Source of the DNA: Bacteroidota bacterium
Lineage (GTDB): Bacteria > Bacteroidota > Ignavibacteria > Kryptoniales > JAKASW01
NCBI GenBank assembly: GCA_021845665.1
Contig: JAJZVO010000020.1
Coordinates: 1-64,000 of the forward strand
Direction of reading: 5' to 3'
Length of the DNA stretch: 64,000 bases
Within the stretch, counting starts at the first letter, position 1. Each line of letters begins with the position of its first letter. The notes beneath the pieces are model-generated. The model was not told the origin of the DNA. It worked only from the letters and a program-made list of their open reading frames with translations, and made no database searches. Shown in pieces: positions 1 through 64,000 of the stretch. Position numbers and translations under genes: made by a program.

Positions 1-400
1 GGGTTTGACCGCTAAATTAGGAGGCTGCATTAGGGCATGCGAGTCGTGCTTCGCGATTTGTGGCAGCGTGGGATAACTGAGCGGCAAGATCTTCTTCCCA
101 TGTCAGGGGGCTGTTTGCGGGTATGCAACTCTTAAAACTCTCAAACTCTCTTGTGGTCCCTTTCAGCCACCCTGTGAATTTCAAACTTTTTTGAAGAACA
201 AACTTTCTTGTGCAACTGAATTATATGATTCCAAAAGCGTGCCAAAACTTTTCCGCGTTTACGAGTGAATTTCGCATAAGTGGATCGCTTTTGATTCGCA
301 AACTGCGATGAAGAGTTGCGTAACGCGAAAAGGAGCCCTGGAAAGCGTCAGAACTGGCCATTTTGGTTGAAGTATCTCTTTCAGCGGCTTATATTCTTCT
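1..400. other. upstream intergenic stretch, no gene seen
   Basis: No open reading frame with a plausible start or a recognisable protein lies here. The second half is AT-rich and probably holds the promoter of the YacP-like gene at 401, but I see no clear promoter motif, tRNA, hairpin or repeat. The 3' end of a gene outside the window could extend into the first bases; I could not support one. Confidence 0.5.
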
Positions 401-883
401 ATGCGTTGGCTGATCGATGGTTATAACGTTGCCCTTTCTGACCAAAAATTGTCTAGGCTAATGAAGATCGATAGTAATCAGACGCGGCATGAGTTGGCGT
501 TGGAGATTTTGCGCTCAGCGCGATTGTCAAAGGATGATATCAACCTGGTCTTTGACGGCAGATTTGCTCCATCTGCTTCACGTGAGGGCCCACGGCTTGT
601 GGTCCGCTTCACTTCGGGTGGCGAGACGGCCGATGAATGGATTAAGCGGGAAATTGGCAATTCAACAAAGAGACGCTCACTTACTGTCGTAAGCAATGAT
701 CTCTCGATCCTTGCATTCGCGAAGGAATGCGGGGCGGCAACGATGAAAAGTGGCGAATTTCTATCCATGGTACGCACCTTGAATGCAAGAGGAAAGGATA
801 CAGTCTCCGATGATGAGAAGCCTGCATCGGCCGGGAAGCTCGATGAGGAATTATTGTATCTTTTCAAAGGAAAAAGAAAATGA
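401..883 (+). CDS. YacP-like NYN domain protein (putative RNase)
   Basis: A 160-aa protein of the NYN/PIN-like fold, the YacP (DUF901) family. These proteins are thought to be metal-dependent ribonucleases in the cytoplasm. The hallmark LIDGYNV lies at residues 4-10, with Asp6 the first metal-binding acid. Further acidic positions sit at D52, D78-E79 and D100 (in VVSND), spaced as in NYN nucleases, and an SGEF motif at 117-120 is usual for the family. The tail of about 35 residues is polar. The TGA stop overlaps the ATG of the DUF1573 gene by four bases (ATGA), so the two are probably co-translated. Fold confident; substrate unknown. Confidence 0.85.
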   Translation: MRWLIDGYNVALSDQKLSRLMKIDSNQTRHELALEILRSARLSKDDINLVFDGRFAPSASREGPRLVVRFTSGGETADEWIKREIGNSTKRRSLTVVSNDLSILAFAKECGAATMKSGEFLSMVRTLNARGKDTVSDDEKPASAGKLDEELLYLFKGKRK

Positions 884-1572
884 GACACAGAGTTTTATGT
901 CAGTTCGCAGCGGCTGCAATTGTTGCGATGGGGGCAGGCAACGCAAAGGCCCAACTCTCCGTAATTCAGGGAAACGAGATCAGCTTCGGGAAAATCTTCC
1001 AGACAGGTGCGGTGGTATATAAGGTCATCACGGTGAAAAACACCGGAAGCGATAGCATAAAGATAAACAGCGTGACTACCAGCTGCGGCTGCACTGCGGC
1101 CATCGTCGCAACAAGTGCACTCGCGCCGGGAGAAGAGACCGACGTGAGAATACAGTTCAATCCTACCGGCTACATCGGAGACGTCACAAAATACATATAC
1201 ATCTCAAACTCGGCCAAGAAATTTCCCCTTATCACCGTCAAGATGACGGGGTATGTCGCGTATGCGCTCCAACCGACACCGAGTTATGTCCTCTTCAACA
1301 ATGCGCAGGTTGGAAAACTCGATAGCACAGAAATAAACCTGTCGAACACATCCGACGAGGAAATGCGCATCACGAAAGTAGATCTCCCGTCTAAGGAATT
1401 GACTTACAGACTGAACAAGAGACTACTCAAGCCCGGGGATTTCGCGAATCTCGATATTTACATCAACCCAACGAACACGCGAGACATAGACGGATACATC
1501 GTTGTGCATACGACGAGCGACAAGCAGCCTCAGCTTCAGTTGAGGGTTTTCGCGGGACTGGTAGGAAACTAG
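880..1572 (+). CDS. DUF1573 domain secreted protein
   Basis: A 230-aa exported protein. Residues 1-25 form a signal peptide with an AKA cleavage-like site. The first Ig-like DUF1573 domain covers about residues 35-125 and has the family signature TSCGCT (Cys69 and Cys71) followed by an APGE turn. A second, weaker Ig-like repeat covers about 130-230. DUF1573 proteins are common in Bacteroidota envelopes; their function is not established, though the fold resembles ASH/MSP-type adhesion or scaffold domains. It starts within the stop of the YacP-like gene and ends head-on with clpX, whose stop lies one base away. Confidence 0.85.
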   Translation: MRHRVLCQFAAAAIVAMGAGNAKAQLSVIQGNEISFGKIFQTGAVVYKVITVKNTGSDSIKINSVTTSCGCTAAIVATSALAPGEETDVRIQFNPTGYIGDVTKYIYISNSAKKFPLITVKMTGYVAYALQPTPSYVLFNNAQVGKLDSTEINLSNTSDEEMRITKVDLPSKELTYRLNKRLLKPGDFANLDIYINPTNTRDIDGYIVVHTTSDKQPQLQLRVFAGLVGN

Positions 1573-1573
1573 T

Positions 1574-2839
1574 TCAGGCCGTAGCCTGCTTCCTCTTGGT
1601 AAGGAAGAGGGGCTCTGCACCGGAAGAGATAACATCCTCGGTTATCACACATTTCGAGATATCGGAACGCGAGGGAAGGTTGTACATGATATCGAGCATT
1701 TTCTCCTCGATGATGGATCTGAGACCGCGGGCACCGGTTCCGCGTTCAACGGCCTTGCCAACGATCGCCTTAAGCGCCTCGTCATCGAAGTCGAGTTCGA
1801 CCTCCTCGAGCTTGAAGAGTTTCTTATACTGCTTCACCAACGCGTTCTTGGGAAGTGTCAATATGTCTTTCATCGCTTCTTCGCTTAAGGTGTGAAGCGT
1901 CGCCACAACTGGAAGTCTCCCAATGAACTCCGGGATGAGACCGAACTTGAGGAGATCGTCCGGCTGCACAAGAGGGAGGATTTCGCTGACCGCTTCATCC
2001 CTTACGGAGTGGATCTCCGCGCCGAAGCCGATCGGATTTTTGCTGACCCGCCTCGAAATAATCTTCTCAATGCCCTCGAACGCTCCCCCGCAGATAAAAA
2101 GTATATTCCGCGTGTTCACGTTTATGAGAGGCTGCTCGGGGTGCTTCCTTCCACCGCGCGGAGGAACTCCGGCCGTTGTTCCCTCAAGTATCTTTAGAAG
2201 AGCTTGCTGGACTCCCTCACCCGACACATCGCGCGTAATAGAAGGCGTATCGCTCTTTCTCGCAATCTTGTCGATCTCGTCCACATAGACTATTCCCCTC
2301 TCGGCACGCGCAACGTCGTAATCGGTGTTCTGGAGAAGGTGAACCAGTATAGTCTCCACGTCATCCCCAACGTAGCCGGCCTCCGTTAGAGTTGTGGCGT
2401 CGGCAATAGCGAAAGGGACGTTGAGTATCTTGGCGAGAGTCTGTGCGAGGAGCGTCTTCCCGGTGCCGGTCGGACCGATCAGGAGGATGTTGCTCTTTTC
2501 AATCTCGGTTTCATCTTCGGCGCCGAGTCCGTGCGGAAGCGAAATTCTCTTGTAGTGATTGTAAACCGCCACCGAAAGGGTCTTCTTTGCATGCTCCTGC
2601 CCGATCACATATTCGTCAAGTGCGGACTTGATCTCTACGGGTGTCAAAGGCGCCTTCTCGGAATAGTCCTCAGAATGCTGTTTGTAGGCCGGGATGTTGC
2701 TTCTGAGAATTTCTACCGAGTGTTCGACACAGATGTCGCAGATGTAGACATCCCCCGGTCCGGCCACAAGACTCTTGACTTCCTTCGCTTCACGTCCGCA
2801 GAAGGAGCATCGCATCTCCTCTTGATGCTGTTTACTCAT
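1574..2839 (-). CDS. clpX: ClpX, ATP-dependent unfoldase of ClpXP
   Basis: A 421-aa AAA+ unfoldase that recognises tagged substrates and feeds them into ClpP in the cytoplasm. The N-terminal zinc-binding domain has Cys11, Cys14, Cys34 and Cys37. Walker A GPTGTGKT lies at 122-129 and Walker B (VYVDEID) at about 184-190. The C-terminal sensor-2 region contains the GTGARGLRS motif. Length is normal. It lies downstream of clpP and tig on the same strand, the classical tig-clpP-clpX order, but is separated from clpP by 153 bp that hold a possible 39-aa membrane ORF. Housekeeping copy, no lesions seen. Confidence 0.98.
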
Positions 2840-2845
2840 TAACTT

Positions 2846-2965
2846 CTAATATTCCTTTTTGATATTCTTTTGTCGTTGATTTTTCAGGTCTGCGATCACT
2901 GTGGGAATTGAAATCGCAAACAAGACAATGAAGACGAGCAGAACAAGCAATAGCAAACTGCCCAT
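2846..2965 (-). CDS. possible 39-aa single-pass membrane microprotein between clpP and clpX
   Basis: The ATG at 2965 opens a 39-codon frame ending in TAG at 2846. The product begins MGSLLLLVLLVF, has a hydrophobic helix at about residues 4-25, and ends in a charged basic tail (KNQRQKNIKKEY). This is the layout of small bacterial single-transmembrane proteins with a cytoplasmic tail. It fills most of the clpP-clpX gap, stops 6 bases before the clpX start, and the clpX ribosome-binding region lies in its end. Its own Shine-Dalgarno is weak (only GGAG about 16 bases upstream), which is the main doubt. A role with ClpXP or the membrane is only inference from position. Confidence 0.5.
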   Translation of the reverse strand: MGSLLLLVLLVFIVLFAISIPTVIADLKNQRQKNIKKEY

Positions 2966-2992
2966 ATAGTTCGTTTAGACTCCGAATTGGTT

Positions 2993-3664
2993 TCACTTCT
3001 TTTTAGCTTCTCTTTTTATGAGAACGTTATCAATCACACCGTATTTTACCGCCTCCTCAGCAGACATAAAATAGTCCCTGTCCGTGTCTCTTTCAATTTG
3101 AAGGAGATCCTTACCGGAATGGTGTGACAGGATTTCGTTCAATCGCTTCTTGGTTTTAATTACCTCCTCTGCCTGGATGCTAATGTCGGCAGCGGTTCCC
3201 TGAAAGCCGCCCCAGGGCTGATGTATCATGATTCTTGCATTCGGGAGCGAAGTCCTCTTGCCTGAGGCTCCGCCTGCCAGAAGGACTGCGCCCATGCTTG
3301 CCGCGAGTCCAACACAGGTAGTGGCAATGTTGGGCCTGACGTACTGCATCGTATCGTAGACCGCAAGACCAGCAGAGACGCTACCCCCAGGGGTGTTGAT
3401 GTAGATATTAATGTCTTTGTTTGGATCTTCGCTTTCGAGAAACAAAAGCTGGGCGATCACTAGACTTGCAACCGTATCGTCTATAGCGGTTCCAATAAAA
3501 ATAATCCTCTCTCTGAGCAGCCTGGAGTAGATGTCGTAAGCTCTTTCCCCCCGGCCTGTCTGTTCGATGACATATGGTATCGTCAGCTGGTTATAGATTT
3601 CGAATCTCGGTTTCTCGGCCATGCCGCCTTCGGGAAGGCTAACGTTTGGGTTATCTACTAACAT
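2993..3664 (-). CDS. clpP: ClpP, serine protease subunit of ClpXP
   Basis: A 223-aa peptidase subunit that forms the 14-mer degradation chamber with ClpX. The catalytic triad is visible: Ser123 in AASMGA, His148 in IMIHQP and Asp197 in DTDRDYF. The His-Asp distance of 49 residues equals that of E. coli ClpP. The N-terminus is about 15-25 residues longer than most ClpP proteins; an internal Met at residue 15 (MAEKPR) is an alternative start and the extension may be a propeptide. It lies 3 bp downstream of tig, so the two are probably one transcript. Confidence 0.98.
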
Positions 3665-3667
3665 TTT

Positions 3668-4954
3668 TCAGTCCTCATGTTCGTGAGCCGGTGTTTTTTC
3701 TACTATTTTCACGTCCGCCTTGTCGACGATGAAGTTAAACATTTCGTTGAAAAGTAATTTATCCTTCACGTCGTTTGAATTCCTGTAAAAATCCAGAAGC
3801 TTCGATTTATCGAGTCTGTATTTTGTCGACTCATCGTCCGCCGTCCTTTCGAGTACGGCTTCATCGACTTTCAGATTTTCCTTCTGAATTATGGCCGCAG
3901 CAAGGAGGTTCCACTTCACCGCCCTTACGGCAGGCTCCCTGTATCTCTCCTTCACGAAGTCTTCGTCGACATCCCGGTTGTTCGATTCTTTCTTCAATTC
4001 CTCAATCAAATCGTTCAGATAATCATCAACCATGCTTTCCGGAACTTCAAACTCATTTTTCTTCAGAAGCTCCTCGGCGATCTTGTCCCGGAGCTCTTCT
4101 TCAGCTTTCTCCTCGTAGTAATGTTCGAGTTCCCTCTCGATATCTTTCTTCAGTGCATCCAGCGTTTCCATTTTGCCGCCGGAAACTTTCTTTGCGAACT
4201 CGTCGGAAAGCTCTGGCATAACAAACTTCTCAAGCTTTTTAACCTGAACTTTAAATGGCTTCTTCCCCGAAACCTGTCCCGATTTGTCGAAGGTATCGAG
4301 TTCCAGATTGAACTCGTCGCCGGCTTTCGATTTCAACAAGCGCTCACGGAGCTCGCTCAATTCGGGGGCCTTGCTTCTCAGGTCAACTTTATAATTCTCA
4401 CGCCGCTGTCCTATCATCGGCACCCCTTGCGCGTCCACTACCTGGAGATCGACAGTTACAACCCCTTTTTCATCCTCGAGAGTCTCAGTCTCAACCAACT
4501 CCGCATTTGACTCGTATATGTGAAAGAGCTCATGATCGACAGTCTCGGGAAGTATTTTGTACATCGCTCGTTCGAGTTTCATGTCAACATAGTCTTTCGG
4601 TTCTATTACTGGGACCACTTCATAAGTAAGAAGGAAATGAAGAGGTTCACCGATCGTGCGGTTGTCTAGATTATAGTCGACAACTCCTGCTATTTTTGTG
4701 TTTTCGTTCTGAAAAATGCCTTTGACAATCTCATTCACGATACCGGGAATGGAATCAGCCTCGATCTCCTCGCCATAACGTTTCTTCACGATTTCAATAG
4801 GCGTTTTCCCCTTCCTAAAACCGGGAACGGCCGCTTTCTTTTGAAATTCCGAATAAGCCGAATCAAATTTATCCTTGACGAAATTATCTTCTACCGCTGC
4901 AGTAACCTCGAGCTGTTTCTTCAGACCACCGAGGTCAGTAATCTTATAATCCAC
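3668..4954 (-). CDS. tig: trigger factor, ribosome-associated chaperone
   Basis: A 428-aa chaperone that binds nascent chains at the ribosomal exit tunnel. The ribosome-docking signature GFRKGKTP is at residues 45-52. The C-terminal half is the helical substrate cradle. The middle region (about 150-250), where the FKBP-type prolyl isomerase domain sits in E. coli, is divergent and lacks the usual glycine-rich core, so isomerase activity may be absent. It is first in the tig-clpP-clpX block and lies downstream of tRNA-Leu, a frequent arrangement. Confidence 0.95.
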   Translation of the reverse strand: MDYKITDLGGLKKQLEVTAAVEDNFVKDKFDSAYSEFQKKAAVPGFRKGKTPIEIVKKRYGEEIEADSIPGIVNEIVKGIFQNENTKIAGVVDYNLDNRTIGEPLHFLLTYEVVPVIEPKDYVDMKLERAMYKILPETVDHELFHIYESNAELVETETLEDEKGVVTVDLQVVDAQGVPMIGQRRENYKVDLRSKAPELSELRERLLKSKAGDEFNLELDTFDKSGQVSGKKPFKVQVKKLEKFVMPELSDEFAKKVSGGKMETLDALKKDIERELEHYYEEKAEEELRDKIAEELLKKNEFEVPESMVDDYLNDLIEELKKESNNRDVDEDFVKERYREPAVRAVKWNLLAAAIIQKENLKVDEAVLERTADDESTKYRLDKSKLLDFYRNSNDVKDKLLFNEMFNFIVDKADVKIVEKTPAHEHED

Positions 4955-5151
4955 TTTCTTTCCTTTCCCGGATGGGTTCTTCGGTTTTCATATCTTCGTG
5001 CCTGAGGGACTTATCGCACCGCGCGTCCTGAAATACAACCGGCGCAAAGCCTTCGTTACACCAAATCCACATTCTCCCGGTGCATTACCGCTCCGGCGGA
5101 GATCGGGTTCCGCTTGTAAGATGCAGCAACCGCATCGCACCTCGACAAATG

Positions 5152-5233
5152 TGGGTAGAGGGGGACTCGAACCCCCACGGGTTTCCCCACTAGCTCCTAA
5201 GGCTAGCGCGTCTGCCAATTTCGCCATCTACCC
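5152..5233 (-). tRNA. tRNA-Leu (anticodon TAG)
   Basis: The minus strand folds into a complete tRNA: acceptor GGGTAGA paired with TCTACCC, D-stem GCG/CGC, anticodon stem CTAGC/GCTAG around loop CTTAGGA (anticodon TAG, reading CUA-type Leu codons), a long variable arm of the GGG-GAAA-CCC type expected for tRNA-Leu, and T-arm GGGGG-TTCGAGT-CCCCC. The discriminator base is A and CCA is not encoded. It lies about 200 bp upstream of tig on the same strand. Confidence 0.96.
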
Positions 5234-5792
5234 GCTTTGGTACGTGCGGGTCTGTCTGCAAAAGCCGTGGGTCTCGCAGGCTTATAAATATAACTCCTGG
5301 ACGGCCAATCTTCAAAACAGTGAAAATCCCGTCGAAAAAGCCACGTTTGAGGCAGTCGAGGCCAAACCGACGACCGTCAACCAGGATGTCCTCCTCCCCA
5401 AAGAAACCCGGCCAAGATCTGCCCGAAGCCCTGAAATATTTCCTCTCATTTGGACGAACATGTTGCAATCACACGCATTTTGAAGGTATATTTTCTTTGG
5501 CGTGCGAGTAATCTCGGTCATCAAGGGGTTTCACATTTAAAGAGAGCAAGTCGCACTATCTTCGGCGAAAGGTATGAGATTGCCGAATATTTTTTCGCTT
5601 TGGGCAAAGTATTGATGGAACCGCATTTCGATTGATAGATCGGATCAATTTGATTTCCAAGAATGCATTCGGATTCTCAATTGTTCCTAACGTAGCTGTC
5701 ATTTGCCGCGAAGGACACAATTCTTAGATAGATCAGTAAAGCCGATAGGATATCGGCGATAATCACTTAAGTGAACATTGATCATAGGTGGG
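5234..5792. other. intergenic stretch, no gene seen
   Basis: About 560 bp between tRNA-Leu (minus) and the response regulator (plus), so it should hold divergent promoters. Small open frames exist on both strands but none has coding character, a good start or a recognisable product. No strong hairpin or repeat was noticed. Confidence 0.5.
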
Positions 5793-6218
5793 ATGATGAA
5801 AAATTCCGGGCCCGGCAAGAGATGGCGGGTACTTATAGTGGACGACGAAGAGGACATCGCCAGACTGATCGCGGTATTCATAGGAGAAATGGGATTCGAT
5901 GTCATGCCAGCGAAGGACGGTCGCGAAGCATTGACGATCATAGAATCCTTCAAACCGGATATAGTCGTCTCGGATATTCACATGCCCGAAATCGACGGGG
6001 ACGAGCTCTACAGGAAAATAGTCGTAGCGACTCCCTCGTATGCGAAGAGATTTGTTTTCATGACCGGCAGCGGAATAGATTCTCAACTCACCCAATTTCT
6101 GAACGACACAGGGTGTTTGATACTGACGAAGCCGTTTGACTTTCAGGAACTATCAAATGTCATCGAAAGGAAGATCAAAGATATTCAAGGAGGGAAATTA
6201 CCGGATGATGGCTCTTGA
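5793..6218 (+). CDS. single-domain response regulator (CheY/Spo0F-like)
   Basis: About 141 aa consisting only of a receiver domain. The acidic pair in VDDEED, the phospho-acceptor Asp in VVSDIHMPEIDG, the conserved Thr/Ser in MTGSG and the Lys in LTKPFD are all present, so it should be phosphorylatable. There is no DNA-binding or enzymatic output domain. I chose an ATG at 5793 (or the next codon, 5796) because AGGTGGG precedes it; a TTG at 5778 is open in frame but poorly placed. No histidine kinase lies nearby, so its partner is encoded elsewhere. Confidence 0.9.
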   Translation: MMKNSGPGKRWRVLIVDDEEDIARLIAVFIGEMGFDVMPAKDGREALTIIESFKPDIVVSDIHMPEIDGDELYRKIVVATPSYAKRFVFMTGSGIDSQLTQFLNDTGCLILTKPFDFQELSNVIERKIKDIQGGKLPDDGS

Positions 6219-6352
6219 CCATGGAAGTCGACCGGAGATCGGGTTTCAGATTTTCCACAGGGATCCGGAGCCACAAATCCGGTTCACCTCTTCCGTTGAT
6301 CTTAAGGGTTTTTATTCCGTAATTCATTCGCTATTTTCTTCGTGGAGCTAAA

Positions 6353-7411
6353 TTGGATATTAATTTTACCCCTATCACGTCTGTCGGCGAGTTTGGAATC
6401 ATAGAGAAATTCAAGTCTCTTGCCTCACGATTTGCGAATCCGAAGGTACTGCAAACCATCGGCGACGACGCAGCCGTTCTCAGGCCGACCCCTGGTGACC
6501 TGTCAGTCGTTACGACCGATATCCTGATCCAGAATGTTCACTTCGATTCTTCGTATACCTCGATGCGACACCTCGGCCAAAAAGCGGCGGCAGCTAATCT
6601 AAGCGACATCGCAGCGATGTCTGCCCTGCCGACTGCCGCCTTCGTTTCGCTCGGCATACATTCCAATGTGAGCGTTGAAATGATCGAAGAATTTTACGAT
6701 TCATTTACTGCGGAGCTCGGCAAATTCGGATGTGTGGTCGCGGGAGGTGACACTTCGGCTTCGCCTGTCGGGTTGGTCGTAAACGTAACGGTCACCGGCG
6801 AGGTAGAGCCTGAAAGGCTTGCAACTCGAAGCGGCGCGATGGCTGGCGATATCGTCTGTGTCACCGGTGATCTGGGAAGGTCGCACGCCGGCTTGATGGT
6901 CCTTCAGCGTGAAAAAAAGAGATATGTTGAGGCTGGTCAGCCTGCAGACTTCACTCCCAGTTTTGAGGGTTACGACTCCGTCCTGCAGAAACACCTGCTG
7001 CCGGAGCCACGCATCGAGCTTTCCAGAAGTATCAGCGAGAAGATCCGCGTGCACTCGATGATAGATATAAGTGACGGACTTGTTTCGGATATGCTTCACA
7101 TCTGCAAATCAAGTGGCGTATCCGCATCGCTCGACGAGGAATTCATACCGCTCGACCCAATCACACGGCGGACAGCAGAAGAGTTCGGTGAGGAACCGCT
7201 CACCTACGCGCTTCGCGGGGGTGAAGATTACGAACTTCTATTCACCATCGCAGAAAACGACTTCCCAAAACTTTTTTCACTCGAAGGATACATCAGACCT
7301 ATCGGCAGGATAGAGGTGGGCACACCGAGAGTCACCGTGAACCGGAAAGAAAGACCGGCCGAAATGTATTCCGACTTCATTTCCTATCAGCACTTCGCGA
7401 AAAGAAAGTAA
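6353..7411 (+). CDS. thiL: thiamine-monophosphate kinase ThiL
   Basis: A 352-aa enzyme that phosphorylates thiamine monophosphate to thiamine diphosphate, the last step of cofactor synthesis. GEFG near residue 12, GDDAAV at 37-42, the Mg-binding VAGGDTS region and MIDISDGL later in the chain are typical of the ThiL/PurM-like fold. The start is a TTG at 6353 with GGAG five bases upstream. Its last 35 bases overlap the 3' end of the convergent GDPD gene. No other thiamine gene is in the window. Confidence 0.93.
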   Translation: MDINFTPITSVGEFGIIEKFKSLASRFANPKVLQTIGDDAAVLRPTPGDLSVVTTDILIQNVHFDSSYTSMRHLGQKAAAANLSDIAAMSALPTAAFVSLGIHSNVSVEMIEEFYDSFTAELGKFGCVVAGGDTSASPVGLVVNVTVTGEVEPERLATRSGAMAGDIVCVTGDLGRSHAGLMVLQREKKRYVEAGQPADFTPSFEGYDSVLQKHLLPEPRIELSRSISEKIRVHSMIDISDGLVSDMLHICKSSGVSASLDEEFIPLDPITRRTAEEFGEEPLTYALRGGEDYELLFTIAENDFPKLFSLEGYIRPIGRIEVGTPRVTVNRKERPAEMYSDFISYQHFAKRK

Positions 7412-8174
7412 GGTTGGGCGCACCAGCTGCTATCGAGGCAACATCGGATGGGTTGTCTGAGATCACCCCATCGACACCCATTTCAATCATCCTTGCTATA
7501 CGCCGTTTCCCGTTAACGGTATAGACAAACACGTTCAATCCAAGATTGTGGAATCGCCGGACTGCGGTACTGTTAAGGAAATGATGATTCAGCACAACCC
7601 CCTGGGCACCATACCGGAGAGGAAACGAACGTGGGGTCGGAACAAGATTATGCCTGTAAAGAGGCGCGAAACGCAGATGAGGCTTATTGTAATGCAGGAT
7701 TCGCAGCGCTTTGAGATTGAACGATGAGAAAATCACATCGTCACTCATGCGGTGACGTTCAACTGCTTTCACGCACTTCTCGACAAGAAGCGCGATTCCG
7801 TCGTGCCGTCTGTGCTTCAATTCGATGTTAACTCTCACTTTCCCCTTTGAAAGGTCAAGTACCTCGTCCAAAAAAGGGACCTTCTCCCCGCCGAACCTGT
7901 CGTCGAACCAGATTCCAGCATCGAGTGAACGTATATGTGACGATGTCAACCGACTCACGAGGCCGCTACCGTTCGTGGTTCTTCCCAGCCTGTAATCGTG
8001 GAACACAATAGGCTGACCATCGGCAGTGAGCATGACATCCAGCTCGAGCATATTAGCACCTGCACCGATGGCAAGAGCGAAAGAAGCTAATGTATTTTCC
8101 GGAGCGTTCGCGGAATAGCCGCGGTGAGCAACGTTGTGGAAGTGTACCCCGTCTCCAAATAGCGAATGAAGCAT
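7377..8174 (-). CDS. glycerophosphodiester phosphodiesterase family protein
   Basis: A 265-aa TIM-barrel GDPD enzyme, expected to hydrolyse glycerophosphodiesters to glycerol-3-phosphate and an alcohol. Catalytic and metal-binding motifs are in order: HRG (17-19), PENT (25-28), the metal acids E44 and D46, H59-D60 in VFHD, and VNIELK further on. No signal peptide is visible, so a cytoplasmic UgpQ-like role is likely. It overlaps thiL tail to tail by 35 bp. Confidence 0.92.
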   Translation of the reverse strand: MLHSLFGDGVHFHNVAHRGYSANAPENTLASFALAIGAGANMLELDVMLTADGQPIVFHDYRLGRTTNGSGLVSRLTSSHIRSLDAGIWFDDRFGGEKVPFLDEVLDLSKGKVRVNIELKHRRHDGIALLVEKCVKAVERHRMSDDVIFSSFNLKALRILHYNKPHLRFAPLYRHNLVPTPRSFPLRYGAQGVVLNHHFLNSTAVRRFHNLGLNVFVYTVNGKRRIARMIEMGVDGVISDNPSDVASIAAGAPNLTFFSRSADRK

Positions 8175-8232
8175 ATCAGCGGTCGGCTATCATCCTTTGG
8201 ACCGACTGCTGACCGCCGACCACCGATTGCCT
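8172..8232. repeat. degenerate GGTCGGCGGTCAG-type intergenic repeat
   Basis: Between the GDPD gene and the lipoprotein gene the minus strand contains near-repeats of GGTCGGCGGTCAGCAGTCGG. The spacing is irregular and I cannot show further copies in this window, so it is noted only as low-complexity spacer DNA. Confidence 0.35.
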
Positions 8233-8243
8233 CACATTCAGAC

Positions 8244-9272
8244 TTACTTCAACTTTATGCTTGTAGCGGCCTGTTTAAAAGCCTGCTCAAAATTGGCATG
8301 GTACTTATGTTGGCTCGCTTCATTCCAAGTCAGAATAATTCTTATCCAATTGTCGTTCTTAACCACGAAGTAGACCCGGCGCTGGATACCCCTTACCGGC
8401 GAATACGATATAACATAGGCATCGAGACCGTCGAGTTTTGTTTTCTCGCTCTTTGAGTTAGGATAGTTTCCTTTATTCTGTTTGAATACCTTCTCGACAT
8501 CCAGCTTCTTAGCGTCGAGGACATCAACTTCGATAGTGCAATCCTGGAAGTAGCCTTTGAATGTGACAGTGTTCTTCACATCGCTTCCGGAAGCTCCTTG
8601 CGGAGAGGGCTTAAAATTCGACGGGTACCCAATCGAGTAATACTGGGTCTGATACGTTGCCAGTGTGGACGATGGGATCAGGTTATCGGGCAGCTGTTCT
8701 TTCGCAACAATCTTCGGGATGATACGGTAGGTCGTCGCAACAGTGTCGAAAACAGGCGCATAGCGTTTAAATTCCTTATTGAATCCCTGGCATTCATATC
8801 CATATTCGGTGCTGTCCGAAACCGTCAATATCGCATATCCGAAAATCGTATTCTTGCTGTCGATCCTGAGTGCGTAAGGGACTTTCACCGCCGGCATTCC
8901 AGCGAGTGATGTCTGGACATCGGGGTCAATCTGGGCTTGTTGCTGTCTCAGGTTGTCCTTGAATTGCTCGACGACGTCCTGAAGTGTTTGGCCGCCAACG
9001 CTTTTCGCGTGGATGTAAATTCTGACGGCAGGTTTAGAGCTCGATGTCGGATCCGCAAATCTGTTATACGCATCCTCGGAATTGAAAAGATTCAACTTTC
9101 CCGGCTCGCTCGTCTGTTGCCATGTTGAAGGGATATCGATGGCAAACAGGTTCATGCCATCTCTATAATTTTGCAGCGGAGGCACACTGACCGGTGTGCT
9201 CTTCTGGCACGCCGCAAATGTGACCGCCAGAATAGAGACGATCAATAACTCTTTAACAACTCTTGAATGCAT
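8244..9272 (-). CDS. lipoprotein with PsbP/DcrB-like repeats
   Basis: About 342 aa. The start at 9272 is chosen because GAGGAG lies 8 bases upstream; an upstream in-frame codon at 9287 has no such site. The N-terminus is a lipoprotein signal with lipobox TFAAC, so the mature protein is membrane-anchored. Two similar alpha/beta segments follow (about 30-170 and 195-342), each beginning with a phrase of the type 'FAIDIPSTW' or 'YSIGYPSNF', typical of PsbP/DcrB-like domains. No catalytic motif is seen and function is unknown. It is divergent from the S46 peptidase gene. Confidence 0.7.
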   Translation of the reverse strand: MHSRVVKELLIVSILAVTFAACQKSTPVSVPPLQNYRDGMNLFAIDIPSTWQQTSEPGKLNLFNSEDAYNRFADPTSSSKPAVRIYIHAKSVGGQTLQDVVEQFKDNLRQQQAQIDPDVQTSLAGMPAVKVPYALRIDSKNTIFGYAILTVSDSTEYGYECQGFNKEFKRYAPVFDTVATTYRIIPKIVAKEQLPDNLIPSSTLATYQTQYYSIGYPSNFKPSPQGASGSDVKNTVTFKGYFQDCTIEVDVLDAKKLDVEKVFKQNKGNYPNSKSEKTKLDGLDAYVISYSPVRGIQRRVYFVVKNDNWIRIILTWNEASQHKYHANFEQAFKQAATSIKLK

Positions 9273-9534
9273 TGTTGCGCTCCTCAATTTGGTATGCCTT
9301 ACTCTGATCCCGAAGATCGCGCTTCGTACTGTAGATCCTTCGGACGCGAAAATATATCAACCACAGGCGGAAATTACAACATTTAAAGTGCTATCCCAAA
9401 TTGAAACGGCCATGACGCTCCGGGAGATTAAACAAACGGAGTCGCATCCGCCTTGCGTGCCATTCGCTCCAATTTCTTGAGAAAGATTCACAATTTTGCA
9501 TTAAATTTCCCCCGACAAAAATAAAGGGGCTGAA

Positions 9535-11718
9535 ATGAAACGAGTCTCAGTACGTTGGATTTCTCCGTTCATCGGGTTCGCATTCCTCTTCGTGGCAGGC
9601 TGTTCTTCTTATCAATCGACCAAAACGGCTCAGAGACTCTACTTCAATCCTGATACTGTAACCGCCGGAAAGTTCGATGACGGCAAGATGTGGACTTTCG
9701 ATTTTCCACCGTCTGAATATTTCGCGGAGGAATATAATTTTGCTCCGGATTCGGCTTGGTTTGCCGACGCAAGACTGTCCGCACTCCGTCTCCCCGGTTG
9801 CTCTGCTTCGTTCATCTCACAAGACGGCCTTATTCTCACGAACCATCATTGTGCACGCTATGCGCTCGATAAGGTTAACCGGGAGGGTGAAGACTTGACC
9901 GACAGCGGCTTCTGCGCCGCAACACTTTCCGACGAGAGGCGGGTTCCAGGCATGTACGCCGATCGGCTTGTCCTAATCAAAGACGTTACCCACGAAGTCC
10001 AGAAAGCGTTCAACACCGGCACAACCAGTCTGGAGAAAGTTGCCAACGGCAACGCCGAAATCGCCCGGCTGCAGAAAGAATACTGGGAAAAGTACAAGAA
10101 ATCTAACCCGGCTGATTCGATGGTGTTCCAGGTTGTGACTTTCTACAACGGCGGCAGGTATTCCTTATACGGTTATCACCGGTACACAGACATCAGGCTC
10201 GTCTTTGCTCCACAAATGATGGTGGCATACTTCGGCGGTGACTATGACAACTTCACGTACCCAAGGTACGACTTGGATTTTGCGCTATTCAGGGTTTACG
10301 GCGACGATGGCAAACCGCTTCACACCGAGCATTACTTCAAATGGAGCCCGGACGGAGCAAGGAAGGGTGAACCGGTTTTCGCAGTGGGCAACCCAGGCAG
10401 AACAAGCAGGCTAGTCTCGGTAGCACAGCTGAAGTTCTTCAGGAATCACAGCTATCCGTACATAGTCGACCTGCTTCAACACCTGCAGACATTGTATACC
10501 TCTTATCTCGAAAAGCATCCCGACATGAAATCGAGATATGGGACCAGGCTTTTCATACTATCGAATTCGCTTAAAGCGTATGCCGGTATGCTTAATGGTC
10601 TTCGTGATCCGTATCTTTTGGCAAGGAAGGAGGCGTTCGAGCGGGACTTCAGGGCTGAAGTGGAGAAGAACCCGGCCCTTGAAGAGTCTTATGGAAAAGT
10701 CTGGAAGAATCTCGCGAGGATTGAAAGTGAAAAATCGGAATTGTACGCGGAACACGTTGCGTTCGACTTCTCAGGTTACGGAAGCTCCTCATACTTCAGG
10801 ATGGCTGCATTGCTTCTCAATTTCGCCTTCGAGATGCAGCAGCCTGACAGCAGTCGCACTGTGGAATTCAGAAGAAGCAATCTCGCCTCCTTCAAGAACA
10901 AATTCTTCCCATCAGATTTCAACCCCGGCCTGGATAAAAGGCTGCTCGAGCTTCAGCTTCAAAACATGCAGGCGTTCTTCGGGAAGGATAATAAACCGTT
11001 TAACGAGCTGTTAGGTGGGCGTACCACGAAAGAGGCGGCAGACTATCTGGCAGGTGCGACCGAGCTTGGAGACAGCCTGAAGGTCGCCGCATTGGTCGAG
11101 GGGAATCCGAACGCCATCCTGAATTCCCGCGATCCTTTCATGCGCTTTGTGGAGCAGACGAGCCGCGAAGCGTTTAGATACGAGTCGGAATACGATAAGC
11201 TTATTGCCGAGGAAACATCGGAAAATTTCCTGCTCGGGAGAGCACTATACGACGTCTACGGCACGTCGATTCCTCCGGACGCGACGTTCACGCTCAGAAT
11301 TGCCGACGGGGTCGTGGAAGGATATCCTTACAACGGAACAATCGCTCCACCTATGACCACGTTCTATGGTTTGTACAACCGGTACTACAGCTTCGGGAAA
11401 GAGTATCCATGGAGTCTCCCGCCCGTCTGGCAGAATCCGCCTGCAGACTTCAAGCTCAGCACACCTCTGGATTTCGTTATGACATGTGACATTATCGGAG
11501 GTAACTCGGGCAGCCCTGTGATTAACGAGAAGCAGCAGCTTGTCGGACTTGTTTTCGACGGGAACATCGAAAGTCTTCCGGGAAATTTCATTTATATCCC
11601 TTCAGTGAATCGGGGTGTTGCGGTGAACTCAGACGCCATAATCGAAGCTCTGAAGTACATTTACCATGACGACAGGATTGTAAATGAAATCAAAGACGGA
11701 AAGATAGAAAAAGAATAA
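9535..11718 (+). CDS. S46 family dipeptidyl-peptidase (DPP7/DPP11-like) lipoprotein
   Basis: A 727-aa exported serine exopeptidase that releases dipeptides from the N-termini of extracellular peptides, a hallmark of proteolytic Bacteroidota. The signal ends in a lipobox (VAGC, Cys23). The chymotrypsin-like catalytic His lies in LTNHHC (H104/H105) and the nucleophile in GNSGSP (Ser658). In VFDGN, Gly676 occupies the position that, as I recall, is Gly in DPP7 and Arg in acidic-specific DPP11, which favours a DPP7-like hydrophobic preference. AAGGGG precedes the ATG. A hairpin terminator follows. Confidence 0.92.
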   Translation: MKRVSVRWISPFIGFAFLFVAGCSSYQSTKTAQRLYFNPDTVTAGKFDDGKMWTFDFPPSEYFAEEYNFAPDSAWFADARLSALRLPGCSASFISQDGLILTNHHCARYALDKVNREGEDLTDSGFCAATLSDERRVPGMYADRLVLIKDVTHEVQKAFNTGTTSLEKVANGNAEIARLQKEYWEKYKKSNPADSMVFQVVTFYNGGRYSLYGYHRYTDIRLVFAPQMMVAYFGGDYDNFTYPRYDLDFALFRVYGDDGKPLHTEHYFKWSPDGARKGEPVFAVGNPGRTSRLVSVAQLKFFRNHSYPYIVDLLQHLQTLYTSYLEKHPDMKSRYGTRLFILSNSLKAYAGMLNGLRDPYLLARKEAFERDFRAEVEKNPALEESYGKVWKNLARIESEKSELYAEHVAFDFSGYGSSSYFRMAALLLNFAFEMQQPDSSRTVEFRRSNLASFKNKFFPSDFNPGLDKRLLELQLQNMQAFFGKDNKPFNELLGGRTTKEAADYLAGATELGDSLKVAALVEGNPNAILNSRDPFMRFVEQTSREAFRYESEYDKLIAEETSENFLLGRALYDVYGTSIPPDATFTLRIADGVVEGYPYNGTIAPPMTTFYGLYNRYYSFGKEYPWSLPPVWQNPPADFKLSTPLDFVMTCDIIGGNSGSPVINEKQQLVGLVFDGNIESLPGNFIYIPSVNRGVAVNSDAIIEALKYIYHDDRIVNEIKDGKIEKE

Positions 11719-11743
11719 GTGGCGGTATTCGGTAATTAGTAGG

Positions 11744-11773
11744 AAGTGGCTGCCGGGGATGCGGCAGCCACTT
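11744..11773. terminator. bidirectional terminator hairpin
   Basis: Perfect 11-bp inverted repeat AAGTGGCTGCC / GGCAGCCACTT with an 8-base loop, followed by TTCCC. It lies between the convergent S46 and M20 peptidase genes and could end transcription from both sides. Confidence 0.75.
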
Positions 11774-11814
11774 TCCCTTGGTGATTGGAGCCCCTAAGTA
11801 CCACGGGCGAATTG

Positions 11815-13185
11815 TCACATCGAAAGCTTTTCATAGAAAATTGCGAGGGTCTTAATCCCATCATAGAAGTGTCTAAGGTAAATGTGCTCGTTTGGAGCAT
11901 GGCTGTTTTCATCAGGTAAGCCGAATCCGAGAAGGACAACAGGGGCACCAAGTATCTGCTGGAATGTCAGGACCTCCGGGATCGAGCCTCCTTCACGAAT
12001 GAAGTATGGCTTCCTTCCGAAGACGTGCTCGAGTGCTGCCGATGCCGCTTTCACAGCGGGATGATCAATCGGGGTAAGTGCCGGCTCGCCGCTGTGCATT
12101 TTCTTTACGGTCACCTTTACGGTTGGAGGAGCGATTTGATTGATGAACGATTCAAACAGCCCGAGGATCTTTTCAGATTTCTGATTCGGTACCAATCGCA
12201 TGCTCACCTTTGCGGTCGCTTTCGAAGGGATGATCGTTTTAGCTCCTTCCCCCGTGAAGCCGCCGTAAATCCCGTTGACATCTAGCGTAGGCCTAATCCA
12301 CAAGCGCTCGTTTGTCGAAAAGCCGTACTCACCGTATGTCGCCAAAGCGCCGGACTGTCTCAAGAATTCGCCGTCGCTGTAAGGAAGCCTCGCGATCTCT
12401 TCGCGTTCTTCCTTCGACACCTCCACAACATCGTCATAAAAATGCGGGATCGCTACCCGGCCGTACCTGTCATGGAGCCGCGAGACAATATCGGCGAGGA
12501 CATGAACAGGGTTCTCGATTGCGCCGCCGAATGAGCCGGAGTGAAGATCGATCGTCGAGTTGCTGACAGAGAGTTCAAGGTATGCCATCCCACGCAGACC
12601 ATAACAAATAGTGGGCATGTCGCGGCCATACATGGCCGTATCCGATATGACCACGACGTCGGCCTTGAGTAAGTCCTTATGAGATCGGATAAACGGTTCC
12701 AGATGAATGCTTCCGATCTCTTCTTCTCCCTCGAATATATACTTGAGATTGACTGGTATCTTCTCGTTTAATTTCCCGAAAGCTTCGAAGGCCTTAAGGT
12801 GCATGAAGAGTTGCCCTTTGTCGTCACTCGAACCTCGCGCATAGAGATCATCACCGCGCATAGTCGCTTCGAACGGCGGAGTCTCCCACTCCGAAAGCGG
12901 ATCTACCGGCTGCACGTCGTAGTGGCCATAGACAAGAACTGTCGGGTTGTCGCCGGCGTGAATATATTCGCCGTAAACCAGCGGGTTGCCTTCAGTCTCA
13001 AAAGGTTTGACGTTTTCGATGCCGGCCTCACGCATCAGGCCGGAAACAGCCTCCGCGCATCGAACCATCTCTACCTTTTTCGACAGGTCGGCCGAGATGC
13101 TTTCTATCCTGATCATTCGTGACAGTTCGTTAAGATATTCCTGCTTGCGCGAGTCGACGTATGACGACAGTTTCGTGTAATCCAT
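11815..13185 (-). CDS. M20 family metallo-dipeptidase
   Basis: A 456-aa co-catalytic zinc dipeptidase of the M20 ArgE/DapE/CPG2 superfamily, cytoplasmic (no signal). Motifs in order: YGHYDVQP (zinc His and Asp), SSDDKGQ (bridging Asp), EGEEEIGS (general base Glu), and a late EGGSIP / HAPNE zinc site. The dimerisation lid lies between about 190 and 310. GGAAGGG precedes the ATG. It is convergent with the S46 dipeptidyl-peptidase, so products of extracellular digestion could be split by this enzyme after uptake. Confidence 0.92.
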   Translation of the reverse strand: MDYTKLSSYVDSRKQEYLNELSRMIRIESISADLSKKVEMVRCAEAVSGLMREAGIENVKPFETEGNPLVYGEYIHAGDNPTVLVYGHYDVQPVDPLSEWETPPFEATMRGDDLYARGSSDDKGQLFMHLKAFEAFGKLNEKIPVNLKYIFEGEEEIGSIHLEPFIRSHKDLLKADVVVISDTAMYGRDMPTICYGLRGMAYLELSVSNSTIDLHSGSFGGAIENPVHVLADIVSRLHDRYGRVAIPHFYDDVVEVSKEEREEIARLPYSDGEFLRQSGALATYGEYGFSTNERLWIRPTLDVNGIYGGFTGEGAKTIIPSKATAKVSMRLVPNQKSEKILGLFESFINQIAPPTVKVTVKKMHSGEPALTPIDHPAVKAASAALEHVFGRKPYFIREGGSIPEVLTFQQILGAPVVLLGFGLPDENSHAPNEHIYLRHFYDGIKTLAIFYEKLSM

Positions 13186-13243
13186 GATGCATCCCTTCCG
13201 ATCTGGTCAGGTCAATTTAGCAAAACGGAACCGGAAGGCACAG

Positions 13244-13594
13244 TTATTTCACTTTCACAGTCTGCACATTGTCTACCAGTGTCGCACCTGCGACAAATCC
13301 ACCCGCAGTAATATTGAGCCAAAGTGTCGAGTCGACGGGACAATAGAGAATATCCTGAGATTCGCAATGGGACCAGGTTGAGTCGCCAACATTGACTCCG
13401 ATGCCGCTCACCGGACTCTGACTTGATCCGAGTCCGACATCGCCACCGCCGAAAAACCTTTTCGCCCAGGACCTGAGTATGAAGCGGCTGTCCTGAGAAA
13501 CTTGACCGATTCTCCATGCCGCGTGTTGAACGATACAACTCCCAAAAACAAACAAAGAAGACTTTCCCCCATCGGGCTGCACGTCAATCTTCAA
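13244..13594 (-). CDS. hypothetical protein or gene fragment, 116 codons
   Basis: An open frame ending QTVKVK with coding-like composition but no recognised domain. Upstream in the same frame there is a stop a few codons before the first possible start, and no convincing Shine-Dalgarno. Its start overlaps the stop of the broken lipoprotein gene at 13591. It may be a complete small secreted-type protein lacking its signal, or the 3' remnant of a larger gene. Confidence 0.35.
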   Translation of the reverse strand: MKIDVQPDGGKSSLFVFGSCIVQHAAWRIGQVSQDSRFILRSWAKRFFGGGDVGLGSSQSPVSGIGVNVGDSTWSHCESQDILYCPVDSTLWLNITAGGFVAGATLVDNVQTVKVK

Positions 13595-14196
13595 CTGAAT
13601 CGAGCCATAACCGACTCAGCCCGCGGTATCGGCAGCCGACGCGCGCCCGTTTGAGTAGACGATCTCTTCTGCTGTTCCTCGCGCGTCGTTACGATACACG
13701 CAAGGCTGTACGGCACCGTTTCCACTCCGTCATCGATCCTGTTGCAGACGACGAAGTACCTGTCGAGCGAAAGTCCTTCAAGCTCCGCATGAATAAGAAA
13801 ATTGCACGGACATCTTGCATTTTCAGTCGAGGCGTCGACAGAGGTTATGAATATAGTGTCGCCCTCAAACATGTACGACGTAGCAAATCTGATCGAATCG
13901 GAAGTGCAGTTATCGGGGAGTATGAAATCGAAAGAAAGCTTGCCGATCGTGAATTCGAAAATGAAGTCCGCGAAGGATGCGGTACTTTTGTAAAGCCCGT
14001 TTCTCGATAAACAGCCTGGCACCTGGCTTGATTAATCGCCTGCTTGGGATTTTGAAGAGACTTTAGAAATGCAGCCGCTCAACTGGCGCAGGTTAGCGCT
14101 GACCGGTGGAACTCCCGGTCCGGAAGAATTGTCCGTGCAACTTAATCCGGCTACGGCCAAGAGGCCTACGACAAGCAAAATCACGGCGTCTTCCAT
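13591..14196 (-). pseudogene. lipoprotein gene interrupted by an in-frame TAA
   Basis: The ATG at 14196 has AGGAGG nine bases upstream and opens a lipoprotein signal (LLAVAGLSC) followed by a Cys-containing mature region. After about 54 codons a TAA at 14032-14034 stops the frame. The same frame then continues for about 146 codons with matching character: a stretch rich in aromatic residues and several Cys residues (residues near FILPDNC and ENARCPC). The internal start offered for the second part is a GTG without Shine-Dalgarno. I read this as one secreted Cys-rich lipoprotein of about 200 aa with a single nonsense codon. Function unknown. A base-call error is possible. Confidence 0.55.
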
Positions 14197-14266
14197 CGCC
14201 ACATACCTCCTTTTGTCCAAAAGAAGGTGCTACGGAAGATCTCCCCTTATTTCCTGGTGGGAGAGG

Positions 14267-16225
14267 TTATTCTTCCGCCATGGAATATTCAAGCATCTGC
14301 TTCGTAAGGTCGAGCGGGTATTCCACTTTAATGTCGGCGATGCTTCCCTTTTTGTCGTAAACAGGGCTGAGATCTGGCATAACAAAACCGGTGTAAGCAG
14401 ACACGTTCAGTTTCTTTATCCTCTTTATTACCTCATCCCGCCACGCGGTGTTGATCATCAAGCCGTATGTATCGACCAGCGATCTAGCCGCCGGGAGATC
14501 GCCCTCGGCTTTTATACGCATTACCTCAGCGAGAAGGCGCCCAACCATGTCGTGCATTTTGTTGTAATCGGTCACGTGAAAATACGTCTTGCCCCGTCTC
14601 TTCACGGTATCGATCGCTTTGGAATTCCGAAGTATGTAGTCGACCACCATCTGACGGTTCTTCATGTGATCTTCTTCGAGCTGGTATCCCGTCGATATTC
14701 TTCTCAACTGAAGGAAAACATTCCTGACATACGAGTCGTACATCTCCTTCGCAACGTCGTCCGAGTCGACCATTCCCAACTCTTTTAGTTTCGGGTCGAA
14801 GACGTTCCAGAGCGCGACGAGATCCGCGCGAGCTTCTTCGAGAGTCGAGTAATAGCCCGGCAGATGGTCCGCCGGATCGCCCTTGAGCTTATCGCTGACC
14901 TTTCCCGACGCGTGTCCCAATACTTCGTGCATGCCGGTATGGAGGTCATCTGCTGTCTGGCCGTACTTCTTCGCGCGCCTAACCTCAGCCTGATCGAAGC
15001 AGAACTCTTCGAGGAGTCCATTCGGCTCCGATGCCTTATAAGCCGCGACGACATTATGAAGCAGCACACTCTTGGAACCGTAACGCTGCCTTATGTTCTG
15101 CTCATTCGGAAGATTGATGCCGATGGCGCTGACCGGACCGGCGTCGCCCGTTTCGACAATCACATCCACGACATTCGCGATCGGTGCTTTGACATTCCTC
15201 TTCTTGAACTCGTCGTTCCACGGTGCGCGCTTTTCAAAATACTGAGCGTTGGCCGCAAGCTTGCGCATCAGCTTAGTTTGTTCTTTGTTCGTAAAATGGA
15301 TCACCGCTTCAAACTTCGCTTTCTGTCCCCGCGGATCCATATAAACCTCAATGAATCCAAGTATAAAGTCGACATTCGAAGAGTCCTTCACCCAGCTGAT
15401 ATTGTACTTTTCCCAAACGGAAAGCTTCCCCGTCCTGAAGAACCTTATCAGGAGGTCGAGAGTCTTCGCCTGGTGCTTGCTCGCCGCGTAGCGTTTTGCC
15501 TTTTCAAGGTTCGATATTACGTCATTAAGCTGAGAGGCATACATCCCTTCCGGTATTGAATCGGTCCCCGCACGCCATACAAGTTCTTCTATCTTACCGT
15601 TCTTCTTGATTACTTTAGAGTTGAGAGGATTTTTCTCGTTTCCTTTTGTCGCCCACCTTGTTACCTCGGCAGTTGTTAAGCCCTCGTAGAAATTGTTCGC
15701 ACTTTGCGCGATAAAGTCATGACCTGGAGTCTTGTCGGTGACGACAGCCATATAGCTCGGGTCAAAGATGGCTCGCTTGAGTTGCCTGAAAGTTCTTACA
15801 AGTTCTGTTCGATATTCCAGCGAACCCCGCTTCTTTCCAGCCGCGATGCGCAGGCATTTTTCAAACTCCGCCGGAGTACACCGGGGCACAAACTTCCTTG
15901 CCGTGTTATGGTCGTACATCCCGTTATTTATCCAAAACAATTTCGTGTACTCACCGATCTCCTTCAGAGTCTTCGCGGGAATTCCTCTCGGATTCCTCAG
16001 TCCTTCCTCGCATAGGTTCAATATCTGCAGAGCGTACCTGTTCGTCTGGTCGATAGCGATCGTCCTTCCGGCGATCGCCGCCCTGACCATGTAATAAGCG
16101 AAGATCTTCTCTTTCCTGGTCAGAGATTGAAATCCGTCCGCGTACAACTGGACAGTTCTGGCATTGCCGACCCGTTCCAGTTCATAAACACGTTTTGGTT
16201 TTATTTCTTTCTTTATCTTTTTCAT
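14267..16225 (-). CDS. dipeptidyl-peptidase III family (M49) metallopeptidase
   Basis: A 652-aa zinc exopeptidase that removes dipeptides from oligopeptides. The M49 motif HEXXGH is seen as HEVLGH (433-438), and the second zinc motif EEARAD (463-468) replaces the usual EECRA(E/D), with a Glu available as third ligand. No signal peptide is apparent: the N-terminus is Lys-rich and soluble, so it is likely cytoplasmic. Length and motif spacing fit bacterial DPP III. It sits in a peptidase-rich stretch with S46, M20 and PepD genes, suggesting peptide utilisation. Confidence 0.93.
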   Translation of the reverse strand: MKKIKKEIKPKRVYELERVGNARTVQLYADGFQSLTRKEKIFAYYMVRAAIAGRTIAIDQTNRYALQILNLCEEGLRNPRGIPAKTLKEIGEYTKLFWINNGMYDHNTARKFVPRCTPAEFEKCLRIAAGKKRGSLEYRTELVRTFRQLKRAIFDPSYMAVVTDKTPGHDFIAQSANNFYEGLTTAEVTRWATKGNEKNPLNSKVIKKNGKIEELVWRAGTDSIPEGMYASQLNDVISNLEKAKRYAASKHQAKTLDLLIRFFRTGKLSVWEKYNISWVKDSSNVDFILGFIEVYMDPRGQKAKFEAVIHFTNKEQTKLMRKLAANAQYFEKRAPWNDEFKKRNVKAPIANVVDVIVETGDAGPVSAIGINLPNEQNIRQRYGSKSVLLHNVVAAYKASEPNGLLEEFCFDQAEVRRAKKYGQTADDLHTGMHEVLGHASGKVSDKLKGDPADHLPGYYSTLEEARADLVALWNVFDPKLKELGMVDSDDVAKEMYDSYVRNVFLQLRRISTGYQLEEDHMKNRQMVVDYILRNSKAIDTVKRRGKTYFHVTDYNKMHDMVGRLLAEVMRIKAEGDLPAARSLVDTYGLMINTAWRDEVIKRIKKLNVSAYTGFVMPDLSPVYDKKGSIADIKVEYPLDLTKQMLEYSMAEE

Positions 16226-16354
16226 AGCGATTATCCAAAATAAAAAGTGTTAAGAGGCTCTGTTCATCGATCCAGCTGTGCACCGTCGCCGATTGCCCCT
16301 ACAAATCTGAATGCGTGGGGGGAGAATATTGTTGCAGGAATGCAAGAAGTATGA

Positions 16355-16717
16355 TTACGCCTTTGCCGCCCTAACCACTTTGCCGACGCTGACAACAGTC
16401 AAGAGGAACAACAGCGCCAGCATCGCTACAAACGGCCATTGTCCGAGCTGGATGAAATAGCCAGCACTGTTTATAACAGCGTAGAGCAGCATTCCGGAGG
16501 CAACATAGTACAGCCTGGCGGCCCACGGCTCGCGCCTGAGGACTGCGGCACCGCCGGCGACCATGATCATCGACGTGATAAATTCCGCCGCAAGATGAAA
16601 CACCATTTCAAAAGGCGCGGCGTCAAGTTCAGGCACTTGAGCCGTCATAAGAAAATAAACCCATTGGACAAATATCAAGATCCCTACGGCGATCCCGTAA
16701 ATTCCCGCAAACCTCAT
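16355..16717 (-). CDS. small four-helix membrane protein
   Basis: The frame is open back to 17053, but the ATG at 16717 has GGGAG just upstream and begins a 120-aa protein with four hydrophobic helices (about 5-24, 37-58, 68-92 and 95-113) separated by short loops. The extra upstream residues are Arg-rich, look non-coding, and overlap pepD in another frame. It resembles small DoxX- or DUF4064-like membrane proteins in layout, but I do not recognise a family. It lies between pepD and the M49 gene on the same strand. Confidence 0.65.
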   Translation of the reverse strand: MRFAGIYGIAVGILIFVQWVYFLMTAQVPELDAAPFEMVFHLAAEFITSMIMVAGGAAVLRREPWAARLYYVASGMLLYAVINSAGYFIQLGQWPFVAMLALLFLLTVVSVGKVVRAAKA

Positions 16718-16896
16718 AGCATCTCCCTGTTTGTCTTCTCCTCGATAAGAAACGGTTGTGCCGGCGTCATACTCTGGTAGCCGCAGGCTCTTTTCTGGGA
16801 CTATGCCTCCTGACCGCACATTAACCTGATAAAGCACGAAAGGCAAAGAGAGACGCAGGGCAATGAATCCGCCCTGCGACTCTTCGCCAAAACCAC

Positions 16897-18363
16897 CTAG
16901 GCGACCGACTTCACGATCTCCGTCAAGTATTTGTAAAACTTTTCGACGCTGTCGACGGCGACCCGCTCGTCCGGCGAATGCGGGCCGATTATCGTCGGAC
17001 CGAAGGAGATCGTGTCGACTCCACCGCCGACGCGATCGTTTATGATCCCACATTCAAGGCCTGCGTGAATCGCCTTTACTTGGGGATCCTTCCCGTACAG
17101 ATTTCTGTACACTTCCTTTCCCTTGCCGAGCACCGCAGAGCTGACATTCGGCTGCCAGCCGGGATATCCGTCGCTCGGTTTGATCTTGCCGCCGGCGAGT
17201 TTTCCGACGGAGGCGACGTGCGCCGCGATCATGTCCTTCTCCGATTCGATCGAGCTTCTCTGGCTCGTCACGATCGCAACCCCGGCGGCCGACGTCTTCA
17301 ATACTGCAAGGTTAGTTGACGTCTCGACCAGGTCCGGTATGTCGCTGCTCATCCTGATGACGCCGTGAGGAATAGCGTTCAAAGCGTCGAGGACAGCCGC
17401 CTTCGATTCGTCGTCGAACGCCGGCTTTGGCTTCTTTCCTTTTTCGACAAGGACTCTGACATCGGGGTCGGTGGAAGAGAAAGCGTTCTTGAACACCTGC
17501 TCGCATTCCGCTGCGGCCTTTTCAACCTTGGCCTCGTCTGCGACGGGTACAATGATCACCGCCTCGGCTTCACGGGGGATCGCGTTATGCTTGCTCCCTC
17601 CTTCGAGCGATACAAGTCTCATCTTCATTTTGGTCTTCGCATCAATGGCGAGAAGCGTCCTCGTCAGGAGCTTCAACGCGTTCGCACGTCCGAGATGGAT
17701 GTCGACGCCGGAGTGTCCACCTTTAAGACCGCGGATCATGACGTTGAGAACGGCAACTTTTCCTGTGACGGCCTTTCTCTTCACCGGAATGGAGATCGTC
17801 GTATCGAGTCCACCCGCGCATCCGATATAGAGGACGCCCTCGTCTTCGGAATCGAGGTTCATCATGACTTTTCCGGTTATGAACCCGGGCTCGATGTGGT
17901 TCGCGCCTGTAAGACCGGTTTCCTCATCTATGGTGAAGAGTCCTTCGATCGGTCCGTGAACCAGAGACTTGTCTTCCAGGAGCGAGAGGAGAGAGGCGAC
18001 GCCGATGCCGTCGTCGGAACCTAACGTTGTGCCTTCGGCTTTGATGTAGTTACCTTCCCTGTGAAATTTTATCCCATCCTTCAGGAAATCGTGCTGCACA
18101 TCCCGGTTCTTCTCGCAGACCATGTCGGTGTGAACTTGCAGGACAACTGTCGTGGAGTTTTCCTTTCCGGGACTTGCGGGTTTGGTCGCAACGACATTCC
18201 CGACCTTGTCCTGTTTCACTTTCAGCCCCATCGCCGTCACGGTCTTCTTGATATATTCAAGGACCGCTTTCTCGTTCTTGGAGCCACGCGGGATAGCACT
18301 GATCTCTTTGAAGTAACGCCAGACTCTTTCCGGCTTCAGCCCCTGGATAGCTTCTTCGTTCAT
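16897..18363 (-). CDS. pepD: aminoacyl-histidine dipeptidase (PepD, M20C)
   Basis: A 488-aa cytosolic nonspecific dipeptidase (Xaa-His dipeptidase). Zinc and catalytic motifs: LQVHTDMVCEK (zinc His/Asp), TLGSDDGIG (bridging Asp), IDEETGLTGA (Glu pair), LDSEDEG, and a late AIHAGLECG / FGPTIIGPHSP segment. The start ATG follows AAAAAGGGGATT. It completes the local set of peptidases that could degrade imported dipeptides to amino acids. Confidence 0.95.
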   Translation of the reverse strand: MNEEAIQGLKPERVWRYFKEISAIPRGSKNEKAVLEYIKKTVTAMGLKVKQDKVGNVVATKPASPGKENSTTVVLQVHTDMVCEKNRDVQHDFLKDGIKFHREGNYIKAEGTTLGSDDGIGVASLLSLLEDKSLVHGPIEGLFTIDEETGLTGANHIEPGFITGKVMMNLDSEDEGVLYIGCAGGLDTTISIPVKRKAVTGKVAVLNVMIRGLKGGHSGVDIHLGRANALKLLTRTLLAIDAKTKMKMRLVSLEGGSKHNAIPREAEAVIIVPVADEAKVEKAAAECEQVFKNAFSSTDPDVRVLVEKGKKPKPAFDDESKAAVLDALNAIPHGVIRMSSDIPDLVETSTNLAVLKTSAAGVAIVTSQRSSIESEKDMIAAHVASVGKLAGGKIKPSDGYPGWQPNVSSAVLGKGKEVYRNLYGKDPQVKAIHAGLECGIINDRVGGGVDTISFGPTIIGPHSPDERVAVDSVEKFYKYLTEIVKSVA

Positions 18364-18684
18364 AGATTAATCCCCTTTTTGGAGAGTTGTGAATAGTTGT
18401 TTGAGATTCTGGAATCCGTCCGCAGATCATACGGACAGATCCGCAACCCTAATTGTAAATGTTCCTGACTGGACATGCAGTCGAAATCTAGGCTATCATG
18501 GCGAGAGAAGCAACGGAAGCCACGGGAGAATGCCGGGATAATGGAATATTGGATTAGTGGACCTATGGATTGATGGACTATTAGCCGGAACGGGCATCTG
18601 GAGCAAAGGAGACTCGACCCTGACCCGAACTAATGACATAGTATTTGCCCGGAGCTTTGCGTGCTGAGGCTTCTCCAAGTTCTA
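18364..18684. other. intergenic stretch with a degenerate ATGGATT repeat
   Basis: A 321-bp gap between pepD and the YwbE gene (both minus). No coding frame is supported. Around 18530-18586 it carries repeated short words (ATGGAATATTGGATTAGTGG, then ATGGATTGATGGAC), a type of degenerate spacer that reappears on the other strand near 45762-45803. Confidence 0.5.
18530..18586. repeat. degenerate ATGGATTGATGG intergenic repeat
   Basis: Imperfect tandem words built on ATGGATT and TTGGATT. Related words (ATCCATCAATC, AATCCAACAATCC) occur in reverse orientation at about 45762-45803 upstream of the LonB-type gene. Both copies are intergenic, which suggests a dispersed spacer element and not coding sequence. 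Confidence 0.45.
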
Positions 18685-18879
18685 TTACCCGTCGATCCTC
18701 TTGACTCTGCCGACTTCGCCGGTCTCGAGACGGACCTTTATTCCGTGGGGATGAGTCGATGAATTTGTAAGGATATCCTTCACTATCCCCTCGGTGAGCT
18801 TGCCCGTTCGCTGGTCTTGTTTGAGGACGATGGCGACCTTTATACCGGGCTTTATGTCGGAGCGCTTCGTGCCGTTCAT
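18685..18879 (-). CDS. YwbE family protein (DUF2196)
   Basis: A 64-aa protein matching the short YwbE family throughout: a DIKPGIKVAIVLKQDQRTGKLTEG-type N-terminal half (residues 8-31), then the HPHGIKVRL motif and the closing GEVGRVKRI. The family is a small KOW/SH3-like beta-barrel of unknown function, often described as possibly nucleic-acid binding. AAGGCGAG lies before the ATG. It follows the J-domain gene on the same strand by 46 bp. Confidence 0.9.
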   Translation of the reverse strand: MNGTKRSDIKPGIKVAIVLKQDQRTGKLTEGIVKDILTNSSTHPHGIKVRLETGEVGRVKRIDG

Positions 18880-18925
18880 TTTCTCGCCTTATCTTATATT
18901 CTTTTCATGCACTGTGCTCGCTCCG

Positions 18926-19501
18926 CTAATCGTTCAGCCGCGTCACGGCCAGATCCGCAGCCGAATAAAAAAGTGGAAACGGCATGCCCCGCCTGGACTT
19001 ATAAACTTGTCTGACCTGGAGGAGCCTGATCTCGAAGCGGGCTAACCGTCCGAACTCGACAGTCGCAGATTCCCCGACCTTCAGTTTGACCTCTCGCGAC
19101 CGATGGTCGGAGTATGTCACTGTCAGCGTCGCATCGCCCAGATATTCGTGGACACGCTTGGCACCGATGATAAGCTTGTTTCGTCTTGCCTTTGAAGACT
19201 CTTTTTCAAGCACCGTGATGATGTCCCGAGGGCCAGTCTTTACGTAATTCACGGGCTCGGCGGCTTTCGGGAATTCGTAAGGCACGGTAAAAGCGATCCG
19301 CTCCGTCCAGTTTTTCTTCACGAAGCTGAATGCCTCGTTGATAAGTTTCATCTTCGCCGTTCCAATACGCTGCATCTTCGCGTCCCCTTCGAAGCGGTCG
19401 GGATGCCACGCCTTGACCTGTATGCTGAACGCTTCACGAACTTCTTCGAGCGTTTTTGGGCTGGACAATTCGAGTATGCGGTATGCTTCCTGCCAAGTCA
19501 T
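18926..19501 (-). CDS. J-domain protein
   Basis: A 191-aa protein with an N-terminal J-domain (about 1-66) that carries the HPD motif (WHPDRF) needed to stimulate DnaK ATPase. There is no Gly/Phe-rich or zinc-finger region, so it is not a canonical DnaJ. The remaining 110 residues are predicted to be beta-rich and are not recognised. It is a likely specialised Hsp70 co-chaperone. The YwbE gene follows on the same strand. Confidence 0.8.
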   Translation of the reverse strand: MTWQEAYRILELSSPKTLEEVREAFSIQVKAWHPDRFEGDAKMQRIGTAKMKLINEAFSFVKKNWTERIAFTVPYEFPKAAEPVNYVKTGPRDIITVLEKESSKARRNKLIIGAKRVHEYLGDATLTVTYSDHRSREVKLKVGESATVEFGRLARFEIRLLQVRQVYKSRRGMPFPLFYSAADLAVTRLND

Positions 19502-19683
19502 ATTACGATTCTAAATTATGAATTTTGAATTCTCAATTGGAATGATTCAAAGCATTTGTAATTCGGCGGACAGGAGAGAACAGTCTGCACCTGAACGGCT
19601 CGATGAAGTTATTTCGAGCCGCGCTGAAGTGCAACATCAAGGGAAAGTTTTTGCGAGCGAAATCCCTTCGGATATTTCCGATG

Positions 19684-20318
19684 TCAATTAAGAATCGTTA
19701 TCGAAATCGGATCGTCCGCAACCTCGATATGGAAAGAGACATAAAGCCCGGCCATATCGATAACCGAAATTGACCCCCAGCCCTGGTTGGTGACGTACGC
19801 GTAGTTTCCGTCATGTCCGACGGCAACATCGTTCGGCATGTTGTCCACTGGAATTACTTTCACTACTGAATCGCTGTCGAGACCGATGACCGTTAGCGTG
19901 TTCTGAGAGCATAATTCGGTATGTACGCGAGCTTTCCATCGGGCGTGAACGCGAGGCCCATCGGCCGCCCGCCGATCCATACACTCTTTATGATCTCCTG
20001 CCTGACGGGATCGATGATGCGCACGAACGGCCTAAAGATGGCGGGCTGGTAAAACGGGTTGCGGCTCTTTAGATAATATACCATGCCGGTTCTTTCAGAT
20101 ATCTTCCTCGTAATGGCGTGGGTGATATGACTTACCAGGGCAATATTAAGAGAATGGAAATCCAGTCGCCTCCCTGCGGAATCCTGATTTACGGGGAGAC
20201 ATGAATTTCCGGAAAGCCCGGTTGAGACATTTCCACCTGGATGCAGAGTCAATCCTGTAAGACTTAAAATGGCGGTGACTGCCAGTGGCAACGCGTAGTT
20301 TCTTCTTGAGCGCTTCAT
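19684..20318 (-). pseudogene. YncE-like beta-propeller gene with a frameshift
   Basis: A secreted beta-propeller gene split over two frames. The first part starts at ATG 20318 (GGAGC seven bases upstream) with a signal peptide and runs to a propeller blade ending in LAFTPDGKLAYIPNY. The continuation SQNTLTVIGLDSDS, then NDVAVGHDGNYAYVTNQGWGSISVID, is in the next frame. One missing base near 19900-19912 (for example a lost G giving NYGSQN) would restore one frame. The joined product is only about 210 aa, much shorter than usual seven-bladed YVTN-type proteins, so internal loss is also likely. Such proteins often bind surfaces or metals; function here is unknown and probably lost. Confidence 0.7.
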
Positions 20319-20386
20319 TTGCGAAGCTCCTTTCACGACTAATGGTTCTCATTCCGTTAGCCCCTATACGACCGGGACTCGTTCCG

Positions 20387-20427
20387 CACGCGTTCGCGTG
20401 ACTGGAAGGTCTTCGGCCTTCCGTGAC
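20387..20427. repeat. tandem hairpins with stable tetraloops
   Basis: Two adjacent perfect inverted repeats: CACGC-GTTC-GCGTG (20387-20400), then GGAAGG/CCTTCC (20404-20422) enclosing C(TTCG)G, which on the plus strand is a UUCG-type loop. The second hairpin is flanked by direct CGTGAC repeats (20397-20402 and 20422-20427). It lies in the 287-bp gap between the broken propeller gene and arsM. No oligo-T follows, so it is not a clear terminator. Confidence 0.45.
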
Positions 20428-20605
20428 GATCTATATTGAATGGACTAATAGCCGACCCAGGCTGCCGCGGAGATCTGAGCTTCCGCGGATGTTTGCCTTT
20501 TTTCCTTGTGTTACAGTACCCCGTTAGTTCATGAAATTCAAATAGTGATACACGACCCGGGCGATGCCTGGTCGCGGAGCACGCCCGGGAAATAGTCGTT
20601 CACTT

Positions 20606-21391
20606 TCAAGCGGCTGGTTTTCTTCCGGTGACGGTTATGCTGATGATTACAGTATCAGAAGAGCGGAGCGCGTCAAGATCCTCCTCGTTCACTCCATCCA
20701 AAATATCGTCTGGAACTGAGATCGGCCTTTCATTTTTCACGACGATATCCGCGAAACCTGACTTCTCGATAATGGAAATATAAGCTTCCTTCACGAGCGC
20801 GCCGCTGACACACCCCGCATACAGTGCCCCGATTTCCCTGAGCCTTTCCGGAATCGAGCCACGCGTCACTATATCGGAAATGCTGAAGTGTCCACCCGGC
20901 TTGAGCACACGCATTATCTCGGAAAAGGCATGCTCCTTGTTCGGCACGAGGTTAAGCACGCAATTGCTTAGTACGACATCGATGCTGTTTGAATCGACAG
21001 GCATGTTCTCGATCTCGCCGAGACGGAACTCGACGTTGGTGTAGCCGGCCTTTGCGTTGTTCGAGTTCCCTTTCGCAATCATCGCTTCGGTCATGTCTAT
21101 TCCGATCACTTTCCCCGATTCGCCTACGAGTCGCCGCGCGACGAACACGTCGTTGCCAGCGCCGCTCCCGAGATCGAGGACCGTATCTCCTTGCTTGACT
21201 CCCGCGCCATCCGTCGGTATCCCGCAGCCGAGTCCGTAGTCGGCTTCAGGGTTGTAGCCGTCGATGCCGGAGTAATCGATTTCAAAGACGACTTCTTTTT
21301 TTCCACCGCAGCCGCACCGCAATTTCGGCTTGTTCAAGATCGCAGAATATTTGTCTTTCACTTCGGATTTCAATTGTTCCTCGTTTTTCAT
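20606..21391 (-). CDS. arsM: arsenite S-adenosylmethionine methyltransferase
   Basis: A 261-aa class I methyltransferase that converts As(III) to methylated arsenicals. The SAM motif VLDLGSGAGNDVF is followed by GIDMTEAM and a post-I acid. Family-specific thiols are present: RCGCGG near the N-terminus, GLGCGIPT, VLSNCVLNL and LYAGCVSGA, where ArsM binds As(III) through conserved cysteines. AGGAGG precedes the ATG. It is the last gene of arsR-arsN-arsM on the minus strand and should be induced by arsenite through ArsR. Confidence 0.93.
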   Translation of the reverse strand: MKNEEQLKSEVKDKYSAILNKPKLRCGCGGKKEVVFEIDYSGIDGYNPEADYGLGCGIPTDGAGVKQGDTVLDLGSGAGNDVFVARRLVGESGKVIGIDMTEAMIAKGNSNNAKAGYTNVEFRLGEIENMPVDSNSIDVVLSNCVLNLVPNKEHAFSEIMRVLKPGGHFSISDIVTRGSIPERLREIGALYAGCVSGALVKEAYISIIEKSGFADIVVKNERPISVPDDILDGVNEEDLDALRSSDTVIISITVTGRKPAA

Positions 21392-21426
21392 AACAGCCTC
21401 CTGAGATTATCGTGATAAGAATGAAA

Positions 21427-21873
21427 CTAGTGTGAAGCAAGTTCAAGCTTCATGCAGACGGCCGACTTAGGACAGGCAAACGTAAACTCGGAGGAGCGTT
21501 TCATCTCCGCGTTATCGATGCCTGAGCGTTCTACTACGGAAAATCCCTTCTTGAGGAAGAAATCCCTGGCAGTCTCGGTGAGCAGGATGACGCTGCGCAC
21601 GTTCGCGTTCCGTGCTTCGTCCAGCATCCGGTCAACGATCATTGAGCCGTAGCCTTTGTCCCTCATTCCCGACAGGACCGTCACCGACCGGAGAAGCGCC
21701 TCCTCTCCATAGATTTCCATGCCCGCCATTCCGATTACTTTGCCGTCTTCTTCCGCCATGTAGAAGGTAGTGATGCGATTGTCGAGACTCTCGACCGGGA
21801 GATTCGCTGCCGTAAGCATGGACGATATGAGTTTCCCGTCGCCCGGACCTGATTTTCTGAGCGTTATATCCAT
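21427..21873 (-). CDS. arsenic-associated GNAT acetyltransferase (ArsN2-like)
   Basis: About 148 aa. The ATG at 21873 overlaps the last codons of arsR (its stop is at 21864) and has GAAGGG upstream, so translation is coupled. The GNAT acetyl-CoA loop is seen as GMRDKGYGS. The C-terminal half (LLTETARDFFLKKGF, then EFTFACPKSAVCM) matches the arsenic-resistance N-acetyltransferase ArsN2 pattern. Its substrate is unproven: ArsN1 acetylates arsenical compounds, and ArsN2 is named by operon association. The location between arsR and arsM supports an arsenic role. Confidence 0.8.
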   Translation of the reverse strand: MDITLRKSGPGDGKLISSMLTAANLPVESLDNRITTFYMAEEDGKVIGMAGMEIYGEEALLRSVTVLSGMRDKGYGSMIVDRMLDEARNANVRSVILLTETARDFFLKKGFSVVERSGIDNAEMKRSSEFTFACPKSAVCMKLELASH

Positions 21874-22223
21874 TGTTTTCCCTTCGGCGAACAACTGTTC
21901 ACCTCGCATCCGGACTTTAGTTCGTCGAAGAGTTCGCCGAGCTGAAAGGCAAGATCGCTCACGGCTTTCCTGTTAAGGCAATAACATGACGAAGGACCCT
22001 CGATGGTCCCTGTGACGAGCCCTGCGTTCTCCAGCTCCTTGAGGTGTTGCGAGACGGTGGACTGGGCAAGCGGCAGTACATCGACAATTTCCCCGCAGAT
22101 ACAAGCATTTCTTTTCGCGAGGATCCTCAGAATTGCCACGCGTGCCGGATGCGCAAGCGCCTTCGCCAGCCCGGACAACCGCACTTCTTTCGACTTGAAC
22201 TCTTCTGTCTTCATTATCGGCAT
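21864..22223 (-). CDS. arsR: ArsR/SmtB family arsenic-responsive repressor
   Basis: A 119-aa winged-helix repressor. The recognition region contains STVSQHLKELENAGLV. A Cys pair in the alpha-3 segment (NACICGEIVD) is the classical As(III)-binding position, and extra cysteines occur near the C-terminus (GCEVNSC). It is first in the ars operon, overlapping the acetyltransferase gene by 10 bp. A perfect palindrome lies 13-34 bases upstream of its start and overlaps the -10 region, which suits autoregulation. Confidence 0.92.
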   Translation of the reverse strand: MPIMKTEEFKSKEVRLSGLAKALAHPARVAILRILAKRNACICGEIVDVLPLAQSTVSQHLKELENAGLVTGTIEGPSSCYCLNRKAVSDLAFQLGELFDELKSGCEVNSCSPKGKQWI

Positions 22224-22235
22224 TGGCTCAATTCC

Positions 22236-22257
22236 TTTATCGTATCTTTACGATAAA
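22236..22257. promoter_or_regulatory. probable ArsR operator
   Basis: Perfect 9-bp inverted repeat TTTATCGTA-TCTT-TACGATAAA. It directly follows and touches the -10 hexamer of the arsR promoter, the position from which a bound dimer would block RNA polymerase. Operator assignment is inference from symmetry and position. Confidence 0.75.
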
Positions 22258-22285
22258 AGATAAGCACATGTTACATCCCCGTCAA
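22257..22285 (-). promoter_or_regulatory. sigma70-type promoter of the ars operon
   Basis: On the minus strand, TTGACG (22285-22280) and TATCTT (22262-22257) are separated by exactly 17 bases, a good vegetative -35/-10 pair. It points to arsR. The -10 abuts the TATCG-type palindrome and the -35 overlaps a second palindrome by three bases. Confidence 0.65.
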
Positions 22286-22304
22286 TTAATAGAATTATTA
22301 ATTG
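22283..22304. promoter_or_regulatory. second palindrome upstream of arsR
   Basis: Perfect 9-4-9 inverted repeat CAATTAATA-GAAT-TATTAATTG, with the same geometry as the ArsR operator 47 bp away but a different sequence. It overlaps the edge of the arsR -35 and lies in the arsR-serpin divergent region, so it could be a site for another regulator. Nothing else was seen in the 348-bp gap 22224-22571. Confidence 0.45.
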
Positions 22305-22571
22305 AGATAAAACGATCAGCACTTTCCGCAAGAGTTGACTTAAGCTCGAGCGGCAGCGATCCGTTCGCCTTTGCGAATCCATTGTCTGGCTTGCGAACTT
22401 CGAAGTCGATCCGATACGGTTAACTCCCCGTAAGCTACATCTGACGGCGAGGCGTATCAGGGGCTTGCACATTAACATAACTTGGGATAACTTTACCGAA
22501 AACGGGTACCACCGGATAAGAAGTCTCTGGCAACCTTGAGTCTTCAATGACAATATGAAAGGGAAGAAACT

Positions 22572-23822
22572 ATGCGCGGGTCCGGTTTCTTATTGGCAGG
22601 TCTGATGATCAGCGTTGCTTTGATTAATTACGGTTGCAGCAAGGCGACGGCCCCGTATTCAAACGACCCAACGTCGACAGCACCATTGAGCTCGACCGAC
22701 AAGGCTGTCGAATCGGCAAGCAATTCATTCTCGACAACTCTCTTCAACCAGGTCTCGGCCCAAAATAACGGGAAGAATTTTTTCATTTCGCCGCTTAGCG
22801 TTTCCATGGCACTTGCTATGACGTTGAACGGCGCGTCCGGCCAGACATATAAACAAATCCAGAATACGCTTGGCCTCGCCGGGATATCCAATGGGGGGAT
22901 AAACCAGTCGTATCACAACCTTATCGCGATGTTCAAGGCTCTAGACCCGAACGTGACATTCGATATTGCCAACTCGATCTGGTACCGAAACACTTTCCCC
23001 GTACTGGACAGCTTCGTAACGACCAATTCTACTTACTTTAATGCAAAGGTCACCGCCCTAAATTTCGATAGCCCCAGTGCTGTCAACACCATGAATGGCT
23101 GGGTTAACAGCAACACGGACGGGTTGATCCCCGGTATCCTTTCCGGCCCGATTCCACCGAGTGCCGTGATGTACCTGATCAACGCTCTATATTTCCATGG
23201 CACCTGGGAATACAAATTTCCGTATGCGGCTACAAAAGTTGAGACGTTTTATCTTGCCGGTGGGAAGACCGAGTCAGATTCGATGATGACTCTGAATGAC
23301 ACGCTAAATTACTACTCAGATCAGAGTTTCACCGCCATCGAGCTTCCTTACGGAAACGGCGACTACAGTATGGTGGTACTGCTCCCGGCAAAAGCCATAA
23401 CTTCCGGCAATCCTATCCCATCCCTCAGCCAGGGCGAGTTGAACAGCATATTCGCGGGCTTCAAACCGAAAGATCTGGACGTGACAGTTCCGAAGTTCAA
23501 ACTCTGTTACTCAATTAACCTCGACAGTGTCCTGTCCGTTGTTGGAATGCCCGACGCATTTGAACCATACGAGGCTGATTTCAGCCGGATTAGTTCTATG
23601 TCAGGGCTCTTCATATCTTCCGTGATACATAAGACATACATCGATGTCAATGAAGCTGGAACTAAAGCGGCTGCCGTCACTTCGATTGGCATCAGATTCA
23701 CCATTGCAATGCCCCTACCGCCCTCTTTCGATGCAGATCGTCCGTTCATCTTCCTTATCAAGGAAAACCACAACAACACCATCATGTTCATGGGAGCCGT
23801 AACTCAGCCGAGTGCTGAATAG
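22572..23822 (+). CDS. lipoprotein serpin (serine protease inhibitor)
   Basis: A 416-aa serpin with a lipoprotein signal (INYGC), so it is envelope-anchored. Serpin landmarks: NFFISPLSVSMALAMTLNGA, the breach-region phrase YLINALYFHGTWEYKF, and the hinge NEAGTKAAAVTS starting at Glu361. Small residues in the proximal hinge indicate an inhibitory serpin able to insert its loop. Counting 17 residues from Glu361 puts P1 near Thr377 (IGIRF-TIAM), so the target is probably not trypsin-like, although cleavage could shift by a residue or two. AAGGGAAG precedes the ATG. It may protect the cell from its own or foreign proteases. Confidence 0.92.
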   Translation: MRGSGFLLAGLMISVALINYGCSKATAPYSNDPTSTAPLSSTDKAVESASNSFSTTLFNQVSAQNNGKNFFISPLSVSMALAMTLNGASGQTYKQIQNTLGLAGISNGGINQSYHNLIAMFKALDPNVTFDIANSIWYRNTFPVLDSFVTTNSTYFNAKVTALNFDSPSAVNTMNGWVNSNTDGLIPGILSGPIPPSAVMYLINALYFHGTWEYKFPYAATKVETFYLAGGKTESDSMMTLNDTLNYYSDQSFTAIELPYGNGDYSMVVLLPAKAITSGNPIPSLSQGELNSIFAGFKPKDLDVTVPKFKLCYSINLDSVLSVVGMPDAFEPYEADFSRISSMSGLFISSVIHKTYIDVNEAGTKAAAVTSIGIRFTIAMPLPPSFDADRPFIFLIKENHNNTIMFMGAVTQPSAE

Positions 23823-23905
23823 AACACGCCGCGATTCACTGCGCAGCGCCGGTTCCGACGGAAGCGAGATTATCCGGAAAGGTGCAGACTATATCTGTTA
23901 CGATC

Positions 23906-24649
23906 TCACTCCCATACCACCTTCGCCCTGCATAATTCCACGCTGTCCCTTTCACGGACCACTTCGCAGTACCGGTAATCCGGATCGGCTGCGGAATTTA
24001 CATATACTTTGTCGCCCGACTGGGCCTCGGCAAGAAAATTGACATCGAAAGATCTGAGACTCTTTTCTTCGATCACGGACTTCGGAAAGCTGTCGAGAAT
24101 CCATGCCAGGTATCTCGAGGAATTGACATGATTGTTAACATCGATATCCCTGTACGTGACGACGTGTTCAAAGCCGGTTCTGACCGCTTCGCGTTGCTCG
24201 ATCTTTTCAAGTTTGATGTCGATCGCATGTTTGTCGAGTTGGACAGGAAAATCGCCGCTCTCCAGATTGATCCTTTGAATGCGCGAAGTCTTTCTGTCTA
24301 TCACGAGCCACGCCGATGTCGCCGAGACGAGCTTCTCACCGGTCTCTGAAAATACACTAAAATCTCTGAGACCGAAAAGCTTGTCCGTCCCTTTGCTCCA
24401 GGTTTCGACCGTAATCTCATCATCCCATTTCGGCAATCCCTGAATGACCGCGAGGAAGCGCGAAAGGACCCAGAGTTGCCCCTCTTCTTTGAGAGAATCG
24501 TAACTGAACTTCGAGTTGTTTGCATGTGCCCAGGCGCTGTCGAGAAGAATGGAAAACAGAATATCGGGCCTCGCGATCCCTTTTCGATCGACCTCCCACG
24601 AATGGAGACGAAACTTGCGCCTTAGAATTGGAGGTGTAGTAGTACTCAT
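23906..24649 (-). CDS. acyl-ACP thioesterase
   Basis: A 247-aa protein of the acyl-ACP thioesterase family (double hot-dog fold), expected to release fatty acids from acyl carrier protein in the cytoplasm. The second hot-dog contains the diagnostic RDIDVNNHVNSSRYLAW (residues about 167-183) with the catalytic Asn/His. The first half carries the substrate-binding W-S-x-G pattern (VETWSKGT). It is not linked to the fab operon at 55-61 kb. Confidence 0.88.
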   Translation of the reverse strand: MSTTTPPILRRKFRLHSWEVDRKGIARPDILFSILLDSAWAHANNSKFSYDSLKEEGQLWVLSRFLAVIQGLPKWDDEITVETWSKGTDKLFGLRDFSVFSETGEKLVSATSAWLVIDRKTSRIQRINLESGDFPVQLDKHAIDIKLEKIEQREAVRTGFEHVVTYRDIDVNNHVNSSRYLAWILDSFPKSVIEEKSLRSFDVNFLAEAQSGDKVYVNSAADPDYRYCEVVRERDSVELCRAKVVWE

Positions 24650-24676
24650 TTAGAAAAACTCAATGATATGAAATTC

Positions 24677-24794
24677 CTAGTGCCCATCCAACTATCATTT
24701 GCTAACTTGGTCCCGCCAAAAGCGGGCGGGACGCTCATTCCAACAATAATTTTACCTGCACGTTGTTTGGTAAAATTAGTTGGAATGGCACTAG
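24677..24794. repeat. 118-bp MITE-like element with nested inverted repeats
   Basis: Terminal inverted repeats of 17 bp match at 15 positions (CTAGTGCCCATCCAACT at 24677-24693 against the complement of 24778-24794). Inside are a GC-rich hairpin GTCCCGCC/GGCGGGAC (24710-24717 and 24725-24732), an ATTCCAAC copy of the end (24736-24744) and ATTTTAC/GTAAAAT arms (24749-24755 and 24770-24776). There is no coding capacity. It separates the acyl-ACP thioesterase promoter region from the ORF6N gene. Confidence 0.6.
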
Positions 24795-24799
24795 CAGAT

Positions 24800-25351
24800 T
24801 CAGTTCGTGGTGGTACGTCGCCCATACCGGCTTTCCCTCTCTCTGACTCTGAACCCAATAGGGTTCTTCGGCTTTTCGGGCGGCTCTATGAGCCGACGGA
24901 TCGCGTCGAACACCATCTTGAACTGCACGTCGTATTTCCCCTCCAAAGCATCTATCCTGCGGGCGAGTTCAGCATTCGAAGAGAGAAGTTCACGGAGATG
25001 AACATCGGTTCGCACGATTTGAAGACTGGCCCGGATCGCCCGCGGGCTGTTAAAAACATTCGCAAGCATCAAAGCCCCGTGCTCTGTAAACGCAAAAGGC
25101 CGATAGGGTGAAAAATTCAGCCGATCGAGGTGGTCGCAATTTCTGACCACCTCTGAAGTCTCTTCGGGCGTCAACTCGAACATGAAATCCGGTGGAAACC
25201 TGTCAGGGTTCCTTCGAACCTGTTCTTTTAGCCTCGTTGTCGTGACGCCAAACAGAACAGCCAGATCTGCATCGATCATGACTTTCTTGCCCCGGATCAA
25301 GAGGATGCTTTTCTCAATCCGCTCGATCGGTAAGAGTGATTTGCCCGTCAT
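24800..25351 (-). CDS. ORF6N domain protein
   Basis: About 183 aa. The N-terminal ORF6N domain is clear: IERIEKSILLIRGKKVMIDADLA is the family opening (residues about 8-30), followed by LFGVTTTRLKEQVRRN, FPPDFMFEL, and the AFTEHGALMLANVF signature. A C-terminal coiled-coil-like helix follows (about 115-160). ORF6N/KilA-N proteins occur in phages and as chromosomal genes in Bacteroidota; a DNA-binding antirepressor-like role is presumed. The ATG at 25351 follows GGGCGGGAAA; an upstream in-frame ATG at 25384 is less likely. It is flanked on both sides by MITE-like repeats, which suits mobile origin. Confidence 0.85.
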   Translation of the reverse strand: MTGKSLLPIERIEKSILLIRGKKVMIDADLAVLFGVTTTRLKEQVRRNPDRFPPDFMFELTPEETSEVVRNCDHLDRLNFSPYRPFAFTEHGALMLANVFNSPRAIRASLQIVRTDVHLRELLSSNAELARRIDALEGKYDVQFKMVFDAIRRLIEPPEKPKNPIGFRVRERESRYGRRTTTN

Positions 25352-25452
25352 AAATTTCCCGCCCTCGCCCTCTCTGTTATGCATACTGAACTCTCACATA
25401 TCCAGCCTTCCGTAGAATTTATTCCCCAATAAGACGAGGAGCCAACAAGGGG

Positions 25453-25540
25453 AGAGGCTGTCCCAAAAGCGCAAAGCCCCCTGGGTTTGGTGTTATGAGA
25501 GGCGTCGATTTCAATCGATGCCACTTTGGGGACAGCCTCT
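25453..25540. repeat. 88-bp MITE-like element, copy A
   Basis: Perfect 12-bp terminal inverted repeats AGAGGCTGTCCC (25453-25464) and GGGACAGCCTCT (25529-25540), a type of end seen in several DDE insertion-sequence families. The interior contains CTGGGTTTGG and the small palindrome TCGATT-TC-AATCGA. A diverged copy of the interior (about 50 of 56 positions identical) is present at 39226-39343. It has no coding capacity and lies between the M16 peptidase stop and the ORF6N gene. Confidence 0.7.
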
Positions 25541-25558
25541 TACTCAATCATCGTTACA

Positions 25559-28300
25559 CTATTTAGGCGCAGGCCCTTCCGTCACCTGCACGAAGTCGTT
25601 CGGACGAATCCACTTGGCGAAAGCCGCTTCGACCTCTTTCGCAGTCAACTTCATATAGCGGCGCGCGGCCAATATGGGCTCATCAAGCGGAAGCCCTTCG
25701 ACCGCCCTGCCGATGAGTCCGTAGGCGATACTGTTCTCGCTCGATTCGGAAAGAGGGATCTCCCGCAGGAGAAGCGCCCTCGCCTGCGTCAGCTCCTTCT
25801 GACTCACCTCTGTGTCCTGCATCTGTTTCAGATCACGTATGATTATGACGCGTGCCTTTGAAACGTTGCCGGGGTCGCAGCCATAGACAACGTCGTAGCG
25901 CCCGCGTGTCTTGTACACATCGAGATTCCCACCGACGTAATAGACCAGTCCCTTGTTTTCCCTCAGGTCGCGGTAAAATCTCGTCGCATAAAACGCACCG
26001 CCGAGCACGTGGTTGCCCAACTGCAGTGCGTAATAATCCGGATTAGAGCGTGTGATTCCAAGTTCTTCAGAAAGATAGACGACATCCTGGACGCGGCTCA
26101 CGTCGGGCACCTGCGCCACCGAAGGCTTGTTGAGTGGAACGGGAGTCAGCTCTGTTTGCGGCTTCGGACCTGAAGCCTTCCAGTCTTTGAAGTAGGCCCA
26201 TATAACTTTCTTTGCAGTTGCCGGATCGATATTTCCTATTACCACTATCGTTGTCATGTCGGGACGGAAAACCTTTTTGTAATAGTCCTTGACATCCTGC
26301 AAAGTAAGTGAGTCGACAGTTGCGGGAGTCGCCTTTCGCAGCACAGGATCTCCTTTCGGGAGAAGCGCCTTGTTCATCGCCCTTCTCGTCAGGAAGTCTG
26401 GGCTCTCGAGTTGTCCTGCAACCGTGGCGGCAGTCTGCTGTCTGACGATTTGAAACGCCACTGCGGGAAGCGCCGGATGCAGTTCATTATCGGCAAGGAG
26501 TTCCACCCCCCTCCTGAAGTTCGCCTTGAGCACACGAACCGAGAAGCTCGCGCCCGCCGATTCATCGGCACCGATATCGTCCAGAGCCTTTTGGAACTCC
26601 ACGCGGTTGAGTGTCGTGGTGCCGAAACTGAACAGCTGATCCAAAATGCTCGACACGCCATCCTGGCCATGAGGCTGTTCAAGCTGCGGATTGTTCTTCA
26701 CCTGGCCGATGACGGTTACAGTATTGCTGATCGATTCGGGTTGTATAATCAGCTTAATGCCATTGGGAAGAATCGCGACTGTCGGGTTAATTGTGGGACG
26801 AGGAACAGAGGGCTGCCTGATCGCCCTGTCGGCCCATGCCGGTAGTTTAACAGGTACAGTTTGAGTCGGCGTGAAAGATTCCGCTCCACCGAAGCCCTTC
26901 GAAGTGATCGGCTTGCCTGATGCCTGAGGAGTCAGTATCGCAAATATCGCATGCTCGGGGTTGATATACTCTCTTGCGACGCGGTTGACGTCCTGAACCG
27001 TTACCTTCTCCATCATCTTCAGGTCGTCGTCCGGGGAGTTACGGTGCTCGATCGCCACGGCGTTGGACCATGCCTGCGCAAGCCCTGAAATAGAATTCTT
27101 CTGAAATTCGGCATCGGATATCTCGTGCCGCTTGGCAGCTTCGACAAGGTCCGCCGGAACTCCAGTCCGCAGCTCTTCGGCGAGCGTATCGTTTATTTCG
27201 GTCATCAGCTTCGCTGAATCATACCCTTTCGGGAAAGCGGCGAGAGCGAAGCCAAGCCCCGACTTTGTCAGCGGGGCGTATTCAAAACCAACACCCAACG
27301 CTTTGCCTTGCGGCACGAGAGAATATAGACTTCCTCTCTGGCTGCTCAGGACGCCCGAAAGTATTTGCGCCGCCGCGTAGTCCGGGCTGTTTGTGCCTGG
27401 CATCCTGTACGAAATGACTGCCAGACCGTATGGAAGATCCGTCTCCAGGTGCATGGTGTCCGTCTTAACGGGATCAAAAACAAAGTCCGGTCTCTTCGGC
27501 AAAGAATGCGGCGGAATCGGTCCGAAGAGTTTCTTCACTTCCGCGAGCGCCTTCTCCGGCACAACGTCTCCCACGATGACCAGGATAACATTGTTCGGAG
27601 CATACCATGTGTTGTGGAAATCGTGGAGCATCGTCCCGCTGGTCTTATTGAAAGACGGACGGGTTCCGAGCGCATCATGGGCGTACGGGGTCCCTTTAAA
27701 CATTTCGGCAAGGAGTTTCGTGTAGAAGACGTACTCCGGATTGGACAGATCCGACGCGACTTCCTGCTCTATCGCGCCTCGCTCTTTGTCCCACAGACTA
27801 TCGGTGCAGAGAACGCTTCTCATCCTGATCGATTCTAAATGAAGTGCTACGTTCAGATCCTCGGCGGGGATGGTAAAGAAAAACTGCGTGACCATCTGCT
27901 GCGTATCCGCGTCGAAGTCGCCGCCCATTGCCGCAGTAATGTCCGCGAGCTGGTTCGCCGACAGGCCGGGGCTTCCGCGGAACATCATGTGTTCCATGGC
28001 ATGGGCGGTCCCCGGGAATCCGGCGGGGGCTTCATCAGAACCGACGAGATAATTTATCTCCGTGGTCACGACGGGAGCGAGAGTATTCCTGACGATTATC
28101 ACTCTAAGCCCGTTCTTGAGCGTGGATCTCAGCACGGCCTCATGGCTCGACGATTCTTTCACTGCTGCGCGCACACCTTGAATCGGCAAAAGAGCGCTCA
28201 TCAGCATCAGCAGAACTATTATTACAAGAAGCTCGGGAAGACCTAATTGCCTTTGAGGATTTACGGCATAACCTCCACTGGATCGGGGAATCCGGGGCAT
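25559..28300 (-). CDS. M16 family zinc peptidase, two-domain, exported
   Basis: About 913 aa. The start at 28300 is chosen for its AGGAGG; a TTG at 28324 is also in frame. A hydrophobic signal segment lies at about 22-45. The N-terminal half carries the inverted zinc motif HXXEH as HAMEH (100-104), typical of pitrilysin/insulinase-type peptidases. The C-terminal half is the non-catalytic partner half, with a late GLVYYVGG and R-x-x-Y region. The two halves form a clamshell that degrades peptides in the periplasm. It stands alone with its own upstream region. Confidence 0.93.
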   Translation of the reverse strand: MPRIPRSSGGYAVNPQRQLGLPELLVIIVLLMLMSALLPIQGVRAAVKESSSHEAVLRSTLKNGLRVIIVRNTLAPVVTTEINYLVGSDEAPAGFPGTAHAMEHMMFRGSPGLSANQLADITAAMGGDFDADTQQMVTQFFFTIPAEDLNVALHLESIRMRSVLCTDSLWDKERGAIEQEVASDLSNPEYVFYTKLLAEMFKGTPYAHDALGTRPSFNKTSGTMLHDFHNTWYAPNNVILVIVGDVVPEKALAEVKKLFGPIPPHSLPKRPDFVFDPVKTDTMHLETDLPYGLAVISYRMPGTNSPDYAAAQILSGVLSSQRGSLYSLVPQGKALGVGFEYAPLTKSGLGFALAAFPKGYDSAKLMTEINDTLAEELRTGVPADLVEAAKRHEISDAEFQKNSISGLAQAWSNAVAIEHRNSPDDDLKMMEKVTVQDVNRVAREYINPEHAIFAILTPQASGKPITSKGFGGAESFTPTQTVPVKLPAWADRAIRQPSVPRPTINPTVAILPNGIKLIIQPESISNTVTVIGQVKNNPQLEQPHGQDGVSSILDQLFSFGTTTLNRVEFQKALDDIGADESAGASFSVRVLKANFRRGVELLADNELHPALPAVAFQIVRQQTAATVAGQLESPDFLTRRAMNKALLPKGDPVLRKATPATVDSLTLQDVKDYYKKVFRPDMTTIVVIGNIDPATAKKVIWAYFKDWKASGPKPQTELTPVPLNKPSVAQVPDVSRVQDVVYLSEELGITRSNPDYYALQLGNHVLGGAFYATRFYRDLRENKGLVYYVGGNLDVYKTRGRYDVVYGCDPGNVSKARVIIIRDLKQMQDTEVSQKELTQARALLLREIPLSESSENSIAYGLIGRAVEGLPLDEPILAARRYMKLTAKEVEAAFAKWIRPNDFVQVTEGPAPK

Positions 28301-28664
28301 TTCTCCTCCTGGGTTTTGTTTCAAATGGATTTCCTTAACGTCGAAACGGTCTTATGCAGGTGATGCTCCAACAAAGAATGATGGAATTCCGACCGAACGA
28401 TCTCATACACGGGAATAATGGAACAATCGAATTCCGCATTAACGGAATTATTGATGGTAAGAATTGTGCTTGCAATCTCATGCTGACTTCAGAAACTCTA
28501 TAATTTCAAACCCCGATTCTGCAAATCGGAGAAGGCCTCATTGGTACATTTTAACAATCTTGCCAATGAATTCATAACGACCCGAGAAGCCCGCGAACAC
28601 TCACAATCAGGCAAGAGATAGAAGAACAAGAATAAAGCCGGACTTGCGCCCGGCTTCACTGAGA
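28301..28664. other. intergenic stretch with the helicase terminator, no gene
   Basis: 364 bp between the helicase 3' end and the M16 peptidase start (both minus). It should hold the M16 promoter. Around 28380-28450 there are recurring GGAAT/AATTCCG words but no clean repeat unit. Near the helicase there is a terminator hairpin. Small open frames here lack coding character. Confidence 0.5.
28635..28656 (-). terminator. terminator after the DEAD-box helicase gene
   Basis: Inverted repeat AAGCCGG/CCGGCTT with an 8-base loop. On the minus strand it is followed by a T-rich run (TTTATTCTTGTTCTTC), as expected for an intrinsic terminator 9 bases after the helicase stop. Confidence 0.75.
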
Positions 28665-30542
28665 CTATTGACCCTGGTTCGGCCTTCTTTCCTGATGTCC
28701 ACCGCCCTGACCGCGGGAACCGTGTCCTCCACGCCTCGGGTATCTTCTTCTCTGATGCGACTTCTGAGGTAGAGGAAATTTCGGCTCGGGGAGCGGCGTG
28801 AGAAGATCGTCTTCCGGATAAGTCGACGGGATATCTTCGCCCAGGTATTCCTTGATTGCCGGGAGGAAATAAGCATCCGTCTCGGTCGCGAAGCTTATGG
28901 ATGTCCCTTCCGCACCGGCTCTTCCCGTCCTACCTATGCGATGGACGTAGTCTTCGGGGTTCTCCGGGAGAGTAAAGTTGACGACGTGACTTATTCCTTC
29001 GACGTGAAGTCCACGAGCGGCTACATCAGTTGCCACCAGCACATTGATGCCGCCGGACCGGAAGCTTTCGAGGCGTTTGACCCGACGCAACTGTTCCACA
29101 TCGCCCGAGAGCAGTGAGCAGTTGATCCCATGAGAGGACAGATGGTCTTTAAGATCTCGAGCCGTGTCTTTACGGTTGGCGAACACGATCACTCTGTCCA
29201 AACCGCGCTTGGTAATGAGATTGTACAGGATCTTGAATTTCTCGATATCGGTAGTGAGGTAGAAGACCTGCTTGATCGTTTTGACGACGACACGTTCAGG
29301 TTCGATCTCGACGATATTCGGTTCGGTAGTCCATCTGGATGCCAGCCTGTTGACTTCAGGAGTGAGTGTGGCGCTGAAGAGCATGGTCTGTCGCTGGGTC
29401 TTCGGAGGCGTACTCTCGATTATCCTCCGTACGTCGGGGATAAAGCCCATGTCGAGCATGCGGTCGGCTTCATCGATGACGAGTATCTCGATCTTGTCCA
29501 GGTGAATGTTGCCTTGTTTCTTGAAATCCAGCAATCGGCCCGGAGTCGCGACAACGATATCTACTTCGCCTTCGGCCAGGACCTCCTTCTGTTCGCGGTA
29601 TTCCATTCCACCGAGTACTGCGAGAACTTTCAGCTTTGTGTATTTCAGAAATGCGTCCGCGTCTTTCTTGATTTGCATAGCGAGTTCCCTCGTCGGGGCG
29701 AGGATGAGCGCGCGCGGAGATTTCCTTTGCGGCTCTTTCAAAGGACTATTGAGGAGCCTCGTTATGATTGCGATGAGGAAGGCTGCGGTCTTTCCCGTAC
29801 CGGTTTGAGCACGTCCGGCGGAGTCGAGACCTTCGAGAGCCTTCGGCAGTATACCAGCCTGTATCGGCGTGCAGTACTGAAAGCCGAGGTCGTAGATCGC
29901 GTGCATGACTTCAGGCCGGATATCGAAGTCGTGGAACCGGTTCTTTTCGGGAACGGGCGGAACGACATACTGTGAGACATCCCAGGCCGCGTCCTGTATC
30001 GGGTTTTCCTTTGGTTTCTCGGCGGTTCGTCCGCTATCGGAGCGCGGTCTATGTTCCTGCCTCTGCCGGCTCTCCGGGCGTTGTTCCCTCTGGGGTCTCT
30101 GTGCTCTATCGGATTCCTGGGCACCTCCGGTGCCGGGCCTTCCCCCACGCCTCTGTCGGTCTTCTGGGTTCTGAGCGGGTCGCGGTCGCTGATCGTTCCC
30201 GGGCCTCTGACCTCTTTCGGGCCTGGGACCTTTATCGAATCTCCGTGCATCTTCCGGTTTCTGACTCCGTCCTTGGCCGGGCCCGTCCGAGCGGTCTCTT
30301 CCACGGTCCCCTTGCTGACGCTGGTCCCGTCGCTTTCGATCCTGGCCACTCTGTTGCTGCCCTCTGTTATTATTCTGTCTCTGCCCCTTTTCTTCGGCCT
30401 TCTTGACTTCCGGCTTCGGCTCAGACCGACCGAAAATCTTTCGTAGTATGTTTTTTAACAAATTACTTTCACCATTTCCTTGCTTGCTTTGTGATATGTT
30501 TTTACGCGCCGAAAGACGTGCGGGCACGAGCCGCCGCGTCAC
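28665..30542 (-). CDS. DEAD-box RNA helicase with long charged N-terminal extension
   Basis: About 625 aa. The core (about 195-575) has the Q-motif region (QYCTPIQ), Walker A AQTGTGKT, PTRELA, VATPGR, DEAD in VIDEADRML, SAT, and the C-terminal RGLHVEG and HRIGRTGR motifs, RhlE/CsdA-like. It is preceded by an unusual extension of about 170 residues rich in Arg, Gln, Gly, Asp and Pro, and it ends in a short RG-rich tail; both are probably disordered and RNA-binding. A GTG at 30542 overlaps the murB stop (GTGA), but a TTG near 30460 before LLKNILRKIFG is a plausible alternative start. Confidence 0.9.
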   Translation of the reverse strand: MTRRLVPARLSARKNISQSKQGNGESNLLKNILRKIFGRSEPKPEVKKAEEKGQRQNNNRGQQQSGQDRKRRDQRQQGDRGRDRSDGPGQGRSQKPEDARRFDKGPRPERGQRPGNDQRPRPAQNPEDRQRRGGRPGTGGAQESDRAQRPQREQRPESRQRQEHRPRSDSGRTAEKPKENPIQDAAWDVSQYVVPPVPEKNRFHDFDIRPEVMHAIYDLGFQYCTPIQAGILPKALEGLDSAGRAQTGTGKTAAFLIAIITRLLNSPLKEPQRKSPRALILAPTRELAMQIKKDADAFLKYTKLKVLAVLGGMEYREQKEVLAEGEVDIVVATPGRLLDFKKQGNIHLDKIEILVIDEADRMLDMGFIPDVRRIIESTPPKTQRQTMLFSATLTPEVNRLASRWTTEPNIVEIEPERVVVKTIKQVFYLTTDIEKFKILYNLITKRGLDRVIVFANRKDTARDLKDHLSSHGINCSLLSGDVEQLRRVKRLESFRSGGINVLVATDVAARGLHVEGISHVVNFTLPENPEDYVHRIGRTGRAGAEGTSISFATETDAYFLPAIKEYLGEDIPSTYPEDDLLTPLPEPKFPLPQKSHQRRRYPRRGGHGSRGQGGGHQERRPNQGQ

Positions 30543-31624
30543 TCAACCACAACCGCTTCCCTTTCGAGTTTGATCCCGAATCTTTCGAGGACCGTCTTCT
30601 CGATTCCAGTAGCGAGTTTAAGGAGCTCCTTTGTTGTTCCGGAATAATTCACCAATGCAAGCGCATGATTGGATGATATTCCGACGCCGCCAGCCCGGTG
30701 CCCTTTGTGAAAGCCGGCATTCTCAACCAGCCAGGCAGCGGGTACTTTTATTCCCTCTGCGCTCCTGAACGACGGCACCGGCCCAAGCCTGTACGGCCTG
30801 ACCCGTTCAAGAAATTTCTGGTGCTCGCGCTCGTTCAAAACCGGATTTACGAAGAACGAGCCTACCGAGCGAGAATTCGGATCTTTCTGGTCAATCACCA
30901 TGGATTTCTTCCTGCGCAGGGCAATAACGGCTTCTCTTACCGAAAAGAGCTTCCGTTCCGCGTTCTCGTCGCCGCGGGACTCCTTGTTTGACTCAATGTA
31001 AGATTTGAGTTCGGCATATTTCAATGACGGCTCACCGCCGCGGGTCAACCTGTAAGTGACTTCCACGACAACGAAGCGGTTCTTGTCTTCTTCCTTGAAC
31101 CTGCTTCGTCGGTAGCCGAAACGGCAATCGGCAGCACTGAACTCGACCACTTCAAGCGACCTTCTGTCGATCGCTTTCACCGATACGATCGTGTCTTTCA
31201 CTTCCTGGCCGTACGCTCCGACATTCTGAATCGGAGTCGCCCCGACCGAGCCGGGAATGCCCGACAGGCATTCGATACCGGCAAGACCTTTTTCAACGGA
31301 CACTTTGACCAGCTCGTCCCAAGTCTCGCCCCCTGCCGCCGATACGATCGTGGAATCGCCGGCGTCTTCGAAGCGAACGCCTCTCAAGTCGACCTTCAGT
31401 ACGAGTCCGCGGAAACCATTGTCAGGAAAGACCATGTTGCTGCCGCCGCCAAGAACAACGAGGGCAAAGCCTGTGGTCTGGAAGAAACTCAACGCGGAGA
31501 TAATTTCATCAGGTGTCCTGCAAATGATGAAATACTGTGCATTTCCTCCCAGATGAATCGTGGTGAGGTCTGCCAGCGGTACTTCCGCCCTGAACTCAGC
31601 CAGCTTATCGGGCGATACTCTCAT
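30539..31624 (-). CDS. murB: UDP-N-acetylenolpyruvoylglucosamine reductase
   Basis: About 361 aa. It reduces UDP-GlcNAc-enolpyruvate to UDP-MurNAc in peptidoglycan synthesis, FAD-dependent. The FAD-binding motif VLGGGSNMV, the GIPGSVGATPIQNVGAYG stretch, and the late catalytic region SVGSFFVNP and AAWLVENAGF mark the family. The second type-specific Tyr loop (YRRSRFK) points to type I MurB. I start at the ATG 31624; upstream residues read as non-coding. The stop overlaps the helicase GTG. Confidence 0.95.
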   Translation of the reverse strand: MRVSPDKLAEFRAEVPLADLTTIHLGGNAQYFIICRTPDEIISALSFFQTTGFALVVLGGGSNMVFPDNGFRGLVLKVDLRGVRFEDAGDSTIVSAAGGETWDELVKVSVEKGLAGIECLSGIPGSVGATPIQNVGAYGQEVKDTIVSVKAIDRRSLEVVEFSAADCRFGYRRSRFKEEDKNRFVVVEVTYRLTRGGEPSLKYAELKSYIESNKESRGDENAERKLFSVREAVIALRRKKSMVIDQKDPNSRSVGSFFVNPVLNEREHQKFLERVRPYRLGPVPSFRSAEGIKVPAAWLVENAGFHKGHRAGGVGISSNHALALVNYSGTTKELLKLATGIEKTVLERFGIKLEREAVVVE

Positions 31625-31866
31625 ATATAACAAGATAACCAACTTCAGGGAGATAATTACCACATTTCGGTTATCGGCATATCCAGTTCATTTCAGAGAG
31701 AATTCGCGGAAAAAGACGTAGATTCTCCCCGATTCGATCATGCGTAGGGATCAAGCGAATCGTGAGCTTCGATGTCACATACATTTCAATCATACAGTAA
31801 CACTCATGCACGCGGTCTTACTTTCTTGACATTGTGTCTGATTGTGGATAAGTTCAAACAAGGAAA

Positions 31867-33183
31867 TTGATGGGAGAACGGACCGTGACACGTATTCGGT
31901 GTGTGACTGCGATAATATCCTTACTGCTTCTTAGTGCGGAATGTTATGCTCAAAGTACTGCAGTCCCTTTTCTCATAATACCGACTTCCGTTGAAGGGAA
32001 CGGTATGGGAGGGATTGCGGCTTCGATGGTGACCGAAGACGCGATATCAAACATTTCTAATCCCGCACAACTTGGAGTATTCAGTCTGGAAAATTCGTTC
32101 AGCGCAAGCACCTACGCACCGAAGACAGATTGGCTTCCAAGCTTCGGAGGAGGACTCAGTCTCGATGCGAGGGCGGTGAGTGCGGGGCTGAGGCTCGACA
32201 GGTACATGAAATTGCCTGCACCGATCAGTGTTGGAATAGGATATTCGACCGTCTATTTCAACCTGGGAACATTTAACACCTTCACTCCCAATAATCCGTC
32301 TGCGGTCTCGACCTACAATGCATTTGAGAGAGCCGATATGCTGACCTTCGGAGTAGGGATCAATTACATAGTCAGACTCGGACTCGGCTATACCTACAAA
32401 TGGATTGACTCGGAGCTTGCACCATTCGGACCCGGACAGCAAATCGGCAGTGGAGCAGCGAAGGCGCCGGCTCACGATTTCGGTGCGCTGCTTCAAGTCC
32501 CCGTCATCGACATCGTATCGCGTATTCAGCAAAGACCGTTGGAGTTCGGCAACGGAGTTTCCCCGCTTTTCAACCTGACATTCGGATGGGCTGAACGGAA
32601 TATCGGCGGCGATCTCTATTATCCTTTTCAACAGCAGTCCGATCCTCTCCCCCGTCAGGGTGTCCTCGGGTGGAATTTTGAAATCGGCCTGCAAACCGAA
32701 GTGAACCATCAGCCGTTGAAGATTGTATCTTTCACGTGGGCCAGGGAGGCGGAGAACATCCTCGTTTCTGTCCAAACCACCGCAACTCCCCAGCCTTCAG
32801 GGGACACTCTCTACAGCAATCAGTTTTCTTATAAGGACGGGCTCGGAAGCATGCGGCCGTATGATAATCTTTTCCTTGGGAAGATAACCGGAGGCATGAC
32901 GGTACAAAAAGGGTGGCAGATCGACATCGCCCAATGCCTGTACTTTCGTGAAGGATCGGACAGCCCTTTCGGGGGATTTCCATACCAGACTCACGGCGAG
33001 AGTTTTCATCTCAACGGCTTTCTTAAGTTGCTTGCATGGATCGGTGTCTGGCATCCCTGGCATGGATGGGGAGCTTTTGTCCTGAAGCATATCGACCTGC
33101 AATACAGTGCAAGCGAATACACGAGTCAATCCAACATAATCAGCGGAACAAAATTCAGTTCGTTAAATATCGTGTTCAGGTAA
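31867..33183 (+). CDS. PorV/UPF0164-like outer-membrane barrel protein
   Basis: A 438-aa exported protein with a signal peptide (residues 1 to about 30, ending CYAQS). The mature start (SVEGNGMGGIAAS, then ISNPAQLG) is the pattern of PorV/PorQ/UPF0164 FadL-type barrels, in which an N-terminal segment precedes about 14 amphipathic strands. It ends in an aromatic/Phe-Arg terminus (LNIVFR) typical of outer-membrane barrels. A decayed paralogue follows directly. Function is unknown; PorV relatives act in type IX secretion, but no por gene is nearby. Confidence 0.75.
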   Translation: MMGERTVTRIRCVTAIISLLLLSAECYAQSTAVPFLIIPTSVEGNGMGGIAASMVTEDAISNISNPAQLGVFSLENSFSASTYAPKTDWLPSFGGGLSLDARAVSAGLRLDRYMKLPAPISVGIGYSTVYFNLGTFNTFTPNNPSAVSTYNAFERADMLTFGVGINYIVRLGLGYTYKWIDSELAPFGPGQQIGSGAAKAPAHDFGALLQVPVIDIVSRIQQRPLEFGNGVSPLFNLTFGWAERNIGGDLYYPFQQQSDPLPRQGVLGWNFEIGLQTEVNHQPLKIVSFTWAREAENILVSVQTTATPQPSGDTLYSNQFSYKDGLGSMRPYDNLFLGKITGGMTVQKGWQIDIAQCLYFREGSDSPFGGFPYQTHGESFHLNGFLKLLAWIGVWHPWHGWGAFVLKHIDLQYSASEYTSQSNIISGTKFSSLNIVFR

Positions 33184-33250
33184 ACGCAGCTGCATCGGGA
33201 ATGGAATGAATGACAGTATAGCGCCGGTCTTTAGGGCGACGGTCTACTCA

Positions 33251-33403
33251 GTCTGCTGCATGCACGACCAGGTGCCTTGACAGGAACATGGCGAAGACCA
33301 ATACCCAGAAAACGTCCGCGATCCCCATACGTTCGGACGGCTGGTTAAACACAACATAAGATATCACGGGAGAAAGGGAGTACTCAGTCCCACCGACGCG
33401 GCA
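33251..33403 (-). pseudogene. possible remnant of a membrane-protein C-terminus
   Basis: A 51-codon open stretch without a start, reading VGGTEYSLSPVISYVVFNQ, then MGIADVFWVLVFAMFLSRH, and ending in TGA. The hydrophobic helix and natural amino-acid usage suggest the end of a membrane protein. It lies antisense in the gap between the two PorV-like genes. I do not recognise the family. Confidence 0.3.
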
Positions 33404-33444
33404 TTAGCTACAAGTACATTCTCACACCAACACGGAAAGTATGA

Positions 33445-34644
33445 ATTGAGCATGGAGATCGAATAGCCGCCACCGGTTCGCTCACGATGCCGAAGTCCGT
33501 CTCCGCGAACGGATTGGGAGGTATATCCGGCTCCATCCTTTCCGACGACCCCGTTGCGGTGATGGACAATCCCGGACAGCTCGGAGCCTTCAGCGTGAAC
33601 AATTACTTCTCGGCTTCAGCCTACGCGCCGCGGGTCAACTGGCTGCCCGGAGTTTCTTGACCGGCTCTCACCTTAAACAGCAATGCATTCAACGCCGGCT
33701 TGGAGTTCAGTAATTATCTCGATCTCCCATTTAAAGCTGGCATTGGAGTAGGTTATTCCGGTTACCGCCTTCGTGACGGGACCTCCGAACAGGGGTCGAA
33801 GGACGTTGCTATCGGGCTCGGTATCGATTACTTCGTCAGGTTTGGGTTCGGATATACATTCAGGTCGTTGACCTCCACTGTCCCTGGAGCAAATCCGCAG
33901 AGCCCATCCTCACCTCCCGTAATGCACAATGCCAAATTGCCCGCGGACAATTTGGGCGCGATCTTCGAGATTCCGGTTGTCGGCATGATCTCGAAGTTAA
34001 ACAATCGGTCGGTACAGATAGGGGACGGCATTCGTCCCATGTTCGATATTACGGTCGGGGCATCGGATAAAAATATCGGCGATGAAGTTAATTACTCTAA
34101 TGCGGACCAGGCTCTACCTCTTCCGCGTCAATCGGTGCTCGGGTGGAGCCTTCGAGGTGGAGTGGAGACGCTGCAGGAGGGACATGACTGGCATTTGCTT
34201 ACACTTACCCGGGCAAGAGAAGCAAGCGACATTCTTGCGACTCAGACCGTCTTGACAGCGGGAACGACAGCAGTTTACTCGTTCGGCTACGAGAAGGGTT
34301 TCGGGATAATACAGCCGCTCGAAAATCTCGTCCTGGGCAAAACGAACGGGCAGATAACATTGGGCAGGGGATGGGAGATAGACGCGGCCGACTTGCTTTA
34401 TCTGCGCTGGGGATCCGATACCGGGCCCGGTGAGCTGATTTATTCCACTTCCGGCTGGAGCGTTAAACTTGACGGGATGCTCAGGCTGCTTACCACCGGA
34501 AGGATCATTCCGCCGGGAACGCCGGTCATCGAATTTCTCACGAACCATCTCGACCTGGAATACTCGTTCGCGAAGTACTACAGCAGCGTGAACCAGGGAA
34601 TCGACTGGACCAAATTCAGCTCGCTAACGCTGGTGGTGAGATAA
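33445..34644 (+). pseudogene. decayed tandem paralogue of the PorV-like barrel gene
   Basis: The reading frame from about 33445 aligns with the upstream gene from its mature N-terminus (SVSANGLGGISGS against SVEGNGMGGIAAS; DNPGQLGAFS against SNPAQLGVFS; SASAYAPRVNWLP against SASTYAPKTDWLP) to the end (WTKFSSLTLVVR against GTKFSSLNIVFR). It lacks a signal peptide (a TGA at 33442-33444 precedes the frame) and has an in-frame TGA at 33658-33660, where the paralogue reads on. The piece from ATG 33700 to 34644 (314 aa) is intact but has no signal. This is a tandem duplication whose second copy has lost function, unless the stop is a sequencing error. Confidence 0.75.
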
Positions 34645-34727
34645 GAACCAGAGCTTTGAGGCCTCGTTTTGATAATTTTGGCCTCAATATCCTGCATGGG
34701 GGACCGGTAGTTACGCCGGTTCCTATA

Positions 34728-34853
34728 CAGGAAGGATTTATGCAATGCAAGCAAACATTATGCAGCCATAAGCATGCGTTGCGCGTTGGCAAGCAAGGCC
34801 TTTGCATTCCAAAGCAAGCTTGTTTCAGGGGTAAGCATGTATTCTGCACTTCT
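34728..34853. repeat. 21-bp phased tandem array (AAGCA units)
   Basis: AAGCA occurs at 34749, 34770, 34791, 34812 and 34833, exactly every 21 bases. Each unit also carries a TGCA/TTGC-like word near position 12-16, and a weaker unit precedes at 34728. The rest of each unit is diverged. Because 21 is a multiple of three, heptapeptide periodicity appears on both strands (Lys-Gln/His every seventh residue on plus, Cys every seventh on minus), but neither frame has a convincing start, so I treat it as a DNA-level repeat. Two helical turns per unit would place the AAGCA sites on one face of the DNA. Confidence 0.7.
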
Positions 34854-34959
34854 GGCTGGCGGAAACACCCCTGTAACTGATTCAATGAGCTCCGTTGGGA
34901 GCGGTCTGTTAGCCGTGAAAAGAGTCGAGGCTTGTTGTGGGGGGATGGCAAGAAGGTAA

Positions 34960-34988
34960 CCTTGTCAAGGTTTCAATCCTTGACAAGG
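34960..34988. terminator. bidirectional terminator hairpin
   Basis: Perfect 11-bp inverted repeat CCTTGTCAAGG-TTTCAAT-CCTTGACAAGG, 14 bases from the DUF1015 stop, between convergent genes. No long T-run on either side. Confidence 0.6.
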
Positions 34989-35001
34989 CCTGAGCCTGTT
35001 G

Positions 35002-36297
35002 TTATTCCAGTCCGCTGAGGAGCAAACCCGAGAGAAGCTTCGGATAAAAATACGTCGACTTCTGCGGCATGACAGCCTTCGCGTCAGCGACTTCCTTCAC
35101 CTGCTCCACCTTAGTCGGGTTGAGTATGAAACCGAGCTGTCCCTTCCCGGCTTGCACTGCCGCATCGACTTCGTGCATGTCGATGGTATAATTGATGTTC
35201 AACTTCTTCTCCTGGGCCTCTTTCGAAATGCCAAGCGTCTGCGTCAACACGTAATCGTGGAGCAGCGTGACGTCCAGCCTCTTAACAGGCGCCGGAACGT
35301 TCTCCTTGACGATCGAGAGCACATCGGAGCCGGACTTAAGCTTCATCAGATAGTACTTCTTTTCGGGGAGTATCAAGCCGTACGCGTGGTCGCCCGCCGT
35401 CAGCAGCGACGCTGCCAGGGAATGGACATCGGACTTACCCACGAAATCAAAGTGGGTCTTCACCTCGCTTATCATCTTATTTGTGTCGAAGCCCGCGATG
35501 CTATGAAGTATCCTGTGCGTCGGGTAAACGACGAGTCCGGAATCGAAGATGTTCGTGAAGTACATCATTATATAATTGTAAGCTTCTTTGCCCGTGTGTT
35601 TCGGGTTCTTCGCCTTCATTTGCTTCTGGTACTCGAGCGCAGTCTCATATCTATGATGACCGTCTGCGATGTAAACAGGCATATTCTTGAAAAGATCCTG
35701 GAACAGTTTCAGCGTCGTGGCGTCGGTGATGCGATATATCTTGTTGTTCACACCGTCCTGGTCCGCTTCGAGGAACGGCTTCGTCTTCGCGAGCCTGTCG
35801 TATTCCTTCTCCAGCTTCTTGCCGGGATCGCCGTAAAGACTGAATATCTGGCTGAACGACGCCTTCGTAGCCGTCATTAGTTTCAGCCTGTCCATCTTCG
35901 GCCCGGACAGAGTATGTTCGTGCGGCAGAACGACGCCCGCTTCGAAAGGCTCGAGCTTTATCCACGAGATGAACCCGCGTCGGGTAACCGTCTTGCCGTC
36001 CCGGGACTTGTCCGAAGAATCCTTCAGAGATGTTTGCAGGCAGGGATAAATTGCCGGCTCGCTGTCGACGACGAGCGCCTTTACCTTCAGCATTCGCTGC
36101 AACTCCTTCGCTGCTTCCGGGTATGGATCGGCGGCGGGATTAAGGTCGAGTCTTATGATGTTGTTTGGATCCCTGTCGAACAGTTCTTTTTGCTGTACCT
36201 TGTTTATCACATCGTAAGGGGGCGCGACGACTTTCGAAAGATTCTTAACTACTTCGGTATTGTAATGAATTGCCTTGAAAGGTTGGATTTCAGCCAT
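35002..36297 (-). CDS. DUF1015 family protein
   Basis: A 431-aa protein matching DUF1015 from the first residues (IQPFKAIHYN, then VVAPPYDVI) through HEHTLSGPKMDRLKLM, the ADGHHRYETALEYQ motif and PTHRILH. The AP-PYDV and GHHRYE motifs recall the ParB/Srx-like nucleotide-binding fold, and several enzymes of that superfamily are small-molecule kinases; any kinase role here is inference. The gene is often linked to serine biosynthesis in other genomes, but not here. It is followed (36333) by era on the same strand. Confidence 0.88.
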   Translation of the reverse strand: MAEIQPFKAIHYNTEVVKNLSKVVAPPYDVINKVQQKELFDRDPNNIIRLDLNPAADPYPEAAKELQRMLKVKALVVDSEPAIYPCLQTSLKDSSDKSRDGKTVTRRGFISWIKLEPFEAGVVLPHEHTLSGPKMDRLKLMTATKASFSQIFSLYGDPGKKLEKEYDRLAKTKPFLEADQDGVNNKIYRITDATTLKLFQDLFKNMPVYIADGHHRYETALEYQKQMKAKNPKHTGKEAYNYIMMYFTNIFDSGLVVYPTHRILHSIAGFDTNKMISEVKTHFDFVGKSDVHSLAASLLTAGDHAYGLILPEKKYYLMKLKSGSDVLSIVKENVPAPVKRLDVTLLHDYVLTQTLGISKEAQEKKLNINYTIDMHEVDAAVQAGKGQLGFILNPTKVEQVKEVADAKAVMPQKSTYFYPKLLSGLLLSGLE

Positions 36298-36332
36298 TTA
36301 ATACTCCTCTTTTCTCGAATCATAATAACTTA

Positions 36333-37241
36333 CTATCTGTACCCGAGTCTATTGATCTTCCTCCTGTCGTCGCGCCATTCTTTTTCGACCTTCACGAACA
36401 ATTCCAGAAAGACCTCGTGTCCGATAAGCTCTTCGATTTGCCTTCTCGCGTTCTGGCCGATCTGTTTGAGTGCGGCCCCTCCCTTGCCGATAATTATTCC
36501 CTTTTGCGAATCGCGCTCGACATAGACGACCGCACGTATGAAGGTCTTCCGTTCGGAATCGCTTTCCCTGAACTCCTCTATTTCGACGGTCGTAGCATAA
36601 GGGACCTCTTCCTTGAACACTTTGAAGATTTCTTCGCGTATAAGCTCGCTCACGAAGAAGCGTTCATCCCTGTCGCTCACATAGTCTTCAGGATAGTATG
36701 CGTTTCCTTCCGGCAGATATTCTACGATGGTCTTCTTTAAGTCGTCGAGGTTCTCCTCTTTCAGCGCGGAGACCGGAATCACCTCATCGAATGGATGCGA
36801 CTCACTGAAGGCCTGTATCAGCGGCAATACCTCGGATTTCTTAATGAGATCTATCTTGTTGATTACCATGAAGACCGGCTTCTTCTTCAACTTGAAGAGC
36901 TTCGCGATCTCCCGGGAATTCCTAACCGCACCCACAGCCCCGCGATCGCCAGCCTCAGTCAGGAACATAACGATGTCCGCTTCCTCTATCGCATCGCCGG
37001 CGAACTGCATCATGACTTCCTGTAGTGTGTACTTCGGCTTGATGAGCCCGGGCGTGTCGAGAAAGACTATCTGGTGATTTTCCCCTGTCAGTATGCCCGC
37101 GATCTTGTGCCGTGTCGTCTGCGGCTTCGGGGTTACGATGGACAGTTTCTGTCCGAGTATTGCGTTAAGGAGGGTCGATTTGCCTACGTTCGGCTCGCCA
37201 ATTAGAGCAACATAGCCGCTGCGAAAGCCCGAACTACCCAT
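36333..37241 (-). CDS. era: GTPase Era
   Basis: About 302 aa; assembles 16S rRNA in the 30S subunit. G1 GEPNVGKS at 15-22, G2 with TTRHKI, G3 FLDTPG, and G4 NKID. The C-terminal KH domain carries GIIIGKGG. I start at ATG 37241 because earlier in-frame codons read through an intergenic repeat of CCAAGCTCCAAA. Core housekeeping gene, upstream of DUF1015. Confidence 0.96.
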   Translation of the reverse strand: MGSSGFRSGYVALIGEPNVGKSTLLNAILGQKLSIVTPKPQTTRHKIAGILTGENHQIVFLDTPGLIKPKYTLQEVMMQFAGDAIEEADIVMFLTEAGDRGAVGAVRNSREIAKLFKLKKKPVFMVINKIDLIKKSEVLPLIQAFSESHPFDEVIPVSALKEENLDDLKKTIVEYLPEGNAYYPEDYVSDRDERFFVSELIREEIFKVFKEEVPYATTVEIEEFRESDSERKTFIRAVVYVERDSQKGIIIGKGGAALKQIGQNARRQIEELIGHEVFLELFVKVEKEWRDDRRKINRLGYR

Positions 37242-37256
37242 GCCATTGCCCGGAAA

Positions 37257-37290
37257 CCAAGTTCCAAGCTCCAAATACCAAGCTCCAAAC
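37257..37290. repeat. short tandem CCAAGCTCCAAA repeat
   Basis: Two perfect 12-mers CCAAGCTCCAAA (37264-37275 and 37278-37289), preceded by a partial CCAAGTT. It lies just upstream of era in the era-glnB gap. It is probably spacer DNA. Confidence 0.6.
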
Positions 37291-37400
37291 AAGGACTAAT
37301 TTCCAACCCGTCAACGGTAATAAGCTCAAAGATTCCAGGCTTGATTTGTCGATTCTTGATTCTTGTTTGGAGGTTGCGATTTTCTTTTTGGGGCTTACCA

Positions 37401-37766
<366 letters not shown>

Positions 37767-37982
37767 TTATTCACGTGATGAATTCGCATGTCAAAATTGC
37801 CACAAATTGCATACAGAATCAAGAAAGCACCCGATGGAACAGATGGTACGCTTAAATCTCAAAGGATTCATGGGAGACATCGTAAAATAACGAGATTCAC
37901 ATTCGGCTTTTCACTTATTATCGTCGAGGAATCGACACGTCAGCGCACAATTGAAACGGAGTGACGGCATTGTTAAATTGAG

Positions 37983-39104
37983 ATGAAAGAACTTGGAGCA
38001 GATTTGAAAGCAAAACTAGCGCTCGCTAACGGAACAATTTTTACCGGTGAATCTTTTGGAGCGGAAGGTGAAACGGCAGGCGAAGTCGTTTTCAATACAA
38101 GCATGATAGGCTACCAGGAAGTCCTCACCGATCCGTCATACTGTGGACAGATTGTCACGATGACGTATCCCCATATCGGCAATTACGGGATCAATCCCGA
38201 GGACGTCGAGTCATCGAAACCGCAGGTCGCCGGTTTCGTCGTCAGGGAGTATAGTAAGGTTTACAGCAACTTCCGGGCCACTGAAAGTCTGGGCGACTAC
38301 TTAAAGCGTAATGGCATAGTCGGAATCGAAGCGATCGATACACGGAAACTGACGAGAATAATACGCGAAGTCGGCGCGATGAACGCCGTGATATCGACGG
38401 CGGATCTCGACGACGCGTCGCTGATAAAGAAGGCAAAGGCCTTCCCTTCGATGTCGGGACTCGACCTCGCGAAAGTCGTCACGACGAAAGCCCCGTATAA
38501 GTTTTCGCCGAATGGAAAATCTGATTACAAGTACACGGTCGTCGCATACGATTTCGGGATCAAGACGAACATACTTCGCAAGCTTTATGAGCGTGGCTGC
38601 GACGTTACCGTAGTGCCTGCGAGCTATTCGGCCGAAGATGCACTAAGGACGAACCCGGACGGGATATTTCTCTCCAACGGTCCCGGCGATCCGGCGGCAG
38701 TCGACTACGCCATCGTGAACCTGAGGAAGCTTATAGGAAAGAAACCGATTTTCGGTATTTGTCTCGGCCATCAGCTCCTTGCACTTGCGGCGGGCGCGAA
38801 GACATTCAAGATGAAGTTCGGTCACCGTGGTGCGAATCACCCGGTGAAGAATCTGGCTAGAGAAACAGTCGAGGTCACTTCTCACAATCACGGCTTTGCC
38901 GTCGATCCCGGGAGCCTTCCCTCGGATTACGAAATTACCCACATAGATTTGAACGACAATATACTGGAAGGATTCCGGCACAAGAGCCTTCCGCTGTTTT
39001 GCGTTCAGTACCATCCCGAGGCATCGCCAGGTCCGCACGACAGCGATTATCTCTTCGATGATTTTATCGAGATGATGGAAGGCGTGAGGGTAGAGGCGAG
39101 ATGA
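37983..39104 (+). CDS. carA: carbamoyl-phosphate synthase small subunit
   Basis: A 373-aa glutaminase subunit that supplies ammonia to CarB for arginine and pyrimidine synthesis. The N-terminal CPSase domain covers about 1-150. The class I amidotransferase domain has nucleophile Cys260 (GICLGHQ) with His344 and Glu346 (QYHPEASPGP). carB is not adjacent: the next sequence is a 35-aa ORF coupled to the carA stop and a hairpin. The large subunit must be elsewhere. Confidence 0.97.
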   Translation: MKELGADLKAKLALANGTIFTGESFGAEGETAGEVVFNTSMIGYQEVLTDPSYCGQIVTMTYPHIGNYGINPEDVESSKPQVAGFVVREYSKVYSNFRATESLGDYLKRNGIVGIEAIDTRKLTRIIREVGAMNAVISTADLDDASLIKKAKAFPSMSGLDLAKVVTTKAPYKFSPNGKSDYKYTVVAYDFGIKTNILRKLYERGCDVTVVPASYSAEDALRTNPDGIFLSNGPGDPAAVDYAIVNLRKLIGKKPIFGICLGHQLLALAAGAKTFKMKFGHRGANHPVKNLARETVEVTSHNHGFAVDPGSLPSDYEITHIDLNDNILEGFRHKSLPLFCVQYHPEASPGPHDSDYLFDDFIEMMEGVRVEAR

Positions 39105-39208
39105 GTACTATTTCCCTTACATCGGCACTTACGCGATTCGCTCAGGCAGTCAGGGATTTCCTGAAAGGTGTTTTCTCCGACCACAGCGAAGGCCCGCGCT
39201 GCTGCTGA
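39101..39208 (+). CDS. possible 35-aa microprotein coupled to carA
   Basis: The ATG at 39101 overlaps the carA TGA (ATGA) and has GAGGCGAG directly upstream. The frame ends in TGA at 39206-39208, exactly where the following hairpin begins. The product is a probable amphipathic helix (LTSALTRFAQAVRDFLKGVF) with a polar end closing in Cys-Cys. The overlap, the ribosome-binding sequence and the fit to the terminator support translation; there is no homology evidence. It could act near CarA or at the membrane, which is only inference. Confidence 0.45.
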   Translation: MSTISLTSALTRFAQAVRDFLKGVFSDHSEGPRCC

Positions 39209-39229
39209 GCCCCGCAATTATGCGGGGCT
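39208..39229 (+). terminator. hairpin terminator after carA and its small ORF
   Basis: Perfect inverted repeat AGCCCCGCA-ATTA-TGCGGGGCT, GC-rich, right after the 35-aa ORF stop. The T-run is weak (CTATTCC). Its right arm overlaps the start of MITE-like copy B. Confidence 0.65.
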
Positions 39230-39343
39230 ATTCCAAAAGTGGCCACCCGATGAATCGGAAGGCTGCCATCAGCACAAAGCGCTCTGGGTTTGGTGGTTTG
39301 AGAGGCGTCGATTTCAATCGATGCTACTTCTAATACAACCTCT
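39226..39343. repeat. MITE-like element, copy B (diverged)
   Basis: It shares with copy A (25453-25540) a core of about 56 bp at about 89 percent identity (CTGGGTTTGG, then GAGGCGTCGATTTCAATCG). The left end GGCTATTCCAAAAG resembles GGCTGTCCCAAAAG of copy A, and the right end is degraded. It carries about 30 extra bases near its left end. It ends exactly at the stop codon of the minus-strand barrel gene. Confidence 0.65.
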
Positions 39344-40584
39344 CACCACAATCTCGGATTCACCACATCGTTATATATCGACCCAAACGTATACCTTACA
39401 CCGAAAGCAGTCCAGTAGGAATACTGCGTAGCAAGCTCCGTCTGTTGCAGTAATATCTGGTCGGTCGTCGCGCCCGACTGCGGCAGCGACAGTTGATCGT
39501 GTATGATCGACACTGCGCCGGAAAGATTCAACGATAGTCCCTGCGACAGCGAAAGCGAGAGCTGCGTATAGAACTGTAGATGATTCTTCGTGAAGTTGTA
39601 GAAATAGTTCGCGCCGTACAATGACGCGTTAATCGAGCCCCAGGGTTGCGTGAGATCGAGGATGACCGACAGGCCCTGGCTGGTTAGTTGGTCGGAATAT
39701 TTATCGAAAATAGTCTCGGCGTAGTATCTGTAGTAGTCATAACCCACCTGGTACCTGAACCGAAGCTGCCTCATTGTGGATTGAGAGTATGGGAAGATGT
39801 CATATTCTATTTCCGGAGAGAGCGAAATAGCGGCCCTTTCGTTATTGTATGTAGAAGAAGAAGAAGAAATAATCCCTCCAGCCGACCAATGGCCTCCCAG
39901 ACTCAGCGCTCCCATCGCCTGCAGGTGTTGATTCCGGGAGATAGCAATCACGTCCTGACTGTTGGCGATGTAGCTGCTTTCGCTGTAACCGGTCCCGGCT
40001 GAGAAAAGAAACTTGGATTGGGCGGTGGTCCTGCTTGCCGATATGTTTCCAGACCAGGAATTCTGACTGGTGAGCGACTGTCCGTTCAGGTATCCGTTGG
40101 CTGCGACGCTGAAGACCCAGTGGTTCCAGGGATCGGTGACCACTGAATTAGAATCCGCTTTCGACACGCTAACCGAAAGGTACTTGCCGATAGGGGTCTG
40201 ATCGGCGTACCTCACGAGGCCTAGGCTCAGCGTGTTCGCCATGCCCTTCCTTATTTTGTCCCAGCTTTGCAAAGGTTTGGATATATAATGGAGAGTATCA
40301 TCCATACCCGTGAATGACCTTCGACCGAGGAAGATCAAGGTATATTGGGTCCCCCCGCTGCCTGTCGGCATGGTGGTCACAAGCACCTGGACCTGCGCTT
40401 CCTCGCGGTTCCTGACATAATTGACAAACCTTACATGAGTTCTTATGTAATTGAAGTCGCAGACATTGCAGTCCAGGAAGACATCGGGCTCTCCGACTAC
40501 CGGTTTTGCAACCTGCGCATCGGTACAGGCAAACAGATCGGATGAAAAGGAAAATATCAAGAACAGAAAGATGAATTTACGCAT
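39343..40584 (-). CDS. outer-membrane beta-barrel protein, unknown
   Basis: A 413-aa exported protein with a signal peptide (MRKFIFLFLIFSFSSDLFAC). An N-terminal soluble part (about 20-160) contains a Cys-x-x-Cys (LDCNVCDF) and beta-sheet segments. The C-terminal two thirds show alternating aromatic strands (VFSVAANGYLN, SKFLFSAGTG, RFRYQVGYDYYRYY), ending in a strand with terminal Trp, as in outer-membrane barrels. It resembles CsgG/DUF481-like barrel architectures without a firm match. It is transcribed alone. Confidence 0.65.
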   Translation of the reverse strand: MRKFIFLFLIFSFSSDLFACTDAQVAKPVVGEPDVFLDCNVCDFNYIRTHVRFVNYVRNREEAQVQVLVTTMPTGSGGTQYTLIFLGRRSFTGMDDTLHYISKPLQSWDKIRKGMANTLSLGLVRYADQTPIGKYLSVSVSKADSNSVVTDPWNHWVFSVAANGYLNGQSLTSQNSWSGNISASRTTAQSKFLFSAGTGYSESSYIANSQDVIAISRNQHLQAMGALSLGGHWSAGGIISSSSSTYNNERAAISLSPEIEYDIFPYSQSTMRQLRFRYQVGYDYYRYYAETIFDKYSDQLTSQGLSVILDLTQPWGSINASLYGANYFYNFTKNHLQFYTQLSLSLSQGLSLNLSGAVSIIHDQLSLPQSGATTDQILLQQTELATQYSYWTAFGVRYTFGSIYNDVVNPRLW

Positions 40585-40956
40585 GATGACGGGTTCGTAC
40601 TTCTGGTTTTTAGATTTGAAGTTACTTCGAATACTAGAAGGGTGTACCCTTGAAACGCAGCACTCGATTGCAACCGAAATATAGTTTCAACGCTCGTTCG
40701 GTTCCATGCCTTTCAAAATCGATCTTGCATGAATTGAAAGGGGAACATATCCCTCACTTTTGAAAACATTACTGCATTCGATGACAGTTCCCGCAAACGC
40801 ACTAAACCGGTGACTCTACTTTCTGTCGGGTGCAAATGGTGCGCACTCGCGAGCAATCAGTGCATTGTGAATATGGTTTGAGCATGAATACGAGCCTATT
40901 TCGTCAGGGAAACTACGGCACGCCGGATGAAGGATAGCATAGAAAAAGGAGATAAT
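40585..40956. other. intergenic stretch, divergent promoters expected
   Basis: 372 bp between the barrel gene (minus) and the lipoprotein gene (plus). No coding frame, RNA gene or strong repeat is supported. Confidence 0.5.
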
Positions 40957-41766
40957 ATGTTTGCGCGCACAAGTCTGGGTTTGTTGATCTTTTCGCTGTT
41001 ACTGGCCGGGTGCACGAAGTCCACGAATCCGCTTTCTTCCTCCGCCACGCCGGGCAACGTGACGATGTCGGTCTCTTTCACCAATCCGCTTCTGGCAACG
41101 AGTTCGAGTCAACTCAACACGGTGGATGCCGTCACGCCGATAAGAATCGACAGTGCAGTAGTCGTCCTCGCGGGAATTAAGTTCGAAAGCAACATCGACT
41201 CGGCCCGGGTAGATACGAGCGGCGATAGTCCGCTTCTCTATATCAACGCGAGCGATCCGAGCGTCATGTTCCGCGGACCTTTCGTCATCCACGTTCGCGA
41301 TACGGTTGCAATCAATTTTGCCAGTCAGACTCTTCCCGCAGGCACATACACGGGGGTCAAGTTCGCGATTAAGAGACTCGACCGCGGAGAATCGTACCAT
41401 GACAGCGATCACTTCAATAAAGGGATCATGCCCCCTGATACGTCAGTCCAGAACTACAGCATAGTCGTCTGGGGCGCCATCTACAAAGACACAAGCTGGG
41501 TTCCTTTCGAGTTCAAGGACAATCAGAACCTCGAGTTCAAGGTCCCCGGGAATATCACGATAGCGAATTCCACGAGTTCGATAAAAGTAGCGCTGAACTT
41601 CAACATGGGTTCATGGTTCACAGATCCCAACACCGGTGCGACGCTTGATCCGACCGACACCTCGTTCCAGAACCAGCTTAGGATACAGCAGGCGATACGC
41701 GCATCGTTCGGCGACGGACGCTGCGAGCACGAGCAGGAACAGCACCGAAACGGCCAGGACAACTGA
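40957..41766 (+). CDS. DUF4382-like lipoprotein
   Basis: About 269 aa. The ATG at 40957 has AAGGAG five bases upstream; an in-frame codon at 40927 has none. The lipobox is LLAGC. The mature part is an Ig-like/beta-sandwich protein with a DSAVVVLAGIKFES opening and TLPAGTYTGVKFAI phrase, like DUF4382 (carbohydrate-binding-like) lipoproteins. The C-terminus is His/Glu/Gln-rich (CEHEQEQHRNGQ), which may bind metal. A terminator hairpin follows. Confidence 0.7.
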   Translation: MFARTSLGLLIFSLLLAGCTKSTNPLSSSATPGNVTMSVSFTNPLLATSSSQLNTVDAVTPIRIDSAVVVLAGIKFESNIDSARVDTSGDSPLLYINASDPSVMFRGPFVIHVRDTVAINFASQTLPAGTYTGVKFAIKRLDRGESYHDSDHFNKGIMPPDTSVQNYSIVVWGAIYKDTSWVPFEFKDNQNLEFKVPGNITIANSTSSIKVALNFNMGSWFTDPNTGATLDPTDTSFQNQLRIQQAIRASFGDGRCEHEQEQHRNGQDN

Positions 41767-42429
41767 GTGACGATTTCCAAATAGATGTTTCCGGCAACTC
41801 CGGGTAAACAACAGCAGAAGCGAAGCCTGCCACCCCCTCCGGCAGGCTTCGTGCTTTCTAGACGACTCCCACTGAAAATGTCTCAGCGTAAGTCTGCACG
41901 ATCTGCGGGAGACTCTTACCGGTCTTTCGTCGAAACAATCGGGAATATCGGGGCGAGATATTACCTGAACTCCAGTTTATCGCGATCATTCAGGCAACGA
42001 CCGATCACCTTTCCCCGGCTTCCACTTCGGAATTTCATTATTATTCCGGGGTCTACGCTGGAGTTCACCGGCGCTATTATTACCGGGAACATGATCCGCC
42101 GGGCAAAGAGCCAATCGCGCTCAACATGCCTGCGCGGGTTAGGCCATAACCCAAATTCTACGCGGCCCGTGTGGAGCGAAGAGTCAGGCGCCAGAGTGAC
42201 GCGCACTTTGGGATTATTGCCTCCCACGGCGGTTCCGGCGATCAGGAAAGTCGGGATCGCAATCGTTTTCATCGTTTATCCTTCTCAATTATCAGTGTGC
42301 ATCTGCGCCAGCAAGATCACAGCCAACATAAGGGACATTTCATGCCTCCGTTGTCCATATAGAACTCCATTCAAGCATGGCGAGAAGTCGCACCCGGGCA
42401 CACTAGCGCCTCCTGTCCATGATGCGCAT
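41767..42429. other. long intergenic stretch, one doubtful small ORF
   Basis: 663 bp between the lipoprotein (plus) and the TonB_C gene (minus). After the terminator it contains competing open frames on both strands. The best is minus 42272-41961 (103 codons, GAAGGATAAACG before the ATG, beginning MKTIAIPTFLIAG), but its later half has no protein-like character. A plus-strand frame at about 42000-42150 also looks coding in part. This may be the remains of a lost gene; I do not call a CDS. Confidence 0.4.
41821..41851 (+). terminator. terminator after the DUF4382-like lipoprotein
   Basis: Perfect 11-bp inverted repeat CGAAGCCTGCC/GGCAGGCTTCG with a 9-base loop, followed by TGCTTTCT, 54 bases after the lipoprotein stop. 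Confidence 0.75.
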
Positions 42430-43587
42430 TCACTTCCCGCTGTTTGGCATCTTGGAGTACTTCTTCACGATATTCTTCGCGTGCCGCACCATTTCGTCCA
42501 TATTGAGCTTGATATCCTTTGCTTTTTCCAGGAAGAGTCTGTAATCTTCCGCGGCCTTTCGATACTCCCTTGCTCTTTCGTGAGACATTCCCCTGTTGTA
42601 TTGAAAGATCAGCTCCGTAAGCCTTGAGATCTCCGAGCTCAATTTCATTATCTTCGCCCTGACATCGGCATCGACAATTCCATGGCTTCGGCCAGGCGCG
42701 GGCCCGCTGTCCGGATGAAGTTTGAATGTGAAGGGAATGACGACCCAGACCGCGACGGGGCGGTTGTTCATAATCGCGGGAGTAAACCTGTACTGCATCG
42801 CTGCATCAATGGCGGGTCGGTTGAATATGTCGTTAGTGCTTCTGAGAACAACGGCCTCGTGGGGCCGGCCGTTCACGGCTATCCACAGCTTCACGATCAC
42901 TTTTCCCTCGACATGGTCCTTCACTGCCGATTCGGGATATTTCGGCACTGCCTGTTTAATTATCTGTGGCTCTTTCTCAATCGGGACAAAGTCAGGCGGC
43001 GGCGCGGAAGTATCGCTCGAACCCTGCGCATATGAGACTGCAACCGGTTTCTCCTGAGTTACGGAGTCCCCAACCTGCGGACCTGCCACCTTCCCCGCAG
43101 ACGTGAACAAGACAATCGCCCAGACTCCCACAGGTCTTCCCCCGGCAATGGCCGGCCTGAACCCGTACTTTAATGCCGCATTCATGGCAGGCTGTTCGAA
43201 AGAAGAGAACGGGACCCTGAAACCGCGACTCACCACAATTCTGTCTTTCCCATTGCCGTTGTCCAGGTGTGACTTCGGGTCACCAGTATTTCTGCCAAAC
43301 GCCAGGACATATGCCTCGCGCGGCTTCCCGTTTTTTCCGACCCAGACTTTCACCCTCACATCTCCCGAAACTCCGGCTTTGCGTGCGAGCTCGCGATAAA
43401 CCGGCACGATGCTCCTGGTCACGGTCGGCTCGCTCTGCACATTCACGAATTGAGGCGGTGGGAAAACACGGCCGGGCGCTGCGCGCAGTTGCGTGCCCTC
43501 AGCCGAGAGTTCAGGTATTGCTACGAACGAAAGAACAAACGCGAGAACGATTCCGAACGATAAGACAATAATGTTCGATTGGCTCAT
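42430..43587 (-). CDS. secreted protein with two TonB_C domains (second of pair)
   Basis: A 385-aa protein with a signal-like N-terminus and two TonB C-terminal-type domains: about 55-165 (RSIVPVYRELARKAGVSGDV, KYGFRPAIAGGRPVGVWAI) and about 205-310 (KQAVPKYPESAVKDHVEGKV, QYRFTPAIMNNRPVAVWVV). A helical tail follows (about 320-385). It lacks the proline-rich spacer of true TonB, so energy transduction is doubtful; a periplasmic binding or scaffold role is more likely. It lies 3 bp after its paralogue in the ECF operon. Confidence 0.8.
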   Translation of the reverse strand: MSQSNIIVLSFGIVLAFVLSFVAIPELSAEGTQLRAAPGRVFPPPQFVNVQSEPTVTRSIVPVYRELARKAGVSGDVRVKVWVGKNGKPREAYVLAFGRNTGDPKSHLDNGNGKDRIVVSRGFRVPFSSFEQPAMNAALKYGFRPAIAGGRPVGVWAIVLFTSAGKVAGPQVGDSVTQEKPVAVSYAQGSSDTSAPPPDFVPIEKEPQIIKQAVPKYPESAVKDHVEGKVIVKLWIAVNGRPHEAVVLRSTNDIFNRPAIDAAMQYRFTPAIMNNRPVAVWVVIPFTFKLHPDSGPAPGRSHGIVDADVRAKIMKLSSEISRLTELIFQYNRGMSHERAREYRKAAEDYRLFLEKAKDIKLNMDEMVRHAKNIVKKYSKMPNSGK

Positions 43588-43590
43588 AAA

Positions 43591-44538
43591 TCACCTTTGA
43601 ATTTGACCCGCTTCCGACTTCGGGATTCCCCTCGGCAACAGGATGGCACACGTACCGTTTTCGTAGAACATGAACCGTATTACTACCCAGACAGCAACAG
43701 GTGAACTATCTCCGATCGCCGGAGTAAACCCGCACTTCATCGCCGCCTCTTCTGCAGGCCGGTCGAAAATTTCCGCGTTCACCTTCCTGCCTCTTGCCAT
43801 GACATAAGGATGCCTGAGGGTCCCGTGGAACGGCAAGCTTCTCCCTTCGGATTCAAGTATTTGCTTCAGGATGATAACCCGGTGCGGCGTGCCGGTCGCG
43901 CTGATCCAGATCTTCACATACAACTCTGCCTTCATGCTGTCCTTCAGCAGACTCACAGGATATACAGGCAGCACCTTCCTTATAAGCCGCGGATTCTTTC
44001 GGACAGGAACATAGTCGGGCGGCGGCGTCGATGAATCCCTCGGAATCGACGCGCCGCGTGGCGGTACTATTATGGAGACGCCACCAATAAATCCAATTTC
44101 CGACTGACTTACTTCCGGTCCGTGCGATGTAAGCTCGAACGAGAAAGGCAGGAACACCCAGTCAGAGGTCGGCTTCCCCTTTAGCGTCGACGGTGAGAAC
44201 TTGTATTTCATCACTGCCGCAATAGCTGCAGAGTCGAAGGCACTGTTGTTCGAGCCGACTATTTCCGGTTCCTCGGGGATCCCGGTTGCAGATACCAACA
44301 CCTTCACCGTCACACGTCCCTGGAGGTGCTTCTCTAAGGCGATCGGAGGATAAGAGGGAACGACTCGCTTGACGATCCCCGGTATTGTCTTGGCCTCATC
44401 ATTCTCGGGCAGGGAGCCGGAAGTGCCGACATTGGAAGAGGAGTGGGTGTACGATGTGTCCATGGCCGAGGCGACAGGCGCAGACTCGAGCTGGAACACG
44501 AGGATAAGGAGCAACATGCACATGCTTTTCAGTTTCAT
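43591..44538 (-). CDS. secreted protein with two TonB_C domains (first of pair)
   Basis: A 315-aa paralogue of the next gene. The signal peptide covers 1 to about 25. The first TonB_C domain covers about 50-140 (VKRVVPSYPPIALEKHLQGRV, MKYKFSPSTLKGKPTSDWV) and the second about 190-305, interrupted by an insert (VMARGRKVNAEIFD). It lies 11 bp downstream of the anti-sigma gene, so the sigma factor probably controls it. Confidence 0.8.
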   Translation of the reverse strand: MKLKSMCMLLLILVFQLESAPVASAMDTSYTHSSSNVGTSGSLPENDEAKTIPGIVKRVVPSYPPIALEKHLQGRVTVKVLVSATGIPEEPEIVGSNNSAFDSAAIAAVMKYKFSPSTLKGKPTSDWVFLPFSFELTSHGPEVSQSEIGFIGGVSIIVPPRGASIPRDSSTPPPDYVPVRKNPRLIRKVLPVYPVSLLKDSMKAELYVKIWISATGTPHRVIILKQILESEGRSLPFHGTLRHPYVMARGRKVNAEIFDRPAEEAAMKCGFTPAIGDSSPVAVWVVIRFMFYENGTCAILLPRGIPKSEAGQIQR

Positions 44539-44549
44539 TACAGCATTAC

Positions 44550-44984
44550 CTACTGTTGTCTCAACGCGGCAGGATAAACGACCTGGGTCGGCATCGAATA
44601 GACAACGCGAGCCGGAGGAGCCTGAAGGACGGCCTTCAGCTCCCTTTGATGAACTCGCTCCTGCATCAAGTATCCGAACGTGAACGAAAGCACGAGCAGG
44701 AATACCGCCGCCGCGGATATGACGTAAACCGGCAGCCTTAAACGATAGCTCAGCGGATTTACTTTTCGTCTCTTCTTCACCTCTCTGAGAAGAGAGTCAT
44801 CCAATTCCGGCGGAGCAGTTACCTTGTCTCTGACGGCCAACGAACGAAGCTTTATCGCGGAAGTGAAAAACGCCTTGCATTCATTGCAACCGTAAAGATG
44901 AGAGAGCACTCCGTCTGCATCTTCAAAGCTCTCTCCCCTATCGAGAAAAGCGCTAAGCTTCTCCTGAATGTAATCGCAATTCAT
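44550..44984 (-). CDS. anti-sigma factor (zinc-finger, single-pass)
   Basis: About 144 aa. The start at 44984 has GGAG eight bases upstream. The N-terminal anti-sigma zinc finger shows Cys3 and the H-x3-C-x2-C motif (HLYGCNECKAFF). One transmembrane helix lies at about residues 78-100. The outer part (about 45 aa) is short. It should hold the ECF sigma factor at the membrane until a signal arrives. It starts 4 bp after the sigma stop. Confidence 0.88.
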   Translation of the reverse strand: MNCDYIQEKLSAFLDRGESFEDADGVLSHLYGCNECKAFFTSAIKLRSLAVRDKVTAPPELDDSLLREVKKRRKVNPLSYRLRLPVYVISAAAVFLLVLSFTFGYLMQERVHQRELKAVLQAPPARVVYSMPTQVVYPAALRQQ

Positions 44985-44988
44985 ATCT

Positions 44989-45495
44989 TCAATCTCCAAA
45001 TAGCTTTCTGTAAACCTCCCCCGCCTGCTTCCTTGCCTTGAACAATTTCGACTTCACCGCACTGATGGTTGTGTCGAGTGTCCGGGCGATCTCTTCATAA
45101 CTCAGATCGTCCCATTCGCGAAGGATCAGGATTCCCCTGTAATCCGCGGGGAGCCTTTTGAGGACGCGACCGATAATTTGTGTTTCGTCGTGAAGATTGT
45201 CGGCGGCGGAATTCGCGCCGGCAATTTCGTCTCCATTTTCACCCTCGCGGGCAAGCTTTCCGTTGTCACGGATGATGTTGAGGCACCTGTTCCTCGCGGA
45301 CCTGTACAGCCACACCTTTACCGGCATCTCGCCGTCAAAGCTCGCCGGGCTTTGAAAGAATTTCAAGAAAACCTCCCGTACAACATCTTTCCCTTCGTCG
45401 CCGGCGCTGAGCATCCGCCGGCAGAAGTTGTAGATGCCGGCCTTGTGTTTATTGTAAACCGCTTCGAACTCTCCGATCTTCTCAGGATCGCTCAC
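44989..45495 (-). CDS. ECF-type RNA polymerase sigma factor
   Basis: A 168-aa sigma-70 family protein with regions 2 and 4 only. Region 2 is at about 15-80 (YNFCRRMLSAGDEGKDVVREVF) and region 4 at about 110-160 (LPADYRGILILREWDDLSYEEIA, then the HTH TTISAVKSKLFKARK). The start is GTG at 45495 with GAGGGAG upstream. It is the first gene of a four-gene operon: sigma, anti-sigma, two TonB_C proteins. No TonB-dependent receptor is adjacent. Confidence 0.93.
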   Translation of the reverse strand: MSDPEKIGEFEAVYNKHKAGIYNFCRRMLSAGDEGKDVVREVFLKFFQSPASFDGEMPVKVWLYRSARNRCLNIIRDNGKLAREGENGDEIAGANSAADNLHDETQIIGRVLKRLPADYRGILILREWDDLSYEEIARTLDTTISAVKSKLFKARKQAGEVYRKLFGD

Positions 45496-45815
45496 TACTC
45501 CCTCGATAATGTTTGGTTCGAATCAACGCCGACGGCGCTTCATTTCCGGCACTCACCCGCCGTCACACCGGCGACGCGTATATAACCCGCGAGCAGGCCA
45601 GAAGTTGCCAGGAAACTTTCGAAAAGTTCATTTAAAATCCAACTCCGAGCAGGGAAGGTCTGGCAGGAGAATCAACCGCTCATGATGGATTGTCTCTGTC
45701 CTCTTTGCGGCTTCCATTGTGCTCTCTGTGGTTAAAAGCAGTGTCCCTTCACCTCGCCCGCTTCACTGATCCATCAATCTCGTAATCCAACAATCCGCTA
45801 TTCCCTTCTTCGTCA
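45496..45815. other. intergenic stretch, divergent promoters and a spacer repeat
   Basis: 320 bp between the sigma gene (minus) and the LonB-type gene (plus). It contains the imperfect palindrome AACTTT-TCG-AAAGTT on the minus strand and the ATCCATCAATC-type degenerate repeat at about 45762-45803. No gene is seen. Confidence 0.5.
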
Positions 45816-48362
45816 TTGTCTTTCATCCTGGGCACGGATAAATTGGGAAAAAAGGCAGGCCGAATCTTGAAGACTCAAAGGAAGACCTCTCGCAAAATCT
45901 CTCCGGTCCGCGAACTCACCCCCGACGAGCTTACATGGAGCTGCCCCGAGAGCGAGCTGAAATTCAATTCCACCGCGGAACTCGAGCCCATAGATTCAAT
46001 CATCGGACAGGAACGCGCAGTGAAAGCGCTCCAGTTCGGCGTCGAGATCAAGAGCCCGGGCTACAACGTTTTCGTCAGCGGGATCGCCGGCACCGGGAGG
46101 CTGACCACAATCAAACGCCTCCTCGAAGAGATTACCGTGGAGTGCACCCCTTCCCCGGACCGCTGCTACGTTTACAGCATTAAAGAGCCCGACAATCCGC
46201 GGCTTCTCGAATTCGAGCGCGGTCACGGACGAAAGTTCAAGGAAGACCTCGATGCGACGGTGCGCTACCTGAGAAGCAAGATCCCGGAGCTCCTTACGGG
46301 TGAGGCTTACACCGAAGCAAGGGGAAAGATTGTGGAGTCCTACGAGAAGCGCGAGAAGGCACTCCTGATGGAGTTTCAGAAGAAGATAGAAAGCGAAGGC
46401 TTCGCGCTTGTTCCAGTACAGATCGGGCCGATAACCCAGCCGCAGGTCTTCCCGGTTTTCGATGGAAAGCCGATCCCGATCGAAGAGCTGGAACAGCTCG
46501 CAAGCGAAGGCAAAGTCCCGATAAAGCAATATGCGGAGGCCGACCAGAAACTTCAGGAATTGAGAAAGGAATTTACGTCGGTCGCGCGGAAAGGCTCCGC
46601 GCTGGCCAACGAAATGATGAAGAAGGTCGAGGAGATGGAACGCCAGTCGGTCTCCAGCGTTGTGAGCCTGATTTTCGAAGAGCTGGCAGGAAGATATAAA
46701 AATCTGGAGAAGGTTCTCGATTATCTGAAATCGGTCCAGGAATATACGCTGAACAATATCCAGATTTTCAAAAAGGCCGAGGAACAGGATGCCGAAGGTG
46801 CCCTCGTCTCGCAAGCAAGGCCGAATATCGATCCGTTTATCGTCTACCGCGTCAACGTCATACAGGACAATACAGACCGTGAGCCCTGCCCTGTAGTTAT
46901 CGAGACGAGCCCGACATACACGAATCTCTTCGGCACGATAGAGCGGACAGTCGACGTGAGGGGGTTCTTCCAGACCGACCACACAAAGATAAAAGGCGGT
47001 GCGCTCCTCCGCGCGGACGGCGGATACCTGGTCATGAATGCTATCGATGCGTTGACAGAACCGGGCGTTTGGAAAGCTCTAAAGAGAACGCTCATTTACA
47101 GGAAACTTGAGATACAGTCGCTCGATACATTTTTCCAGATAAGCTCTATCGCTCTGAAGCCCGCGCCTATCGACATAAACGTCAAAGTCATACTCATCGG
47201 TGATCCGTACATATACGATATCCTCTACGAATCGGAGGAGGATTTCAAAAAGATTTTCAAGGTGAAGGCCGACTTCGACCGCGAGGCGAAACGCGACGAA
47301 AAGAAAATCGAAGAGTACGCCAGGTTCATCGCCCGCATTTGCAAGGTAGAGAACCTGATGCACTTCGACAGGTCGGGAGTGGCCGCGGTGATCGAGTATG
47401 CGGCGAGACGCGCCGGAAGACAGGATAAACTCTGGACGAGATTCAGCGACATAGCGGACCTTCTGCGCGAGGCGAGTTTCTGGGCGTCGAAGAACAGCCA
47501 CAAGTTCGTCAACCGCGAGGATGTCCTGAAGAGTCTCGACTCGCTCATCGAGAGGAACAACCTGTTCGAGGATAAGGTGCAGGAGATGATCGAGCAGGAC
47601 GTGCTGATGATCGACACGACGGGAGAACGCGTCGGCCAGGTCAACGGCTTGTCGGTTTATGATATCGGTTATTATTCTTTCGGGAGACCGACGAGAATAA
47701 CTGCGGCCGTCGGGGCGGGAAAGGCAGGCATCACGAGCATAGAGCGCGATTCAAATCTTTCGGGCAAGATACACGACAAAGGTGTTGCGACGCTGTCGGG
47801 ATATTTGCGGGAAAGGTTTGCACAGGAGAAGCCGCTTTCACTATCCGCGAGCATAGCGTTCGAGCAATCGTACAGCGGCGTCGATGGAGACAGCGCCTCA
47901 TCCACCGAGCTCTACGCGATACTTTCGAGTCTCAGTAATCTTCCCATCAAGCAAGGGATAGCCGTGACCGGAAGCGTGAACCAGAAAGGGGACATACAAC
48001 CAATCGGCGGAGTGAACCAGAAGATCGAAGGGTTTTTCCAGGTGTGCAAGGCGAAGGGACTCACCGGAAGCCAGGGGGTAATCATACCGACGAGGAATGT
48101 GAAGGATCTCGTGCTTCGTGATGAAGTCATACAGGCGGTGATGGAGAAGAAGTTTCACATTTATCCTGTAGCGAAGATAGAGGAAGGGATCGAGCTTTTG
48201 ACGGGCAAGACCGCGGCAAAACTGGGAGTGAAGGGCGAGTACGCGAAGGATTCGGTGTTTTACTTGGTGGAGAAGAGATTGAAAGAGATGAGCGGGGAGA
48301 AGGAGAAAGGAAGACGAGGAGCCAAGGAGAAAGGGAGAACGGGGAAGCGGAAAAGAAAATAG
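45816..48362 (+). CDS. LonB-type ATP-dependent protease (AAA_32 family)
   Basis: About 848 aa. An ATPase of the AAA_32 type with a long helical insert (about 115-310), then the Lon-type proteolytic domain with the Ser-Lys dyad: Ser693 in GDSASS and Lys736 in GGVNQK, 43 residues apart as in E. coli Lon. It is a bacterial LonB-like protease that degrades misfolded or regulatory proteins; no membrane helix is seen. The C-terminus is an unusual Lys/Arg-rich tail of about 30 residues. Start uncertain: a TTG at 45816 or 45867. Confidence 0.88.
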   Translation: MSFILGTDKLGKKAGRILKTQRKTSRKISPVRELTPDELTWSCPESELKFNSTAELEPIDSIIGQERAVKALQFGVEIKSPGYNVFVSGIAGTGRLTTIKRLLEEITVECTPSPDRCYVYSIKEPDNPRLLEFERGHGRKFKEDLDATVRYLRSKIPELLTGEAYTEARGKIVESYEKREKALLMEFQKKIESEGFALVPVQIGPITQPQVFPVFDGKPIPIEELEQLASEGKVPIKQYAEADQKLQELRKEFTSVARKGSALANEMMKKVEEMERQSVSSVVSLIFEELAGRYKNLEKVLDYLKSVQEYTLNNIQIFKKAEEQDAEGALVSQARPNIDPFIVYRVNVIQDNTDREPCPVVIETSPTYTNLFGTIERTVDVRGFFQTDHTKIKGGALLRADGGYLVMNAIDALTEPGVWKALKRTLIYRKLEIQSLDTFFQISSIALKPAPIDINVKVILIGDPYIYDILYESEEDFKKIFKVKADFDREAKRDEKKIEEYARFIARICKVENLMHFDRSGVAAVIEYAARRAGRQDKLWTRFSDIADLLREASFWASKNSHKFVNREDVLKSLDSLIERNNLFEDKVQEMIEQDVLMIDTTGERVGQVNGLSVYDIGYYSFGRPTRITAAVGAGKAGITSIERDSNLSGKIHDKGVATLSGYLRERFAQEKPLSLSASIAFEQSYSGVDGDSASSTELYAILSSLSNLPIKQGIAVTGSVNQKGDIQPIGGVNQKIEGFFQVCKAKGLTGSQGVIIPTRNVKDLVLRDEVIQAVMEKKFHIYPVAKIEEGIELLTGKTAAKLGVKGEYAKDSVFYLVEKRLKEMSGEKEKGRRGAKEKGRTGKRKRK

Positions 48363-48436
48363 AAGAAAGCAACTTCAACCAGTTGGATGTGTGCGTCAGA
48401 CACTGCATATCAGTAAAGAGAAAATGAGAACTAATA

Positions 48437-48637
48437 ATGCCTAAGTCACCTCTTACAGTTTACAAAGAACTTCAGAAACTGTTCACTCAAGATGTAAAGA
48501 GCATGGAGAACGGCCGTCTCCTAACAGAGACCATTTCGGCCTCTCTGGACTTCCTTAAGAAGACTCGAAGAGTTCAACTAAATTCCTTGGTCCCCAATAA
48601 GGGGTCTTTTTCTTTTGAACTGGACAGGAAGTCATAG
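48437..48637 (+). CDS. small hypothetical protein of the restriction locus
   Basis: A 66-aa protein without a recognised domain, beginning MPKSPLTVYKELQKLF. It ends 6 bases before the probable endonuclease and has the same AT-rich composition, so they are likely co-transcribed. It could be the N-terminal remnant of a longer endonuclease subunit, or an accessory or control protein; no HTH is evident. Confidence 0.6.
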   Translation: MPKSPLTVYKELQKLFTQDVKSMENGRLLTETISASLDFLKKTRRVQLNSLVPNKGSFSFELDRKS

Positions 48638-48643
48638 CGTACT

Positions 48644-49297
48644 GTGAACGAAGATATTTTTGTAGAGGACATCAGAGGGTGGAAGGAGTTTCTCGACTCT
48701 GTCGGTGAAGTTGCAAAACCGCACCTTGACAGCACGAAAATCACAAAGCTAATCTATTCGGCGGCAATTGCTTTTTGCTGCTATATCGATTTGACCAAAG
48801 ACGGCGATCAAAAAACACCCGGTACATTCTTTGAGTATCTCATCGGGCACCTGTTCGCCAAGCGCCTCGGCATAAACCCGACTAAACAACTCGATGTGCT
48901 GGATCTAGATATTCAGGCCACTCTACCGACAGATTTCATCTTTAATCTCGGAAAAGAGAAACCAAAATTTCACCTGCCAGTAAAAACCTCAAGCAGGGAG
49001 CGGGTAATCCAAGTTTGGGCTCACCAGCGTGTTCTGGATGGTGTATACGGTACCGGACGATTCATAGGAACCCCTGTAATACTCGGAGAGACTAAATCCG
49101 ACAAACGAAAGAAGGAAGTGATCGAGATCTGCCTACCAGATCAATGGAGAATATACCAGATGCACATCGCGCAACTGAAGCGGATTTACTATCTTGATGT
49201 TCCTGCAGCGTACAATAAACTCAACGAAGTATTTCCAAAGATAGCGGTTAGACCTTTCGGTGATTTCTTCCGAGAGGTCGACGCTTTGGCTCAGTAA
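48644..49297 (+). CDS. probable type II restriction endonuclease
   Basis: A 217-aa protein with a GTG start. Residues about 60-130 look like a PD-(D/E)XK nuclease core: [10 protein letters not shown] (helix with Glu), LPTDFIFNL (Asp) and [10 protein letters not shown] (beta-strand with Lys). Restriction enzymes share this layout, and a DNA methyltransferase is encoded tail to tail, which supports the call. Recognition site unknown. The 3' end overlaps the end of the methyltransferase frame by 50 bp. Composition is more AT-rich than neighbours, in keeping with transfer. Confidence 0.7.
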
Positions 49298-50056
49298 GTT
49301 TGCGAAAGACAAGGAAGTATGAATGGGTTTTTCGTGCGTGGACCTGTTTGAGAAGGCGACTCACGCCGGGCTTATTGTTCCGAAGGATTACGAAGAGATC
49401 CTCAACAATGAATCCGTACGTCGTGAGTTCGTCTATTATTTCCACGTGCGTTAACCTCTGTCTATTCGCGCATACTTCATCTTGACACTTTACAATTAAT
49501 ACGCCGCCGGGCTTGAGCACACGATGGGCCTCCCCGGAACCCTTGAAGTATAGATCGAGGACCGCCTCGTGGTACTTCTTGGTAATATTCTCAGAACCGT
49601 TGTTCCTATAGTAATTCTCGAAGTTCTGATGGTTTTGGTGAGCCGTCCCGCCAGGGGTGTGCATATAGGTGGATCAAATACAACACAGTCGATTTCAGCT
49701 TCAGTGTACGGCAGCTTTCGACAATCCGTCCCAGTTTGAATATCTGTGGCCAACAATTCGTAAGCTGACTTGGGCACATCCTTCCAGAACACGCATTTAC
49801 CATACGTCACGTCAGCGACCCGGGATCCTTCAGGCACATAAAGTTCGAGCACTCTCGGAAAGACAGTCGAATTCGTGCCTTGGTAAGCCGAAAAGACAAG
49901 CTTGTTAGTTGCTTCTCCTCTGGCCACCCACTTGGTCTTCTTTGGTTTGATAGGTACATCAGGAAACAGCGAGTAAGAATTCGCACTTGCGTGTAACAAC
50001 CACGGGCGAGCTGGTTTCTTTCTCGAAGCAGCTTTTCGTTTCTTAGTCTTCAGCAT
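49248..50056 (-). pseudogene. DNA methyltransferase gene frameshifted in its DPPY motif
   Basis: Two frames join into one amino-methyltransferase of about 265 aa. Frame one (from ATG 50056) carries the SAM-binding region (GSRVADVTYGKCVFWK) and runs to CVVFDPP. Frame two resumes with [19 protein letters not shown] and [13 protein letters not shown] single missing base at about 49664-49668 explains the switch: one base restores DPPYMHTP, the catalytic motif IV of N4/N6-adenine or cytosine methyltransferases. In motif I, Cys replaces the usual Gly in YGKG. If real, the mutation would disable methylation next to an apparently intact nuclease gene. Confidence 0.75.
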
Positions 50057-50432
50057 TTAATGGCAAATGTTTGTGGGATTCTCTCTGACAATCCGGTACT
50101 ATTTTACAAATTCGATTCGATGAAATCAACCGCTCAAATCTGAGGGCGATGATCGGGTTCCAAGGAAAAAGGTTGGAATCTCAAGGGCGAAACGCGCATA
50201 AGGCCAAGCGCCGGCGGCCCGAAACACCGGGACATTACCGGACGGGCGGGAGCTTGCTCAGCTGCGGGTGGTGTCCGCTCCCCGGACAGCGGTGACTGTC
50301 GTTCGGACGGCGGCGACACGGGAATTCGGGTTGATTTGAGGCTTTTTCCGAGATGGAATGGGGCCTGAAAAAAAACGATTTCATGAAGTTTTCAAGCTGC
50401 GGCCGACCTCAGAAGGGAGTCACGCTTCGGCT
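50057..50432. other. intergenic stretch, GC-rich, no gene seen
   Basis: 376 bp between the methyltransferase start and the 3' end of the ArsR-type regulator gene (both minus). It changes abruptly from AT-rich to GC-rich near 50130-50340. It contains a small TGTCCG/CGGACA hairpin at 50269-50285 but no convincing coding frame. Confidence 0.45.
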
Positions 50433-50741
50433 TCACTTCCCTGCCTTTTCGTTCAGCAGCATCTTGAGCTTCTTCAGCTTCGACTTCCAGAACCCATCGA
50501 AGTAGTCGATCCATTCCTGGAGCGCGTCGAAGCCCTCCTGCCTCAGGATGCAGTACCTTTCCTTGCCGATATTCTGTATGGAGATGAGTCCGGCGGAGTC
50601 GAGCGCCTTGACGTGCTTCGAGACGGCGGGTCGGCTCATGTCGAAGTTATCGGCGAGCGCGTTTATCGTCATCGTGTCGCGCGAGAGGAGCCGGAGAATC
50701 TCGCGCCGGCTCGGATCGGCTATAGCCTGAAACGCATCCAT
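50433..50741 (-). CDS. ArsR-type transcriptional regulator
   Basis: A 102-aa winged-helix protein: IADPSRREILRLLSRDTMTINALAD and MSRPAVSKHVKALDSAGLI, the classical ArsR HTH, then YCILRQEGFDALQEWIDYF. There is no metal-binding Cys pair, so it is of the group usually paired with an SRPBCC (AHSA1) protein. Just upstream on the same strand lie the remains of such a gene, ending 12 bases before this start. Confidence 0.9.
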   Translation of the reverse strand: MDAFQAIADPSRREILRLLSRDTMTINALADNFDMSRPAVSKHVKALDSAGLISIQNIGKERYCILRQEGFDALQEWIDYFDGFWKSKLKKLKMLLNEKAGK

Positions 50742-50750
50742 GGTGACACC

Positions 50751-51107
50751 TCATGCTTTCGATTTTGCAAGCAGCGTTTCCAGTCTCTTCCTAATCATGC
50801 TACCCCAGCCGTTCTTCATCATGATGTAAGCGAAGTAATTCTTCATTCCGCTGAAGCCGGTATGCCCGAGAAGGAGCTCGGTTCCCGCATCCTTCGGGGT
50901 GAGAGTCCAGGTCACAACGGAGTCGAGCGTGATCTTCCCCTTCCCCGGCCCGCCTTTCCATGAATATGAGAGCCGCTTCGGTGGATCAACGGTCAGGACT
51001 TCACAGTATATTATCCCGTCGAAGCCGAATTTAATCTTCGAATTGGTCGTGAAACGGAAAAGGAATTGCGACTCAACTATAAGCTGAGTCGCAATCGAAA
51101 CAAGCCT
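50751..51107 (-). pseudogene. 5'-truncated SRPBCC (AHSA1-like) gene
   Basis: An open frame without a start. It contains the second half of an SRPBCC protein: FGFDGIIYCEVLTVDPPKRLSYSW, DSVVTWTLTP, then GTELLLGHTGF and GWGSMIRKRLE, ending in TGA at 50751. The N-terminal half is missing and is replaced by a palindrome and the end of the GH2 fragment, in the same frame after a TAG. SRPBCC genes normally pair with ArsR regulators such as the one at 50433. Confidence 0.75.
51065..51095. repeat. perfect 11-bp palindrome at a truncation junction
   Basis: ATTGCGACTCA-ACTATAAGC-TGAGTCGCAAT. It lies exactly where the SRPBCC homology begins, 12 bases after the GH2 stop. It may be the scar of an excised element or a terminator of the GH2 gene; no T-run on the minus strand. 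Confidence 0.55.
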
Positions 51108-52088
51108 CTATTTTATTTTAAGCCCTTCAACGACGACCTCCGGCTTCTCGCCGCGGGTGTCGGCGTTCTGGACTTGTATATCGACCGTCCGTCGATGCCC
51201 CGGCATTATCGTTATGAAATTGTCGCTGTAAATCGCGGGCAATATCCGCCTGCCGTCCTTACTCCCGACAACCTTGAGCTTCACGAGAAGCGCCGGGTAC
51301 TTCGTCCGGTTTACGAGCGTCGTTTTCAAGTACCAGCGTCCGTCTCTCCGGTACATCCTTGTTGTTGCGGCAAGCTTGATCTTCGGCACGCTTCTGATCG
51401 CTCTCATGTCGCCGCCTTCCTGCGAAGAGCCTTTGTGTAGCCCGCGCCAGTAGAAGTTGCGGGAGATTAGTCGGCTTCCCCGCTTAAGGTTGAGGCTTAT
51501 GAAATATACGCTGCTCAAACCCATAGGATGGCCAACAGCAGATACAGGCACCATCCTGTCTTCCGGCACACTCACGCGGGTGACACGCTTCAACTTGACT
51601 GCGCCGTTCAGGTTCAGTATTTCCATCTCCGCTGTGAGGCCTGAGCCGTTGGGGACGCTGTAGTTGACGACCTCCATGCTGTCGGTGTACGCGTTCCATT
51701 GTATGTGGAGCGGCTGGCAAGCTTCCTTGCAGCCGAAGTAAGCTGCGGTCGGATCGCAATAGTAATCGTATGTCTGCCAGACCATTAAAGGCCACGGTGG
51801 GTGGGTCATCCAGAGAAGGAGACCCATGCGGTTCTTAGCCTGTGCTTCGAACATCGCGCGATAACCGGTGTAGTCCATCCAGTCGGCGAACCAGAGCCAC
51901 TCTCTCAGGCTGTCCGCGTGTCCAAACGTCTCGTCGATCGCCTTATTGAACGTCTCGCCTCACAGGGCGCCTTCGAGCGTGAAGTCGTGGACGCCCCACA
52001 TGTCCGGCTGTGGCCACATGTCTTTCACAGGCATCATCCGCTTGAGGCTCGAGTACGAAACCGTTGCCGGCGCAATTATCGCCGGGAG
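51108..52088 (-). pseudogene. 5'-truncated glycoside hydrolase family 2 gene with a nonsense codon
   Basis: The C-terminal part of a GH2 enzyme resembling exo-beta-glucosaminidase. The upstream part reads SYSSLKRMMPVKDMW, PDMWGVHDFTLEGAL, then an in-frame TGA (51960-51962), then GETFNKAIDETFGHADSLREW and GYRAMFEAQAKNRMGLLLWM, followed by the C-terminal Ig-like domains (to LKIK, TAG). The catalytic core upstream is missing: the frame meets the stop of the MDR oxidoreductase at 52089. Residues from MDYTGYR (51878) onward form a 256-codon open frame, but without active site. Confidence 0.8.
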
Positions 52089-53045
52089 TTAAATGAATAC
52101 AACTTTCCCGGCACCTCCCCGCTCAAGATCCCTGTATGCCTGGAGAGCATCGCTGAGCGGGCGTGATGCAAACCCGGACGGTAGAGAAAGGAGCGAGTCA
52201 TCAAAGGACTTAGCAATCCGAGTAAGTATGGCAGCACAGGAGCGCGAATCGTGAAGCATCGAGTCGACTCCTATGATCGATCCACCTCGCCTGTAGAGCA
52301 TTCTAACCGGCACATCGACAATTCCATCCTTTGGCGCAGCGATTACCGCAATGCAGCCATATTTGGCAAGCGCGCCGACAGAGGGCGCGAGCCAGAATCC
52401 TGTCGTGTCGAATATAACATCCGGACCATCCTTGAAGAAGTTGCGGGTAAGTTCGGGCAGGCCGCCCCGCTCTTTAAGCAAAATCGGTTGCACGTCAATC
52501 GACACGAGCTGCTTCGCCTGTTCTTCGTGGCGGACGGCACCGAGCACATTCGCGCCGCGGAGTCGCGCAAGACGCACGGCTGCAGTGCCCACTGAGCCTG
52601 CCGCTCCGATCACCAGAATATTTATGCCAGCGGCGACATTAGTCCGTTCGAGGGCGAGCCAGGCCGTGACATACGGGACACCACAGCTTGCCGCTTCGGC
52701 GAAGGTGAGCGATTTCGGCTTAGGTGAAACGCCCGCCGCATCCACCGTCAAGTATTCTGCGTGGCTGCCATCTCGAGTAAAACCCAACTCGTTTCCAGTT
52801 CCCCAGATTTCGGTGCCGATCATGTTTTCAGGTCCGTCGACGACGATGCCGGCGAAGTCGCGGCCCGGTGTCCGGGGAAGTGTAGTGTATGGAAAGCTTC
52901 CGAGCACGTTCCTCAAGTCGCTGGGGTTCAGTCCCGCCGCTTTGATTTCAACCAGGACTTCACCGTCACCGGCAACCGGAGTTGGCACGTCTTCGAGCTT
53001 CAGCGACTCGAGAGAACCAAGCGAAGAGAACCTGAGAGCCTTCAT
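52089..53045 (-). CDS. MDR-family zinc-less quinone oxidoreductase-like dehydrogenase
   Basis: About 318 aa. The ATG at 53045 overlaps the stop of the GHL10 gene (ATGA), so translation is coupled. Medium-chain reductase features: the N-terminal GroES-like fold (LNPSDLRNVLG, PRTPGRDFAGIV) and the Rossmann motif VIGAAGSVGTAAVRLA. The catalytic Cys/His zinc set is not evident, so it is a quinone-oxidoreductase-type NADPH enzyme. Substrate unknown. It directly abuts the GH2 fragment. Confidence 0.88.
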   Translation of the reverse strand: MKALRFSSLGSLESLKLEDVPTPVAGDGEVLVEIKAAGLNPSDLRNVLGSFPYTTLPRTPGRDFAGIVVDGPENMIGTEIWGTGNELGFTRDGSHAEYLTVDAAGVSPKPKSLTFAEAASCGVPYVTAWLALERTNVAAGINILVIGAAGSVGTAAVRLARLRGANVLGAVRHEEQAKQLVSIDVQPILLKERGGLPELTRNFFKDGPDVIFDTTGFWLAPSVGALAKYGCIAVIAAPKDGIVDVPVRMLYRRGGSIIGVDSMLHDSRSCAAILTRIAKSFDDSLLSLPSGFASRPLSDALQAYRDLERGGAGKVVFI

Positions 53046-54172
53046 TTCTCGGTCAAGGCTCTTTTCAGGCTTTGCCATTTGTCAGGAGTCATGCTTCCGC
53101 CGGAGAATAGAGCGACGCCGCTGCCACCCGATTCAGAAGAGACACGGACCGCTCTGGCAAGCTCATCGCTGCTAAGCTGTCCGACCGAGAGGCCGCTGTA
53201 CACCGGGGCTCCATACTTCTGGGATCCCACTTCCTCTTTAGTTTGCTCACCTACCCATGTCACGCCTTCGTCGTAAAAGCGAGAGTACAACATCGGCATT
53301 GCGCCGTCGAGTCTCCAATGCGACCATTGCTGGCGAACATTCTTCCAATTAGGGAATACTGCGGCAGTCAGGAGCTTCTGTTCCTTGTGAACGATGGGAC
53401 GCAGGATATCGTTGACGATATGAGTAATTCTGTCATATCGAAAACGATTCCATTCCAGGTCCGATGACGGCTCTTCGAGCTTCATCGGGTCAAAGCCGGT
53501 CTCTTTCCTGAATTCGCTGGAGCACACGTCGCAATAACAATAATCGTATTGGGGATATTCCTTATCCTGAACGATATGATATTTCGGCTGAAGGCCGACC
53601 GGGAGGATCACATCAGGAAATCGTATGTAGTCGAGATGCACTCCGTCGAGCTCGGAAATCCGGGAGAGTTCGGAGACAGTTTTACCGACAAACTCCCATA
53701 CATCGGAACGTGAGGGACAGAGAAATTTGTAGTAGTTTACGTAAACAGGTTTGTCTGCAGATGATTCACCGAGCCTGTTGACTACAAACCATTCTCGATG
53801 TTTCTCGACGATAGCGAGGACATTACATGGCATCGTCCACATCCATGCGTGGACCTCCAGCCCGGCATCTTTTGCAAGAGGAAGGATCGTTTCGAGCCAA
53901 GGTTGACCTACCGGAAGATGCTCGCTGCCATAGAAAGCTTCGCGGCTATTGTAAATTTCCGGCAGGATAGCATCGACGCCGGCGTTTCTCATCACTTCGA
54001 ATCTCGACTTCCATTCGTCTACGGTAGCATGTAAATCCGTTCCAATCCAAACCCAGACTTTCGTCGGCTTCTTTGCAGTTGAATTCGGCGGCAAAGAACC
54101 AGGCAGCAGCCTTTTGGCAGCAAGACCGGCGCCCGTGAGTCCAACCAGTCGTGCAAACTCCCGTCTGTTCAA
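53042..54172 (-). CDS. GHL10-type glycosyl hydrolase-like protein, Tat-type signal
   Basis: A 376-aa exported TIM-barrel protein. The N-terminus NRREFARLVGLTGAGLAA is a twin-arginine signal. TIM-barrel motifs of the GHL10 (DUF187, PF02638) family follow: VWVWIGTDLHATVDEW, DAILPEIYNSREA, VHAWMWT, LDGVHLDYIRFP and a cluster of Cys (CYCDVCSSEF). The start is TTG with GGAGG upstream. It is predicted to act on glycan chains in the periplasm; substrate unknown. Next in line after rnc. Confidence 0.85.
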   Translation of the reverse strand: MNRREFARLVGLTGAGLAAKRLLPGSLPPNSTAKKPTKVWVWIGTDLHATVDEWKSRFEVMRNAGVDAILPEIYNSREAFYGSEHLPVGQPWLETILPLAKDAGLEVHAWMWTMPCNVLAIVEKHREWFVVNRLGESSADKPVYVNYYKFLCPSRSDVWEFVGKTVSELSRISELDGVHLDYIRFPDVILPVGLQPKYHIVQDKEYPQYDYCYCDVCSSEFRKETGFDPMKLEEPSSDLEWNRFRYDRITHIVNDILRPIVHKEQKLLTAAVFPNWKNVRQQWSHWRLDGAMPMLYSRFYDEGVTWVGEQTKEEVGSQKYGAPVYSGLSVGQLSSDELARAVRVSSESGGSGVALFSGGSMTPDKWQSLKRALTEK

Positions 54173-54291
54173 ATTCCTACACCTCCAAAAAATTGTCCTC
54201 AGGAAACCGAACGAATTCCTCTACGAAGACTTCTTTTCTCTGCATGCAAACTTGATGAGACTCAGGAAAACGGCGGAGTACCAGATAGAGG

Positions 54292-55071
54292 CTAGTCTGT
54301 TCCCTTTTCGTTCTTCAGCCGATCATAAGCCTGTTCAGCCGCAGCCTGCTCGGCGGCTTTCTTAGTCTTACCCGAACCCATCCCGTAATTTTTCTCGTTT
54401 ACGACAACTTCCACGGTGAAAGTCCTGTCGTGGTCGGGTCCCTCTTCCTTTACAAGATTATAATGAGGAGCACCCAGCCCCACCCCTTGCGACAGTTCAA
54501 GGAGTGCGCTCTTGAAGTTTCTGTCCAATGCCTTGAACATCTCGCGATCGATCTTGAATTCGCCTGGCATGACTTTGTCGATCACAAAATTCTTTGCGGC
54601 ACCAAGCCCGCCATCGAGGTAGACTGCCGCCACCACCGCCTCGAACGCATCCGAGATAATCGTCTCGTATCCTCTCTCGATGGTCTGCTGGGCACTGTTG
54701 CTCATCGAAAGAAAACCGGACAGGTTGACGGCGGTCGCTTTTTCGGCCAGGGCATGCTGATTGACGAGAAGGCTTCGTAGCCGTGTCATTTGCCCCTCGT
54801 CAAGTTCGGGAAATCTCTCGAACAATATTTCTGCGACGAGAAGATTAAGAACCGCATCCCCGAGGAACTCCATGCGTTCGTTGGAATTTTTCCCTCCGTT
54901 GGATGGGATGGATAGAGCCGAGCGATGCGTGAGAGCTTCGACGAAATAACTTTCGTTGTGTATGCAAATTCCGAGCGAATGTTCCAGTTTCCGTTTCTTC
55001 TCGCCAAGCATTCCGGCTGGCGCGGCGGCGCGCTTGCGAACGAAGACCCTTCTCAGCCATGAAAGCCCCAT
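54292..55071 (-). CDS. rnc: ribonuclease III
   Basis: About 259 aa; cleaves double-stranded RNA in rRNA and mRNA processing. The signature NERMEFLGD is at 64-72 (catalytic Asp72), the second metal site DAFEAVVAAVYLDGG follows, and a C-terminal double-stranded RNA-binding domain ends in KKAAEQAAAEQAYDRL. ATG 55071 has AAAAAGG upstream; a codon at 55107 is also in frame. The fabF-rnc neighbourhood is common in bacteria. Confidence 0.96.
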   Translation of the reverse strand: MGLSWLRRVFVRKRAAAPAGMLGEKKRKLEHSLGICIHNESYFVEALTHRSALSIPSNGGKNSNERMEFLGDAVLNLLVAEILFERFPELDEGQMTRLRSLLVNQHALAEKATAVNLSGFLSMSNSAQQTIERGYETIISDAFEAVVAAVYLDGGLGAAKNFVIDKVMPGEFKIDREMFKALDRNFKSALLELSQGVGLGAPHYNLVKEEGPDHDRTFTVEVVVNEKNYGMGSGKTKKAAEQAAAEQAYDRLKNEKGTD

Positions 55072-55282
55072 TAGAACAACCTTTTTCCCCTGCCATACGG
55101 GACACACCCTACGGCTTCTAATACGCGGAATGTGCTGCAGATTTCATCATCTGGAGTTGTCTGAGTGGAAGGCACGAAGCCGGACCGGTGGAAAATCTCG
55201 GATGAAAGCGAGTGATCGATAATATCGCGCATCGGTAGATTGATTATCCCTTGCGGGGATGTCCGCCTTTCAGCGGGGTACA

Positions 55283-55310
55283 GAATGCCGGAGCAATTCC
55301 GCCGGCATTC
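55283..55310 (-). terminator. hairpin between fabF and rnc
   Basis: Perfect 9-bp inverted repeat GAATGCCGG/CCGGCATTC with a 10-base loop, 7 bases after the fabF stop. There is no T-run, so it may attenuate instead of fully terminating between fabF and rnc. Confidence 0.5.
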
Positions 55311-55316
55311 GTCCGT

Positions 55317-56567
55317 TCATTCTCTAAACTTCGTGAAGAGAAGACATGCGTTATGTCCCCCGAACCCAAATGTATTGCTGATAGCGGCATTGACGGTTTT
55401 CTTGAGGGGTTTGTTCGGCACGTAATTAAGATCACACTCCGGATCAGGAAATTCATAATTGATAGTCGGAGGAAGGGTGTCGTTCTGTATCGCGAGTATG
55501 GTAGCCACCGCTTCCACACTTCCGGCGGCACCGAGCTGGTGGCCGGTCATCGACTTCGTCGAGCTCACATGGAGCTTGTACGCATGTTCTCCGAAGACTG
55601 TCTTGATAGCCTCGGTCTCGTTCTTGTCGTTGAACGGTGTGGATGTCCCGTGAGCGTTGATGTAGTCGATATCCTCAGGCTTGAGCTCGGCATCGTCTAT
55701 GCAAAGACGCATCGCCCTGACAGCTCCTTCCCCTCCCGGGGCGGGCTGGGTGAGATGGTACGCGTCGGCAGTCAACCCGAATCCGGAAAGCTCGCCGAGG
55801 ATTTTGGCGCCGCGCTTCACGGCGTGCTCATAGCTTTCGAGGACGAGTATCCCGCCGCCTTCGCCCATCACGAAACCGTCGCGCTTGGCATCGAAAGGCC
55901 TGCTGGCCTTTGCCGGGTCATCGTTGCGAGTCGACATGGCTTTCATCGAGTTGAATCCGCCGATTCCCATCGGGCAGATCGCCGCTTCCGCCCCTCCGGT
56001 AATCATAACATCGGCATCCCCACGTTCGATCAGCATCGCAGCATCGGCGATTGCGTGTCCGGAAGTGGCGCATGCAGAAGTAGTAGCGTAGTTAGGTCCC
56101 CGGAGCTTATAGCGTATCGAGATGTTTCCCGCGGCGATGTCGGAAATCATCATCGGTATAAAGAAGGGGCTGATGTGGTCCGGGCCGCCTGCGGAGAAAA
56201 GATTCTCCTGCTGTCTCTGGTATGTCCACATTCCGCCTATCCCGCTTCCGACGACGACGCCGACGCGGTCCCTGTCAAGCTTCTCGAAGTCTATTCCCGC
56301 GTCTTCGACAGCCTGAGCGGCAGCCGCCATGGCGAACTGTGCGAACAGATCCATGCGCTGCACACTCTTCCTGTCCATGTACTTGAGAGGGTCAAACCCT
56401 TTGACCTCACAAGCGAACTTTGTGTCGAATTTCGATGTATCAAAATAAGTAATGGCGGCGGCACCGCTTTTCCCTTCAAGCATCGACTGCCAGAATTCCT
56501 GGACCGTCAGCCCTATCGGCGTAACGACACCGAGACCGGTTACTACGACGCGTCTTTCGCTTCTCAT
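55317..56567 (-). CDS. fabF: beta-ketoacyl-ACP synthase II
   Basis: A 416-aa elongating condensing enzyme of type II fatty acid synthesis. The nucleophile is Cys166 (TSACATSGHA), with the two catalytic His in NAHGTSTPFND and STKSMTGHQLGAAG. Length normal. It follows acpP by 33 bp, the usual acpP-fabF pairing. Confidence 0.97.
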   Translation of the reverse strand: MRSERRVVVTGLGVVTPIGLTVQEFWQSMLEGKSGAAAITYFDTSKFDTKFACEVKGFDPLKYMDRKSVQRMDLFAQFAMAAAAQAVEDAGIDFEKLDRDRVGVVVGSGIGGMWTYQRQQENLFSAGGPDHISPFFIPMMISDIAAGNISIRYKLRGPNYATTSACATSGHAIADAAMLIERGDADVMITGGAEAAICPMGIGGFNSMKAMSTRNDDPAKASRPFDAKRDGFVMGEGGGILVLESYEHAVKRGAKILGELSGFGLTADAYHLTQPAPGGEGAVRAMRLCIDDAELKPEDIDYINAHGTSTPFNDKNETEAIKTVFGEHAYKLHVSSTKSMTGHQLGAAGSVEAVATILAIQNDTLPPTINYEFPDPECDLNYVPNKPLKKTVNAAISNTFGFGGHNACLLFTKFRE

Positions 56568-56600
56568 ATTGTATCCGTTATGGGTTTCTTTCAGCCGTTC

Positions 56601-56840
56601 TCAGCTTACTTTTTGCTTCAGGTAATTTATCGCATCGCCGACGGTCCGGATCTTCTCCGCGTCCTGATCAGGGATCTGAATGTTGAATGCTTTTTCGAAT
56701 TCCATCACTAATTCGACAGTGTCAAGCGAGTCCGCGCCAAGATCGTTCGTGAATGAAGCTTCCGGTTTGATCTGCGACTCTTCCGCACCGAGCTTGTTCA
56801 CTATAATCTCTTTTACTTTTGCTTCGACATCTACTGCCAT
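56601..56840 (-). CDS. acpP: acyl carrier protein
   Basis: A 79-aa acidic four-helix carrier. Ser38 in [12 protein letters not shown] is the 4'-phosphopantetheine attachment site. It lies between fabG and fabF in the fatty-acid operon. Confidence 0.98.
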
Positions 56841-56864
56841 GGTATTACCTCCATTTGTTTGATT

Positions 56865-57608
56865 TTAAACTGACATCCCGCCGTCTACCGAGATCACCTG
56901 ACCTGTAATGTAATCCGCGTAAGATGAGGCGAGAAAAAGCACCACTTTGGCTACTTCTTCGGGTTTAGCAGCTCGTTTCAACGGAATCGTTTCGGCAACC
57001 GCCTTCCGCTGCTCTTCTGTCAAAGCCGCGGTCATGTCCGTGTCAATATAACCAGGGGCCACAGCATTGACAAGTATGTTCCTGCTGGCGAGTTCTTTCG
57101 CGATCGACTTCGTAAATCCTATAATGCCCGCTTTCGACGCGGAATAGTTCGACTGGCCGGCGTTGCCTTTAATTCCGACCACCGAGCTCAGGTTGATTAT
57201 TTTGCCGTAACGCTGACTCATCATGGTACGGGCAGCAGCCTTTGTATAGTTGAAAACACTCTTAAGGTTCGTCTGAATAACGGAGTCCCAGTCATTCTCA
57301 GTCATCCTCAAAAGGAGATTGTCCTTCGTTATCCCGGCGTTGTTGACGAGTACATCGAGCCTCTTGAACTCGGCCACGGTTTTTTCGATCACTTCGACGG
57401 CGGATTTCATTGAAGTCGCGTCGGCTTCGATTGCCAGCGCCCTTCTACCCACGGCCTTCACTTCCGACACAAGCGATTCAGCAAGGCTCGAAGAACTTCT
57501 GTACGTGAAGGCTACATCGGCACCGCTCTCGGCAAGCTCCAGGACAATAGCTCTCCCGATTCCGCGGGTCCCGCCGGTGACGAGAGCTGTTTTACCTTCC
57601 AGTTTCAA
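56865..57608 (-). CDS. fabG: 3-oxoacyl-ACP reductase
   Basis: About 247 aa, NADPH-dependent SDR. The cofactor motif TGGTRGIG is at 11-18, NNAG follows, and the catalytic Ser and YSASK complete the site. The start is TTG at 57608 with GGAAGG upstream; the longer frame to 57713 runs into the DUF3109 gene and is not used. It overlaps the DUF3109 stop by 17 bp. Confidence 0.96.
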   Translation of the reverse strand: MKLEGKTALVTGGTRGIGRAIVLELAESGADVAFTYRSSSSLAESLVSEVKAVGRRALAIEADATSMKSAVEVIEKTVAEFKRLDVLVNNAGITKDNLLLRMTENDWDSVIQTNLKSVFNYTKAAARTMMSQRYGKIINLSSVVGIKGNAGQSNYSASKAGIIGFTKSIAKELASRNILVNAVAPGYIDTDMTAALTEEQRKAVAETIPLKRAAKPEEVAKVVLFLASSYADYITGQVISVDGGMSV

Positions 57609-58230
57609 TCGAATCCTTCCGGGCCTGCTTCGTCGGGTCACCAGATTTCGTATTCGCAAAATTTTCGCGGTAATAATCCAGCACTTGCTTGTACTTTTCG
57701 GCGCCCAGGGCATGCTCCAATTCGATATAACATGATTCGACCATCTTCGTGCCGTCGCCTCCGACAGCCGTGCAGCATGGGGCCTCGCCCGAGCAGAAGT
57801 CGTCGTATTCTATGACTCCGTCAACCTTCACGATCGGGAACAAGACGCAGTAAAACGGCTTCAGAGAAAAACGCTTCACGCCTTCTTCTTTTTCCGTTAT
57901 CTGAAGTGCGCATCTCCCTCTGCTGTCGAGGAAAACACACCTATCGTTGTGCGTTTGCGTGCTCACGCAGACGCCTGAAGGAAAATCCTGGTCTCTCTCT
58001 TCAGTATCATCGAACCACTTGCTCTTATCTTTGAGCTGAGTCTCGTCCATGTATTTCACAACGGTCTCGGCATGAACGAGTATGCGGTCCCTCTCGACCG
58101 GGTCGAGATAAACGCCGTGACGGCAGCAGAGCGAAGTGCACGCATTCGGTCCGTCCTTGTGCCGGAACCCTTCGATGAAGAGTCTCCGCTCGAACTTCGT
58201 CCCACCTATTTCAATTTCCTGATCGCTCAT
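57592..58230 (-). CDS. DUF3109 family cysteine-rich protein
   Basis: A 212-aa protein of the DUF3109 (YkgJ-like cluster) family. Cys are grouped in CTSLCCRHG, SGVCVS, DRCVF, GRCALQ, FYCVLFP, FCSGEAPCC and ESCYIE, enough to hold an Fe-S or zinc cluster. It overlaps fabD by 4 bp (ATGA) and fabG by 17 bp, so it is fully embedded in the fatty acid operon. Function is unknown; the position suggests a redox or metal role linked to lipid synthesis, an inference only. Confidence 0.85.
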   Translation of the reverse strand: MSDQEIEIGGTKFERRLFIEGFRHKDGPNACTSLCCRHGVYLDPVERDRILVHAETVVKYMDETQLKDKSKWFDDTEERDQDFPSGVCVSTQTHNDRCVFLDSRGRCALQITEKEEGVKRFSLKPFYCVLFPIVKVDGVIEYDDFCSGEAPCCTAVGGDGTKMVESCYIELEHALGAEKYKQVLDYYRENFANTKSGDPTKQARKDSIETGR

Positions 58231-59144
58231 TCCGATAAAACACCCGCTTCGCTTACTTTGTCGATCCCGATGACAGCTCCTCCGGAGACCGTGCGCTTCA
58301 CCAGTCCCTGCAAGATTTTTCCCGGTCCGATCTCCACGAACTTGTTAACGCCGGCGGCGGACATGTTCACGACTGACTCCTGCCATCTCACAGGGTTTGT
58401 CAACTGCATGATGAGTGCCTCTTTTATCTCAGCCGCGAAGCTGACCGGTTGCGCAGTGAAATTTGCAAATACCGGGACTGCCGCGTTTTTTATCGGGGCC
58501 GAGTCTATGGCCTTCTTGAGTTCATCCTTCGCAGCTTCCATCAGCGGAGAATGAAACGCTCCGCTGACAACGAGTTCCTTCACGATTTTCGCGCCCGCTG
58601 CTTTAGACAACTCCATCGCTTTGCGGACAGCATCGACGTCGCCGGAAATCACGATTTGTCCCGGGGAGTTGTAGTTCGCAGGTTGTGCGATACCGCTAAC
58701 CGAAGCTTCGCGGCAAGCCACCTCAACCTTCTTTTCGTCGAGACCGACGACCGCGGCCATTGTTCCCGGCCTCACGTTCCCCGCGTTCTGCATCAGTCTG
58801 CCGCGAAGGCCGACCAGCATCAGCGCGTGCTCGAAGTCGAGAGCGCCCGCTGCGAAAAGCGCGGAGTACTCTCCCAACGAATGCCCCGCCGCAGCGTCAA
58901 ACTTTTTTCCACGGGCAGTCAGAGTAAACACTATAGCACTGTGAAGAAAGATCGCGGGCTGCGTGACCGATGTCTGACGGAGCTCATCCTCAGGGCCTTG
59001 GAAGCACATCTTCGAAATGTCGAACCCGAGTATTTCATTCGCTCGATCGAACATCTTCCGGGCTTCGTGATTGGAGTCGTACCAGTCCTTCGCCATTCCG
59101 ACGTACTGCGATCCCTGTCCGGGGAATAGGTATGCGGTCTTCAA
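58227..59144 (-). CDS. fabD: malonyl-CoA:ACP transacylase
   Basis: A 305-aa enzyme that loads malonate on ACP. The nucleophile elbow GHSLGEYSAL contains Ser89, and the catalytic His lies in GAFHSPLM. Opening motif FPGQGSQ. The start is TTG at 59144 with GGAG nine bases upstream. It is in the plsX-fabH-fabD order of the operon, 95 bp after fabH. Confidence 0.97.
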   Translation of the reverse strand: MKTAYLFPGQGSQYVGMAKDWYDSNHEARKMFDRANEILGFDISKMCFQGPEDELRQTSVTQPAIFLHSAIVFTLTARGKKFDAAAGHSLGEYSALFAAGALDFEHALMLVGLRGRLMQNAGNVRPGTMAAVVGLDEKKVEVACREASVSGIAQPANYNSPGQIVISGDVDAVRKAMELSKAAGAKIVKELVVSGAFHSPLMEAAKDELKKAIDSAPIKNAAVPVFANFTAQPVSFAAEIKEALIMQLTNPVRWQESVVNMSAAGVNKFVEIGPGKILQGLVKRTVSGGAVIGIDKVSEAGVLSE

Positions 59145-59239
59145 AAAGCTTTGAACTCCTTTTTCTGAAGTTTCACTCGATATAAATAAAACAAATTCTA
59201 AGCTCTAAATCCTAAACAAACCCAAATAGACAAGATACT

Positions 59240-60241
59240 TTAACCCTGCTTGTCGAATGCCCACTTCACGAGTACCGATCCCCACGTATAGCCTGCGCCG
59301 AACGCGGAGAGGACAAGGGTCTGGCCTTTCTTCAATTGGCCGTTTGAAAAATACTCGGAGAGACATAGCGGGATCGTGGCAGCGGTCGTATTGCCGTACC
59401 TGTCGATGTTCAGCATGACCTTCGAGCTGTCGAGATCCATCCTCTTTGCCGTTGCGTCGATTATCCTTTTGTTCGCCTGGTGAGGCACGAGCCAGTCGAC
59501 GTCCTTGCCGGTCAGGTTGTTCCTCTTCATGATCTCATATGAAACGTCCGCCATGCCGACAACCGCGACCTTGAAGACAGCCTTGCCGTCCTGGTAGAGG
59601 TAGTGCATCTTGCGGTCGACGGTTTCGTGGGTAGCTGGGTTAAGGCTGCCGCCGCCGCGGATATTCAAATAAGGTTCGCCGGAGCCGTCGCAGTGGACGA
59701 TATGGTCGAGTATTCCGAACTCTTCGTTCTCCGACGACTCGAGCAGCACTGCTGCACCCGCGTCGCCGAAGAGTATGCAGTTCGAACGGTCGGTGTAATC
59801 TGTAATAGACGACATCTTGTCGGCACCGACCACAACGACTTTCCTGTACGCGCCCGTCTCTACAAACTGGGAAGCCGTGACGAGTGAGAATATAAAACCC
59901 GAGCATGCGGCGGATAGATCGAATCCCCACGCCTTCTTCGCACCGATCTTTTCCTGGACAAGGCAAGCTGTCGACGGGAAGAACATGTCCGGGGTGATCG
60001 TGGCCACTACAATGAGATCGATCTCTTCGGCGGACATCTTCTTCTTCTCCAAAAGGTCCTTGATGGCTCCGGCCGCGAGATCGCTTGTCGCCCCCTTCTT
60101 CAGAATCCTTCGCTCGACGATTCCCGTTCTGGTTCTTATCCACTCGTCGGTAGTATCGACCAACTTTTCAAGATCGGCATTCGTGAGTTTGTCTTCGGGC
60201 ACATAATGGCCTACGCCGGTTATCACTGCGTGCTTTGGCAT
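59240..60241 (-). CDS. fabH: beta-ketoacyl-ACP synthase III
   Basis: A 333-aa enzyme that condenses acetyl-CoA with malonyl-ACP, the first step of chain building. Triad: Cys113 in SAACSGF, His in VPHQANKRI and Asn in YGNTTAA. The ATG follows the plsX TAA without a gap. Confidence 0.97.
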   Translation of the reverse strand: MPKHAVITGVGHYVPEDKLTNADLEKLVDTTDEWIRTRTGIVERRILKKGATSDLAAGAIKDLLEKKKMSAEEIDLIVVATITPDMFFPSTACLVQEKIGAKKAWGFDLSAACSGFIFSLVTASQFVETGAYRKVVVVGADKMSSITDYTDRSNCILFGDAGAAVLLESSENEEFGILDHIVHCDGSGEPYLNIRGGGSLNPATHETVDRKMHYLYQDGKAVFKVAVVGMADVSYEIMKRNNLTGKDVDWLVPHQANKRIIDATAKRMDLDSSKVMLNIDRYGNTTAATIPLCLSEYFSNGQLKKGQTLVLSAFGAGYTWGSVLVKWAFDKQG

Positions 60242-61252
60242 TTACTCAGCCTTATTTTCGATTTTTGAAATTGAGTTTTCGATGAGCTTGCCTATATCGT
60301 GGTTCACCATCTCCTCAGCACGCAGGATCATATGTTTTACCGCGAGCGCAGAAGAGTTACCATGACCGATTATCGACACGCCGTTCACACCGAGGAGCGG
60401 CGCTCCGCCCTGGGCTTCGTAGCTGAAACCCTTTAACACTTTCTTCAAAGTCCTCCCCATTAGCCCGGACCAAACGAGCCTGAAGGGATTGCTTCCGGCG
60501 TAAGATCTGAACCTCGTTCTCAACGTCGGGAGAATGCTTTCCGCAAACTTCAGGACAATGTTTCCGACAAAGCCGTCGCAGAGAACGACGTCTGCCTTTC
60601 CGGCAAAGATGTCTCTCCCTTCGATGTTGCCGATGAAATTCAAGCCGCTTTTCTCCAGAAGAGGATAAGACGCCTGTGCGAGCTCGTTTCCCTTGGAGCT
60701 TTCTTCGCCGATATTCAGCAATCCGACGGTTGGCTTTCCCTTGTTCATAATTTCTTTGGCGTAGATAGAACCCATAACGCCAAATTCCACGAGGTGTTGA
60801 GGCCGGCTGTCGGAGTTCGCACCCGAGTCGATCAAGAAGCACGTCCCGTTAACGGTCGGAAGCGGCGTACCGACCGCAGGGCGTCCGACTCCCTTAACGC
60901 GCCCAAGTATCAGCGTCGAGGCAGCCATGAATGCGCCGGTATTGCCCGCACTCACGATCGCGTCGACTTTCCGTTCCTTGTGGAGGCTCGTTCCGACCAC
61001 AATCGAAGAGTCCCGTTTCTGCTTAAGTGCAGCATTGGGAGTTTCGTGCATCTCTATGACTTCGCTCGTGTGTACTACAGAGTAGTTTAATCCGGCGGCG
61101 GAATGCTCCGAAAGTTCCTTTTCGATTTGGTCTTTGCGTCCGACGAGCACGAGTTCGAAGCGGTTGCCCGATTCTCTGAGAGCCTGCAATCCTCCTTCGA
61201 CGATTTTAAGCGGCGCGTCATCGCCGCCCATCGCATCGAGTGCAATTCTCAT
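60242..61252 (-). CDS. plsX: phosphate acyltransferase PlsX
   Basis: A 336-aa enzyme that makes acyl-phosphate from acyl-ACP for phospholipid synthesis. MRIALDAMGGDDAP is the family opening, followed by VSAGNTGAFMA, LIDSGAN and CDGFVGNIVLK. It lies between rpmF and fabH as in many bacteria. Confidence 0.97.
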   Translation of the reverse strand: MRIALDAMGGDDAPLKIVEGGLQALRESGNRFELVLVGRKDQIEKELSEHSAAGLNYSVVHTSEVIEMHETPNAALKQKRDSSIVVGTSLHKERKVDAIVSAGNTGAFMAASTLILGRVKGVGRPAVGTPLPTVNGTCFLIDSGANSDSRPQHLVEFGVMGSIYAKEIMNKGKPTVGLLNIGEESSKGNELAQASYPLLEKSGLNFIGNIEGRDIFAGKADVVLCDGFVGNIVLKFAESILPTLRTRFRSYAGSNPFRLVWSGLMGRTLKKVLKGFSYEAQGGAPLLGVNGVSIIGHGNSSALAVKHMILRAEEMVNHDIGKLIENSISKIENKAE

Positions 61253-61307
61253 GGAAGAGATTCTAAATCCTGAATTCTGAATATTGAATCAAGAATTCAA
61301 AATCAGT

Positions 61308-61490
61308 TTACGCGCCCTTTGGGATAAAAGTGACTCTTCCGCTGTAGTAACCGCAATTCGGACAAGCGCGGTGCGGGAGCTTGGGTTCATGGCAATGCGG
61401 ACACTCAGATACGGTTGGAGCTGTGGCCTTGTAATGCGTACGCCGCTTCGCGCCTCTCGCCTTCGAGTGTCTTCGTTTTGGATTCGGCAT
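61308..61490 (-). CDS. rpmF: ribosomal protein L32
   Basis: A 60-aa 50S subunit protein. MPNPKRRHSKARGAKRRTH is the invariant N-terminus. Zinc-binding cysteines in CPHCHEP and CPNCGYY (the C+ form), so there is no sign of a zinc-free paralogue. It links ribosome and lipid genes in yceD-rpmF-plsX. Confidence 0.98.
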   Translation of the reverse strand: MPNPKRRHSKARGAKRRTHYKATAPTVSECPHCHEPKLPHRACPNCGYYSGRVTFIPKGA

Positions 61491-61508
61491 TTATTCTGCT
61501 CCTTGATC

Positions 61509-62009
61509 CTAATTTTTATTCATAATCTGTTTAAGCTTTTCCCATCTCGGATCTACGTCGTCTGCAGGGCAGCCGCATGGACCATGGTTGAGATTCTTCC
61601 CGCACTTTCTGCAGAGACCCGCACAATCATCCCTGCAAAGGAGTTTCATGGGAACAGCCAGGAGAACATAATCCCTGACATCTTCAGCAATGTCAATTTC
61701 GTTTGTGCTCGCGTGAATCACCGTCACTTCGTCCTGATCAAGCTCCTCCGCATCGTTCATCTCGTACACATAAGTCATTCTATAATCCAGCTCGAGATCT
61801 CTATCGAAGTCTTCAAGGCAACGGTCACAGACAAATCTTCCCGAGGTCTTCACGTGCACCGTCAAAAAAAGCTGTCTTCTGCGTTTTTCCATCTCGACTC
61901 TGACAATGACCGGCTTCGAGAAACGTTCATCCAGCTCTATACTGGAAGGGGTCTCTTCGAAATCGTATTCGTGGAGTCCTTCCGAGAGGTTCGAAATATT
62001 TATCTTCAT
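61509..62009 (-). CDS. yceD: YceD/DUF177 family protein
   Basis: A 166-aa protein of the DUF177 family, always next to rpmF and thought to act in 23S rRNA processing or ribosome assembly. Typical parts: VHVKTSGRFVCDRCLEDFDRDLELDY and the C-terminal Cys cluster CRDDCAGLCRKCGKNLNHGPCGCP. The distance to rpmF is 18 bp. Confidence 0.93.
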   Translation of the reverse strand: MKINISNLSEGLHEYDFEETPSSIELDERFSKPVIVRVEMEKRRRQLFLTVHVKTSGRFVCDRCLEDFDRDLELDYRMTYVYEMNDAEELDQDEVTVIHASTNEIDIAEDVRDYVLLAVPMKLLCRDDCAGLCRKCGKNLNHGPCGCPADDVDPRWEKLKQIMNKN

Positions 62010-62190
62010 TATTATTCGAATTCCTCACTCAGCGTTATTAAATAACAGAATATCCACATTTTCCGGGAAAAAAAGCATGGTAATATAACCCGATGAGAAA
62101 TTTTAATCAAGAAACTGGCCTTTGCGTAGGCATGCTCACTATGCGTTTTTCTTGCGGAAGGGAAGTTTCGGGACCCAACGTCATGGGCGG

Positions 62191-62442
62191 CTAAATATCC
62201 CGAGCGCCTCCGGATTCCAGATCTCTTTCAATCTGCCGCTTTTCCTCATCCGTAAGACGTTGATCGGACTTCACTTTTTTTACAGCATATTCCAGGAATC
62301 TAGTCTGCTTCCTGAACCTCCCGCAGTATTCACATACCAGAAGATGTATAACGAGTCTTAACCTTGCGTGTGGGCCTATAGACTTTTCGCGGTTCCTCGA
62401 AATCAGATATGTAGTCTCACGGCAGGATATCAGCAGTTCCAC
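62191..62442 (-). CDS. small zinc-finger-like protein
   Basis: An 83-aa protein with a GTG start (weak ribosome-binding site). ISCRETTYLISR, then HARLRLVIHLLVCEYCGRFRK, matches the pattern of an anti-sigma-type zinc finger (Cys, His, Cys-x-x-Cys), but there is no transmembrane helix, so it would be soluble. The C-terminal half is a charged helix. It lies between folE and yceD on the same strand. No sigma gene is adjacent. Confidence 0.6.
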   Translation of the reverse strand: MELLISCRETTYLISRNREKSIGPHARLRLVIHLLVCEYCGRFRKQTRFLEYAVKKVKSDQRLTDEEKRQIERDLESGGARDI

Positions 62443-62541
62443 TCAGGAGTCGAAGCAGTCCCGCGGCGAAATTTCCGCTTCGCGAATTCCGGTGCGATCG
62501 GGCAGGATATTTCGATCTGCCCGATTGTCAAGAGTATTCGG

Positions 62542-63198
62542 TCAAGATCTCGATTTATTCAGCGAATTCAGAAAGAGATCTCTGGAACGCCAGTCGGTAT
62601 CGAACACGCCGCGCATCGACGTGGTCGTTGTCGCCGAGTTTTGTTTTTCCACTCCGCGCATCATCATGCACATGTGGACGGCTTCAACCATTACAGCCAC
62701 GCCGCGTGGATTGAGCGTTGACTCGATGTAATCGGCAATTTGCGTCGTCATTCTCTCCTGCACCTGGAGCCTGCGAGCGACCGCGTCGACGACCCTTGGG
62801 AGCTTGCTCAGTCCGACGATTTTGCCGGCAGCGTAATAAGCGACGTGGACCTTCCCGAAAAACGGAAGGAGATGATGTTCGCAGAGCGAGAAGAACTCAA
62901 TGTCACGGACCATTACCATTTCGTGGTATTCTTCCTCGAATACCGCAGACTTCAGAATTTCTATCGGATTCTCCCCGTACCCGCTCGTGAGAAACTTCCA
63001 CGCCTTCGCCGCTCTCTCCGGCGTCTTCAGCAAACCTTCCCTCTTCGGCTCCTCACCTGCTTCAAGAAGAAGAAGGTTATAGGCCTCCTGGAGCGGATCC
63101 AATTGATCAGCCGTCTCGATAGCGTTTTTGTCGGTTCGGATTACACGCGGGCTGAGTACATTTTTCCCCCTCGACAGTATCTGTGCAGTGTACGACAT
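62542..63198 (-). CDS. folE: GTP cyclohydrolase I
   Basis: A 218-aa enzyme making dihydroneopterin triphosphate, first step to folate and other pterins. Zinc and catalytic motifs: [27 protein letters not shown], and [12 protein letters not shown] precedes the ATG. Length is typical of the type IA enzyme. Confidence 0.97.
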
Positions 63199-63654
63199 TT
63201 TGATTATTCTCCTCAGTTAGTTCTTCTGTGTTTTACTGAAGCCAGAAGCATAACGGCATTCATTCTATCGAGACGTACCCCTTTTGCGGACGGCAGATTC
63301 TCCGTAACCCAATTCAAGGAAGAAACGGAGAGAGTTATGCAGGCGGCCCGGTAATCAGTTAAATCTGGCATACACCGAAATGGCTCGACCCGAGAACCGA
63401 AAGGGTCCCGGAAACGGAAAGGAAAGAATTGTCAGCTAACACCACATAACCGTTGCATGGGAATAGACCCGGATTGCAGTACTGACGTGACCGGACAGAC
63501 TCCGGCCACGGAAATGGTTCTTCAATTTGCACCTCATCTATCAAATGGCACACCGCTATATTCCGCTCAACGGTAGAGCGGTGCTGCTAAGTTGAACTGT
63601 ACTCTAACTATCGGACGCCAATGATGTAACTTTAATAATCCATTTCACTCAAGT
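63199..63654. other. intergenic stretch with a possible protein remnant
   Basis: 456 bp upstream of folE. A minus-strand stretch at about 63359-63590 is open and reads like part of a secreted beta-rich protein (IEEPFPWPESVRSRQYC, then NGYVVLADNSFLSVSGTLSV), but has no signal, start or Shine-Dalgarno. It may be another gene remnant. The folE promoter should also be here. Confidence 0.4.
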
Positions 63655-64000
63655 TCACTCTACATTGAAGGGCGGAGTGGTATATCCATCCTCAAGGAGC
63701 TTATCCTGGATATTCTGATGCAATGCTGAATAGATGAGCTGCATATTGGCGGGGGAATTCGTGTGAGCGTTGATCTGGTATCAGAAATAAAAAACGTCCA
63801 GCGCCGTCTGAAGGACGAAGGGCTGCAGATAATGAAGTATCTTTCCCGTCGCGCACGATTGCCGTGTAGTTCGTTATGTGGCCGCTAAGTAGGAACAAGT
63901 TGGGCATTGTCATTCCCTCGTTCTTCACGGTCTTTATCCTCGTTATGGGAAAATTGTGCTCAATTTTATCCCTGGTTATGTCGTTTATTTTTACCCTATC
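63655..64000 (-). pseudogene. mechanosensitive channel (MscS-type) gene, broken, runs off the window
   Basis: From the window edge the minus strand reads IEHNFPITRIKTVKNEGMTMPN, then LSGHITNYTAIVRDGK, the MscS beta-domain. The typical next segment is missing, and after a frame change near 63832-63850 the end of an MscS protein appears: QPFVLQTALDVFYF, an in-frame TGA (63781-63783), then YQINAHTNSPANMQLIYSALH and IQDKLLEDG, with TGA at 63655. So it carries a deletion, a frameshift and a nonsense codon. The 5' end with the membrane helices lies outside the window. Confidence 0.75.

Follow-up and report, generated by a model that had tools for sequence, protein, structure and literature searches.

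A five-unit 21-bp repeat array in a Bacteroidota genome and its probable membership of an array class tied to PQLLE-family genes

The window analysed here is a 64,000-nucleotide stretch of a Bacteroidota bacterium genome (GenBank assembly GCA_021845665.1, contig JAJZVO010000020.1, positions 1 to 64,000), in which an array of short direct repeats occupies an intergenic position between the 3′ ends of the second copy of a barrel gene and of a convergent DUF1015 gene. The features of this site, with the evidence for each and with reference to an orthologous site in another genome of the genus (G012), are as follows:

33700..34644, + strand: second copy of the barrel-like gene, with an open frame of 314 aa, a neighbour outside the system (open frame and relatives)
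34728..34748, + strand: partial leading unit, without AAGCA and with TGCA shifted by 1 bp (sequence; the G012 ortholog has a 1-bp indel here)
34749..34853, + strand: five-unit array of 21-bp units, each starting with AAGCA and with a second, TGCA-like box further on, at positions 13-16 of the unit (sequence, run-length simulation, and consensus fit on the + strand only)
34749..34769, + strand: unit 1, AAGCAAACATTATGCAGCCAT (unit table)
34770..34790, + strand: unit 2, AAGCATGCGTTGCGCGTTGGC (same letters in G012)
34791..34811, + strand: unit 3, AAGCAAGGCCTTTGCATTCCA (G012 has 147 bp, or 7 units, extra within the alignment of this unit)
34812..34832, + strand: unit 4, AAGCAAGCTTGTTTCAGGGGT (unit table)
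34833..34853, + strand: unit 5, the final one, AAGCATGTATTCTGCACTTCT (unit table)
34854..35001, no strand: stretch up to the DUF1015 gene, without a PQLLE-type gene; its G012 counterpart holds a HicA-type toxin gene and, ahead of it, a small ORF (comparison with G012)
35002..36297, − strand: DUF1015 gene, convergent neighbour and synteny anchor (Pfam, E 2.8e-83)

The word AAGCA starts at 34749, 34770, 34791, 34812 and 34833, at a spacing of exactly 21 bp throughout, just as a preliminary description of this DNA had reported. The longest run of an equal 5-mer at any fixed spacing of 10-60 bp was five in the window, as compared to three in each of 12 first-order Markov simulations of it. The array has only five true units, since the block at 34728-34748 fits only partly and the block past 34853 not at all; these five, at exactly 21 bp each, lie within the 20-22 bp period range of the array class described below. 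The statement that most other positions have diverged is correct, except that a weaker TGCA-like word at unit positions 13-16 has been retained besides AAGCA.

The second barrel copy (33408-34644) has an open frame of 314 aa that begins no earlier than 33700, as compared to one of 451 aa in G012, and its start looks broken; the barrel gene's match to PorV scores under the cut-off. The preliminary description noted that the array sits beside this duplicated gene. Among the relatives checked, most carry barrel copies here but no array; the barrel gene was rejected as the array partner, and its presence beside the window array looks incidental. The actual partner is the PQLLE protein family (NCBIfam NF052641), although no PQLLE-type gene is present in the window or at the G012 site. 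In G012 the orthologous array (L035, G012:C136) is followed by a HicA-type toxin gene preceded by a small ORF, both of which are absent from the window. With no PQLLE gene beside it, the window copy is an orphan, classed by its motif rather than by its context; it has either lost its PQLLE gene or never had one, and it may be inactive.

Further arrays, which the preliminary description had left to a search of the genome and its relatives, were found in both, just upstream of PQLLE genes. An exact search of this genome for a three-word AAGCA pattern revealed one further array, on contig 94, and the same pattern read backwards gave no match in this genome; a four-word pattern with up to 2 mismatches matched in 6 of the 13 genus genomes. 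At the same barrel/DUF1015 junction, the G012 ortholog has 12 units versus 5 in the window. At a second locus (G000 C94, G003 C175 and G012 C62) the arrays can be aligned unit by unit across three species. Between species, indels within arrays are 21, 42 or 147 bp long (multiples of 21), as opposed to mostly 1-4 bp in the flanks, and aligned differences fall at 11 of 135 sites inside the 5-bp word versus 69 of 432 elsewhere in the unit, a modest excess of conservation in the word. A PQLLE gene lies downstream of the arrays at C94 (where it lacks the N-terminus), C175, C62 and C141, and a gene for a weakly related helical protein downstream of those at G007 C35, G007 C3 and G010 C23.

The linkage was also assessed in reverse, by choosing loci by protein family with no repeat word in the selection. 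The 50 PQLLE-type loci thus obtained are family matches from the genus and phylum searches, sub-threshold matches included, and the family membership of most of the latter is supported by their own arrays; the proteins linked to arrays belong to NF052641 or are sub-threshold relatives of it. At 44 of the 50 loci, 21 or 42 bp was the best upstream period of those compared; many of the loci have a genus in common, so that the counts are not independent. Such an array was absent from all 69 genes of a control set taken without selection from the window and from 40 kb of a G012 contig. These 69 replaced an earlier control set of 118 genes with 7 positives, because all 7 were on contigs chosen for holding repeats. 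The six exceptions are:

L200: a false match, which we take to be the flagellar protein FlgK
L209: N-masked stretch
L194: contig end, 164 bp
L188 and the AT-rich L210: best period 41 bp
L211: plain negative

Beyond these searches, PQLLE-linked arrays are present in two named isolates, Perlabentimonas gracilis and Sunxiuqinia dokdonensis; two Sunxiuqinia genes (L247, L249) have 20-bp arrays, and at a weak family relative (L250) the array is 3′ of the gene rather than upstream. In genomes of the class Anaerolineae arrays were found at 16 of 20 loci, one of them (L259) with a 43-bp period; the remaining four are two gene fragments (L264, L271) and two genes with only 352 bp (L262) and 9 bp (L269) of upstream sequence. 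The array class is thus tied to the PQLLE family in at least two phyla. Unusual periods (41, 43 or mixed 21/22 bp) beside PQLLE-type genes were seen at L188 and L210 (both in G384), at the Anaerolineae locus L259 and at L184 (Paludibacter). An orphan array in S. dokdonensis (L079, 493-702) fits the PQLLE consensus and lies 20 bp before a gene for a PAS-domain protein that is not PQLLE; since orphan arrays exist, the PQLLE partner gene need not adjoin the array.

Despite strong degeneracy of the individual units, a common motif could be derived. The consensus of 29 class-A arrays, each entered in one rotation, is an oriented 21-bp unit, AGSAA-N6-TGYA-N-C, with an objective of 1.62 versus a mean of 0.86 and a maximum of 0.95 in 60 column-permuted nulls (class A and subfamily B are labels set in this analysis). 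A consensus learned without Anaerolineae, from the arrays of the window's phylum and the named Bacteroidota, scored the Anaerolineae arrays at 18.4, as compared to a null of 10.6 ± 0.7 (maximum of 200, 12.7) and to 10.3 on the reverse strand. As the PQLLE proteins of these two groups are just 31-49% identical, the motif would have been erased unless held by constraint. Subfamily B has a consensus different from that of class A (1.49 versus a null maximum of 1.15), array-motif similarity rises with protein similarity, and more strongly so on the same strand (Mantel 0/300), and where one genome has several PQLLE genes the array words differ among them, following protein subfamily.

The window array scored 1.84 against a consensus built without its genus (null mean 0.84; reached by 3 of 2000 permutations; reverse 0.87), and its G012 ortholog 2.45 (0 of 2000 permutations). 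The consensus was not matched by two arrays of class A from this genus (G012 C115 and G005 C358). Overall, the window array very probably belongs to the PQLLE-associated class. This also refines the earlier view that phase and word are what is kept: phase is indeed kept, and AAGCA proved to be one form of a two-box motif, other arrays having a different word but the same period of 20-22 bp.

The two boxes are spaced by 11 bp and then by 10 bp, about one box per helical turn, and the periods of 20, 21 and 43 bp are all close to two helical turns. Of the protein-binding array proposed in the preliminary description, the two-turn period has stood, while binding by a protein is what we infer. On top of the demonstrated existence, period, gene linkage, orientation and common motif of the arrays, we consider it about even (probability roughly 0.5) that they represent a family of helically phased protein-binding arrays accompanying PQLLE genes. 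A typical array would comprise about 5-30 helically phased direct repeats of 20-22 bp each, and a unit of the main subfamily would present AGSA and TGYA boxes on one strand, 11 bp apart, with the next first box some 10 bp further on. All boxes would then fall on one face of the duplex, about one per turn, where successive turns could be bound side by side by a sequence-specific protein, the likeliest candidate being the helical PQLLE protein encoded next to the array. An extended nucleoprotein complex might thus be assembled upstream of the binder's own gene, in the manner of operator or iteron arrays. The strong degeneracy of the units, the two class-A arrays outside the consensus, the 3′ array at L250 and the orphan arrays count against this reading.

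The choice of PQLLE as the putative binder is based on a code that tracks the protein subfamily, on a period that tracks the helix rather than codons, and on the basic Lys/Ala-rich tail that terminates several class-A PQLLE proteins. Binding by PQLLE seems to us slightly short of an even proposition. We word it this cautiously because no recognised DNA-binding domain was found in the family (Pfam, NCBIfam), and because a single-sequence structure prediction of a family protein reached a mean pLDDT of only 54 and was not used. PHROGs and PADLOC gave no significant match either, and a search with the L137 protein yielded nothing of use. A phage or plasmid origin was rejected, since PQLLE was matched neither in phages nor in plasmids nor in viral contigs.

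If not PQLLE itself, a host-wide DNA-binding factor might read the arrays, the PQLLE genes then being just the regulon that it controls through multi-site operators. Such a factor could account for the orphan arrays that precede other genes, like the PAS gene of Sunxiuqinia (L079) and the HicA-type toxin gene of G012. On the other hand, a single factor is inadequate to explain array words that differ among PQLLE genes of one genome in line with protein subfamily, and we regard this alternative as unlikely. We give about the same low credence to the arrays acting as RNA, whether in the form of a transcribed leader or of processed RNAs of 21/42 nt to which PQLLE would bind, in a loosely TIGR-like fashion. 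The location upstream of the gene on the same strand, the oriented motif and the 42-bp alternating units of some arrays would all be compatible with it, and the L216 array does fold better than its column-shuffled copies (z −4.4). Most arrays, however, fold no better than such copies, pairing between the two boxes is almost nil (0.503 versus 0.490 ± 0.007), no Rfam match was obtained up to E 1, unit order is kept between species rather than hypervariable, and an RNA would not need a box spacing of one helical turn. In TIGR-Tas systems, arrays with two strict 8-12 nt repeats and 9-nt spacers are found upstream and/or downstream of the gene for a Nop-domain protein (PMC12045711). The PQLLE arrays resemble them in lying beside a single protein gene and in some alternation of two unit types, but differ in their 20-22 bp units, degenerate boxes and upstream position; no Nop-domain match was obtained in Pfam or NCBIfam for the array-linked proteins.

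Two further readings appear highly improbable. The arrays could encode a small protein of heptapeptide repeats, 21 bp being equal to seven codons: the frame is open in some arrays, substitutions at C94/C175/C62 are skewed to one codon phase (36 versus 16 versus 18), and the array at G005 C348 lies within a 301-aa open frame. Yet in 13 of 40 array cores every one of the six frames is closed by stops, no frame survives a period of 20 or 43 bp, and at the C175 ortholog the favoured frame is interrupted by a stop. Coding is thereby refuted for the class as a whole, which answers the question of coding versus intergenic repeats raised in the preliminary description. Neutral minisatellites, generated by slippage or unequal crossing-over without selection, would explain the variation of unit number by whole units and the near-perfect repeats in some arrays, and the orphan window copy could be a decaying relic of that kind. 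They would hardly explain the exact register kept by diverged neighbours, the association with a single gene family in two phyla, or an oriented motif common to proteins just 31-49% identical. Bacterial VNTR or minisatellite promoter repeats are near-identical tracts; the PQLLE arrays share with them a unit number that varies between species, but have units that diverge while register and motif persist across phyla. Selected intrinsic curvature was rejected, the arrays not exceeding column-permuted arrays of the same period (z 0.22 ± 0.17).

As putative protein-binding arrays, those of the PQLLE-associated class invite comparison with two established architectures. Iterons of plasmid and phage origins are direct repeats about 19-22 bp (two helical turns) apart, often located by the gene of their binder, with the sites facing one side of the DNA. 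The PQLLE arrays are alike in being direct repeats at a two-turn spacing, but iterons are fewer and much more uniform. Among the Pfam/NCBIfam matches of array-linked proteins there was no replication initiator, and no origin, plasmid or phage relative was found. Centromeres of the parC/parS-like type are short direct-repeat arrays beside the gene of the binding protein. The PQLLE loci differ from such partition sites in being chromosomal and several per genome, and no ParA, ParM or TubZ partner was seen in the PQLLE neighbourhoods inspected.

The NF052641 entry gives only the name of the protein, and we found no paper mentioning this name, nor any description of the arrays or of their association with PQLLE, in the literature searched (which covered few subscription papers or preprints). 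The tie to an upstream DNA architecture across phyla provides a first functional clue for this named but uncharacterised family, predicts sequence-specific, helically phased binding, and accounts for recurrent degenerate repeat arrays that annotation can take for small repeat proteins. Tentatively, and at somewhat longer odds than for the binding itself, we may be dealing with an undescribed chromosomal DNA-protein system of at least two phyla, in which each protein of the helical family would have its own upstream array with a subfamily-specific code and form a nucleoprotein filament on it. If the protein does read the array, the pairing would represent a new class of protein-DNA recognition, for which many natural pairs of protein and site could be compared.

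Some repeats were encountered in other settings. At L240 (G005:C348) a 21-bp array at about 1896-2333 lies within the 301-aa open frame (1514-2419, − strand; repeat EAxxxxx), which adjoins an IS200-like Y1_Tnp gene at 871-1329. At L237 (G010:C49) an orphan array (1756-2056) is 360 bp off a gene with a Y1_Tnp domain (2419-3036, − strand). The closeness of these two arrays to Y1_Tnp transposases may be due to chance. The window also contains 7-bp tandem repeats (ATTCTGA, CCAAGCT), a different type of repeat, at 19508, 37257 and 61260.
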